Shown here: positions 1-64,000 of the stretch, piece by piece
How the letters are laid out: each line of letters opens with the position of its first letter
How positions within the stretch are numbered: position 1 is the stretch's first letter
Origin: Utricularia gibba
Lineage: Eukaryota > Streptophyta > Magnoliopsida > Lamiales > Lentibulariaceae
Direction: 5' to 3'
DNA length: 64,000 bases
Assembly (NCBI GenBank): GCA_002189035.1
Contig: CM007989.1
Span: 2,790,001-2,854,000 of the forward strand
Notes under the pieces: generated by a model
Databases searched by the model: none
What the model saw: the letters and a program-made list of their open reading frames with translations, nothing else
Told to the model about the DNA's origin: nothing
Made by a program: the position numbers and the translations under genes

Positions 1-320
1 CACCACCTTCTCTGCGTCCACTTTAGAGCCTCTCACGATCACGGTCTCCCCGCCGAAATCCGCGATCACCTCCTCCACCCCTGAAATACATAATTAAGCA
101 CTTATGAATCCTCACAACTTTAAAAGCAATATTCACAGAACACTGGTGGATTCGCCGGTCACCCTCTAGACGTAGGAGGCTTTTGCGGACTTTCCGGGCA
201 CAGCCGTGGCAGTGCAGGGAAACCCTTACGACGATTTCACTCTATCGACAGTAAAGCAGGTAATGAGCAAGAAAAAGAGACCAGAAAAGCAAGGCGACGT
301 AGCGAAATTACCTCCCCCAT
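1..320 (-). CDS. Heavy-metal-associated (HIPP-type) protein, 5' part, runs off the left edge
   Basis: This is the N-terminal part of a heavy-metal-associated domain protein, probably a metal chaperone or HIPP. Three exons read together: 312-320 (only Met-Gly-Glu), 163-241 and 1-80, joined by GT-AG introns. The protein begins MGESEIVVRVSLHCHGCARK; the metal-binding pair is the C-x-x-C in HCHGCA, about residues 14-17. It continues with RLEGVEEVIADFGGETVIV and a Lys/Val-rich end, the beta-alpha-beta-beta pattern of the HMA fold. HIPPs usually end in a CaaX isoprenylation box, but the C terminus lies outside the window, so HIPP and plain copper-chaperone (ATX1-like) assignments cannot be separated. 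The ATG at 320 is the only Met that reads through all exons. A TATA box lies about 76 nt upstream. The HMA assignment is firm; the first exon rests on frame and splice signals alone. Confidence 0.8.
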
Positions 321-395
321 CAGTATCAACTACCGGAATGCAAATGCTTCTTAACTGCAACAACACAGAGCAAGCTCCCTTGTAGTCCGCCTATC

Positions 396-403
396 AATTT
401 ATA
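396..403 (-). promoter_or_regulatory. TATA box of the HIPP-type gene
   Basis: On the minus strand the sequence reads TATAAATT about 76 nt upstream of the ATG at 320, giving a predicted leader of roughly 45 nt. Position and sequence are the only evidence. Confidence 0.45.
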
Positions 404-1661
404 AATGATGAAAAAAAAAACCTTCAAATATTGTTTTTTTCAATTTAAATATTTATAAATAAAAATTCCTTAATAGTATATAATGTCATGTGATTAAATG
501 ACTATAAAATTTTCTTCTTAATTTTGTTACCATGTTGAATTAAACAGATTATTTCAATAAAAAAGAATAGTTTCCGTACTTAATGTTTGGTGGTAAAGTG
601 GATGTTTTTCATGACAATTCTCCCTAGAAACTGGGAACCTTTAGAAAAATCTGATGTCCATTTTAAAAAGTTGTTTTTTTTGTATTTAAACTATTTATTA
701 AAAATATAAAAAGTGCCCCTGATTTACTGTGTAATCACATCTTATTCCCTGATATATACACATTATCTCAAATTAACTTTTTTGTTTAAAGTTTATTTAT
801 TTCCAGAAAAATAGTTTAAAAAAGGATTTTTCACGCAATATATACATTGAATTAACTTTTGGGACAAGGAATGTCTTTTATTTTTTTTTTTTAAAAACTT
901 TTTTCAGGAAAAAAAAGAGCAGAGCACAAGTTTTAGACATACTGCACCATGACAAAGCAATTCCTTGTCCGAATTTCTCGACTCTTTTGATGCAATGCCA
1001 AAATCTCAGTTGTTATATACAATATAATCGAATTCTAATTTTATTTTTACAAAGAAAATAAAAAAAACTACCTTTTATTTATTATTAGGCAACAGTTGCA
1101 AATATTATTCATTTAAAAATAAGATTTGTTTTTAATATATACAAATAAAAATAAAATATTAAACATAAAAAAATTGGATGATATCTAGAGTTTCGTGAGA
1201 TGACAAGAAATGATTCGAGCAATCATTCATTTAAATTCCAAATACTTTATTACATTTGAGGTTTCAGATGTATCAAGACAACACTAACTTCCGCCCCTTC
1301 ACATCTGATGCTATAGTAAGCGTGCGTATTTTGAAATGAGGGTGGAATATATGGATCTTTTTGAAAATTAATCATCTTAACATTATCTACTAAATCAAAA
1401 TTTTACATATAGAATGATTATTTTTCAGATAGAGTAGGGTTTATTTTCAAAATCATCCCGAATATATTATGATACGAGGTGGCGGGGGCAGGCACAGCAG
1501 CAGTAGGCAGCAGGCAGCAGTGATGACTCCTCCACCTCGTGCTGCCATGTGCCTTTCTATGGAGTTCTAGGTTTAAATTGCTTCACCGTTCAACTTCGCT
1601 ATGCATTCAATTGATTGAAATAGTGCATGGATTTGGTATCCCATCGTCTCCGGCGCCCGCC
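404..1661. other. AT-rich intergenic DNA
   Basis: No coding exon was found on either strand. The stretch is very AT-rich with many A and T runs. It separates the leftward HIPP-type gene from the rightward proline-rich gene, so it holds both promoters; only the two TATA boxes are recognisable. Confidence 0.6.
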
Positions 1662-1670
1662 TATAAAATA
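1662..1670 (+). promoter_or_regulatory. TATA box of proline-rich gene 1
   Basis: TATAAAATA lies only 28 nt before the first in-frame ATG (1690). Transcription would start close to 1690, which favours one of the next ATGs (1699, 1702 or 1705) as the real start. The tandem paralogue has the same box at 3354. Confidence 0.6.
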
Positions 1671-1689
1671 AACTCACCCTTGCCGAGGA

Positions 1690-1971
1690 ATGCAACACAT
1701 GATGATGAGGGGAATTCGAAGCTTTGTGGTGATGGCTGGTCTCCTCTTCTTCCTGGCCGCTAGTGTTGCTGGTAAAAAACACAAATCACCGCCCCCGCCC
1801 CCTCCTAAACACTCCCCTCCGCCGCCTGCTCCTAATCACTCGCCTCCTCCTCCTCCTCCTAAACACTCGCCTCCGCCCCCTGGCAAACAGTCGCCTGCGC
1901 CCTCGCCCTTGCCGCCGCCCTCGCTGTCGCCGTCGCCGGGGCCGTCTCCGAGACCTCCACCTGCTTGCTAA
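1690..1971 (+). CDS. Small extensin-like proline-rich secreted protein
   Basis: This is a single-exon ORF of 93 codons. A hydrophobic N terminus (RSFVVMAGLLFFLAASVAG) is a clear signal peptide. The mature part is a Lys/His-Ser-Pro array: KHSPPPP, NHSPPPP and PSPSP motifs, ending in PPPAC. Ser-Pro4 blocks are the hydroxylation and arabinosylation sites of extensins and point to the cell wall. There are no Tyr-x-Tyr cross-linking motifs, so it is a short, non-classical extensin or proline-rich protein. In-frame Met codons occur at 1690, 1699, 1702 and 1705. The paralogue at 3429 starts Met-Arg-Gly, which matches the Met at 1705, and the TATA box at 1662 also suits a later start. A potential AATAAA signal lies at about 2059. 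The substrate or partner is unknown. Confidence 0.65.
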   Translation: MQHMMMRGIRSFVVMAGLLFFLAASVAGKKHKSPPPPPPKHSPPPPAPNHSPPPPPPKHSPPPPGKQSPAPSPLPPPSLSPSPGPSPRPPPAC

Positions 1972-1972
1972 T

Positions 1973-2160
1973 CGGCGCCATTCCACTACAAATACCTTAA
2001 GGTGTGCATGGGGGATGTCCCACATTCACCATGTTCATCAGTCTATCACCACTTACAAAATAAAGGATAATGGAGCGCTTATCAAGGGAAGTTGAGTTTT
2101 CCTTCCCTGTATTTGTACTTGTATATTGTGTCTTCATACAAGTGAATAAGAGAGCAAAAT
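1973..2160 (+). repeat. 3' UTR homologous to that of the neighbouring paralogue
   Basis: The sequence after the stop codon, starting CGGCGCCATTCCACTACAA, matches the sequence at about 4346 (CGGCACCATTCCACCACAA). A second block, AAGGAAGTTGAG followed by TTCCTTCC and a GTGAATAA-type motif, also matches one at about 4508-4575. It is evidence that the two proline-rich genes arose by tandem duplication. Confidence 0.7.
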
Positions 2161-3353
2161 AACCCCTCTTGGTGCCAGTCTGTAATGAAACATTAGAATT
2201 CACCTTAATCCTACTACTCAGATCACTCGCCGGAGCTTACATTTCCGAAGTTCACTGGCTGCTTCAACTCCACTGTCCCCGCTTTAGGCTAGAGTGGGTA
2301 GGTTCCATGAACACCATTTTCATGAGACGTTGAACATGTAACTCAAGCCGAATATCTATCTAATTCGAAGAACCGGATGCCCTAGGCACATCGGTGTTAT
2401 TCTTTTAGGGCTTCTTGGACATCAATGAGAATGGATCCAATTCGAAACAAATCGATTTCTCGAGCCGTTGGTGTTACCGGATCCTGGATCGATTTGGTAT
2501 TTTGAAGGCAAGAGAAGTGCGGCAATAAAGTTCATAAGACAACATGGACCATGAATGACTACTGGCTGTGCTACAGTATTCATAATGTTGGATGATGACA
2601 AAGTTGACTTGGAATTATAGTTACTTTGGATAAGAATAGGAAGTTATGATTGCGCATATATATGATGTATGCATTGAAGTAATGAGGGTGTTCAGATCAT
2701 TTTGAATTTCCATTCAAGCATTTTGTCAAACCCTTGCTATGTCCGGATTTTGATCATTGATCCCGCATCTGATTGTTTCTCTACCATCCCATACGTGCAA
2801 ATGAAGAGATATGCAACAAGAACAAGCACCATTAAGTCAAAATTCCCCCACTGGTTTATGCGAGGAGCTGTCTGAAAAAATCATGAATGTGCGGTGAGAC
2901 AAGATGACAGGAAATAGGAGACACCAAGTTAAACCAGACAGAGGCCACCAAATGCTGATGATAATTGAAGGAACCCTCCTAAATAAATTCAAGTTGTTGG
3001 TGCAACTGCTGTTGAAGTGTCGACTGGAGAAGATTTGATGGACACGACTTTAGAAATTGATTGAGCGTGTTGGTATGATTATTATTATTTTATGGGATTA
3101 TCGTAGAGTAGAATCTTCTCTTCTCTTGTGTGTACGAGCTTGGAGGTAGCAGACTCTAAAAGGGGAGTAGCAATGTCCTGGCTACTCCACTTGAGGGTGT
3201 CGTGCAGCTTTCAAGACTTGAAACACTGGCTTGGACAGGACAGGACAGGAAAGGAAAGGGGAAGTTGAACAACGGATTTCATTAATTAAATGGGAAGTGC
3301 ATGCGTCAAGGGGAATTCATGAATTTATTGCAGGGACTCAACTCAGGCGCCCC
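2161..3353. other. Intergenic, between the two proline-rich genes
   Basis: No convincing coding sequence on either strand. It holds the promoter of the second proline-rich gene. A short GGACA/GGAAA tandem stretch is visible at about 3234-3258. Confidence 0.5.
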
Positions 3354-3361
3354 TATAAATA
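3354..3361 (+). promoter_or_regulatory. TATA box of proline-rich gene 2
   Basis: TATAAATA lies 75 nt before the ATG at 3429, so the leader should be about 45 nt. The surrounding CTATAAA resembles the box of the paralogue at 1662. Confidence 0.6.
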
Positions 3362-3428
3362 AACATATCAGCACCAGGGCAGCAACAGAGTTTCTGTTGG
3401 TACTTGGTCCTCCTCCAAGAAAAATAAG

Positions 3429-4304
3429 ATGAGGGGATCTCCAAGCCTTGTTGTTATTCTACTCCTCTTCATGGCCACCACTATTATAGCCAGCGGTGGT
3501 AACAGTGGCAGTCCCGGTGGCAGTGGCAGTGGAAGTCCCGGTGGTAGTGGCAGTGGCAGTCCCGGTGGCAGTTCTGGTAAACCCACGCTCTCGCCTCCAC
3601 CCCCGCCCCTGCCCACGCCCTCGCCTTCTCCCTCTCCAAGCCCTCACCCTCGCCCTCACCCACGCCCACGCCCTCGCCTTCGCCCTCTACCAAGCCCTCA
3701 CCCTCTCCCTCGCCCTCACCACGCCCACGCCCACGCCTCGCCTTCGCCTCTACCAAGCCCTCACCCTCGCCCTCGCCCTCACCCACGCCCACGCCCACGC
3801 CCTCGCCTTCGCCCTCTACCAAGCCCTCACCTCGCCCTCGCCCTCGCCCGCCCTCGCCACGTCCTCGCCCTCGCCCGCTCCTTCTCCTTCTACCAAGCCC
3901 TCACCCTCGCCCTCGCCCTCACCCACGCCCTCGCCCTCGCCCGCTCCCACGTCCTCGCCCTCGCCCGCTCCTTCTCCTTCTACCAAGCCCTCACCCTCGC
4001 CCTCTCCCACGCCCACGCCCTCACCCTCGCCTTCGCCCTCTACCCTCGCCCTCACCCTCGTCCTCTCCCACGCCCACGCCCTCACCCTCGCCTTCGCCCT
4101 CTACCAAGCCCTCACCCTCACCCTCGCCCTCGCCCTCACCCACGCCCTCGCCTTCACCCTCTACCAAGCCCTCACCCTCGCCCTCTCCCACGCCCACGCC
4201 CACGCCCACGCCCTCGCCTTCGCCATCTACCAAGCCCTCACCCTCGCCCTCGCCCTCTCCCACGCCCACACCCCCACCCACGCCCCCGCCCCACCACCCA
4301 CTAA
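3429..4304 (+). CDS. Proline-rich repeat cell-wall protein, frame uncertain within the repeat
   Basis: The first part is clear: [20 protein letters not shown] is a signal peptide, followed by a Gly/Ser linker of SPGGSGSG repeats and then [19 protein letters not shown]. From about 3630 the DNA becomes a tandem array coding [10 protein letters not shown] and STKPSPS units, a Pro-Ser-Thr-Lys cell-wall protein pattern. The first array unit reads TCTCCAAG where later units read TCTACCAAG, a one-base loss that throws the ORF into His-Pro-Arg-Pro. The PSP register later reappears in other frames. All forward frames stay open through the array because the unit contains no stop. The true C terminus cannot be decided: the frame used here ends at 4304, and another ends at 4317. 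It is a tandem paralogue of the gene at 1690 (matching signal peptide start, TATA and 3' UTR). Confidence 0.5.
3630..4290 (+). repeat. CCCTCRCC-type minisatellite coding Pro-Ser/Pro-Thr
   Basis: This is a pyrimidine-rich tandem array. Its unit is roughly CTCTACCAAGCCCTCACC followed by a variable number of CTCGCC, CTCACC and CACGCC hexamers. About ten long units can be followed. Unit length varies and is not always a multiple of three. Confidence 0.85.
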
Positions 4305-4599
4305 ATATTATCTTTAGTCATGATCCACCAATTGCTTCTTCCAGAATCGGCACCATTCCACCACAAGTATCATCTATATCCGCTGCTGTGCATCGGTTTG
4401 TTCCACATCCACGATGCTCATCACCACTTGTAATTTTCAGCAAATAAAATGAATGTGTGTGAGTTCCAAAATAAAACTTCGTGCAGGCTTCACCCTCAGC
4501 CTTCTCAAAGGAAGTTGAGTATTCCTTCCTTGTACTTATCCTTGGTGTACTCTTTATCATACGTGAATAAAACAGCAGGTGTTACTGCTCTATTATCAT

Positions 4600-5105
4600 C
4601 AATTTTCATAAAAAGGCTCTGAGCCTAGAAGTTACAACTCAAGGAAATGATTTATGCATGTAGTTATTACAGATAGCCTACGCCTGTCGGAAACCGTGAT
4701 CCAGTTACTTGGAGCTGGTGTTTACCAGGTGTGTGGATTTGCATGCACGGAATCAAGCCTAGGGCTAAGTTCAAAATAATATAAAAAACCTATTGGATCA
4801 GTTGACTTACATTTTATTCGTGTAAACTCTTGTTTTTGTTCCCTTTTTCATGCATATCTCAGCCCTTTCCTGTTTTGCATAAACTTTTCAAGGAAAAGCT
4901 TCGCTAAACCGATCCATACTTCTCAAACTTGCTGATGCAATGGTTACATGGACTGGCTCAGCCAACAGCGTCCTTTCAAATCCTGAGAACAATGGATCCA
5001 GTAGACAAAGGAAAACAGCTTCCCTGTCAAATCTGAGGAGATACAAACTTAGAAGTAGATTCAGACGCACATGAATGAGAAAAGCTTCACTCCCTTGTTT
5101 CTGCT
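4600..5105. other. Intergenic, no gene seen
   Basis: Nothing recognisable on either strand. A T12-13 run at about 5106 would be the poly(A) end of the neighbouring minus-strand pseudogene if that element is a processed copy. Confidence 0.5.
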
Positions 5106-5159
5106 TTTTTTTTTTTTGTTGCCTACCAAAGGTACAACAGGCAGCGTATAAGCTGATTC

Positions 5160-5710
5160 TCACAAAGAAACCCTTGAAGTTTTTTTCAACTTCTGGAGTT
5201 CCTCCAGGTACACCGTAGAATATGGCAAAAACTCAGACATGTAGCTCTGGCAGAGGTCATTCATAGCAACAGCAAGTTTAGGGATCTCTAGAGTTACCTC
5301 AAGAACATTGAATAGACTAACGACAACCGACTTGTAGGAGAAAACCAAGCAGCATGTATAACGCATCGTTCCTGTACAATGGAACAAAACCCAACTGAAA
5401 TCTTGTTTAGATCGTCCAGCAAAACGGCACCGTTCCGCACTGAGCACCATCGTATACAACAACTTGACCGGCCAAGACTACATTGGGCGCGACATAGGCA
5501 TCAACGGCGATCTTAGGGCACCACTGACCCAACGGAACTATCCTTCTCTGGCCCCTGTAATCCCATTTAACTCGATCCGGCGACTCTCTGATAACCGGCG
5601 CTATGGGGTGTTCCGGCTTGCGGGCAATTGACCAGCTCCTGCCGAAAAAGCGCTTCCTTGGTTTGTGCAAAGAGTCCTCGGCAGCAGCCTCCTCGAAATC
5701 CTCCCCAAAA
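5160..5710 (-). pseudogene. Gamma-carbonic-anhydrase-like (gamma-CAL, mitochondrial complex I) pseudogene
   Basis: Plant gamma-CALs are hexapeptide-repeat subunits of mitochondrial complex I. Read leftwards, this copy begins with a Lys/Arg-rich leader and then has SPDRVKWDYRGQRRIVPLGQ and KIAVDAYVAPNVVLAGQVVV, clear gamma-CAL sequence. It changes frame at about 5435 to give NGAVLLDDLNKISVGFCS and QERCVIHAAWFSPT. It then loses most of the left-handed beta-helix, about 90 residues, and ends in another frame with TLEIPKLAVAMND and EFLPYSTVYLEELQ. At least two frameshifts, in-frame stops at about 5325 and 5319 and the internal deletion mean it cannot make a working subunit. It shows no introns over a region normally split, and a 12-13 nt A run follows the end on the minus strand (5106-5118), which fits a retrocopy. 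Whether a transit peptide was included is unclear. Confidence 0.85.
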
Positions 5711-6582
5711 TCGATGTTTTTTTTCAGATTTTAGTGCTCCTCCGTGGAGAATGTCGGACGCGCAGTCAACTGGGCGGTCTGGGCGTAATTCTTGAATGGG
5801 CCTGAGCATGGTTGTTATCGGCTCAATCGTCATTTGTACGGTACGGTCCAAATTTTTTTGTGGATCACAGTTTCTCGAACTCTGAAACAAAATATACAAG
5901 TTTTGTTTCTGGTGTGAGATTGCTGTTTGGCATTTTGGCTATTTACTTCGTTGAATCTTCAAAATCAACCTCGATCCAGACTTGAAGAACTGCTAGTGGT
6001 GGGAATCAATCCACGAATGATTTTCATGGAACAGTGAAAGTGGTAGAAATTTTGGTTGGTTCTCATGGCGTTTTATGAGAGAACTGTCCAGGGCGATTAT
6101 GTTGGTGTTGCGTTGGAGTGTTGGCAACTGGTGATAGTTGTCTTCTCTTTTTATGCTTTGTTTGAATCAAAAGCCATCACGCAAACATCAAGCACAACAC
6201 AACAAAAGAAAAGGGAAAAGAAACATCAAGTTACACAACAGACTCCACCATGAAAGCTTCCAAAAACAATCATGTGCCATGAATGGAACACCGTGGTGCC
6301 GCATATGCATGCAAAACTCTGCTTCTATGGATTCCTTGTTCCCACCTCCCATATTTTGAGTGTCTCTCTCTCTCTGTATGTCTTCGTTGTCGCTTTCACT
6401 ACTGTCACAAAGGCAGCTCGTTTTTCTGTCTCTTTCTTTTGCGCTGCGATGTCTTCACTGTCTCTTTCTTTCTTTCTTCCCCCCTTTCTTAAGCTGATGT
6501 AGTTTCCAAAAGTATTGCTTTACCAGTGATACGTAAAGCCTCATTTCTCTAGAAAGCTTGCATTTTTTAAAGGGTACAAGAG
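5711..6582. other. Upstream region of the ICE1-type gene
   Basis: No coding exon recognised. It includes CT-rich stretches (about 6360-6490) of the kind common in plant 5' leaders, directly before the ATG at 6583. Confidence 0.45.
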
Positions 6583-9189
6583 ATGCTGTCGGGAGTTCAC
6601 CGCATGGTTTGGATGGAAGGAGATAGGGAAGAAGATGGTGCTTCTTCTTGGGCTCAAAGTAATGGCAACAGTGGTGGAGAAAGGCAGGAACAAATGTTGG
6701 AAATGAGTGGCCTCACCACGTTTAAGTCTATGCACGAAGTTGAACAATGGTACATAAACAACGGCGCCGCTGCGGGTGGCCGTGGCGGCAACCCCTGGCC
6801 ATGCACGGCCACCAAGATATATCTCTGTCTCCGAGCTTCGCTGAAGCTCGTGACAGCATTCAACTGCTTATACAGCCGGCGGATTCTTCAGCATCCTGTT
6901 CTCCGACTGCGGCGTCTGTCTTCACGAATTTCGACCCATCTAATCATCAATTGAATAGCTTTCCGCAGCCGAGGTCACTGGTGAATCCGATTCTCAATGA
7001 CCCATAGAGGGGAGATTCGATTTGGGCTATGAAAGTGGGTATCTGGAAAGTGCTTTAAATAGAGTCAGTGGGATTCTCGGCAGCGGTTTCAATGATTTGG
7101 GATCAAATTCTCAGATTAGTTCTCTGAATCTGTACTCTTCTCCTAGTAATTTCGGTCATTTGCCACAAGGGGCGAGTGGATTCGGTTCATTTGGGGTTGG
7201 TGACAGTTCCGTTCAGGAGGATTCATTGCTCCTCAACAGGCCAAAGATTCTTAAACCTCTCGACAATTTTGCCTCTGTAGGAGTACCGCCTACACTTTTC
7301 CAGAAAAGGGCTGCTCTCAGAAAGAGCCATGGGGGAAACTTGGATTCTCTGAATTTGGGTGCAGCATATCTTAATGGCATCAAGTCTCCAAGGATTGGAG
7401 AGCGATTTGGTAAAAAAGCGGATTACAGTGAAGAGATTAATGAAGGGAAAAGGAAAAGCAGTAGTGGAGATGACTTTGAAGATGTCAGTATTGATTGCTC
7501 TAGTTTCAACTGTGATTCTGATGATCTGTCCTTAGAGAATAAGGCATATGAAAGCAACAAAACAGGATGCTCCAACAGCAAGGTGACCGGAGGACATGTT
7601 AAAGGGAAGAACAAAAGTTTTCCGGCGAAAAATCTGATGGCAGAGAGGCGGCGGAGGAAAAAGCTCAATAACAGGCTCTACATGTTAAGATCAGTGGTTC
7701 CAAAAATCAGCAAGGTAAACAAAACACTTCAAACTCACCAATAACATTATAGAGTAATTGTTCATTTTAATGTTTTATTTTTTCCCAATTCCAAGCATGG
7801 TACTTTGTTTATGCCTTTATTTATCTTCTTCCGTGGGGGAACCTATGATCATTATTTGGTTATAAGTTTCTTGATTGGCATCTTTTGAATTTGTGCCTTA
7901 AAGCAGTGTGTTTGCATTAAATTCACTCACATGTAATCCATGATGTGATTTCAAATGGATCTTGCTCTAGACTTTCCACCACAACCAGTAACTAGAGATA
8001 GCGTTTTCATAACCAGTACACCAGTTAACTATGCCGACATGGTTCTTCTCGAATGAACTCCTCAGCTGACACACAATGAATGATTTCATTTTGTTCTCAT
8101 GTTTTGTCTTTCGGGTACATGTAGCTTCTTAGCCCTTCATAGGTCCACCAACTGCCCCTTTCATTGGCATCTTTCTTCAAGGGCACAGCGTAGTCCTTGA
8201 GTCCATGTTCAGCATCTCTCAATGCCCTGGTGTGTCATGGTGAATAATAATATAGCATGTATGAAGTATGGGACTTGGCATGAATTCCTCATTTGCATTG
8301 TCGCCATGGAAGCGTTTTGCATCCCAGTATTCTTGTGTGTCATATTAACACAGCATGTATTAACCTTTGAACTTGACATGAATCTGCACTTCCATGGAGA
8401 TTAGACTCATGTTTGCTTGGAGGAATTTTCATATCATGTGGCTTGGAGTTTGGAATGATGCTTCATGATTTGATGTACTTCAAAAATGTTGAACAGAAGC
8501 ATTGTTTGCTGGTATTTGACAGATGGACAGAGCGTCTATACTCGGAGACGCCATTGATTATTTAAAGGAACTCCTGCAGAAGATCAGTGACCTTCACAAT
8601 GAGCTTGAGTCAACTCCCGGCGCTTCTTTTGCAGCATCAGGTGCAAATTTATATCCCCTTACACCGACAGGGCCGAGTATTCCACCTCGAATCAAAGATG
8701 AGCTTTTCCCAAGCGCATTTGCCACCTCAATGTCCAGCCCCTCAGGCCAAACTCCAATAGTACGAACGAATTCCTTCTTCGTACATTGCATTCCAGTTTC
8801 CATGTCTCAGCACTTGATTGTGATAAGTGAAACATATCAACATTAACATGAACAACAGGTGGAGGTGAGACAGAGAGAAGAAAGAGCTGTGAACATTCAC
8901 ATGTTCTGCGGTTACAGGCCAGGCCTTCTTTTGTCAACTCTTCGAGCCATGGACAATCTGGGGCTGGAAGTGCAGCAAGCTGTCATCAGCTGCTTCAATG
9001 GCTTTGTCCTCGACGTTTTCCGAGCTGAGGTACGCAACTGACAACCAAGGAGTGCATGATCATCGACATTCACATTGGAATCATATGTTTGTGTGTTGTT
9101 TTCAGCAATGCAGAGAAGGGCAAGAACTGAATCCTAAACAAATCAAGGCAACTCTCCTTGACTCAGCTGGTTTCCGTGGCATGGCATGA
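6583..9189 (+). CDS. ICE1: ICE1/SCREAM-type bHLH transcription factor, with two frameshifts in exon 1
   Basis: Homologues are MYC-like bHLH factors that activate CBF cold-response genes and act with SPCH/MUTE/FAMA in stomatal development. Exons: 6583-7714, 8523-8759, 8859-9029, 9106-9189. Recognisable parts in order are the N terminus [14 protein letters not shown], the DSSASCSP block, the [14 protein letters not shown] motif typical of ICE proteins, the basic region [20 protein letters not shown], helix 2 with [18 protein letters not shown], and the C-terminal ACT-like domain [15 protein letters not shown] to DSAGFRGMA. Exon 1 changes frame twice, near 6792-6815 and near 7001-7012; each change equals one missing base and both lie beside C or G runs. 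Restoring one base at each gives 541 codons, close to the family (about 500). The bHLH and C terminus are intact, and GT-AG sites sit at the usual family positions. Confidence 0.9.
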
Positions 9190-9739
9190 TCAGAATTCTT
9201 CCCCTTTGCGTTCTTTGAACCTAAATTCCTATCGGTTTAGAGACAGGTTTCTGTGTTCTTCCATAGGTTTCCCTGCTCTTCAGCACTGACTTATCTATAT
9301 TCCTCTTCATTTCTCCATAATAATAAGATGCCAGGATTTTCAACAAGATGATCGATTACACCCCCTAATCATATATAAACATTGCTTGCTTACATAAAAT
9401 GCTAGAAAGTTACAGCAGTTATTTACAAAAACTGGCCATCTTGGCGCAGCACAACTTGCCACTTGGAAAGCATACTACCAACAATTTTTGTCTCAGAAAA
9501 AACAGGGCTCCAAAATTGCAAACGCTACCAATCTATGTATAATTTACATACATGAAGGATCCCCAACTTTAAAAGTGGAGGATCTTCCTCTCCATCTTTT
9601 ATTGAATTAATTCAGGCAGTGATGGATTGAGCAGTCTTCTTATGAGTCTTCCCTGCATCAAATAACGACGCATGGCTCGATCAATATGCTAATCAAAACA
9701 ACGATGTGGAATGGAAAGAACTGGTTACTACCAAGGAAG
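9190..9739. other. Convergent 3' ends of ICE1 and ARF2-type genes
   Basis: Only 3' UTR-like sequence is seen. A possible minus-strand 3' UTR exon may lie near 9600-9655 after a GT donor at about 9727. No coding sequence is recognised. Confidence 0.4.
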
Positions 9740-12700
9740 CTAGACAGCAGGGGTGGATGGTGGCAGATTCTTTGCTTCCTTAGCATCGACACCATCCTCA
9801 CTTGAATGGTTCTCCTCTCCCTTGGAACTAAAGTTACCTGTGTTCATATGTTGTAACTCATCTTTCTCAAGTATTAGTATCTTGCTATACTTGCGAACCA
9901 TGCTGACAAATTCTCTGTAATAGTGATGAAGGTCATCAAAGGATATCAAAACTCAGATATGATGGAATGGAAAAAAGTGAAAGATGCAACTTACTCCCAA
10001 GGGTCATCGCCAACCAGCATCATGTCACCCTCGTTATCAGTATAAACGACAAGCCAGTTCTTTCGGCGATCCTTGAGTTCGCCATTGAACTCGAAAAGAT
10101 CATCCAGCTCAGCCATCAGTTCATCATAGTTATGAAACTTAGCAAGGTCCACAGACCTACCCAGTGCAGCCCCCTGCTTAAGAACCTGGAATTCATACGA
10201 TTTGCATGAGCAACAAGGTTGCCAAAATGAACATAGAAGCATATATGTGTAGAGATGTAAACCTTGGTACAGCTCCTTGTCGATCCAGATGGGATTCGGC
10301 CTTCCCTGATTCCACCAACAGGACGGGGACTTTGAGAATGCTTTTCCATCTCATGCGCCATTACTTCATTACCAACTGTTTTTGCTCCCTTTGATTGATC
10401 ACTTTCAAATATAGGGGATTGATGAGGTGCCCCATGCTGCATTCGACTTGATGGCTCCACTGAATCGGTTTTGTGTAATGATGAAGTTTCCACAGATGCA
10501 GAGTCATTCATGATGGATATACCAAAGATCTTGCATATCCCTTCCTTGGGCCTTGCGTTCTGTGGTTGACCAAAAACAGGTTTTGGGATCAACTCTTTGG
10601 CCTGTGTAGCTACCTTTTGATGATCTGTTGTAGCCGAGTGCGTCAACCAATTTGACTGCTCTTGGTCGCATCTTGTATCAGGAACGAAGGAAAAATCTCC
10701 CGTAGCAACATATCTGACATCCTGCCGTGCATAATGTGATGAATCCATCAGATCTAGTGACAGTCGAGGCGGCATCGTCGACCAATTATTCCCAGTTACA
10801 CCACATCTACCCTCATGCTGGGAAGCAAGGATTTGCGACCCGAAACCTGAAAATGATGATTCAAGCTGTCCCATGGCTGGCCACTTATCTGAACTATATA
10901 CCCTTGAAGCTGGGATATCATCATCCACGGATGGATTCCACAGCTGTGGTTTATCAGAAGACTCTGATTCATTACTTTCAGCAAAGGCCCCTCTCAAGTT
11001 AGATGTTTCTTGAGCATGAAATATCCTTGGAAAACCAATTGCGGATGAAGGATCTGCGGTCAATTTACAAGGACCTGAAATTCATAGAGAATGTTAGGAA
11101 TAGCAAACTCCAACTGCAGCAGAAATAATTGAATAAACTCAATACACAGTATTACCTTCCCTGGTGAGTACAGAAGAGTCAGGTGATGGGGGAACAATAC
11201 ACGTTCGAGGTCTTTTTGGTCTAGGCACTGGATGCAAATTAAGAGCAGGGGGGGCTACTAGAGCAGGCTCTAGTTTCCAAGGTGAAACCCTCTCTGGCCG
11301 CAGTATAGTCGAAGTTTCATCCCATCGTACCTAGGGAAGAGTTAAGCAACTTCCAATTAATGAAATCATAGGAAGAGAATGTTCTAGGAGCAAACTTTAG
11401 CAGCTTTTATGTAAAGACTCTAAAAGCAACAATTCTGATGAAATGTGCAGAAGTACCTTTAAGCATCTCCATTTTGATTCTGGCCACCTCTTTGGATCAG
11501 CATCTTCAATGCCAACAATACTTCCAGTGAACCTACAAAACATTAAATACTTTAAATGCACATGGAACTCCACAAAACTTGCCGGCCACCCTTCAGGATG
11601 TTACACTGATTCATACCTCTGCTCCGGAGATTCATCACCTTCGAATCTCATCTTAAATCTCATACCAATGGTGTAGTTTTTTTTAATAGACTCCATATAC
11701 TGGTCATATGGCACAATAAACTCCGATGGACTAGTCCTACAGACAACACGCCAAAAAAAACAAACTGAGAACAATAAAACTCGAGAGTATAACTATCCAA
11801 AGAACAGTCGCTGAAATTTTACAGAGCACAGTTGGCGTATATAATATGGCATCGCATACCTAGGCTTGTAAAATACAGTGAACATGGACTTGGTCTGAAT
11901 AGCATGCCAAGCAGTTGCAAGAACACCAAGATGCATGCTGTGGCTGGATATAACAGAAGATGGAGAATTGCTCTGTTGTCTCATGGCACGCCTAACTCCA
12001 ACACGCAACTCCCCGTTCTCCCCTCTGCATATAAGAAAAAACTGTTCAGACGGTCCAGAATTATAACCAACAGATATTCCATTTGGTGCGCATGGATCTC
12101 ATCAAACCTTAAAAATATGAAGGCATCTCCAGCAATAAGCCTCTTGGAACTAACAAAGACACTCCAACCGCTTTGGAGAAGATGGCGTCGAGGTTGGCCT
12201 GGAATTCAATCAAACCCACAAAAGAATGGGTTACTTCTTCATATGCCATCAAGGGGGACCAGTGACAAAAAAAACTTCCCTTAACTGTTTATGCTTTTAA
12301 ATCACTATTTTACTTGAGCACACCACATACATGAAAATCCTACACCCTCCCGCTCAGATGGAGTCAATCAAGACATAAATTAAAACGACAGACATCAAGA
12401 AGATACATACCACGAAAAATGTGTTTGAATCTCCATTCATTTCCCAGCAGATCTTTGGCGACTAATTCTTGGGTTGGAGGTTGCTTTGACATGTCCTGCG
12501 AACACGACGAGAGTTTAAAAAGCCCGATAGAAAAAAGACAAAAACAGAAACTGCATCAAAAAAACAGCAGCAAAGCTCATCCGGACCAGAGGGGCAGACA
12601 TTCATCCGCGTGGCGTCTAAGCACTGAGAACCCGCCATGAGTGCTTGTATCAGACGCGGTTAATGTCTTGCAAAATGAATGGACATGAAACCGGGGAGGT

Positions 12701-13565
12701 GCCTCTGGCTGCGGATCCTTCTGCAATACACTCTCATCTTGCTGGTAGTATACGAAACACCAGAGTAATATTACAATTCAGGCCAATGTGTCCACAACAA
12801 TAGACGATGTCACAGAAAGCAAGATAAATTATAACATACATTAGGTTCAGGCATCAAGGTAATTTGAGCAAACACCTCATCCGTCTCAGGTTCAGCCTGC
12901 AAGAAACCAAGTTAGCACTAACAAACGTGTTTCAGCTGCAACCCATGTTCAAAATTTCTTATATTTTTTTAAATAACCTTCAAGTTAACGTTGACAACGC
13001 GGCAAAGAATCTTAGAAGGCAAATTATACACAGGCATCGTTTGGTCTGCACTTTGATTGGTAGATGCCTCAACCTGTTGAGTAGAACCCCGTAAAAATAT
13101 GAGGGAAAAAAACTGTAATAGCTCCCAAGAAAACGCAGGAACCCCAATTTCCGCCACAAAATCAAAGGACGGCGACGAAAACTGAACGAATCCGAAATCT
13201 AAAAAAAGTCACCCCCCCCCCCCCAAAAAAAAACCAAAAAGATAGCAAGCACGAAGAGAAAAAAAGACCTGCTCTATATGGCCCTGAGGAAAATAGAAAA
13301 CAAGCTCGTTTTCACGAGGAACGGTCACCAAAGGCCCGGCACAAGCCCTCCATAGCTCAGTGTATAACGCTGTTTCAGCATCCACTGAAGATGGACATCA
13401 AAAGACCTAATGAGCCAAGAAAATCAAACCCATCGCTCGCAAAGTAATTCCAAGGAAGCTACCTTTCCCGACGGTGGAATTCACCATCTCCGGCACGGAA
13501 CTACCGCCGTTGTTATCACCAAACCCTTTGATCGACGTCTCTTCAACACCCATTACTCCAACCAT
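9740..13565 (-). CDS. ARF2: Auxin response factor, ARF2 type, with one frameshift
   Basis: This gene codes for a B3-type DNA-binding auxin response factor; ARF2-clade members are mostly repressors. Fourteen exons: 13463-13565, 13269-13384, 12978-13073, 12840-12896, 12587-12741, 12411-12495, 12108-12198, 11860-12024, 11617-11736, 11457-11532, 11156-11330, 10263-11074, 9995-10185, 9740-9914. Key segments are [40 protein letters not shown], the B3 core [20 protein letters not shown], the ARF domain ([20 protein letters not shown]), and the PB1 domain ([20 protein letters not shown]; acidic [15 protein letters not shown]). The C-terminal [12 protein letters not shown] resembles ARF2. Exon 5 ends CTGCCCCTCTG before the donor where the family needs Leu-Pro-Pro-Leu; one C is missing. 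With it restored the CDS is 805 codons. The start is ATG 13565 or 13553. The putative leader has a TATATAG at about 13814-13820. Confidence 0.92.
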
Positions 13566-14587
13566 CAACTTCAACTCAGATCTCTCATCTCCCAGCTCCA
13601 GTCGCAGAACATAAAGAATCCAAGATACCAACACCCAGAAGCAAGCGCGTGGAACCCAGTAACTTCGCCCTCGAGTTACCCACGAAACCCCGCAGAAAAT
13701 CCACTAGAGCGTGACGGTTTTAGTCGCGAAACAAGGCACCGGCAAAGCAAACGGAGCGCGAGATCGAAACGAGGAGGGAGACGGGAAGGAAGTGATGAGG
13801 TAAAGAAAGAGGAAGACTATATAAAAATCATTTACGCCAAGGTAAAAGGAAAAGAAAATATGTGCGTTTGACCCGCGGTAAAAAATGGTAAGTAAAAAAG
13901 ATGTTGGTTAAAATTGCTTTAAAGGCATCGCGTGACATTTTTCGCTTTTCCTCCCAATGGTCTCCCTCTTTAAGACCATGCCCCCTGGCCCTTCTTTGTC
14001 TCCATCACTCCAAACTTCTAATTTCTTCATCATTATTTTAGTATATAGTTTATTGATCGAATTATAAAAATTTAATTCTTATCCCATGTTTACTTTAAAT
14101 AAACATGATATGAAATTAAATGTTTTATATTTTAATATCATGGACAACGGTTGCCCCTCCAATCATGTCACCCATCTTGTATTCAATTCATTACATGTTA
14201 CGAAAATATTACGATATCTTACAAAATGTGATGAATCTCGTACAAATAGTAGCGAGTGAACTTTCCAAGTGTTCAATCCAGCAGCATGAGAATGGATACC
14301 AAACAAGATCTCCTAGTATTGAATCAGCACCAGACTCCAAAGTTTAATTGAATCTTGAGGGTACCACGAAAGTGGACCATGAACGACTTCAGCTAGCATT
14401 CTGAATCCAAAACCTAAAATAAAGAAAAAAAATAAAAATGTTAAAAATATGTAAAAAAAAAAAGATGGCTTAGATGACCAATACACGCTATCCACCAAAT
14501 CTCAGTACAAATATTAAATAAGACATTTCCTTTCGTTTTTCTAAAATCTCTATAATTAACACACACCCTTACGATTATCATATTAGG

Positions 14588-14998
14588 GTTCGTTTGGTAG
14601 AACATTTTTAATTTATGTGGTACTAAACGTGGATAAGATTAATTTATATTAAAATGGGCGCTTTATAAAACATCAGTATTTTTTTATAGGAATGGTCATT
14701 TATTAAGTGTCCAGTATAAAAGTATACAATTGGATTTATATGTAATATTACTAAAATACTTATAACTAAATATTTATATATAATTCCTTGTCACGTATTT
14801 GGAAACCAAAAGATGATATGGTATTTTACTATCATAAGATTAACAAAACCCATCTAATAATAACACTATATTACACTACAAAAAATTAATGCGATATCTA
14901 ATTTATGATATTACTTGTTTATTAAAGTATTACTTTACAACCATAAGGGCTATGTTGCAAGTTGGGACATAAAATAAGATGTGTTACCAAACAATTTG
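14588..14998. mobile_element. Candidate non-autonomous DNA transposon (MITE)
   Basis: The left end GTTCGTTTGGTAGAACAT and the complement of the right end, AATTGTTTGGTAACACAT, are similar. The match continues loosely into AATTTATGT / TTTTATGT, giving imperfect inverted ends of about 30 nt around a very AT-rich interior of about 350 nt with no coding capacity. Ends of the GTTTGGTA type are common in plant MITEs. I could not define a target-site duplication, so the exact borders and superfamily are open. Confidence 0.4.
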
Positions 14999-15737
14999 CA
15001 AGTTTTAAAGGGGGTGTATTATGTGCCAAGTTGCGACAAATTGGTGACGGATACTACTTTTGATCCTGATGGAGAAATACGAATAGTCAATGCCAATGGG
15101 GCTGCGCTGCTCCTATTGGATACTACATGAAGAAGCAAGCGGCTTCTGTTGACCACCCTGCTTTTTTATTTCTAATTTTGATTCAATATCGTGTCTCCTC
15201 TCCTACAGTTGTTGTCGTCTGAATTGGGGAGAACCGGTCCAGTTGTAGGATTGATCCCCAACCGGTGGTGCCCAAAAACCCCCATTAATTTAATTCTTTA
15301 TTTTCCACATATTATAATCCCAACCAACAACATCGTCTGGAATTGAAATACCCCCTGATACCCGTTCTGTAATCAATCACGCAACATTTTTTCTGAATTA
15401 GCGCAATTTCCACCACGTGCTTGTAATTGTGGTCCTGAACTCGTATTTTCTGTTTTTTTTTTTTTTTTTCATCAAGACAATGGACGGTTTTATTACTCAA
15501 TTAATAAAAAATAACAATAAGTTTGGATGAAAAGGCAGCAGGCGGCTACGTGTGGATGCAGCGTGTGAAAATGAGGGCAGGGGGGTGGGGGGTTTAATGC
15601 CCGGAATTGAAACCCAGATTGTGACAGCAACTCAAAAGATTTTGGGACAGTAGTTAAATGAAAACGAGGTTAATATGTCATTCATATATAATATAATAAT
15701 TTATTCACACAGGAGGAGGGAAGGGGGGTTAAAACAT

Positions 15738-15739
15738 TA

Positions 15740-15784
<45 letters not shown>
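15738..15784. repeat. (ATT)n microsatellite
   Basis: About 15-16 uninterrupted ATT units. Confidence 0.97.
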
Positions 15785-17615
15785 GACAGCACGCGCGTGC
15801 AGTAAGGCACGTGACTTCCCTCAGAGATGTTAGATGTATGTAGTTCTACATCACACACAAACCCCCCACCCCTGGCTGGCACGTGGGGCCCCCCTCTGCT
15901 TCCCGCCGCCCCTTCACTGCCCAATTTGCATGCATTGTTTTATTAATCATCGAGGAGCGAGGGCGGATGGTTTTTTATCAGGAGGCGAAGGTATTTTCTT
16001 TTTGATTTTTTCAAAGTCCAAAAAGGCCGGTCAATCCATGGAGCTACTAAGCTCATCATGTTGTTATTTAAAAGTGTTCCTGTAGTTGACTTTTTTTACG
16101 AGAGTCAAACAAAGTTCATCACCCAAAATTAGGAACAAGGGAGCACGTGCTTAAAATGGGGAGGTCAAATTTGATCGGCCGGCCAGTTGGAGGGGGAGGA
16201 GGAGGATAACGTTGACGTAGCTTTCGTAGCGGCACCTAGCGGTAATGTACGTGGCGGGCAGTGGTTCGCCCACGTTGCGGACGTCAAATCCATTTATGAA
16301 ATCCGATTTTGGAGCCACCATTTTGCATCAGTTTGCGCAAATCCACGTGCAGGCAGACGACTTGCAAAGATGGGCTGGTTTACAGTAATATTTCCTTAAT
16401 AAATTAAAAAGGGGGTGGTGGCGAGGCGAGGCGAGATGGGCAGAAAGTGAAAGTACCAAAAGCCCCCCACCCCCACCAAAGTTAAATGTTGTGTGTACTG
16501 GGAAGACATCTTCACATGGCTGCAACGCCTAGAGTTTAGGGCTCTGTTCCTTGGATTGATTGTTTACTAATTCTTTGACCATATGGGTATGTGTATCTGC
16601 CCATCCTTCTGATGTCTATTCAACTAGGGGCCTCCTCCCCCAAACCCACGTCGATGTTGCTACTTCATACACCTTGTGTGTGTGTGTGTGTACGGAGAGT
16701 TCAAGAGTCCCCCCCTCGAGCATCTGTCTGTTGGGTGTGGGTGGACTTCTGTGAAGAGGTAATAGCAGTTCAATAAAAAAAAAGGATGTGATGGAGGAGG
16801 GTATTCTGTTGGTTAGTAAAGTTCTCACCTTTTTACCCATTTCAGGAACGATTAGAACAAGTGTATTTTCAAATGCAGACCAACATTATGACTCTTAGAC
16901 CAAAAAAAAGTTACTTGAATTCAATTTGGTAGAAGCATAGTAAAAAAGTACGCTGAGGGATGAAAAGTGGGGGTGTTCCAGTTCCCAAACCAATGGGTAG
17001 TGGTCCTGGTCCAGTCCCAAAGGAAACAAAAGAGGTGACAAGTGAAACACAGTACAACAACTCATAATGCAAGAAGAGGACAAACAAGGGGGAAAAAGCT
17101 GCACAAATATACAAGGGGCTTGGCCCTGAACCCATGCCCAGCCAATTCCTTCATTTTACCCTCTAGAAAAACTTACCAAGCCTGCCGATGGGTCCTCGTG
17201 GGAGCTTTTTCTGAAGAGGGCATGTGATCCACACTCTGGAAGTATCAATTCTTCCATGTACATGATGCATAATATATCTTCAGTCTTAGCAGCATACCAG
17301 TAGTGAGTTGTTGTTTTCAAAAAAATAAATATGCATCATAGTTTACTGATGAAACGAAAGGGCCTGTTAATGCAAGCAGCAGAGGGCAAAGGAGTAGTCA
17401 CATCATATTCATTTACACCACTGCTTACAAGGGGGCTGGTAAGCACAATTCAAAGCTTGTTCCTCCTACTGTAGTGTGACATAGCTGCAACATCCATATA
17501 AAGGTTTATTGATGAAGATGGGACAATCAAAATTTCACTTTTGGTGTAAAAGCCAACTAAATAGCTGTCTGATACATATCTAGGGCCATGTCTTCTCACC
17601 GAGCAAGCACGGTCT

Positions 17616-20600
17616 TCAAGAAAACACTCTGTCAGAACTTTTAATGAGAGTGAGGAGCTCTACATCGTCAATCTCGGATTCGGTAATCAGCTGGTTAAGA
17701 GTTCTATCTTCATTGTCAACAGCTCCAGGATTGGCTCCTCTGGTAGAAATTGCTACAAGTGAGAAACTACTAACAGAGGCATTTTAGAAACAGAACCTTA
17801 GAAAATGGCAACCTATTCGTAAGTAACTCCATGATCGGAGCATCCAGCAAAGATGTTGGAAGAAAAATAAGAGATAGGGGAAAAGAGAATTTTGGAAATG
17901 TTTTACCTTGAGAGTAGAAGCTTGGCGATTCCAGTTCTTCCCCTAAGTATACTGTGATGTAGAGGAGTACAACCCCTTGAATCACAAATGTTAACATTTG
18001 CACCATGCTGTAGGAGAAGTTCAACCATCCCAATATCAGTGTTTTGACAGGCAAGGTGAAACAGGGAGCAGCCACTAAAAAGATCATCAACAAATGGGTT
18101 CTCATCATTGTCTTGTGGTTCCAATGATTTCAATGCGCTACCATCTACAATACGAAACTCTTTGTCAGGGTTCCGCAATTCATTACAATGGTGAAAGGTA
18201 GTGATGAAACAAATGATGATCGACCACGAATGGCATTGATATCTGGTTCCCATGTGACAATAAGGCGGTATACTGATTTCTTATCATTCACACGAACACC
18301 TTCCCACAACTGTTCAGGAACTGAAAGAAGGTGCTGACTATCATTTAGTTTGTGCACAAAACGTTTTTCTGCGTACTGCAGTCAAAAAATGCCACAAGTT
18401 TAACTGAGAGCTTTATAGCTTCAGTGAACATCACGAGACAAGGCAGTAACTCGGCATAACTGCAGATCACCATAAACTCATTGAATGAAAACTACATGGA
18501 TTAATGGCAGAAGGAAGCAAGTCAGCCGCATTTTACAGCCACTAAAAGCATATTTTCAGACAAGCCACTGATGCACGAACGACAACTTTACCGGTTGGCC
18601 ATGCTCACAATAAACGTGAAGATCAAAAGCTACATAAAAATTTAAGCGGAGTACCTTTGCCTGAATGAACTTCTCCTTCACAGATATGTGGTCACTGTGA
18701 TGCGGTTTGCTGAAAAACTGTTTATGCTTATCGGTTTCAAAAGACCTAGGGTGCAAAAGAACACTTGTGAAGAGATGATCAGCATATAGCAGCTGTAATC
18801 ATGATCATCACAACACTACCGTAGAGGAAGTTCATCCGCCTGTAAAGTTATACTTGCACGTAGCATTGCCTCCCATACCGAGTTGACATAGACGTTGCCC
18901 AGTGCTTTAAACAATGCTATGACAGAAGGTTCCCACACTCTTACATCCAGTACCAAGGATCTCACCTGCATTATAATATGACATGGGATGGAACATAGAA
19001 AATAAGTGAAAGAAGATTTCAATGAAAACTGAAAAACTTGCCTTGGATATATGCACTCCAAGATTTCTATGAATACCAGAGCACTCAATGCATATTAGGA
19101 TCCCATGATTCAAGGAGGCCCAATCCGGTTCAGGTGCACCACAATCGGCACATGCATCATTTCCTGGTAACTTTCTTAATGCATCGATTGGTTTCTCACA
19201 TTTAGTGCTGCATTGAAGTTGTACAGCACTCCTTGTGGCACGCATTAAGTTTCTACTTGGGTGATCCTTTTCCGATGGGTACTCTTGAATTGTCTTTACA
19301 TCAGGATCAGGGCTTGCATAAGAACTACTTTGACTGTTTGGGCTACAACAGAACTGCCAAAACAAAGTGTAAGGCGAAGGATTAGGGAAATAATATTAGA
19401 AAATCACAACTAATTTCCTTACTCTGTCAGCTGTTTGCGAACTAAGCAAGGAAGTAATAACTGCCGTTATTTTTTCAATCCAGTCCATTTGCTCTACTGC
19501 ACTTTCTGCCTGTATTTGAAAAAAAAAAAAAGAAAATTCATCCTATGTGATTGTGCCATGTCACATGAATGGTACACAGAAACAATAAATATTGGTTGAA
19601 AATGATTTTCTCAAGTGAATGAACAAACTTACCTGTAAAGTGTAGTTCTTTGTTGGTGAAATAATCCTGAAGCAAAACCTCAGATCTGTCTGCTCTGTGT
19701 CTATCTTTATTGTTGATGTAAGCAAGTTTACTGTGTGCTGAGCTACAGATTTTTCATCATGCACACCACCATGGTAATGAGATGAGAGCCATCGACTCAA
19801 CAGCCCAGAGCTTGTTTCAGAGGGTGAAGTTCTCTGGATGGATATTTGACTGCTACCATGCAACTAGATGTCCAGAGATTGCATGGTTAACCAAAGAGGC
19901 TCAAAAAAGGATATCGCCAGACACTTTTGTCTTTAGTCCACAACTTACAGTTGGTCTAGTCCATTGCTTCCGATAGTAATATAACATGCCCCGGCTATCA
20001 AGTACAAAAAATCGTCTCTTCCAATCACCTCGCAAATTGGATGACCGCTTAGAGAGATATCCCTGCTTAATTGTTTGCACCTGCATTATACACAGAATTT
20101 TAATTCTAGGTACTTCGATCAATGAGATTAAAAGAAAATGCACCAGTACCTTTCCCTCAGATACAGAGTGCGTCACTGCCTCGATTAGTTTTGGGGATTT
20201 CTTGGAAAATGATGAACGGTATCTCCAAGTGGAGAACACTGAGAGCTACATAAAGACCGTTGAGTCTCCTGATCAACCTGCCTCATGTACTCTTGCATTC
20301 TTTCATTGAGAGCAGACTGCTCGTAATTGGAATTTTGCCTGGCTTGTTGTGCATAAGCCAAGACCTGCAAAAGTTCAAATAGAGGACATTGTTGCAATCC
20401 AGGCGACCATATTTAGACAATAAAAAACGGCTGGGATAAAATATATCAAGTCACCTCATTCAAACAGCAACATCGTCATTAATCAGGAAATAAACGAAAA
20501 GTTTTGCAAAATATAATACAGAATGGGGTGGCCGAGAAAAGGTTCTTGGTAACTATCACACCCTACAAACCTGAACTAAATAATTTTGAAATCATTATGC

Positions 20601-23253
20601 ATTTGCACAGGGAGATTAAAACCATTCAACTTGAGCTTTTTGTTGCGATAATTACTAATAATTCATAGAGCAAATGTAATTGGATAATATATTTAATTAA
20701 GACCAGAAAAAGAACATGGCTTTCAGATTAATAACCTGTTTAATGTACGGTTCCATTTGACTTAATAGCTCATATCCCTGGCATGGAAAGAGATCACAGA
20801 TCACTGAGAAAGGTTGCTTTTAGAAGATATCTAGAGATTAAAATTATCACAGAATTCAAACTACCTGTTTGAAGTAACAGAGATGTGCATCCATAGTGTT
20901 TCCAACGTCCTCTAGAAACTCAAACCTCTTCTTTGCCTCAACAGTGGAGAGAGCACTAACCTGAATTTCCTCAAATAATCAAAACATCAAACATCATAAT
21001 TGAAAGCTTATGATTGAAATATATGATCGAACCAGATTAAAACGAGCTTGCTCGAATGTTGATCTTGCATTATGAAATTCCTGGAATGTCTCTCTATCAA
21101 AACTAGAGTTCAACATATTATGGTTACCCATGACAACTATATGGATGCTTTTCAAGAGACCTTGAGAAAACTAAGATGATGAATAAAATAAAAGTGCAGA
21201 CCTCTTCTAATGCACAGACTATGTCCATCCTTGTGCTTTTCCGTAAAGAGAGAAACTTCTCACGAACCTGAAAATATTGCCTGATTACTAAAAATTTACA
21301 TACCACAAACTAAACCCAAAAATATGCAATTTCATTCATTATTCTGAAGACCACGAGACCTATAAACAAACAACTTTGTTGAAGTGTCTGGCTTGAAATT
21401 CTGTGACCTTTAGATATTATACATAAAGAACTGAAATTTAAAACGTTCACATTACTGCAAAAAAAAATAAAAACAAATAGTACATCAGGTGCACCTGATC
21501 GTATATAACACAAGCCTTGTCGAAGCGCTTGTGAGCTTCCTGTAAATAGCCATCGCACTATAAAGTCAGACACAAGGCCGTTGATTCATAAGGCTTAGAA
21601 CTTCAGAGGTGACATGGATAATATGCTTGGAATATGTTAACATAATTTTTCAATTGCAACAGCAGCATTGCACCATTATATGAGAAAAAAAGTTAAATTT
21701 ATGATGATACCCAAGCTTGATAAATCATGAAAAATAATACTGGAATTAAGTCTTCATGTAATTTCAAGTTTTGGGCATCTCCAAAATCAACAACAGGCTA
21801 CAGAGGTTATCCTAGCACTCTGATGATGATGTTAAATTAGCTGAGACTCGAACTATTATTTACCTTAACATCCTGAAGATCAACAGTAGCAAAGTGGACT
21901 AGTCTATCATTCAGCGCATGCTCCACCTTTTAGCAGAAGAAAATTTCAGAGGGAGAAGTGATAATACCCAGACTCTTCCGTTTAAGAGTTGAAAACCAAA
22001 TTATCAAATAAGCATGCAAGAAGGAACAATAAGCATGCCTTGTGCATTTCCACTCGAAATCTCTTGTTGATGATCAATATGAAAACTATTTAATTTGTTC
22101 ATTACACCATTGAGGTACTAGCAACAGCTGGCTTAGCAAATTAAAAATATAGAAAAAAATTTCCACCTGTGTCCGGAGAATTTCCTTGTAAGTTCCCATT
22201 TCTCTCAGAGCAATAGCAAACTTTGCCATATCTGGCCCTAAACATAGAGTTACTGTCAACTATCATCAGAAGCACATATCTTTTACATCATGTAAATACG
22301 GTAAGTAGCTTAGGATGAAATATATCTCATATTATTAGATGCTTTTTATAGACAAAAAAATGTGTGATTGCATGAAACTTAGGATCTCCAAGTATCATTT
22401 ATAAGCCCTTATCCAGCATCACAGATAACTCTCATGTGAAGGAGAAGTACATCTCAGTATTGTTTTATTCTGAAATTATTTGTTCTTAAGTGGTTAATTC
22501 AGACCAAAGAAGTCAGCGTCATTTTATGCTTATTTCTTTCAACTATACCAACATCAGGCACCAATTTCCTAAACATGAATTTTAAAGTTTTGCATCACTG
22601 ACGGAAACAAGGGAAGCGATCAATAGTATTATGCATGAGTTGAGAGAAATGGAACACAAGGCATCATGTTGCACACCTCCATAAGATACGGATACTGGGT
22701 CATTATGCCCACCAGCAAAAGTTTCCAAGGCGTTGGCAAAAGCAATATCTCTATCATAAGCTTCTCCAAGCCCATCTCTTACAACAACGAAAACCAAAAA
22801 GAAGAAAAAAAGCTTATACGATAAGTCTTGCAAAGTAGACGTGAATCAACAGTTCATCCTATAGTCACAGTACAGCAAGCTATTCAACTTACATGTACTT
22901 TCGGCATCCTTTATGAAGCTTAAGACTTCTCTCTCTTAAAGTCTCAGCATTTTCTTCCATCAATTGTATCTGCTTTGACATGAAGTTAAGTATCATAAAT
23001 AATAGGCAATGCTCAACAAAATAAGCACAGAGAAAGATGCAGATGAATTCATCTTCCTATCCTTCCAGATTCTTGATTACAGAGCGATATGTTAACTATA
23101 AGAGGCTAAATGCAAATGAGAATAGATACATTCCATTCCTTCTGAATCAAGTAGCTAAAATAACCCACTTCCATTTCAGATCCAAAAAAAAAAAAAACCT
23201 GTAACAACCTGTTGGCGAAACATAGGCGAATCATCCAATCTTGCGAAATACAT
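17616..23253 (-). CDS. AGD3: ACAP-type ARF GTPase-activating protein (BAR-PH-ArfGAP-ankyrin), AGD1/AGD3 class, two frameshifts
   Basis: Proteins of this class hydrolyse GTP on ARFs at endomembranes; AGD3/SCARFACE controls vein patterning. Nineteen exons run from ATG 23253 ([15 protein letters not shown]) to stop 17616. Domains in order: BAR ([43 protein letters not shown]); PH ([29 protein letters not shown]); ArfGAP zinc finger ([11 protein letters not shown] then [16 protein letters not shown], catalytic Arg in IHRN); and ankyrin repeats ([28 protein letters not shown]). Two exons change frame: 20150-20364 near 20216-20235, and 17907-18375 near 18180-18250. Both equal one missing base. With both restored the CDS is 820 codons against about 827 in AGD3. 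The intron after the ArfGAP exon (19042-19353) starts GC, not GT. The N-terminal sequence is closer to AGD1/AGD3 than to AGD2/AGD4. Confidence 0.9.
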
Positions 23254-24646
23254 CTTGCCCCGAGATTACAATTCAACCAATCTCGATTTCAACAAGCCAA
23301 AACATCAACTTTTACAAAAATAATCAAATCGCAGATAGGTTCTGAAATAGAAAGGTTGATGCGCGAGAGGCAGTCGGTGCATCACAGATCAGATACGACG
23401 CATCAGTCCATAATTACTGGCAATGACACGATGCAGACCATTACCCATGTTGAGGATGTTGGAAAACATGAAGATTAAAAAAAAAAAACCATAACAAAGT
23501 TTTTAAAGTGCCCTCTCATGGTAGCGAGAAAATGGCGGAAAAATGGTGATCAGGGGACCCAAATAATGCGGGATATCATGGCTGTAACAGAATCAATACA
23601 TCAAACCCCATCATCATCAACAGACTGCATACCACTACCGACTTAACCGCCGCACGCGCCAGTTTTTAATTTCTTTTTTTTTGTTCCATTAATTCTAATT
23701 AAAATTCCGGACAGTTGAAAACAGAGGAGATGGAAATTCGTGTTTTTTTTTTTCAAATTTATTAAATGAAAATTGTTGAATTATTCACAGCAAGGTATTG
23801 AAAAACCGGGAAAAAAGGTCCATCCGGGTTTACCGGAATTCATTATGGATTGGGCCGGGTTGGCTACTTTTCATTCAATGTTTTGAAATGTAGATATTTT
23901 TAATTTTTTATTGTTAATACAATAAAATATATATACTTAATGACAAAATAATAGTAATTTATCCTTTATTTACATCCTTATAATGAATTTGCGTTTTTTG
24001 TCAAGCGTACATTACGGACGACCGTTGATTAAACAGTGGTTCGACCGTTGATTAAACAGTGGTTCGACCGTTGGTTGCCCTACTATTTTTTTAATTAAAA
24101 AAAGAACAGAAAAAGATAAAGTAGAAACATCATCCTTATCTTGGATGCTTCTGCTTTTAAAAAAGCTTACTGCCCTAATGATTTGAGCTTCCGACACTAG
24201 TGAGATGAATTAGAAAAGTGGTCATGCGATCAAAAAAATAATAAATTTGTGTAAATATTTTGATTATGTGAGATAAAAAGTGATAGTAATTATTTTTCTA
24301 AATGATCCGTACCAATGACTATCTTTCAAAATTTTGACTGAAAATATATTTCATTATAAAATTTTAATTAGATATAAAATCTTGAATGGGGTAAACGAAT
24401 TTTCTTTCTTCTTCTAGTCATAAATACCGTGGGTTTATTTTTATGACTGTGGGGGTGGAGACAAAACGCATATCTTGGACACAAAATTCCACAAAAGAAT
24501 AAAAAAATGTGGCCTACTGAATCGGCAATTGAAACCCTAGGAAATGTCCATTTTCTTCTTTGGAACAGTGACCTCGTCACCCTTTTTCTACACGCTCGAC
24601 TTTCTTTGTTCCTCATTCCATTTTCAAGGAGAAGGAGCTGGGTCCG
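23254..24646. promoter_or_regulatory. Divergent promoter region between the ARF-GAP and ERF genes
   Basis: The two genes are transcribed away from each other, so this 1.4 kb holds both promoters. It contains a 23-bp tandem repeat (24019-24073) with three CCGTTG motifs. No coding sequence is recognised. Confidence 0.6.
24019..24073. repeat. 23-bp tandem repeat carrying CCGTTG (MYB-core) motifs
   Basis: Two perfect copies of a 23-bp unit starting CGACCGTTGATTAAACAG lie at 24019-24041 and 24042-24064. A partial third copy (CGACCGTTG) follows at 24065. CCGTTG fits the MYB core CNGTTR. Confidence 0.85.
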
Positions 24647-25880
24647 ATGGATGGTAAGAGGACCTTGTCCTCAGATGGCGGATCCGAGACGAAGCCAGAT
24701 GGAATTGTTAATCCATTCGTCGTCTGCTCGGATCCGTCCAACCGGGACATGTCTACTATGGTCGCTGCCCTTTCTCATGTTCTTGGATGCCAGAACCTGC
24801 CGCAGCAGCCCCTGCCGGACTCGATGCACGGACCCCCCTTTTCGTCTTGGTTGCCACTAGTGTATGCTCCACTCCTGCAAGCTCAAGAACAAGGTACGGG
24901 TGTCTGAGTGAACAAGGTTCAAATAGGGTTTCCTTTGGGGAGGACTTGTGAATCATCTCTTTTCTTTTTCTGATGAACTGAATGTTTGAAATTTAGCTTC
25001 TACAGTTTCCCATTGTAATTCAGTTCAAAACCTAACAAACGATTCCAACCTCTAATCAGAAGACATTTCATCTTGTTTTTTCAAATGTTTGAAACTTCGG
25101 GTGCTTGTTGTTCGTATTATGATATATACTTCTCATTTTCAAAGAGTTCGCCATTAGAACCAGCCTAACAAGCACTCACTTATCAGAAGATGTAACTTGT
25201 ATTGATTTCATTGTCCTAACATGAAGAACTGTTCACCCTAAATGTTAGGAGCTCCTACAAATGCAAGGAGGAGGCACTACAGAGGCGTGCGGCAACGGCC
25301 ATGGGGGAAATGGGCTGCGGAGATACGCGACCCCAAGAAGGGAGCAAGAGTCTGGCTAGGCACGTTCGAATCGGCGGAAGCCGCGGCGGTAGCCTACGAT
25401 CAGGCCGCCCTCCGGTTTAAAGGCAACAAGGCTAAGGTCAATTTCCCTGAGAGGGTTCAAGAAAAGCCTGAAATGGGATATCTGACGACCACACGTCATG
25501 ATCCTTCTGCTGCTGATCAAAGGACTAGTAACCATTCTATTGCATCAGCTTCATCTCAAGTTCCAGTTTACACTCACAGCCGCCACCCCAATGTTCACCA
25601 TTTCAAGGAGCTTTATGGGGACAACGGTAATGGTTTTACCAGCGGGAGGTTCAGTTCTGGAGGGCCGATCGCAGCACCTTTATACCTCCAGCAAGCACAA
25701 ACTTTGGAAAACTTCCAGCCATGCCAGGGAGCTTCATCAGTTTCTGGTTCTTTCCAAGGTTTGGGGGGTTCGAAGGTAAGAAACCCTGATAATAATCATC
25801 ATCATCATTATAGTTTGGGTTTGTGGCTTTATCAGCCTCCATTGTATCCTAAGTTACCTCAGTCCTTTTCAGACAAGTGA
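24647..25880 (+). CDS. AP2/ERF transcription factor, group X (ABR1-like)
   Basis: This is an ethylene-response-factor DNA-binding protein of 292 codons in two exons, 24647-24893 and 25249-25880. Exon 1 carries [16 protein letters not shown], resembling the REMSAMVSALTHVV motif of ABR1 and other group X ERFs, several of which respond to ABA, wounding or ethylene. Exon 2 opens with the AP2 domain: [20 protein letters not shown], then [20 protein letters not shown] and [15 protein letters not shown]. The Ala and Asp residues characteristic of ERF (not DREB) are present in AAEIRDP and TFESAEAAA. The C-terminal half is low complexity (His/Asn runs) with no EAR or CMIV-type motif that I recognise. 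The ATG at 24647 is the first in frame with the conserved block. It is divergent from the ARF-GAP gene. Confidence 0.92.
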
Positions 25881-27401
25881 TTGCATCTAAGGACACTGTA
25901 CCTCCAAAGAAGTGATTTATATATCCTTTCTATGAAATTAATGATTGTGACATAATCATCTTACCCAATTTCAAAAGTAATTTTTTTTACCCAAAAGTTG
26001 TTACCTTGGTTAGTTACTTCATAGTAGAGATCAACAGACTTGGTGTTTTTTGAGTAAAACACCCCTAACATCGATAAAAATATTCAAATTTTACCGCACC
26101 AAAACAGTACAAAAATATCGATTCTTTGTCATTGGCAATTTTCCTACACACATGAAAATTCTAATAAAAAAAGGGTTATCTTCCCATAGTTTTTAAATGG
26201 CATGAATTTACATCTAACATCAAATAAAATGGCTAGCATATGCTTTTTTATATTATTATAATTGAATTATATCTGTGATATCAAGTACTAGAAAATCTGG
26301 CCTACTCTGTGTTGCTCTCCTCTCCCCACTTGATGGATCCTACTGGAGCAGATGGAATTTGGGAGCCTCCATTCATTTGAGTAGGATTCTTCTAGACTCA
26401 CACACAGTGTTATGATTAGGGCCGGTGCCTGTGCTGGTCGTTAAGTGCAGGCATCCATCCAATGGGGAGCTTTGTGTAGGTATCAAGCTCGGCATTAATG
26501 ACAAGATTCTTGTGATAGTAATATTAAAATGGAAGAGACCTAACGTCAAAGGGCTACTGGAGCGTATAACTCCAGAGCTATGCTTTAGGGCAGTATGCAG
26601 GGAAAAGCAACGGCTTGAACTCTTCTAGTTTGCTAAACTGGGGTCCTGGTAATCTGTTCGACCGGTTCTAACTAAAACCTTGGACCAATCATGTAAAAAA
26701 AGGACACTGATGTTGATGATTTAGGCAGCTTTGTCACAAGGTGAAGAAAGTTAGTTACCTCCAACTGCTGCGCTTTTTCTTCGTCTCTTGGTTCTGTAGC
26801 TTGTCCGAAGCGGACCCTGCAAGGGGAAACGCTAGGCCTCGAGATTTGTTACTGAAAAACCAAGTATATCTCACCAAGTACGTGAGATAATGGCGCGAAT
26901 GAACACCCGGGTTTGAGAGGAGAAGATGAGGAAGGTTGTCTGAGAAACTATCTTTTTTGCGGTGCTTTGGTATCTTAGAGAACAAGACGCCGCACGTGGA
27001 ATAATGAAAAAAAATGAGTGTGAAGGTCAGGAACTAAAGTCGTCATGGATATCGGCCGAATGGATTCTCACCAAAAAAGTCAACGTTCACGGTCGCTGTA
27101 CAGAGCTGATGTCGGACACGACAAGATAGGAATCAAAAGTGGCACTAGCCGCAAGTTCTACAGTTCAAGTTTGTTGGGCCTGGATAAAGTTCAAAGCTTT
27201 GTCTTCTCTCTCGTTGTACATAGCCCATTGCCCTGCTCATTTATCTGAATGATCATTGGTAAGAGTTACGTTGTTGTTGTCTTTATTCCTGCATTGCTGA
27301 TTGTTGTTATTATTAGTAGATCCTGGCTGTTTCTGAGGCGTCTGTCTATGGAAGGAAGATCGTTTGACTTGAAGATTTTTACTTGATTGCTAGTTAAACA
27401 T
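25881..27401. other. Intergenic between ERF and GNL2 3' ends
   Basis: It holds the 3' UTRs of two convergent genes. Several short ORFs (for example 26425-26628 and, on the minus strand, 26755-26985) have no recognisable domain and are left out. Confidence 0.5.
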
Positions 27402-30400
27402 TTAAGTTTCAGGGAAAAGTTCATCTGTAAGGGCAGGGGCTATCCATTTGATCTGATAATATGTGGTGTCCCATAGATCGTCATGACCATCCTGCCTCAA
27501 GATGCCTTTTTCCTTCATCTTGATCACAATCTTCTTCAGAAGATCAGGAATGAGGTCTGGTAGTTTTGACTCACCGAAGTCGCCTAAATCTGCCTTCATG
27601 CATGTGTCCATCCTCCTGAGGATCCCCAGCCAAAATGTCCTGAAGCTAGGACTTTCTGAAATTGGCTTTATGAAATGCAAATAAACTTCTGTCAACACTT
27701 CCATTGCCAGCTTAAGAGTGCCCTCCATGCTTTTTGCTTCCCTCTCTGTTTTCTTTGAGTACTGCAGCATCTTTTCGTGTAAATCGTCTACCATTGCGAA
27801 GATGACATTGTAAAACGAGTTGACACAGTTCACTGGTATGAATAGAAGGTCTTCAGCTAAGATAAAGCTTCTCTGGAGAGAAGCAACTGCATGGTTCCTC
27901 ACTTCTTCTCTTCTTGCTAGGCTAGTTTTTCTCAGGGATTCACCTAGACGTTGAAATAAGTTTATGGGGTTGTAGAATTTTGACCCTTCTTCAGTTGCGG
28001 AGCCGTTGGAATTGCTTCCTCCTGCACCTGATGGATCCATGTATGCTGCTCTATACCAATCCACTAACAAACCTGCTGATTCTGCCATCAGGTCCATGAT
28101 TTTTAAGTTATTGTCTATAAGGCTATGCTTCAGAGCGATGAAGCCGAATGCGCAGTCAATGCAATTCGGATAGTTAATCTTTGTTATGTGAGTAGCATCT
28201 GACATGAATATGATCAAACTGTTAACACCCCGATCATATGTTTCTGGAAGACGACCTGTAACAGAAAGTAGATGTAGAACTGAGGCCCAGCCGAGCTGTG
28301 TTTGAAGTTTGTCTGGATGGTCTGCAATAATCTTGATAGCAGACTGCAACAGGAACTCAGAACAAATATCAAGAATCTCTTTGTCTGTCCTCCACATGAA
28401 GTTTATAGATTTGAACAGAATTTCCTCTGAGCTACCGAGTTCATTCGTAGAAAGAAGCTTCAGGCACATCTTCATTAAGGATATGATCGCCTTTCCACAG
28501 AACTGTTGAGAAGAAAAAAGAGGAAACTGTGTCACTTCCACCATGTAATCGTGATATCGAGGCCAAAAAGTTGATAGTCGGTAGGCATTTGCGAGAGTCA
28601 GAGAGGTGATCAACTCCCAACAGAATACTATAATCTCCTCTTCCTCAATCAGAGTGTTGAATTTCTGTCCTTTCCCACCTGCAGCAAATATGATGCACCG
28701 TCCGAGATCAAGCAGAGACTCTACAGGTAAATTTGAACTTGTACTGAAAATGCTTCCAATGCGGCATTGTTGAATGATTCTCATATTCTGTTCAAGTTCA
28801 TTCAATCCAAGATTCATAGCTTCTTCAACACTCTCCATGGACGTAAAATTGAGAAATTTTGCCATGATTCCTGAACCATGGCGCCTGTTTCTTGACTTAT
28901 GATCTTGAGTTGGCAGATTAGCACCTGATTCTGTTGTTTTGAATGGTGGCTCTGTGTTGTCCTGTTCGAATGTCGATGGTGGAAGCAGCTTCAGCCTTTT
29001 GAGCTTCAGCAAACACTCAAAAATAGTTCTCCATCCCCCTCTAATGGAATCTTTGAAAGCATTTGCAATTGTAAACACTGCCAGAATTGCCATCTTTGGT
29101 TTCATATCATGGCTGAAAGCATATAATGTTTCCTCAGAAGAGGCGTAGGGGTTGAGTAATGTAGTGAATTTGCAGAATGAACAAAGGATCTCATCCAGAG
29201 TATCTTCTAGTCCATACTTTGCAATTCTGGCTGCTGAAAACAATGTCTCGATGCATTCGTGAAGTATTTCTTCTTCATCTGAGTGCTCAAAAACTGCAGC
29301 AAGTGTTGCAAGTGAGGGTCCTGCAATGGCAGCAAACATATCTCTTCCCAATCTACGTTCAAAATCACAGAGAATGAAGGGCTGAATGGTTTTTGAGCGG
29401 TTTATCAGCTGGATCCATCTGCTTGGATTCATATCCACCGGCACACCGGATTGATCCAGGCTTATCGCATTGTTGGAAATGGACTGAAAAAGCTCGGAAA
29501 GATACTCTCGAGGTAGATCATTACCTCCATTGATTGCTCTATTGTTTCTAATGAAATCTTCCTCAGTCATCTTCTTTTTCACTTGTGGGTTGTGCTGATC
29601 TGTGTTGAGCATAATGATTGAATAGCATAAGATCATAACTGCGTCCTTGCTGACAAACAGATCTGAGGATTGTTGTTCATACAACTTCTCAGAGAAGGCC
29701 TCCAGTATTCTCTGGATTTTCTGAGATTCTCCTGGTAACCGAAACGTCTCCAGATATGTTCGTAGTGCAGTGTCGAGAACCATTCCAGAAAACTCAAATG
29801 TGTTGGTGAATTCCCTGAGAACTTGAAGGTGGAAGGCATCAGGATCACCAAGAAAATCACCTATCATGGTCTTGTCTAGTTTTGGGGTGTATCTGAAAAA
29901 CAAGGCATAAGCTTTGGCATCTGGTGGATCTGATATGAGTTGAGAGATCTTCAAATATTCCAGTCCCTTTTTGTCGTCTCGGTTGAAATGGTTTCCGGCT
30001 ATCAAGATCTTCCGTTTTTGCACTTTTCTGTATCTCACAAACTCCACCCAAGTTTCCCCATCACTCTCTGGTAGCTTTTCTTCCCAAAAAGGCCTGTAAC
30101 ATGATATTTCCACAGAGTATGGCCCGGACGGGCCGGAATCGTCTTCTCTGTCAATGTTATCAGCTATGGTGTGAAAAATGAGTGCTAGTCCTTCAAATGC
30201 CTGAAACTGGATGCTGCTCATCCGCCCTCCTGTGGGAAAGGCATACTTGCAAAGCAACCTGCCTGTTTCCTCAAACACGTTCTTGAAAGTTGGATCGCAG
30301 TCATAATTCACATAAACTTCTATTGTGAATGTAGGTTGCCTGCAGAAGTTTATGATCCCCTCAACTGCAACTTCTTGCAACTGAGGCGATCTTCCTGCAG

Positions 30401-31615
30401 TGGCAACCTTGAACAACACGAATGAGAAGAATGCTTCCAGCTGAAGACGTATGTACCTGTAAGGGAGGATGAGTTTTTGCTCTACTTTCTGATTGGAATA
30501 CTTTTGTGTGTCTTTGCTGACCTGCGAAAGAAGTGGTATATGTTGAGAACAGTGCTGCAAATCATGGATAAAACCAGGGGACTTGAAGTGGTGCCATAGT
30601 GGATCAAGTGATGGAACAGGTCATCTTGGATCATCCTCAGGAGCTTTGGATGCTTCCCAATGCTGTCTCCACTCAACTCGATTGCAGAGTTGATCAAATA
30701 CAATGCGAATGCCTGCATGTTCTCGTCGGCGGTCTGATACGTCATCCCATCTGATTCCAGAATGTCCACAACATTGAGCAACGAGCACAGAAAGTGGAAG
30801 ATGTCAATAGCAGAACGGATCCCAAATCCAGCGTCCATGTTGTTGTCCTCTGAGTCTGATTCCGAGTTCTCCCAGTCGTTGACTTCGATATCCGGTAATC
30901 TCGAGAAGATGATCTGGATGAGCTCGTGCATTGTGTACTTTGCACTGCGCTGCAGCGAGTCTCCCCTGTTCGCAGACTGTTGAACTACCTGGATGATCAC
31001 AGCACCGAAAACAAGAGTTTTGACTCTTTTGCAGCTCAGTTGTTTGGATTGTGATGTTGGTACCTGAAAGGACGTATTAACGATGGTGCAGACTGAATAA
31101 TCTGTGAGCAGAACTGAAGCTGAATGTTTCATGATGGCGACCAAAGCATGCAGGATCCTCATCATGACAGCATCCTCGGCCATGGGGCTGGTTTTTTCCA
31201 GCCTGCAGCTTGTGATGGCCGTGACAGTCAGGTTTATAACTTCCCTAGCACCAGGGGAGCTCTCGCTGAACACTTCAAGCTGTAGTATCTTCAAAACGGA
31301 CTGCAGGGCGGCCGCCGTGGCTGCTGCCGGAACGTCGTCGCTCTGAAGGACATCAAGAAAAGGTGAAAGGTAGACACAAGGATGTATAGCATGCCATTCT
31401 TGCTGAGGATTGAAGAGGAGGGCTCTGAGGGATTTGAGAGACTGCAGAATCCATGGATCGCAGCCGTCGTCGGGGCGGTGGTAGAAGCCGGAGTTCGACT
31501 CCCGGATCACGGCGAGCAACGCCCCGACCTCCGTGTTGAGCATACATGATAATCCCAATTCCTTCCTCCTGGATCTCCCCATTGAACAAGAAGAGTCTTG
31601 CTCCCCTGAATCCAT
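27402..31615 (-). CDS. GNL2: GNOM-like ARF guanine-nucleotide exchange factor GNL2 (SEC7, GBF1/GNOM class)
   Basis: GNL2 activates ARF GTPases and in Arabidopsis is pollen-specific and needed for pollen germination and tube growth. Three exons: 31064-31615, 30522-30988 and a 3,055-nt last exon 27402-30456, giving 1,357 codons (Arabidopsis about 1,375). Domains: N-terminal DCB (GLSCMLNTEVGALLAVIRES), HUS (ending NHFNRDDKKGLEYL), SEC7 (TALRTYLETFRLPGESQKIQ, with the catalytic Glu in PGESQ, then SIIMLNTDQHNPQVKKKMTE) and the long HDS region ending RTFWLGILRRMDTCMKADLG and IAPALTDELFPET. It matches GNL2 better than GNOM or GNL1, for example in FEETGRLLCKYAFPTGG and LCKFTTLLNPYASSEETL. The intron at 30989-31063 is 75 nt and stop-free. 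The reading frame is also open upstream to 31948, but ATG 31615 gives the family-like N terminus. Confidence 0.95.
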
Positions 31616-33058
31616 CCTGTTCTCTGTTTGAGAGTTGGTTGACAATTTGCTGTTATTACAGTTAAAGGTTGTTATCACAATAACCGTTTCACCATTCACC
31701 CAAGCTGCCTCTTGTTTACTTGAAATATGTGCGGCAAGGAGCAATTTTTGTAACATAAACATAACAATGCATCTCATTCGGATGGATGAAACGAAGCACC
31801 AGCGTTCAGTAAGTTGTCTTCTGATCCTTCTTCGTTTTGTCGACAAGGATTCACCACCGCCGGCCATCGGAAGGAAGCTCCGACCCCGACTCTGACCTCG
31901 TTCGTCTGAAGCATCCTCCACATGATCTGGGCATCCTCGTACCCACAAGTCTGTATGTCATCACGTAGCTTCAGAAGCCCCCTCCCTGAAACAAACATGA
32001 ACAGAAGCTCAGGTCAGCCTCCATGAAAGAACCAGAGGCTAACTGATGTTGTATTGCAAAACTGATCGGTCTATCAACAGAATCAAAAGCTTGTATTCTC
32101 TACGTCTGGCAAGTCGAAAACCATCAAAGGGTTCTACATTCTACAGAAGATGCATTACCGACGCGTCTCAAGAATGTTCAGATCGACCATAAACCTGAGA
32201 TCATCAGGTGAAGGATAAAGATATACGTACCGCTTTGTTTGCGAGACCTGCAACAAGTGGAGAGAGCTCTCCTGATACGGAAAACTACTCTGCGCCACAA
32301 CTCCATACCCTTTAGCAGGCGGGGGGTGAACCATCAATAATCCATACGCCACTTTATAGGAAAACTGGAATGATGGAGTTTTCATTCCACCGACAGGCAT
32401 GCGTGGACTTGGCTTTTGGAGGCTTCAATGATATGGCGTTCATTTAATTCAGGCACGTTGTCCTTCTGGTTAGCATGTGGCCCATCAGATTCCTTAAACT
32501 TTGTACTGCTCTGCTCATCTTCAATCGCCATTACTCATGGTCCATCATTTTTCAAACCTGTCTGGAGTTCATTTTTGAAATAGCAATTTTGATAAGTGGG
32601 AGTTGGGGACATTTGATTCATTAAGCATCTTGTGTAGTTTCATTGTCAACATGCACCAACCAATTCTGACTTTTCTCAATCATAATGCCATATTCCCAGT
32701 TGGTATGCGTTGTTCTAAGAAGGAACTACTGTAGTTGCAGTATGAATTTATATGGAAAACGTAACAAGGAAATATGGGTGCCTTCTACCAGAGATGAGGA
32801 CAGTATTCAAGTCCAACTTAATTAACCTTTCCAATCACAGAGGCCATTATCATTGAACAAATCATTCAGCTGTCTGCTTTATATAACAAATGTTTTAATG
32901 AGGCTACTTGAACAAGTGTTGGAATTTTTTTATAGTTTTGTTGTACCAACTAGCAACTTGCTGTGTAACTATCAAACGTGAAATAACGAGAAATATACAG
33001 CAGAGAGAAGGATTGATCAGTCTCCTACCTACATGAAAGTAGCTTCAAGAATCATCAA
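31616..33058. other. Intergenic, promoter of GNL2
   Basis: The left side is the presumed GNL2 promoter and leader; the right side is the 3' flank of the AAA+ gene. A minus-strand ORF at 32155-32400 has no recognisable domain. Nothing else is seen. Confidence 0.5.
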
Positions 33059-36000
33059 TCACACTTGATGGCCATCATCCATGTTCTTCATGTATTCCTT
33101 GGACAGCTTGGTTTCCATTACTAGTTTCTGCTCTCTCATGAGATCGCATCCCGATTCGAGTAAAGCTTTCAATGTTTGCTGCACCAGAAGATGTACATAC
33201 AAATAAAAAAACTAGTAAAATAAGATATGCTGCTAAATTACTTCATCCAGTGGTTTCTGATCTCTCGTTCCTTGTGGCATTGTATCTCATATGATCTTAA
33301 CTAAATTCTTGCACAGCCAGCTGAATAGCACATTTTCAGTAATACTCAGACTCATAGTACCTTGGGTGGAGTAAAATCTGGAAAAATTTCACCCTTTTTC
33401 TGTTTTAGAAGATGGGAGCCTAGATTTTCAGCTCCTCCATTGTCATTTACCCACTGCAGAAAAAAAGTTCGGGCATCTAATGAGAAGGGAGAGAGAAACG
33501 ATTATTGACTAGAAAGAGTGGTAAAATCAAGACTCTAAGCAATATACTGTTGGGTACCTTTAAAATTGAGCGATCATAAGTTCTTGATCTCAAAGCACCA
33601 TAGAAATCCAAAGCTGAGAAGCAGATGTGAAGAAATAATAGAAAAAAAGTTGAGTGCAATTGTAAGTGAAAGATTTTTTATCGGTAACCTACAAAGGGTC
33701 AAAAGTTCAAATCTTGGCTATGTCATTCAATCACATCTTACCACCTTTACCATGAACCAGTTATCAAGATGGCCCATGACGGTTCACACAAAATACCCAT
33801 AAACTTCTGCTTTTAAGTTTTTCATTGTATCATAGACAGCAAATATATATTCAGAAGCATAATACCTTGATTAGGAAACTCCTCTACAACTTTCACAATC
33901 TCATCCCTTTGAATTCCATCTTTCATATACATCCTGTAAACAATATTGACAATGTCTTCTTGCGTAGGCTGCCTGCACCAATAGGGTGTACCATATAAGA
34001 CCACAAAAGCAAGACAAGTTTGACAACTCATGGCGGAGTCATAGTAGGTCACCAGTAAAACTTATCCATTCTTCCATCACGAATCAAAGGAGCATAAATC
34101 GTTGTAAAGTCATTTCCAGTCACAATAATAGGGATGCGGTTTGTGATGTCATTTTCTCTCCAAACCTGCCCTATGCTAACTCTTGTAGGATTATCAGATA
34201 CATTCATGAGGGTTCCAACAACAATCTGATTATTAACAGTCATCTGCGTGTTACCTATATAAATAAAATAAGACATATTATGAAATTTATGAACGCCTTC
34301 TATATCATCAAACTGGATCAGATCATCAAGCCGAGAAATTTGGCATTCCAAGGGGGTGCGTTCTTCAAAATTTCAATAAGACAGCATACAAAGTTTCTCA
34401 CCAAATCTACCCAGGCCAGCATCAATATCATTGATCATCAAACAGCTCATTTTTCCCTGCAAAAAATGCTCCATATCATCATTGGATCATACATGGACAA
34501 AAACATTACTGGCATCAACGAGGATACTTCACAGTAGAAGTGTCTAAATAAAAGCTCTCCACAGCATCGAGTCACCACATTTCTTGATAACTAAAAAATA
34601 GCAGCATGAATGCTCGTTTGATCCAGTAACATTAGGAATGAAAGACGAACTTTTTATAATTATTGATCATTATCAATTACAGAAAATATTCCAACATTCT
34701 AAACCTACACTTCTATCATTTTCTTTTAATAAAATTTTGCGGTACCATGGTATCTCGGGTCTTATTACACATCTAATGACAATCTCTCATTAAGTTTTGG
34801 ATGGTTTTTGACATATATCTATATCAACAATCAAAAAAATAAATAAAACATATGGCCAGTTAACTAAGTGGGACTGACTTCCGCAAATATCCAGGTTTAG
34901 GCTCAAAATCACAGTAAAAAAAACGTAGTCACCGAAAGAGGAATTCTACAGATGTATAGTAATGAAAAACTTGCTAACTTGGTTTTGAACAACTTGGGAA
35001 GCTGTTCTGTACCGTTCACGAATCAGTTTTCCTGGTTCTCCTGCACAAGTACGATATGATCGTTAAATTATACAAGCTATACCATCGGTCATCTCAGCAA
35101 TGAATGCATACCTGCTTTTTCTGATTCTAGCTCTCCTGCTGACATAATAACTGGCTCAACCCCCATTGCTTGGAAAATAAGTTCGGTTTGAAAAGTTTTT
35201 CCTTGTCCTTTTCCTCCCCATATTCCTACAGACGACCAATTAAAATATTTCCCATAGAGTGGCCAATAGGCATCATGTGAGAATTTAAGTACCTAAAATT
35301 AGGGGGACCTTGACATCTAGAAGATGAGCAATGTAATTCTTCACAATGTGGCACACTGCAATTGGACCATAAACATATTATGGAAACCAAGAACAGTCAA
35401 AGCTAAAACATGAAAAATATGTTGCCATAAAACAAAGGAATATTCCAGCGCACATGCAAAGTTCTTCATTCATAGTGATTCACAAGCCACGAATACACAT
35501 GCACAGATTCCCGGGTGCATTCTGTTTTCAAATGTTTTTCTCATACATGACGCGACACTACATTCTCAATTGAACTTATAAAAAGGTTACTGGTGTTGTT
35601 ATAGTGCACTGAAGAAAACAGGGTGGACACTGTTTTGTACTGAAGTAACAATACTAATGGCTGAAGCAGTGTTGACAAGAACGTTTACCATCAAATGGAG
35701 ATGGTTACACTAAAACTGGAAAAAAGATCAAGCTTTGCACAACCCAAATTCAGTTTGTTGAATGAAGAAGGCTTTCTTCACTAGGAAAGAAGGACCTACC
35801 GATTTTATCCTGTCATCACCAGATCAAAGGCTATGAGCATATTAAAAGAACACCAAAAAGGCAGCCTTTTCAATAAAAAAGCCGTACCATGAAAAGGGGA
35901 GCGATGTAATAATCTCCCTGAAGATACTCAAACGATCTTGTAACCTTCTGCCTATAATCGAACACGATATCCGCTGGCAAGTTGGAACAAGGAAAAGCAA

Positions 36001-36350
36001 TATCAATTGGAAAAACCGGCAAAATAGTTGCATAGTCCAACGCACAAAACTTCTCCACACATACCGTCTTTTCCCAGAAAATTGCCCGTAAAGATATCAT
36101 CAATAACACCAGCCCTAGCTCCTACAGCAATATTCATATTATCCGCCTCTGCCCCAAGCCTATACAAGTAATCTTTGCCCTCAGCATCCGTGGCTTCCCA
36201 GGAGGACTGCTTGGACAACTTCTTTCCGCCATTTTCTTCAGCTTTACCGCAGCATAGAGTGTGAAAGGCGGGTTTTCTTGGACAGACGAAGGGACATGAG
36301 TGGAAGTGGTATTTGATAAATGAAGGCGAAATCTGGAAGCAAGAAGCCAT
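33059..36350 (-). CDS. Rubisco-activase-like AAA+ ATPase (At1g73110 type), chloroplast
   Basis: This is a relative of Rubisco activase, the AAA+ remodeller that frees inhibited Rubisco sites; the At1g73110 branch has no settled function. Twelve exons: 36065-36350, 35888-35973, 35800-35809, 35293-35355, 35112-35225, 34979-35040, 34402-34456, 34053-34254, 33866-33972, 33558-33613, 33361-33453, 33059-33178; 417 codons. The N terminus is Ser/His/basic-rich, like a transit peptide. Landmarks are DYLYRLGAEADNMNIAVGAR, Walker A GGKGQGKT, GVEPVIMSAGELESEKAGEP, Walker B CLMINDIDAG, NTQMTVNNQIVVGTLMN (sensor region), IVTGNDF, and APLIRDGRMDKFYWQPT. It ends VMETKLSKEYMKN. The third exon is only 10 nt (Asp-Lys-Ile plus one base). 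Rubisco activase proper has a different N terminus and C-terminal extension, so I call this the activase-like branch. Confidence 0.92.
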
Positions 36351-37601
36351 CTTGGAAACTCAGAGGTTTCTGTGGTTCCCCATGGAAGATAACTGAGCCT
36401 CCCATTCCCAACCAAAATGGATTTCGCATTCCCCTTGTAGCAAACAACTCACAAAGTACTCCCATTTGACGCCACATGCAGTTGAATTCCCACGTCTTCT
36501 TACTCAAAAGTAAACCGTGACTGACAAAAACGTTAATCCTGTAGGAGCCTCGTCCCAGATTACCTAGGAAAGCGCGCTCGCCATAAATTCCATCATCATG
36601 CTTGTGTGATTACCAGTTAATTAAGTACCGTGTTAATGATTGCGCCAATGAATTAGTTTGTTTAGGGCATATTTTGCATGGGCCAACTCAAAGCCCTAAC
36701 GCCTTATCTGGGCCGCAGGTCAGCTGGGTCACGGCCCACTCGCATACATTCCATGGAATGAGTTCCCAAGTTGCAACCGTGATCACCATTCCTAACTCCC
36801 TTTGGGCGGAATGCCCCCATGGCGACGACTACAGTGGCATCGGAGTGACTCTGTCTTTGCCCTACGGTCTCCGGAGGTTTCCCCGTCGTCACTACCTCGG
36901 AGAAGCTACGTCTCCCACCGGAGAGGGCGAATACCTTATCGAATACAACCACTTAGCCCCAAGAATCAAACTCCCTGCGCAACCCATTGCATCGCCACTT
37001 CTTTCTTCGACCCAATTGTTGAAATTGAAAGGCCTTTCCGCTGTGAGATCTACGTACCCTACTAGAATCAATCAAAGCCGCTAACCCTGGTCTCTCGGGA
37101 ATGACCGTCACCCTACTTCTGCATTGGGAGCCAGTATTGCATCCATTGTGCTCATCGGAATTCGAGGTTTGTCATCGGAAATGCGCTCATGTGCCTTTTC
37201 ACCCAGCATTGCATCCATTGCGAGCACGATCTTCCCACTGTGAAAATGATCTCTACTGCCTGTCGCGCCATAGCGAGGGAATGGGACGAGGGTTGTGCGT
37301 ATTATTCATTTCTATTTATTATTTATTTTATTGAAGTTATTGGGCTTATTAAATTACACACGTTAAAGAAGATGGGCAATAAAAATGGGCCATTGGCTCT
37401 ATGTTGGACATTATGGGCATACTTCTTGAGGGGTTTTCCAGATGGGCTCATCGAGAAAAGATGTGGAGTTCTCCTCGCGACTCCTAGCTTTCCCGCCCTT
37501 CTCTATTTTTTTGTTGCCGAAAGAGATTCTTTTTGGCACCGAGGTTCACCTCGTAGGGGCCGGAGAATTGCAGTTTCGCTTCAGGAGAACGGAGGAAGCA
37601 G
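36351..37601. other. Divergent region between AAA+ gene and DPB2
   Basis: It holds both promoters. The GC content rises at 36660-37080, where long chance ORFs occur (for example 36602-37084) without recognisable domains. A perfect 14-bp palindrome CATTCCATGGAATG lies at about 36747-36760. Confidence 0.5.
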
Positions 37602-40600
37602 ATGGGTAGTGTAATGAGAAATAAGGTGCAGAGGAAGTTCAAAATGAGGGGTTATACGCTGAAAATTGACGCAATGTCTGAGGTTTTAAGGTTTCTTGGC
37701 GGCTTCCCTGAAGCTGAAGATGAAGCCCTTGAGCTCCTCCTTGACGAGCTCCACCAACATTCTTGTAACTCACTGAAGCAATTGTTTTTTTTTTTTTGGC
37801 TGTTTATTGTGGGTCTCGAGATGTGAGTCTGATTTATGGCGTTTCAGTGACATCCTCGATTTTGGATAAGGAGCCGGTGGAAAAGGTGGTTAGTCATTTG
37901 CTGAAGTGCGAGTTTCTTGACGAGGAGAACCCAACAGCCGGTGGTGGTTATGCCTCCAGTTCCAAAGATTTGAGAATAATTGATGCATTTGATTTTCCAA
38001 AGTTTCGCTATGATCCAATCAAGAAACAGTTTCACGTGTACGTTTTGCTTTGTTTTATAATTGTCTTCACAATGCTCGTGTTTTTATTTTATTTTTATTA
38101 TGGGTACTATTGGAACGATTCTTTTACTCCAATTTTTTTTCATTTTGGATTCGTAAGTGCAGCTGCATTCCTATAGATGTGTAAAAGTCTCATCTTATGC
38201 CATAGCTGTAGTTCTAGAATTCAAATATTTTTGCAGAATCACCCTTAAATATGCAGTTTATGGAGATGCTTTCACAAATAAATTCAAACTCCCTAATTCT
38301 AAATTTGTGTAGATTTACAGGAAATTATGCAGTTCATGGTGATGCATCTCAAAAGGTGTTGCTTTACCGGGATAGGTTTCTCCTGTTGTCGCAGAGGCTC
38401 CTTCATGATCCTCATTTTGCCAAACCTGTTTTTGAGAGTGATGCATCAGTATCTGGTAGCTGCCAGGTATTATGAACCTGTCAGCTTTGATACAGCCACG
38501 AGAAGCTGTTATCTGATAAAGAAGGTTTTATCCTGGATTTTCTTTAATGTGATTGCATTTTCAGATAGTTCAAATTCAATCTCTGGTTGGTCAAACTGGA
38601 AAAAAATGGATTATGGGTCTAATATCACAGCTGGAGGACAGTCATTTTTACTTGGAAGACTTGACTGCTGCTGTGGAAGTCGATCTGTCGGATGCAATAT
38701 CCTTTCTAACCCCTTTGAATGCATTGATCTCTGTGTGTCTCTGTATTTTCATGATGTAAATGGTCTGAATTCGTATTATACGTTGGTGGATAATATGAAA
38801 TATGTCGTTATGCCTTAACATGAACTACAAAGTTACAACTGGACTTTTTGTGGAAAATACCATTGTGCTGGCAGAAGGAGAAATGACTTTGGATGGTATC
38901 TTTCGGGTATATACTTTCCATCCATTGAGACATTTAGATTGCACTTTCCTACTTTTTGTTCCTCTAAACCTGGTGTGTAAAGTTCTTCAGTGATTGTTTA
39001 TAGGTAAAAACATGCGGGTTTCCTCCCCTTGAGGACCGTGTGAAGTCCTTAGCTATGTTTTCTGGAAGAGACTTTTTTGGTGGTGGTTCACTTTCAAAAG
39101 AGGAGACTGTATCCTTTGTAGTTATTTAATTTTAGAGATACGCATGAATTTTTTTCCACAATATATGTTGGAGGGTATTCCATGACGCATGAGTATAGAT
39201 TAGACTTACAGAGCTTGAAAGAGACTCAGTGAATGATATGTTTGTTATACTTTCCAATGTCTGTCTGGATAATGAACAGGTAATTTCCAATGCTCCTTCA
39301 GTGTTTTCTTCTCGATGCCTCTAATATATTTTCTGATTTATCGTCTTATTTCGAGAAGACAATGGAAAAACTACAGATCATTCTTCGAGGCTACGAGAAC
39401 GAAAGTGTTGTTCCATCCCTTTTTGTTATGATGGGCAACTTCTGCTCTCGTCCTTGCAACCTTTCATTTAATTCCTACTCAAGCATAAGGTGAGCGAAGG
39501 CAGGATGCTCTCAAATTTGTTATTGTCATCTTTGGTACATGAAGCAAATGACATTAGCTTCCTTTGCAGGCATCAGTTTGGTAAGCTAGGAAAGATGGTT
39601 GCTGCTCATCAGCGCCTTAAAGCACATAGCATATTTCTTTTTATTCCTGGTCCTGATGATTTAGGTGATCTGCCTGATTATACTCTTGGTTTTCTTGGTC
39701 GATAAAATAAAATCCCTTCTTTCCTTGGCATGTATTGCTACTTATACAATTTCTTAATTCAGATGCTTTGTAATCTCAGGACCTTCGGATGCTCTGCCTA
39801 GATGCTCACTACCGAAACACATAACCGAAGAGTTTTTGAATCACATTCCCAATGCAGCCTTTTTGAGTAATCCATGCAGGTCTATTTCTATACTAAATCG
39901 CCAAGACAGAAAACTAGATTTCCAGGAGGATGCTCTGTTGTCTGTGCTTGCTCACTTTTCTCTCATATTCTCCATGACTTGGAAAACTACATAGGAATGC
40001 ATGCTGTGATGCTGTACCTTTATGATTAGCTTTGTTTTTCTTCATTTCTGCAATGAACAGAGATAACAATTTTTTTTTTCTTTGGAAACCAAACCAGGGT
40101 CAAGTATTACACTCAGGAAATAGTATTTTTTCGGCAAGATCTGCTATACCGAATGCGCAGGTCGTGCCTGATGCCGCCTTCAACAGAAGAAACAACTGAT
40201 CTATTTGAGCATGTACGTTCTTCAACATCCTTAATCCCTCCTTCAACTGATGATCATCAACTCCCTTTTTCTCTCTTACAGCTCATTGCAACTATAACAC
40301 ATCAAAGTCACCTGTGCCCTTTACCACTGAGCATACAGCCCATCATCTGGGGCCATGATCATTGTCTTCAAATCTATCCAACTCCACATACGGTAAAGCA
40401 GTCCTTTTTCCAAATACAACATCATGACCATGAGTTCTTATTTGGTTCGTCGAACTTGGGATGAATGTTTACAGATTGTGCTTGGGGATAACAGTGAGCA
40501 GAAGGCATTCCAGTATACAGGAATTACATGCTTCAATCCTGGATCCTTCTCAAGAGATTTCACGTTTGCGGTATATCGACCTTCCTCTAAAGAGGTTGAA

Positions 40601-40615
40601 TTGTCAGCTGTCTGA
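37602..40615 (+). CDS. DPB2: DNA polymerase epsilon subunit B (DPB2 / POLE2)
   Basis: This is the essential non-catalytic B subunit of the leading-strand DNA polymerase epsilon, acting in the nucleus. Thirteen exons: 37602-37764, 37848-38037, 38313-38466, 38565-38696, 38829-38906, 39004-39108, 39199-39279, 39359-39489, 39570-39664, 39780-39879, 40098-40212, 40282-40392, 40475-40615; 531 codons (Arabidopsis about 526). Landmarks: N-terminal helical domain (GYTLKIDAMSEVLRFL), OB fold (VGQTGKKWIMGLISQLEDSH, ENTIVLAEGE), and the inactive calcineurin-like phosphoesterase domain (PSLFVMMGNFCSRPCNLSF, IFLFIPGPDD, ITHQSHLCPLPL, GITCFNPGSFSRD), ending KEVELSAV. Two introns carry U12-type signals (38697-38828 and 39109-39198), and the start of exon 3 is partly duplicated upstream (from 38237). 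The exon 2 donor at 38038 was chosen over one 2 nt upstream because it keeps the frame. Confidence 0.95.
38237..38262 (+). repeat. Partial duplicate of the DPB2 exon 3 start, with its own acceptor
   Basis: After TTTTTGCAG (ending 38236) the sequence AAATATGCAGTTTATGG at about 38246 is a near copy of AAATTATGCAGTTCATGG in true exon 3, followed by GAGATGC against TGATGC. It lies about 75 bp upstream of the functional acceptor. Confidence 0.75.
38697..38828 (+). other. U12-type AT-AC intron of DPB2
   Basis: The intron starts ATATCCTTTC, the consensus 5' site of minor-spliceosome AT-AC introns. It ends CCTTAACATGAACTAC, with a U12 branch-site-like CCTTAAC (38813-38819) about 10 nt before the terminal AC. 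Removing these 132 nt joins DLSDA to KVTTGLFVENT, exactly the family sequence (DLSKAKITTGFF in Arabidopsis). No GT-AG choice does this. Confidence 0.88.
39109..39198 (+). other. U12-type GT-AG intron of DPB2
   Basis: The intron starts GTATCCTTTG, the U12 GT-AG 5' consensus. It contains TTCCATGAC (39178-39186), one mismatch from TTCCTTRAC, with the branch A about 13 nt before the AG at 39198. Splicing joins SLSKEET to IRLTELERDS, matching the family. Confidence 0.82.
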
Positions 40616-42288
40616 TTGATACAAGAGTTTAGGAAAGCAGAAATGCCACAAGTGTGTTCAACTATTTAATATGGACAAATCGAGGTTTTCTTCAGTTCCA
40701 GAGATGTAGAAGTAGATGTTTGTCTTTGTTTATAGCAGACCTCATGGCCACTTGTAATAAAACATATGCAAAGGGAATAGCTGGTGAAGGTTCTGAAGTG
40801 TTCTGTTGAAATCTGCAATCCAAATTTTTCTGGGAGTGATGTTAATACACTCCAGTGCTTGGGATTCAAGCTCACCAAATCAACATACATTGGTTAGGAT
40901 TTGCTATTTGCATTTGACTTGTAGTTATTACAGTGAAAAGATGCATCCAAATACAACAAAGTTTGAAAAGTTACTCATTGGCTTCCAAATAAGGTCATAC
41001 CTTGATGTGTAGCCAGGGATGAGGTAGCTGTCACGTGTGACTAGGCCTTGATTAATTATACGCAATAAAAAGCCAAGAAGGGAATCCGGAATTCTGACTT
41101 TGGGTTCCAGTGACGGCATTACCTTCCTCGTTCCCATTCCCCCTAAACTAATCTCACAAATTCAAATATTAAAAAGTACAATTTGACCCCCAAAAATATA
41201 TTTTTTTAAATTCAAGTTCCGAAATTTCGTTCTCTGTTGTATAAAAAATTATCCAACGCCAGACATCCCCAGATGGAGATGCCCATCGTAGCACAATCGC
41301 ATTGCGTTGGCTATGCTACGCTGGACTTTTAGGGCGACAAATTTTCAAAAAATGTGATGCAGATTCCTTGAAAACTATTTATTTCATATATTTTTTTCAA
41401 AAAAAAATTATATAATTAGGGCAGTATTCATTTTTTTTAACCTACAAGTGGTTTCAAATCTGGACCATAGATCTGTTAGACCAGTCAAATTAGAATCCAC
41501 GGTTCATGATTTTTTCACAGTTTCCGCCCAGGTGGTACTTGCAGTATCCATTCACCCAACTGATTACAGGGGTATTTGAGGAATTTTCTCCCAATTTTTA
41601 AAATTGCAGTAATTACATTATAATATTTAATTTTAGAGAAATGGAAACTGAAACAATGGATAGGAGGCAGCCCCCACCTACACTCACCACCCTCACCTTA
41701 TTAAATAAATTAACTATTAAACATATTATATTTATTCGGACGCACATTCCATGTTGATTGTTCACCTTACATGGGTCACCATCGCATTATGTTTCACCAT
41801 GACATGTACATGCCCCAAAAGTAAAAAGGGACTACATCCATCATGGTCATGGACTCCCAATGATTAAAAAAAAAAATCAAACAAATAGTAACATTATGTA
41901 TGAAGAGAATCATTAGTGCACATGTTCACCATTTATTTTATGTTAATATTAAAAATACGATAGATCGAACAATTATATGTGAAAATTAAATATATATATA
42001 AAAAGTATATTGTGAAAATTAAATATATATAAAAAAGGTATATATTATTTCATTTTCAGGTATCTATGTAGGATTCTTTCTATAATATTTTGATGAATAT
42101 GCAAAATTAAAATATTAGCTACAATTTGGCAGTTAGGAGATACAAAAATCATAGGCAATGTTTGTCAACGGTATGTGTTGAAATTCACTGGATCTCGCGT
42201 ATAAAACTACCATCGCCATACCAGCAACGAAACAAGCAACCATTTTTCGACGTTCCACTGAAAAATTCAGCTTGTGGCAGGTGAAAAG
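40616..42288. other. Intergenic between DPB2 and RBOH
   Basis: The DPB2 3' UTR lies at the left and the RBOH promoter at the right. The middle is AT-rich, with a short near-duplicate AT-rich motif (GTGAAAATTAAATATATATA at about 41980 and again at about 42013). No gene is seen. Confidence 0.5.
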
Positions 42289-45200
42289 ATGCAGAGCCAA
42301 GAACAGTGCGATTTCTCCGGGGACCGGCAAGCCTATAGTGGGCCGTTGAACAAGAGGGGTTCTCGGAAAAGCGCAAGGTTTAGTCTTCCCGAGAGCCCCA
42401 CTTCACCGGAAGATTACTTGGAGATTACTCTCGACGTGAATGAGAACTCGGTGGCGGTGCACAGCGTGAAAGCAGCCGGCGGAGGCGACCTCGAGGATCC
42501 GGAGCTGCGGCTATTGGCTAGGGGGTTGGAGAGAAAAAATTCCTTGGTTAGAAATGCTTCCTCGAGGATGAACCAAGTGTCCCTGGAAGTAAAGAAGTTT
42601 GCTACCCTCACACGCCGCCCACACCCGGCCGCCGTCGACCGAACCAATTCCGGCGCCGCACGCGCTCTCAAGGGGCTGAAGTTCATCAGCCAGAGTGACG
42701 ACGGCGCTGCCTGGGCCGCCGTGGAGAAACGGTTTGATCAGCTGACGGCCCCTACCAGTGGTCTCCTTTCGCGTCGACTCTTTGGAGAATGCATAGGTAA
42801 AATTGCATTGCACATATTAAACATGCAACAAACAACTTCAAAACGCTGTCGTTCAGGAATGAACAAGGAATCCAACGAGTTCGCCGGAGAACTCTTCGAC
42901 GCGCTTTCACGGCGGAGGAACATTTCGCCGGACGCCAACATCGACAAAGCTCAGCTGAGGGAATTTTGGGATCAGATTTGTGATAAAAGTTTTGATTCAA
43001 GGCTTCAAACATTCTTCGACATGTGAGACCCCGTCCTTGTAACATGAGAATATTATCATCATCTCCCACTTCCCATGATTGGCTTGCACAACTTATACCT
43101 TGTCCATGGGTATTTTTTTACGAAAAAAAATTAAATGCTGGAATAAATTATACTAAACTTATGAGAAATAACCTTACCTTATTGTACTCAGGGTGGACAA
43201 AGATGCTGATGGAATCATTACAGAAGATGAAGTCCGGGAGGTGCACGAGCTCTCATTTCTCAATCTATTGCGAGGTTGTCTTTTCCCAATTTTTCTATTT
43301 CATTTTTTTATTAATATCGTTGGCTTGTTTCAGATCATCAGCTTGAGTGCTTCAGCCAACAAACTAACCAACATCCAGATGCAAGCAGATGAGTACGCGA
43401 GGTTGATCATGGAGGAGCTGGATCCTGCTGATCTAGGCTACATCAGGGTAGTTTCTGTGTAACTTTACTTGATTTTTAACCAGTCAATTGTCTGTAACTA
43501 AAATTTAACTGCTGTCAAAACATGTAAATAGATCGACGATCTCGAAATGCTGCTACTACAAGGGACGGCTGGATGTGGAGGCGGCCGCGGCCGCGGCGGC
43601 GATAGTCGAAACCTGAGCAAAATATTGAGCGAAAAGCTGAAGCCGGTACACGACCCTTGGATTCGGAGGTCCTTGCGCGCTGTTACATACTTTTTTCAAG
43701 ATTATTGGAAGAGGGTCTGGGTGATAGTTCTGTGGATCGGAATCATGGCTGGACTCTTCGCATGGAAATACGTTCAATATCGGCGTCGTGCTGCGTACCA
43801 TGTCATGGGAGCCTGCGTGTGCATGGCTAAGGGTGCGGCCGAGACTCTGAAGCTCAACATGGCCATCATCTTGCTTCCTGTGTGCCGGAATGCGATCACT
43901 TGGCTCCGTAACAAGACGAAGCTCGGTGCCGCCATCCCTTTCGACGACAGCCTCAACTTCCACAAGGCAAGATCACAGGGAGTGTCTAAAATGCTTTCGG
44001 TTTTTCTGTAATATGCTTGCGCTTCGTTGTCAGGTTATCGCAGCAGCAATAGGAGTTGGGGTTGCGATCCATGCCCTAAGCCACTTGACGTGCGACTTCC
44101 CTCGACTACTGGAAGCGTCACCGGAGCGATATGCTCCGATGAAACCATACTTCGGATCGCAGCCGAGGTCGTACTGGTGGTTCCTTCGGGGATGGGAAGG
44201 AGTGACCGGAGTCATCATGGTGGTCTTGATGGCGATCGCCTTCACGTTGGCATCGCCATGGTTCCGCAGAGGCAGAGTGAAGTTACCAAAACCCTTGAAG
44301 CAGTTCTCCGGGTTCAATGCCTTCTGGTATTCCCATCACCTCTTCGCCATCGTCTACATTTGCTACATCATTCATGGCATCAAGCTCTACTTGACCCACG
44401 AATGGTACAAGAAAACTGTAAGTTGAGCATCAACACTTTTCGAAAGCAACTGGAACCATTAAACTCAGTTGCTACTCCTCTGTGAATTCAGACATGGATG
44501 TACTTGGCTATCCCCCTCCTGCTCTACACGGGCGAAAGGTTGACGAGGGCGTTTCGATCCAGCATCAAATCTGTCCAGATCTTGCAGGTACCACAATATT
44601 TCTACAAATCAAGATAATTTTTTTGAGTTCCATATCGATGTTTTTAGAACAGCGGTATTAAATTTCAGGTGGCCGTGTACCCTGGCAACGTGATGGCTCT
44701 ACACATGTCAAAACCGCAGGGATTCAAATACAGAAGTGGACAATACCTCTTCCTTAACTGTCCCAAAATTTCCTCCTTTGAATGGTAATAGATACGATTT
44801 TGAAGAAAAAAGGATGAGAGCCGTTGGATTAAACCTTTTTTGTTTGTATATATACATAAATTGCTAGGCATCCATTCTCCATTACCTCTGCACCAGGAGA
44901 TGATTATGTGAGTGTCTACATTCGAGCAGCTGGAGATTGGACAAGACAACTTAGAGCTGTTTTTTCTGAGGTAATTTATTTTTGCCGACTTTTGTTATTG
45001 AAAAATGGTGAAAAACTTATTTTTCAGGTATGTCAACCACCTCCGACCGGCATGAGCGGTCTTCTCCGGGCAGAATGCAGGCCCGGAGAGGGCAACAGAA
45101 AGTAAGTGGCCTCTGTCATTCTGTGTTTCTGCACTGCTGGTGAAAAGAGATCGTTATGACTTGAAACATCACACAGCTTTCCCAAGTTAATGCTTGATGG

Positions 45201-45873
45201 ACCGTATGGAGCACCAACGCAGGACTACAAAGGGTATGATGTTGTGTTGTTGGTTGGCTTGGGGATCGGAGCAACGCCGATGATCAGCGTCATGAAGGAC
45301 ATTGTGAACAACATTCGAGCTGAGGAGGAAGACGGGAACTCGCCGGAGGCTGGTTCGAGCCCCGTCCCGGGGCGTAGAGGAGGGCGTGACTTCAAAACCA
45401 GGCGAGCCTACTTCTACTGGGTGACGAGGGAGCAAGGGTCGTTTGACTGGTTCAAGGGTGTGATGAATGAGGCTGCAGAGATGGACCAGAGGGGAGTGAT
45501 AGAGATGCACAACTACTGCACCAGCGTGTACGAGGAAGGCGACGCCCGGTCGGCTCTCATTGCCATGCTTCAGCAACTGAACCATGCCAAGAACGGCATT
45601 GATGTCGTCTCCGGTACCCGAGTGATGTCACATTTTGCACGGCCTAACTGGCGAGCTGTCTACAAGCGCATTGCACTTAACCATCCCGATGGGAAGATTG
45701 GTGAGCTCCATGTCATGAAACTTCAGGACTTGTATCAGCATCCTAATAAAGCATTATCTGCAGGAGTGTTTTACTGCGGAGCGCCAACGCTGGTGAAGGA
45801 ACTGAAGCAACTAGCATCTGATTTTTCACGCAAGACATCCACCAAATTCGAGTTCCACAAAGAAAACTTCTGA
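42289..45873 (+). CDS. RBOH: Respiratory burst oxidase homologue (RBOH NADPH oxidase)
   Basis: This is a plasma-membrane NADPH oxidase making apoplastic superoxide for signalling. Twelve exons: 42289-42796, 42857-43022, 43192-43240, 43334-43447, 43532-43966, 44034-44417, 44492-44587, 44669-44784, 44868-44970, 45028-45101, 45177-45700, 45764-45873; 892 codons. Domains: N-terminal Ser-rich regulatory region with [14 protein letters not shown]-hand 1 [12 protein letters not shown] (complete); a degenerate second EF-hand ([12 protein letters not shown]); six-helix ferric reductase core with haem-ligand His regions ([15 protein letters not shown]); FAD site [18 protein letters not shown] site [30 protein letters not shown]; and the usual end [10 protein letters not shown]. 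Intron 5 (43967-44033) has a GC donor, and intron 11 (45701-45763) is 63 nt and stop-free. A CGG-rich run codes for a Gly/Arg insert before NLSKIL. I cannot assign it to a single Arabidopsis paralogue. Confidence 0.96.
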
Positions 45874-46590
45874 AATCTCTACATATAACTTAGACTAACT
45901 AAATAAATGTACCCGTGTAACATACAACCTGCTGCTGTAGTTCCAGTCTATTGACGAAATAAGAATGGTTCCTCAATAGAGAAGGCAAAATTCCCAGAAA
46001 GAAACTAGAATCAACTCTCACTGCTCCATTGTGAATTGTTGCAAAGGGTGTCCATTTCAAATACGCGATGCCATCTGTGTGTTGCTAACACTTGCATCTG
46101 GGCCAGATATGGAGCATTCTTTGTAGAAAAAGGAACTGCAATGACTAGTTTCATTAAAATCAGTCAAAATTATCTTTAGTGAATGAGGCTTCAATTGAGT
46201 AACATCTGTTCATCTTTTTTGGAGCAGAACTTTCTTCAAGAGAAGAACATCAAGTCAATACAGGTAAGGTAATGCGCATCATTGATTTTCATCTCTGCTT
46301 TGCTCCTCCAAGGACGTGTTTCCAGATCAAAAGATCGCAGGTAAACACACAAGAAGTAAATAGTAAAATACCAGATTGTATTCATATGTATAAATCATTC
46401 TGTAGAAGTTCAGTTCATGAGACTAAATTCACTGCGTAGGTGTGTCTCTTGGACAACTGCAGCCCAGAACACAGCACCAAGAATCGTAACAGAATCAGCA
46501 GATGTTTATTTACTTATCATCATCGTCATCATCACCACCTGGCTTTAAGTCTGAGAGTAGCCAAGAAAAAAAAAAAAACTAGAGCTTCAC
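45874..46590. other. Convergent 3' ends of RBOH and the carrier gene
   Basis: This is 3' UTR-like sequence of both genes. No further coding sequence is seen. Confidence 0.5.
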
Positions 46591-49251
46591 CTAATTCAGG
46601 TGTAGACTCTTTTTCATGGCTTCGTATACCAGATATGTAATGCTTGCAGCAGGCACAACCTTGAGAAGATTTGGGAATAGACCTTTGTAGAACCCTCTAA
46701 GACCTTCTCGTTTGTATGTTTTCCAGAATACATCCGCCATGCTGCTCTGAGTACGCTGAATTTGCATTCTAGAAATCAATACAGTCAATTAAAAAATGGC
46801 ACGGAGAATCAAAGTGAGATTTTCTAAAAAATAAATAAACTACATATAAAATTACCTTGTCCTTACAACCTGCAGCGGGTAAACGCAAGTTGCACCCAAG
46901 GCTCCTGATACTGTCCCACAACTAAGTTGTGTTAAAGGACCTGGCTCTGCAAATATACAAATATTACGTTGTGGTTGAATACGTTGAAAGAGACGAGTGT
47001 ATAATAAAAATTGAAAACATTTACCTTCATCATGAAGAAAATATTTTTTGGACAGTTCTTTCAATGTATCATAAGCAGCTAAGTCGATTCCAGCATACGG
47101 CATGATTCCAAGAAGGGAAGGTATTAATCCTCTGTACATAGCTCGAGGCCCCTCCTGAACCAGGATCTCTTTCGATAATTTCCTGAGAGTAGGTACATCC
47201 CCTCTTTCAGAAACAAAAGTTTGTATGCGAGTTTTAACCAGATCCATAGGATAAATTGCAGTTTGTGCCACGGCTCCAGCTAGCCCTCCTGCAGTCAGAC
47301 GGCCCATGGTTCCTATTTCTCCATTTGCATCACCAAGGATGCCCTTCAGCATCTCAAAAGTGTAAAACTTTATAGCACTCTCTGGACCAACCTTCACAAC
47401 ATTTATCCCATTACCTCGGAAAAAACTAAGAATGCCGCCTTCCTTCCATATGCTTCTGACTGCCATACTAATTGAAGAATGTGATGTCTCAACTTGCAAT
47501 AAGACCTTTAGGCGATCAAGAGGAGCAGTTACAGTACGAGAAACAGCTCCAGCTACCCCTCCAGCAATCAAGTATTTAGAGGCATTGACATGCTTGCTGA
47601 TGCCTTGAGGAATCACCGCATGTTCACCAATGTCCACCAAATAGACCCTTTCCCAGTATCGGTAGATATTCTCTATTGTAGCCTCAAGTGGATAGAACAA
47701 AAGAAAGTCTCTCCACTCTTCAAATGTAATGGTCCCATTGTTGTCTTTGTCAACATGTTCAACAAAATGAGCTAGTTCATCGTCATCAAGTTCTATCCCT
47801 GAAAAACAAGAACTGCCAGGACTAATAAGACGAAATAAATAATAGGCATATGAGGATCATTTATCACCCACAAGAGAATGCGACCATCCCCCCCCCCCCC
47901 CAAAAAAAAATTGACAATTTGAGACTTGGAGGGGAGAAAACAAAGCTTTTCCAAAAACCCTGACCAAAACTTGATCTGACTGACATTACACACAATCTTA
48001 TGCATGACATATATACACATCCTTGGAGGAAAACATAAAAATTCCGAAACACATTGAGCATCTAGCCATGAAGATAACAACGAACAAAACCCCAGTTATT
48101 CTTGAGCCTAAATGAAATATATGAAACGAGCAGCAGATACTGAAGAATCTAAAATATACTTTTCCCAAATCATCAACACTATAGCAAACTGCCGATGAAA
48201 AATATCATATTGCGCAAAAAACGAAAAAAGGAAAAGTCCCCTCTACTGATATTAAGTGTTGTCCTAAAGTAGCATAAGAGAACCTCTTCAAAGATAAATG
48301 CAGATTGTGCAGATCATGCACCTACGGTGGCACCGAGATGAAATTTACTTGCGAATATGCAGCATCCATTCCACATGTTTCACGTACAGATGATATGAAA
48401 GTAAAAGAGTTTTCACGTGCAGAATGAATTTCTTGGTATATCAAAGGACAGCGTGAGTACCCCCAACCACTAGCTAACAATTCTACAAGGAAACAAAAAG
48501 GCTGTTAATTTAAGCTTATATTCCAGGGATGCAGTAGGGAACCACCCCAAACCCATATTGAAGCACACCCCACATCTGTATTATAACTAAACGACAAGTT
48601 CTCTTTTTTCCCATCAACATGAGAGCCAAACCCGTAGAGATTCTCAGGAGTTCACGTAGCCAACCAAGGTAAGATTGAAGCCCTAAAATTCCACACTTGA
48701 ACCTATCTAAATCGCAATCATACGTCAGATATGAACCGAACACAATGGAAATTGAAACGGTACGAAAATGACACAGGGGAAATAAATAATATACCAGCTT
48801 TGACAAGAGCATCCCGCAGCTCCTCTGGCAATATGCAACCGTGGTGCTCCACATCAATCGCCTGAAAAATCCTGTACAACTCCAACTCCTTATCGTCCAT
48901 ATACTTCTTAAACTCTTGATAATCGACCCTGCCATCCTGATTCGCATCACAAACTTCAAGAAGCTCCTTGGCGAACTTGTAATCCGCCGGAATCAGCATT
49001 GCGGAAAGCCCCTTCTCGATTTGGGCATAATCCAAAAAACCCACATTACTAGCGTCGAAGAAACTAAACAAACTTCGTATCCTCAAATCCCGCTCCTCCT
49101 TGGTCTCCCTGAGAGCCAAGAGCACGTGGTCCAGCGTCACGGGCCCGGATTTCTTAACCGGGTTGCAGATACCCGGGTCCTTTGCTTTCGTAGCAACAGG
49201 TGGAGCAGCCGTTGCCGCGAACTTCGCGCGGCTGTCCACTCCCACAGCCAT
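46591..49251 (-). CDS. APC: Calcium-regulated mitochondrial ATP-Mg/Pi carrier (APC/SCaMC type)
   Basis: Proteins of this type exchange ATP-Mg for phosphate across the inner mitochondrial membrane under calcium control. Four exons: 48795-49251, 47025-47798, 46856-46946, 46591-46768; 499 codons. The N-terminal half has EF-hands: [39 protein letters not shown] (complete loop), [15 protein letters not shown] and [15 protein letters not shown] (complete loop). The C-terminal half has three mitochondrial-carrier repeats with Px[DE]xx[KR] motifs: [15 protein letters not shown] and PLQVVRTR, the last with Gln in place of the acidic residue. It ends [11 protein letters not shown]. The start at 49251 is the only ATG before the conserved EF-hand region. 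No mitochondrial presequence is obvious, as is usual for carriers. Confidence 0.94.
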
Positions 49252-52200
49252 AACCAATCGCGGATCAAGACAGCAACTTTAAAATTGTGGTCACAGCATT
49301 ACGAACCCAGGAATCAAGGAGAAGAGAAAAGGCGAAGAAGAATAACTGGAGACGATTTTCTTACACCAAGATTACTTACATTGATGACCCACCCAGTAAC
49401 ATGTATTTATTCAATCCGATTTCTGCTTTCCGGCGATTGAAGAACAATCCCACGACCGGAATATCGAATATCCACGCTGTAAAATACCTCCTTCCATCTT
49501 TCCGTGTGAAGGCATTTTTTTAATGTTTTGGAGAATCTCCGGTTAATCGACTTAACAACGATTGTAAGGACAGATTCAATATTAAATAGTTTATTATTTT
49601 TTTTTTTTACCGTGGAAAAAATGAATAGTTGGTTAAAATAATGGATAGGGGTTTAAAATTGATGCCTCTATTAACCGTTAGGATCAACGACTACTGGCTG
49701 TAATAATGACATAAGAGGATTGACCGCCGGCAGTCGTTCACTGGAAACGCCGCGCGGATTGGGAAGATGATTCAAGGATGGCGAATTTGAGGGAAGTACT
49801 CTCCTCCATAGTGAGTAGGGCGGTTTTGCTTGCGGAATGGGAGTAACACATCTCCTGAAATGTCTCCAGTGAAGAAACTGAAAGACGCCTCATCAGCAGG
49901 TCTGGCCGATGACTCGATTTCCTCCGGGGATTGATGTTAGTTTTTTGAGCAACGCCAATCGCTCTCCTATTTTTATTTTGAGGAAATTCTGTAGGCTGTT
50001 GTGTCGGAGTAAACAAAGGGGCTACCTTCAGCTGGACCTGATTTTGGGAAGATGGGCAAAGGAAAGGGGATTAAGTCTCTAGGTCACCCTGCTGGAACAT
50101 GTAAAAATGTGTGCTTTCGATGTAAAAAACTGGAATTTTCTTAGTTCAAGAACTGAACTTCCATGTGGGCGTTCTTGGAGTAGTGTAACGTCTTGAGACG
50201 TTACCAGCATTGCAGTAAAACGTATATGGGAGTATGAATTCAACCTTCCAAAGTTCATATGAAGTTTTGATTTGCTTTGATGTTTCACTAATTATAGTCT
50301 GGTGACGTTCTGCAACGTCTCGGGAATACCATAGTCAAGTTGCACTGCTTCTTGACTGTGTCACAAATTGTTGGAACATACAGCTTCTTGTGGCTCTGTG
50401 TTTCTAGAAGTGCATCTGTCCCTTTTGAACATTCGGACACTTGAAGCTGTAAACCCAAGACTTCACATTCCATACCGTTCGGTATTTGACACGAGTTCCA
50501 CATTCGATGAGTATGCAGATGAGGGGATTGATTCCTTCCCCTGATTGTGTTATCTTAATCCCAAAAGACGCTTCTTTTCTCAGGGAAATCCATGCCCATG
50601 GGCGTCTTAACAGGTCAAATGCAGCCCTTGAATCTGTGAGCATAAGTCCTTAATGATTTTTATCAACCTTGAAGACGTTTATTCATGCATTTACATCACC
50701 TGGTTCTACTTTATTCTCTAAACTCTTTTTTTATCTTCAATAAGCTTTCCTGGCCCTGTGAGAAAAACTTGCTAATAGCTCCAGGAACACGTGCTAATAA
50801 CCTTGAGAAACGCCGTGACGGCCCAGTCGCCGGTAACCAGTAGAATTAGGAAATGATCCCCCAAGGCAGCAGACACTCAGTTCACAAACTGTGAATCTAG
50901 AGGAGGATGTCATGATTTCGTTTCACACCCTCCAAAAACCGTGTTATTGCAAACGCTGTACCCAAAATTCCCAAACTTGCCATTTTGAACCCCAAAATAT
51001 GGGCCTTTACTGAGCCATCCAATCAATACGTGACACGTCGTAGCGCTAGACGGTGACCCCACGCCGGTGCCGTCCAATTTTGATAGTATCATGTATTAAT
51101 TTTTTGTCTAGAGAGACAAATTTCTAAATGATCCCTTTTAATGAAGTTAATTCCATACGAATTACTGTTCATCTGAGACCGACGTGGCAGCCACGTTGGA
51201 ATAGAAGAAAATGATGACGTGGAATAACAACAAAATAAAAAAATGAGAAAAGAACCGGTCGCCAATCGGGATGTCCGAACTCCGAATAGAAAATACAGCT
51301 TTTATCCTTTTTTTAAAAATTTTCGTTATATTTATATTTAAGAGAAATGTTCGAAGACGATTCAAATGGAGGAATTCTTGTGTTCTGAGCATGAAAAGGA
51401 GACTTCGATCCTGAAACTGGTAAGTACGAATAAACAGCAGCCATAAATACATGTAATCGCTTTCTTCAGAATTGAATTCACCCCAAAAGATTTATCTTTG
51501 CAATCTTCTAGGTTCAACTCTTTCTTCGTACTTGCGCTGCTATCGCGTTGCCAAGGAATAGTAGTTCTTAAATGTTGGTTCGATCATTTGAGCACTCGGA
51601 CAGGCCCCATCCCTCTTCCCCCATAGCTTAAAAAAAGCCAAAGGTTTTTGCAGATAAGGATTGTCAGCACCTCAGCACTGTGCATGCAGGTAGGTATTCG
51701 ATGATATGCCTAAACGAATTCAGGGCAAAATTGTCTTTCTGGTTTCGTGTTGGGAAACCGCTCCCACTGGTTTCATTTCCGCATTAAACAATCTTATGAT
51801 TTGATCGCGAATGTGACCTCTGCATTGTCATAAACTGTTCCTCATTTAAGATTAACCATCATGGATAAATACCCTTTGTTTTTTATGTGATAAACAGGGC
51901 CCTTATGAAGTGCATGAACTTAAGGAATGAGGATGCGGTAAGAATTTTGGGTTGTGTGACTTGTTATTCAGTCATCATGTGAAGATATATTTTCTGTTGA
52001 GGATCCTCCATCTTTCCACCTTTTACAGGGGGACGAGTTTTGGTTTACTTGTCCTGCTAAACTGTGGGACAAGTTGATTTTTTTTTTTTTTTTTGGCTTC
52101 ATGTCTCTTATTATCTTAGACGAATAAATAATTGCAGTAGGACAGCTGTCTTAAAACCATAGTTCAAACCACTGAGACACAGCTTTGAGCAGAAAGGCTG

Positions 52201-52503
52201 GGACCCCTCTACAGGGAGCAAATGCAACAGTGGGCTGGTACATCGTTCTGACCATGCAATTCCAAAAGCACTTTGGTATTCAGTTATGCCTTTGCAGATA
52301 GATTTTTCCAACCACAAAATCTTTTAAATATTCACAAATAAATGAATCTCTTTGGATTTCAAGGACCTTTTTTCTGGGAAAGTAGCAACTTAAGAAAATC
52401 TTGACAAGCTTTAAATACAGAACTTTCACTCAAGCACCATCCCTACTCTTCCAAGTGTCGAAACCAAAGAACTCTTGACTAAAATCTGTGTTGTTGTTTG
52501 AAA
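49252..52503. other. Divergent region between the carrier gene and LEAFY
   Basis: This 3.2 kb region holds the carrier promoter (left) and the LEAFY promoter (right). Short minus-strand ORFs at 49738-50643 show no known domain. Two ACGT-centred palindromes lie at 50186-50203 and 50304-50319. T runs occur near 52078-52094. Confidence 0.5.
50186..50203. promoter_or_regulatory. ACGT-core palindrome
   Basis: TAACGTCTTGAGACGTTA is a perfect inverted repeat with 8-bp arms and a TG centre. A second palindrome GACGTT-CTGC-AACGTC lies at 50304-50319. Both carry ACGT/TGACG-like cores bound by bZIP factors. Function is not shown. Confidence 0.35.
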
Positions 52504-54364
52504 ATGGATCCTGATGCTTTCTCTACCAATTTGTTCAAATGGGACCCAAGAACCGGTCTCCCTGGTTCAAACAGGCTGCTTGAGTCGGTGGTGCCAATGG
52601 TTGCCCCTCCCCAGGCAGCTTACCCCATCAGGCCAAGAGAGCAAGGGGGCTGGAGGAGTTTTTCCAACCTTACGGGATTAGATACTACACTGCTGCTAAG
52701 ATTGCTGAGCTTGGGTTTACTGTGAACACCCTATTAGATATGAGGGATGAAGAGCTTGAAGAAATGATGAACAGCATTTGCCAAATTTTCAGGTGGGACC
52801 TTCTTGTTGGCGAGAGATACGGCATCAAAGCAGCCGTTAGAGCAGAAAGGAGACGCCTTGACGAGGAGGAAGCACGACGGCGCCACCTACTCTCCGGTGA
52901 CACTACTCATGCTCTTGATGCATTGTCTCAAGAAGGTCAGCGTTTTCATGGTACTAATTTCACGGAAATCTAATCTACTCTAACTGCGTATCTTGATAGC
53001 TTATAGTAATCAAATTATGCACTTCTTATGGTGGAAGTAGGACTCTCGGAAGAACCAGTTCAGCAGGAGAAAGAGGCAGCAGGAAGCGGCAGCGGTGGGA
53101 TGTGGGAGATGGTGGCGGTGCCTTCTGGAAGTAGGAAGCAGCAGCAGCAGCTACAGAGGCGTAAAAACTACAAGGCTCTTTCAAGAATTGGTTCAATGGA
53201 GGACGATGACGACGATGATGATGACACAGAAGGCCCTGACGATGACGACAACTGCGGCGGATACGAGAGGCAGAGGGAACACCCTTTCATCGTCACTGAG
53301 CCAGGAGAAGTAGCTCGTGGGAAGAAGAATGGCCTCGACTACCTCTTTCATCTCTACGAGCAGTGCCGCGAATTCTTGATTCAAGTTCAGAACCTTGCCA
53401 AGGAAAGGGGCGAAAAATGCCCCACCAAGGTTAGCTTCCTCCTACCTCCCCGTTCCATCACTGCTTGAAAAAAGCATTTCTGTAGGATTTATTTTTACTT
53501 ATAGTATTTTTTATGGTGATTTCCAAAAGTTGAGCAAACCGTAGAACACGGCCATATTCTTAGTTCCTTGCTTATTCTCAAATTGGGTGAGTTTGAACTT
53601 TGATCTACACGATTTGAACCAACTGAAACAAGCTCACCAACTCCACTCTTGTCTAGTAGATATCACAATCTTTTACACCCTATGATTAGCATGAATAGTT
53701 TCATTGCAGTATGTAGTTGTCACGGTGTCAACCAGTGAGATTGCAAAAGTAAAAGGAGGCATATAGGGCAATGATGGATTGTGTGAGATTCTAGGTGTCA
53801 TCAGGTGAGTTCGACAGCTCAGTTCAGAATTCTTGCCCTGACTGTGAAAAATCCTAGGTGCCCAACAAACCAGTGTCCCTGTAGCTTTATGTGGTTCCAC
53901 TAGGGCTCCCAAACCCTAATCCTCTGTAGGATGCATAGATCATACCTTTATTTTTCTTCCTGCGGTGTCACTAAATCATGGGGAATCTTTGTCAGGTTAC
54001 TAACCAGGTCTTCAGGCATGCAAAGAAAGCAGGAGCCAATTACATCAACAAGCCGAAGATGCGTCACTATGTCCACTGCTATGCCCTCCACTGCTTAGAT
54101 GAGGATACATCTGATGCACTGAGGCGTGCCTTCAAGGAGCGTGGTGAGAATGTGGGTGCCTGGCGCCAGGCTTGTTACAAGCCTCTTGTTGCTATTGCTG
54201 CTCCACAGGGATGGGATATTGATGCGATTTTTAATGCGCATCCACGTCTTGCCATATGGTATGTTCCGACGAAACTCCGGCAACTTTGTCACGCTGAGAG
54301 GAGCGCCGCCGCCGCTGCGGCAGCCAGCTCCATTACGGGTGTTGGACATATGCAGCCGTTTTGA
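52504..54364 (+). CDS. LFY: LEAFY/FLORICAULA floral meristem identity factor, one frameshift in exon 1
   Basis: LFY is a plant-specific helix-turn-helix factor that specifies floral meristems. Three exons at the conserved LFY intron positions: 52504-52935, 53041-53429, 53996-54364. It begins [20 protein letters not shown] and has the N-terminal SAM oligomerisation domain ([20 protein letters not shown], then [20 protein letters not shown]). An acidic linker (DDDDDDDD then DDDDN) follows, then the DNA-binding domain ([60 protein letters not shown]) and an Ala-rich tail ending HMQPF. At 52648-52652 the run of five G should be six: with five, the frame leaves Gly-Leu-Glu-Glu-Phe-Phe and stops early. 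With one G restored there are 396 codons and nothing else is broken. Confidence 0.96.
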
Positions 54365-55706
54365 AGGATTTGGAAGTGGTTTGAAAGACCGAGTTGTGTG
54401 TTTCGTTAAAGTTGTAGCCATGCATGCGGCAAGCCGGCAACTGTTATTTTTAATCCTGCCTCTAATTAAATCCTAATTAGGGTTACAAATTTTGAGCATT
54501 AGGAGATCTCAATTGTTTTTAACGAAAAGATTAACGCCTAATGAGGTGCATCCAGTCTCGTCAGTATGACTATACTATTTTCTGGGTTTTCTTTTTGGAG
54601 AATATTCTCGATTAAAGAATTGCCGGTCTCGTCAATACCGGCAATTCTTTTTAAAAATTTATATTCTCGATTAACTTCGGAATTTTCTTTTTAAAAATTC
54701 CGAAGTTCTTATCCAAAATTCTTTACTTCTTTATTATTATTGCTATTATTATTATTATTATTTGTGTATTACCCCTTGTAATACGCAACTCTGGGATATT
54801 TTGGAAATATCAAGGTAAAAAATCTAGATACTGAGGAAATTTATGGACCATAACTTTTTGAGCATATTTTATTAATTTGGTATGTTAACGTGTACCTTCA
54901 TGGCAGGGGCGGAGGGCAGAGTGTGTGGTCATCGTCTTTTATTTGTATAATATTTATATTATAAAATTATAAAAAGGATTCTTTTTTAAAAAAATAATTA
55001 GTAGAACTGACCACGTGGCAGCCCATCGTCAATCCAAGTAGCCCCTTTAGAGACCCGTCAAATGTTGGCCTTTTTAATCATCTGATAAACCCAAATCGTT
55101 CTAAATTGGAAATAATGCAGTTTATGGATTACTAATTACTTTTATTTATTTTGTATTATTTGCACAATACATAAATAAAATGAAATAAAATAAAGGATAA
55201 ATAACTCTTGTGGTGGAGGCGATGTGCGTGGATAAGATCTGACCGCATACCTTGGTGTCGATGACGTTCGATGGACTTCGCAGCGATCGGGACTCCACAA
55301 AATCTGTCGCCATTAATGAGATTTTTAAGTTTTCTCGAGAAAGGGGAAGGAAGAAGGATAAGGACCCACCACGGTTCCACTCCACGAAGCTATCTATTTA
55401 TGCAGTTTTTGATTCGATGTCTCTCCTCCATTCTCACATCTATTCGAGTTCCTTGCTCCTGAGAATTCTCCGTTTGAGGGGTTAATTCGATCCTTTCCCT
55501 GATTCCTAGGCCTGTTCTGGATAAATTGGATAGATATTGCCATATTTCGAATCGTTATCCAAAGCCGACTTTTTTGTAGTTTCTCCAGCGGACTGGTCGT
55601 GGATTCTATTTAATCCGTAAAGGGGTAGGGGAGTATTGGCGTTCCCATTTGTGGGTTTTCGTTTTCTGGGTTTTGTTAATCGGAAAGTTCGCGTTTTGTG
55701 AAGAAA
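54365..55706. other. Intergenic between LEAFY and the DnaJ gene
   Basis: It holds the LEAFY 3' flank, two adjacent hairpins (54602-54707), an ATT-rich stretch near 54731-54763 and, to the right, the DnaJ promoter. No gene is seen. Confidence 0.5.
54602..54707. repeat. Two tandem hairpin units behind a direct repeat
   Basis: Each unit opens with ATATTCTCGATTAA (54602-54615 and 54661-54674). Unit 1 has 14-bp perfect arms AAAGAATTGCCGGT and ACCGGCAATTCTTT (54614-54627 and 54637-54650) with a 9-nt loop. Unit 2 has 14-bp perfect arms AACTTCGGAATTTT and AAAATTCCGAAGTT (54673-54686 and 54694-54707) with a 7-nt loop. Both contain CTTTTTAAAAATT. Confidence 0.85.
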
Positions 55707-56331
55707 ATGGCTGCCTCTGTGGGTTCTTTCTCTACATCAAATGCTTTTGTTCAGTTCGTTGATTCTTCTACGGGTGGAAGAACAAGACGGAATGCTGATA
55801 AGAAGCAGAGGTGTAGAGTTTCCTCTGTTTTCAACGACCCTTATAAAACTCTGAGCATTACTCCAGGCGCCTCCGAATCTGAGGTCAAGAAGGCCTTCCG
55901 AAAGCTCGCTCTTCAGGTTATTAGCTCTTTTCCCTTCCCCCACAAATCTTGTTACCCACAAGGCTTCTGTTACTCTAACTTACTTCTGTGTCTCTACAGT
56001 ACCACCCTGATGTCTGCAGAGGAAGCAACTGCTGCGTCCAGTTTAGCAAAATCAATGAAGCATATGATGTGAGCTTGCGTTTATCCCACACACAGGCGCC
56101 CTTACCCATCTCGGGCCATTGGCTGAATGTGTTTGATGATACTTGGTGCAGGTTGTGATGAGGAATCTGAGAGGTGAACCAAACTCAAACGAACTCTACA
56201 CCTGCGATCCAGACACGGATGAACAGATGCGCGGAATGAACGATCCAAACTGGGAGCTGTGGGAAGAATGGATGGGGTGGGAAGGCGCTGGGATCAGGGA
56301 CTACTCCTCCCACATCAACCCCTACATCTGA
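55707..56331 (+). CDS. J8: Chloroplast DnaJ-domain protein, J8 type
   Basis: This is a small chloroplast J-domain co-chaperone; Arabidopsis J8 supports photosynthetic efficiency. Three exons, 55707-55916, 56000-56068, 56152-56331; 152 codons. The N terminus is Ser/Thr/Arg-rich, as in a transit peptide. The J domain reads [20 protein letters not shown] and then [20 protein letters not shown], with the HPD tripeptide that stimulates Hsp70 intact and the Cys-containing insert typical of J8. The tail [19 protein letters not shown] followed by [10 protein letters not shown] is diagnostic for the J8 family. The ATG at 55707 was chosen because upstream sequence is leader-like. Confidence 0.95.
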
Positions 56332-57765
56332 CCTCCTGGATGCCCATTTTAGGATGTACAGACAAGTTGCTCTTTTGTTCATCTTTCAGCTTAACCTCAT
56401 CCACGCAAGCTGTCCACTTAGGACTCCCTCATCATCTGAAAAGCATTTTTTATTTTTAAAATAATGATGGGGTCCACATTTGACCATGTGACGAGGAAAA
56501 ATCGTACGGACTTGGGTTAATTAATATAGTTGGGCCAGGTGGTTTAATGGGCCTATGAACTGATCATGGGACCGCGTTATTGCTTGTGGGCCAGCATGGC
56601 TCAAGTAAATGGACCATCTTGCTCTGAATCCTAAGCATTTTCATTATTTATTTTGTTATTTTCAAATTACAAAATTAAAAATATATTTAAATTTACAAAT
56701 AATTAAAATGGTTTACATGATTTGGATTAAGAATATAAAAAATTGACCCTTTACTCCCATCTCTATTTTTAACATATAGTTAAATATGATGATTAGGTTT
56801 TTTGAATATGGGAGACATATAGGAGATTAATTCCAAGTCACATGAAGATGCCTCCTTATTTGAAGAACTCATATCAGCAAACATTTGACCCTCCATACAA
56901 TTTTTGTAGATTTTGGATTTGATTTGTGTTTTTGTCGACTATGTGATTCTCGGATACGAGTTGAGTGGAATTGGGTACATCATTTTTAAGATCCTTTATA
57001 GTGATATTGGAATGGATTATGGTGTTTGAAACAAGATATTTGTCCAATATGCAACAAGGTAGCTAGCGGATGCAAGTAAAGAGGTGCACCTCCCTGATGT
57101 GTTGATTAGACCATGGGACCCTGCTATCAATAAGATCCTGATCGTGTGGGTGTGGATGCTGAGGAACTGCAATTGGTTCTCAATGGCGGGGCACATTTCA
57201 TGTCGCACTCATCTTTTTTGTGCACATCACTTGTGAACAGTGATGATAAAGAGGACACATTTCCTAAGTTGATTTTCTTTTTCTTTTTTCCCATTGGGAC
57301 ATCTCCCACGTTTCACTGTCCATGGACAACGCCCCACAGTGTCAAGACTTTGTTCAAATGTTCCATTACAAAAATAACGTTTTTCGACTTATGATTTTGA
57401 TAAAATAAAAGTTGGAATTCTATGATTTCTTAGAAATAATAAGCGTATGTATAATTTTGAATTTTTTGAAATAGAAATCGTTCGCATTTAATAATTTTAT
57501 TGTATTTGTTATATTGATTTGGAAGTACCTTCATGAAGAAAGGGTTGGGTTGGTTAAAGTAGTTTGGTTGGTGTATTTGGATCTTGTTGTAAAGAACTTT
57601 ATTATAAAGTGGTTTAAGTAATCATATCATATCATATCATATACAATGATTGGGGCTTTTTTTTAAAAAAAAGAAATGTATAATGTGCAATTTAGATAGG
57701 GTTAAAATTTTATTTTAATATGGACGACTTGCACACCCTGAGACAACTAGTTTGCAAGTGATACG
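56332..57765. other. Convergent intergenic region
   Basis: No gene is seen. It is AT-rich in the middle and right, with an ATCAT microsatellite at 57621-57643. Short ORFs at 57017-57394 have no recognisable domain. Confidence 0.5.
57621..57643. repeat. (ATCAT)n microsatellite
   Basis: About four and a half units of ATCAT. Confidence 0.9.
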
Positions 57766-59103
57766 TCAAACATCACGGGGATCAACAAAAGTAGGAGCCG
57801 TTGGATCAAATATTAAGCACTCCTGATCGTTGATCTCCTCTTCTTCTCCGAGTTGTTTTATGCACCACACGTCTTTGCAAGAGTACTTGCTCCGATGCGG
57901 TACGGCGGCTTTTAAGGCGTCGTCCGCTGGCCCGATTTCGGTAACCACCGCCCGGCATCCGTCGTGGGCGGTGGCCTTGTTATGGGCAAAGTAACATAGA
58001 GCCTTCATCATACTCCCGCCGTCCTCACCTTCCATATGTAGCCCGTATAAGAAATGAAACCCGAACTTGGCGAAAACGTTGGGGATCGAAGGGATCCTCA
58101 GCCACGGCGCCATGGAATCGGCGATCCGAGATCCGAGGCAGGCGAGCCGTTTCACCATGGAGACACCCTTCAGTTGCAGTTGGAACACTTGCTTTGTGTT
58201 CCAAATGCTAAGCATGGCGAAGGAAGCTGGCAAATAGAGGGTTTTATTTTGCTTCCATGTACAATTCCTTGGGAAAGCCATGAAAGTTCCGAGATTCAGC
58301 TTGTTATTAAGCAAGTTATCGATGTCTTCTGGGAAGAACTCCGATCCCGTTAACAAAGTTCGATAGAGCGACGCGGCGAGCTTCGGATTGAGACGGACGA
58401 TGTCGATTCCGGGAGGCAGTGGAATTCTTTTCCGACCAACGGGCTGAATCAAAACTGTTGGATCGAGGAATTTCGAGTAGTTGCATTTCCTGGTGAAGAG
58501 ATTAAGACTAGCAAGATTATTGCAGTCTGTAGCCATGTATGCATATTGTGCACCTTGGCTCTTACTCCATGCTTCGATTTCCTTCACTAGCTTAGTAGCT
58601 ATCCCCATTCTCCTGCATCCATAAATGGGCATTGTTCAGTGAGTACTCCTCACCTGCAAATCAACAAGATGACATACCTGTGCGATGTCGAAACCCTAAG
58701 TCCAAGAATATAGCCTAGCTTCATGGACACTGCTGCACCCTCTGATCTTCCCTTTTTCCATTTCCTGAACGTTTTAATGCAACCCCTTATGATTCCCACT
58801 ATTTCCCCTTCGTAGTCCGCAACCTGATCACAGAGAGAGAATAAAGAAAAATGCAAAAGAGCTCCCTTTTTGCTTCAGTCGGCCGAGTTTCATTCAAGAT
58901 ACCAGCATAATGTGCGCGCCGAAGTGTCGAATTCGAGCCAGAGGGTCGCCCATGAGATCAGTCAGGAGTGAGGGCTTCCCCGGCTGCCCCATCTCGCACC
59001 GCCGCTCGAGCTCCTCGACGGCCGCCGTATCCCTCGCTTCATCGTACGGTCTTACCACCACCAACACCGAGTTCGTGTAAGCTGCTACTCTGTTCATAGG
59101 CAT
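57766..59103 (-). CDS. HLS1: HOOKLESS1-like GNAT N-acetyltransferase
   Basis: HLS1 is a GNAT-family acetyltransferase-like nuclear protein needed for apical hook formation and for ethylene, auxin and light responses. Three exons, 58903-59103, 58678-58823 and 57766-58612; 397 codons (Arabidopsis 403). The GNAT fold is in the first half: VVVRPYDEARDTAAVEELER, GDPLARIRHFGAHIML, EIVGIIRGCIKTF, GYILGLRVSTSHRR and the acetyl-CoA loop RRMGIATKLVKEIEAW. The plant-specific C-terminal half has FFPEDIDNLLNNKLNLGTFM, SIPNVFAKFGFHFLYGLHME and ends PTFVDPRDV, as HLS1 does. Met codons at 59103 and 59097 are both possible starts. HLS1-like paralogues exist in most plants, so the exact member is not fixed. 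Confidence 0.93.
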
Positions 59104-61134
59104 CACCACGTCGCTCGTGTGGCGGAGAGAGGGAGATGATGGGCACGGAAATCTTACTTCTATGGCGGTGATTGTTTATAGGCAAGGACATGGCTGTCGT
59201 GGCCTTCCCTTTTGGCACCTAAACCGTTGGTTCCCACCAATCAATTTGCAATAACCACATGGGTTTTACAGCCACCCATTATCGCAAAATAATTCCATCA
59301 AAAATATCATTTTTTTGTCTATTTTTTATGATAAAAAACTATAAATAATTAAATCTGAGTATAAAATTCAAAATATATTAATTTTATATTATTTCAATTT
59401 AAAATTTTTAAATATATTTTTGCTTATAATCCATAATCATTATTATCTCATAAATTTTACCATTTTAGAAATACTTATTTGAACCGTTTAATATTTTTTC
59501 GATTATCTATATAGATAACCATCATCGTATCCATATATCATATTAATTTTATTATGTATATAAATTATTATTATACCATCTTTCCAAACGATTTCAAAAA
59601 ATCTTTTATCTTATTCAATAGTTGGTATCTGGATAGCTATTCAATTCTATTTTCATTTTCCAAGCTGACAAAAGAATAAATGCCACTCGCCTGGTTTTTT
59701 GGCTGTGGTTGGCGATTTTTTTTTTTTTTTTGTAATGTTCGAAGTTCAATTTTATTTTTATGTGGACCTTATTAAGATATCGTAATCTTGGTCTTCCATC
59801 TTGATCCACACTAGGACAAGGTGGATGCGTTTGGACAAGTCTTTTTTTGATATTTTTTTCTAGTATTGTGCATGTCTGGATTTGCCTTTTATCTTCATTT
59901 TAAACCATTTTTTTGTCACGATTTCATTAGAAAGAAGCATTACCCGATGGTGCTGATGAAGATAAGCCACTGGATTGCATAATTAGTGGCCTTTATAGTA
60001 TTTGGAGCACCCATGGCCATTTTGTGCACGTGCAAATAAATAACTATGAGAAATATCCACTATCAAGAGAAAATAATTCATTGCTTCTATCAAGTTGAGA
60101 GTATGGGGGAGACGACTTAGATGCTAAGGTTTCAGATTTAGAATTGTCACGGGTTTATAAGACGAGTCGATCATTTTTCGATATGAAATAAGGATTCATG
60201 CTTCTAATCTGCGTAGGAGGGACAATATCAGTAAGGGTAATCGAATCATGCTATGATAATTAAAAAATAAACTTGAAAAAAAAGGGAATCACATCCAAAT
60301 GAAAATGGACAAAAGGATGCTGGAGGACACGATCCAACATCATATTGTCCGCCACTGAACCCATCCCCTTTGTCCAAGTGCAAAGCTTGTCTGCCTCTAA
60401 CGACGATTAGCTGTCCCTCTAATTGTTGATTATCGCACGACAATCCCTCTCTCTCTTCCTTAAAGCATTTGACATTAATCATTGTGCCTGCACTTGGACA
60501 TCGCCAGGGATTCGAAAATGTGTAACAGATGGAGTCCGGAACGGACAAGGGTGGGCGCAGGACGGTCGCCCGGAGAGCCGTGGTGAGTGTTGGCAGCAGG
60601 ATTTCGATATTGTTTTCTACGAATGGGGATTGGACACGTGTTCTTAGTGAATATTAAACAACGTGATACTTGGGTATTAAATGCGCTAATTATCTTATAA
60701 TTAAAAAAATAAGATTTTAAACTGGGGGAATTGTGAGCCCAGTTTCATTTTCTGATCCATCTTCAAGGCCCAATTACTGGTCCTCCTCTCCCCCAGCATG
60801 AAACAATTGAGCTTTTTGTGGGGGAATTGGATCACTTTTTTAGATGAATTTCGTCTGGAAACTGCGATTCGTTTCTATGGGTTGTTCGGATTCTGGGTGC
60901 GTATAAGGGGAAAAATTTAATGAATTTGGTGTAGTGGAGAGTGGTCCAAGTAGGTTAACGCGGTGTAGTGCAATTTTCGTCGTTTTGAAAAATGTTGAAT
61001 CAGGCAAGTTGTGAGTTTGGTTGCTAGTGAAATCTGCTGTTATCTAGAGAGGCTAAGTCTGCCTAATCCGCAAAATTTTGTGATTGTCTCGGGTACATGA
61101 ATATTGATATGCTTTCATGGATCTGAATCGGCGT
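59104..61134. other. Intergenic, promoter of the HLS1-like gene on the left
   Basis: No gene is recognised. It is very AT-rich from 59290 to 59800, with a long T run at about 59715-59731. Chance ORFs at 60246-60647 carry no known domain. Confidence 0.5.
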
Positions 61135-62360
61135 CTACCATTTTTCTACTTGGTTGCTTTGCTGAAGTAACTTCCCAGAAATGGCAGTGGCCAGGGATGC
61201 TTTGAAGCTCGGGTCTTTGGTTAGTACGGAAGCCATATGTTCCACTAACAACTGCTGAACCTCTGAACTATCAACTTTTGATCTCGTAGCTTCACCGTAC
61301 TGCTTCTGCTTAGTAAGATCAAGAGTTACTGTTGGGCTCGTAGAGGTTGGGACTGGCGTCTTGGTAACTGCTACTACGCCTCTATTCGGATTCGGATTCG
61401 AATTCACTTCGAATTTTGATGGATTTGGATGGTTGTGCTCCCCTTCATATGTTGCTATCAAAATTGATTGATCCTCTATGCTTCTTTGAACCTGAGTATG
61501 AGCAAAGATTGGTTTCAGATGAATCCTTTGGGAACGAACTGACAAAAGTCGTACAAAGATATTTGTCTACCTTCTTTTTAACAGGGCAGTTTGGAGCAAA
61601 TGAGCACTTGAAATAAGCTCTGGGAGAAGGGTTATCTCTGGTCACCTTCTGACCATATTTCCTCCATTGATACCCATCTTTAACAATCTGCAAGTCAGAT
61701 ATCCTTTCAGTCCCAAGCTTGGAAGACAGAGATTTTGAGTTGATGATGACATACCAGGCTTGTATCAGATGCTTCGGTTCTCACATGAACTTGTGAAATC
61801 GTCGTCTTGACGAGCTCTTCCCTCGGTTTCTTTACCGAATCTTCGTCGCTGGAGGTGCTCTCAGAAGTTCCTATGTTGATAGTATTGTTGTTGCTGGCTT
61901 TCCTCTTCTTTGATCCACTGGTGTTGTTGTCACTTTCCAAGCCTGCTGAATGCTTACTACTCCTCTCCAACTGGTTCTTTAAATCACTATACTTCTCACA
62001 CACAATCTTCAACTTCTCCTTCAAATTTTTGTTTTCTTCCCCCACTCTCTTTATCTCCTCCTCCAAAGCTGTCCTCTGCACAAAACAAACCCCAATTCAA
62101 TACACAACCACGACACCTGAAGTATTCGGTGCCCTTTACATACCTCTCGTTGATGAGGCAAGTCCAAGATACTTGTAGCCAGCCCCAGAAAACTATCCCC
62201 ACTCTCCTCCTTCTGCAACACACAAAAACATCAGCTAAAGCTGCTGAAATCAGACAACCCCACAAAAGGGATGTACCAGTAAGAGAGGCTTCTCATCACG
62301 GGTTCTTGTGGGCTTGGAGTTGAGATCCAGAGGAGAAGCTAAAAGGCTTGTGAACTCCAT
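61135..62360 (-). CDS. WRKY40: WRKY transcription factor, subgroup IIa (WRKY18/40/60 type)
   Basis: Subgroup IIa WRKYs bind W-boxes and act in immunity and ABA signalling, often as repressors. Five exons: 62277-62360, 62144-62212, 61755-62075, 61571-61687, 61135-61491; 315 codons (Arabidopsis WRKY40 302). It begins [18 protein letters not shown] leucine-zipper-like segment [20 protein letters not shown] allows dimers, and a basic SGSKKRKAS stretch is a likely nuclear signal. The WRKY domain is [20 protein letters not shown], then [18 protein letters not shown] and ATYEGEHNH. Zinc ligands are C-x5-C and H-x-H, and the intron splits the domain after KKK as in groups IIa and IIb. The short conserved intervals identify IIa. 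An upstream in-frame ATG at 62456 lies beyond the TATA box and is unlikely. Confidence 0.95.
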
Positions 62361-62404
62361 GAAAACAAAACTATCAGAGATTGGTTTCAGTGGAGACAGA
62401 GGGT

Positions 62405-62412
62405 GATATATA
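62405..62412 (-). promoter_or_regulatory. TATA box of the WRKY gene
   Basis: TATATATC on the minus strand lies about 45-52 nt before the ATG at 62360, predicting a leader of about 20 nt. Confidence 0.45.
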
Positions 62413-62471
62413 GATAACCCGATCTCTGAGACTAGTGAAGTGATTGAAGACTTCAAATTTGATAGGAGTTT

Positions 62472-62635
62472 GTCAATTGGCAGATTCCCAGCATCCTATG
62501 TGGTAGATCCCATGCGTCAAAACGACTAGTCGCCTCAAGGTAAACTCGTCCTCACGCCTTGGTCAACATGTAAATCCAATGAATCACGACGGAGAATTAA
62601 AGGAGTTTCCTGACTTTTCGGCTCCCTGACTTGAC
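62472..62635 (-). promoter_or_regulatory. Three W-box cores upstream of the WRKY gene
   Basis: TTGAC cores lie at 62472-62476 and 62562-62566 (minus-strand reading, the second as TTGACC) and at 62631-62635 (plus-strand reading). All are within 280 nt of the start codon. W-boxes bind WRKY factors. Confidence 0.5.
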
Positions 62636-64000
62636 ACCTTTAGGAAGCATCTCCAGTGAAAGTTCAGTTCACACCTAAAAATCTTGCTAATCTTTCTTTT
62701 TTCTTTTTTACCCATTATCATAATTCTTTTTTTTAAAAAAAAAAAGTGCAAACACGAGAATCCGATTTTTTAATTATTCGTTATTATTAATTATTTTTAA
62801 AAACAGTTTATAAAATGAATATTGAGTAGAGAGAGTTGCAAGTAAGAAGGGAAAGCAGTCAAAGATTTGGAAAACTTGGAGAGCTGCAGGGTTTTGAACA
62901 TGCCTCGGATAAGAAAGTCAAAGTCAAAGATGCCTATTCTTGCCCTAAGAAGGTATGTCATTGATATTCTTCTAGATTTTCTTACATTCATGTTCAAAAT
63001 AAAATCAAGCATATTTTATACTGTAAAAACACCCCCGGGAAAAAAACTGTCTGAAAGTAAGGAATTGCAAGATAAAATTGACCAAGCAGCCTATTTTTTG
63101 GCCGTCGTTAGACCCCTTTTGGACCATGAGTGGTGTTCTACTTTTCAAACATTAGCCAAATCGACGTGGACCTTCCATTTAATGTTGTGACACATTCAAA
63201 TTGCATGATAACCATGAACTTATTTTGTTTTTTTTCCCTATCACGGCATGTTTATGCTGATTTTGATATCCGGAGATAATTTATATATCCTATACGATTT
63301 TACGTTTTTCATGATGGTTAGATATGATATGGAGAGGGAGGACTTGGATTCCATGCCATGAAAAATCCCCACCCTATTTATTATTAGTTAGTAGTATAAT
63401 TAGTAGTCAACTACAATAGGAGAAGAAATCAAGAAAGTCGTGTTGATTATTATCAAGGGAGGAGAAGAATCAATTCAACTGCGTGTCAAATTTGGGTTTG
63501 AATATTTTAAAACGCCTTCAAGACACTGATTTACCCCCCATTTTATCCACTGCCCGGATCCCTAAATTCTCCCTTCATTTCTGTGTGATAAACATGGCCC
63601 TAACTGAACTGTAAGAAAAAAGACAAAAGGGAGGCAGAGAATTCAACGAGGCGGGCTTCTTCATCATCACACGTTACGTCGGCTGTCGGCAGTCGACATG
63701 GTGGAAATTTTGAGGACCGCTTCTGGTACGTGGCGAGGTGCACCACCACCGCATTTGAAAATGGAAAGAAACAGGGCACGTGAGGGGATAGGTGTTTGAA
63801 AATTAGTTTCATCCGTCCCGCCGGAATCGGAATAGTGGAGTTGGACGAGGACTGTCGGCGTTGAGCGCCGGTCAATGCGTTCTTTCCCGGGTCGTCACTC
63901 CTCCCCAGTCTCCTTCGCAGCCTGCGCTTTGTCTTCGTCTTTGTCTTTTCCCTCACTACAAACTCGGCACGTGGTGGATGTAATGTGCAAGGGCAAAGGG
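62636..64000. other. Right-end region, no supported gene
   Basis: No domain is recognised on either strand. Weak ORFs at 62867-63190 (+) and 63600-63956 (-) could be partial exons of a gene beyond the edge, but nothing supports them. Confidence 0.4.

Follow-up and report, generated by a model that had tools for sequence, protein, structure and literature searches.

Gene model

The window, meaning the whole 64,000-nucleotide stretch of DNA that was analysed, contains a gene for DNA polymerase epsilon subunit B (DPB2), and we built a splice model over the whole gene. The parts that matter for what follows are:

37602-40615, + strand: DPB2 gene, 13 coding exons, 531 aa
38565-38696, + strand: exon 4, phase 0, last residues ...SDA
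38829-38906, + strand: exon 5, first residues KVTTGLF

The joined exons form an uninterrupted reading frame of 531 codons. In phmmer searches the product matched human POLE2 over residues 5-529 (E 6.7e-91) and also matched yeast Dpb2 (E 9e-40), and both Pfam domains, Dpoe2NT and DNA_pol_E_B, scored above their cut-offs. With both domains and similarity along its full length, the predicted product falls within the DPB2/POLE2 family. A family search found one further match, on contig C411, besides the gene in the window. The adjoining gene, from window position 42290 onward, resembles a gene for a respiratory burst oxidase (RBOH), judged by eye from the translated frames.

A predicted AT-AC intron between exons 4 and 5

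The first-pass annotation had called 38697-38828 a minor-spliceosome AT-AC intron with CCTTAAC about 10 nt before its end, and the sequence is as it described. The intron begins ATATCCTTTC and ends ...CCTTAACATGAACTAC, and we recognise the following features:

38697-38828, + strand: intron 4, predicted AT-AC U12-type, 132 nt, assigned from its signals and from frame restoration
38697-38705, + strand: predicted U12-type 5' splice site ATATCCTTT, 9/9 against [AG]TATCCTTT
38813-38819, + strand: predicted U12-type branch site CCTTAAC, with the branch A at 38818 and the final base of the intron 10 nt further on
38827-38828, + strand: predicted 3' splice site AC (TAC), the sole plausible acceptor with a gapless family peptide

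The 9-nt branch region, TGCCTTAAC, agrees with the consensus at 8/9 positions, with G at one flanking position. We also compared these signals with the genome's own small nuclear RNAs. The donor gave a predicted duplex of -11.3 with U6atac and -6.2 with U11, and the branch site gave one of -5.6 with the GUAAGG region of U12. U12-type AT-AC introns are expected to have no strong polypyrimidine tract ahead of the acceptor. Here the 22 nt preceding the last three of the intron are 55% pyrimidine and 32% T, and several U2-type introns of DPB2 are no richer.

From base composition, we put the probability that the donor 9-mer and the branch 7-mer both fall where they are needed at about 3e-8, rising to 4e-7 when all 12 introns are counted. 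Our genome-wide searches covered 100.09 Mb in 516 contigs, and over the whole 100-Mb genome the two-part AT-AC motif had 5 matches against 6 in a reversed control, which is no excess. Since the motif pair alone is at chance level genome-wide, the evidence lies in its exact coincidence with the gap in the coding sequence. Elsewhere in the window, [AG]TATCC[TA]T sites lacked a branch site and acceptor at a short, intron-like distance, with a few weak ones 0.9-3 kb off.

Alternative junctions

The peptide reads in frame across the junction as ...VEVDLSDA|KVTTGLFVEN..., and LEDLTAAVEVDLSDA|KVTTGLFVENTIVLAEG aligns with human POLE2 with zero gaps, which bears out the earlier statement that splicing here restores the family peptide. 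The alignment with yeast Dpb2 has a one-residue gap nearby. To compare junctions, we scored all in-frame, stop-free pairs (n=5334) against human POLE2. The AT-AC junction 38696|38829 scored 302 and was tied second among the 5334. The top score, 305, went to a CC-AG pair whose sites are implausible. A TA-CA pair is a one-base slide of the same junction and gives an identical mRNA, but it is unlike known splice sites, and only AT-AC matches them. GC-AG alternatives were tried in the same enumeration and rejected. We also rejected two other acceptors for intron 4. With the AC ending at 38825, the protein gains one Tyr and the acceptor sits too near the branch A, at a distance of 7 nt; with the AG ending at 38832, the reading frame is lost and translation soon meets a stop.

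The best GT-AG pair scored 284 and carried 12 extra residues, so the earlier claim that no GT-AG choice restores the peptide also stands. A U2-type GT-AG intron at this place would use GT 38737 or GT 38743 with the AG ending at 38832. These pairs do keep the frame, but they insert 12-14 residues, lose 18-20 points in the comparison with human POLE2, and give no account of the U12 branch site or of the donor that agrees with the U12 consensus at 9/9 positions, and we consider such an intron very improbable.

Intron 6, a further predicted U12-type intron

Two introns downstream of the AT-AC intron 4, the gene has another intron with U12-type signals, which the first-pass annotation had not mentioned:

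39109-39198, + strand: intron 6, predicted U12-type GT-AG, 90 nt, donor GTATCCTTT 9/9, branch site TTCCATGAC 8/9

Its branch A lies 13 nt before the end of the intron (AG). It is the best-scoring canonical junction there, and the joined peptide is EET|IRLTELE. Intron 6 falls after codon 274 and intron 4 after codon 213, both in phase 0. The donors of the remaining 10 introns (other than 4 and 6) agree with the U12-type consensus at 3-6 of 9 positions. U12 introns tend significantly to cluster in the same genes (PMC7367187).

Intron 6 also bears on which machinery would remove intron 4. Major-spliceosome AT-AC introns exist, 85 of them having been examined in human cells (PMC8280824), and intron 4 could in principle be one of these. 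However, its donor ATATCCTTT and the CCTTAAC 10 nt from its end form a U12 signature, and the gene's GT-AG intron 6, further downstream, is of the U12 type too, which makes removal by the major (U2-type) spliceosome a very slim prospect. Slimmer still is the idea that the copy in the window is a non-functional DPB2 fragment whose junction is free of selection, for which we found no support and which is at odds with a full-length 531-aa frame, 12 clean introns and both Pfam domains.

Minor spliceosome components in the genome

Three minor-spliceosome RNAs scored above their Rfam cut-offs in the genome: U12 (86 bits), U6atac (87 bits) and U11 (74 bits). For U4atac, the genome search gave only matches below the Rfam cut-off. 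One of these, L020 (G000 C98:104875-105020, - strand), has the promoter element TCCCACATCG and TATAAATA, with spacing similar to that in the three other snRNA genes, and its predicted pairing with the genome's U6atac is extensive (-47.4 kcal/mol by duplex fold). We take L020 to be a probable U4atac gene despite its score below the Rfam cut-off. We rejected two other candidates, L019 and L021, because they are missing the plant snRNA promoter element; L019 is also tRNA-like by eye.

Among the proteins, we found a CENATAC domain spread over three exons, and one DIM1-family locus is TXNL4B-like, matching TXNL4B at 89.7 bits, compared with 33.3 bits for TXNL4A, the major paralogue. TXNL4B is the main partner of CENATAC, and depletion of CENATAC in human cells affected 92% of A-type minor introns (PMC8280824). 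A second DIM1/TXNL4A-like copy (L008, L010 and L013, G000 C414 near 1901848-1902361) has its pieces in different frames and is possibly a decayed duplicate. Taken together, U12, U6atac, U11, the U4atac candidate, CENATAC and the TXNL4B-like protein point to a minor spliceosome in this organism.

Outside the window, an AT-AC match on the - strand (L016, G000 C244:2505942-2506080) lies exactly at a junction in a TopBP1-like BRCT gene. The joined BRCT peptide outscores either half, and this is likely another AT-AC U12-type intron, interrupting the TopBP1-like BRCT domain.

Interpretation

The first-pass annotation's reading of a minor-spliceosome intron in DPB2 agrees with the sequence tests, and the genome encodes minor-spliceosome RNAs and AT-AC-linked proteins. 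On this evidence we believe, with a probability of about 0.96, that intron 4 is a U12-dependent AT-AC intron and that the machinery acting on it also has intron 6, with its GT-AG ends, as a substrate. We infer from the DNA that both introns are actually spliced, and likewise any effect on expression.

In the mechanism that we propose, U11 and then U6atac would recognise the donor of intron 4, and U12 would pair with CCTTAAC and leave the branch adenosine bulged. A lariat would then form, and the AC that lies 10 nt past the branch A would be the point at which exons 4 and 5 are joined, with the reading frame restored. Because intron 4 starts with A, CENATAC and TXNL4B/DROL1 would help in its removal. 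The GT-AG intron 6 would be removed by the same minor-spliceosome machinery.

Translation of the retained-intron frames gives a stop after 233 codons if intron 4 is retained and after 280 if intron 6 is. In Arabidopsis, excess DPB2 is harmful and its loss is embryo-lethal (PMC6801657). Because retention of either intron stops translation early and DPB2 excess is harmful in Arabidopsis, the two minor introns, one AT-AC and one GT-AG, could be read as a conserved brake, linking the dosage of the replication polymerase to the activity of the minor spliceosome. We regard this as unlikely; a dosage role of some kind for the two introns is possible, if unsupported.

The main use of the intron pair is in correcting annotation, since a gene finder that accepts only GT-AG introns would get exon 4 or exon 5 wrong. 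An AT-AC intron beside a GT-AG one in a single transcript would also serve as an internal control for factors specific to AT-AC introns. Here a small plant genome has both minor-intron subtypes together in a single gene that is essential for replication, and the case is clean and checkable.

Comparison with known systems

Among the papers that we searched, none gave a U12 call for plant DPB2 (AT5G22110), although databases might still carry one. Mouse Pole2 is among the genes with U12 introns that are affected in Zrsr mutant embryos (PMC7312986). It is the orthologous gene, and the likeness drawn here is at the level of the gene.

U12-type AT-AC introns are defined by a ATATCCTT donor, an AC end and, 10-15 nt ahead of the acceptor, a branch site resembling TCCTTAAC (PMC2426677). 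When tested against this type, with a spacing of about 10-20 nt allowed before the 3' splice site, intron 4 has the ATATCCTT donor, a TCCTTAAC-like branch site whose branch A is 10 nt from the end, and an in-frame AC. It thus shares with known introns of the class the donor, the branch site and its spacing, and the AC end, and it lies in frame in an information-processing gene. Its only departure is the G at the flanking branch position, which is nothing notable. Intron 6 is alike to U12-type GT-AG introns in its donor and branch site, and differs by one branch-site mismatch.

The first-pass annotation was wrong to call AT-AC introns a very small minority of U12 introns, because in plants they make up 13-26% of the U12-type set: 26% in Arabidopsis, 23% in soybean, 22% in rice and 13% in maize (PMC7367187). 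Both U12-type introns of this DPB2 gene are ordinary for plants.
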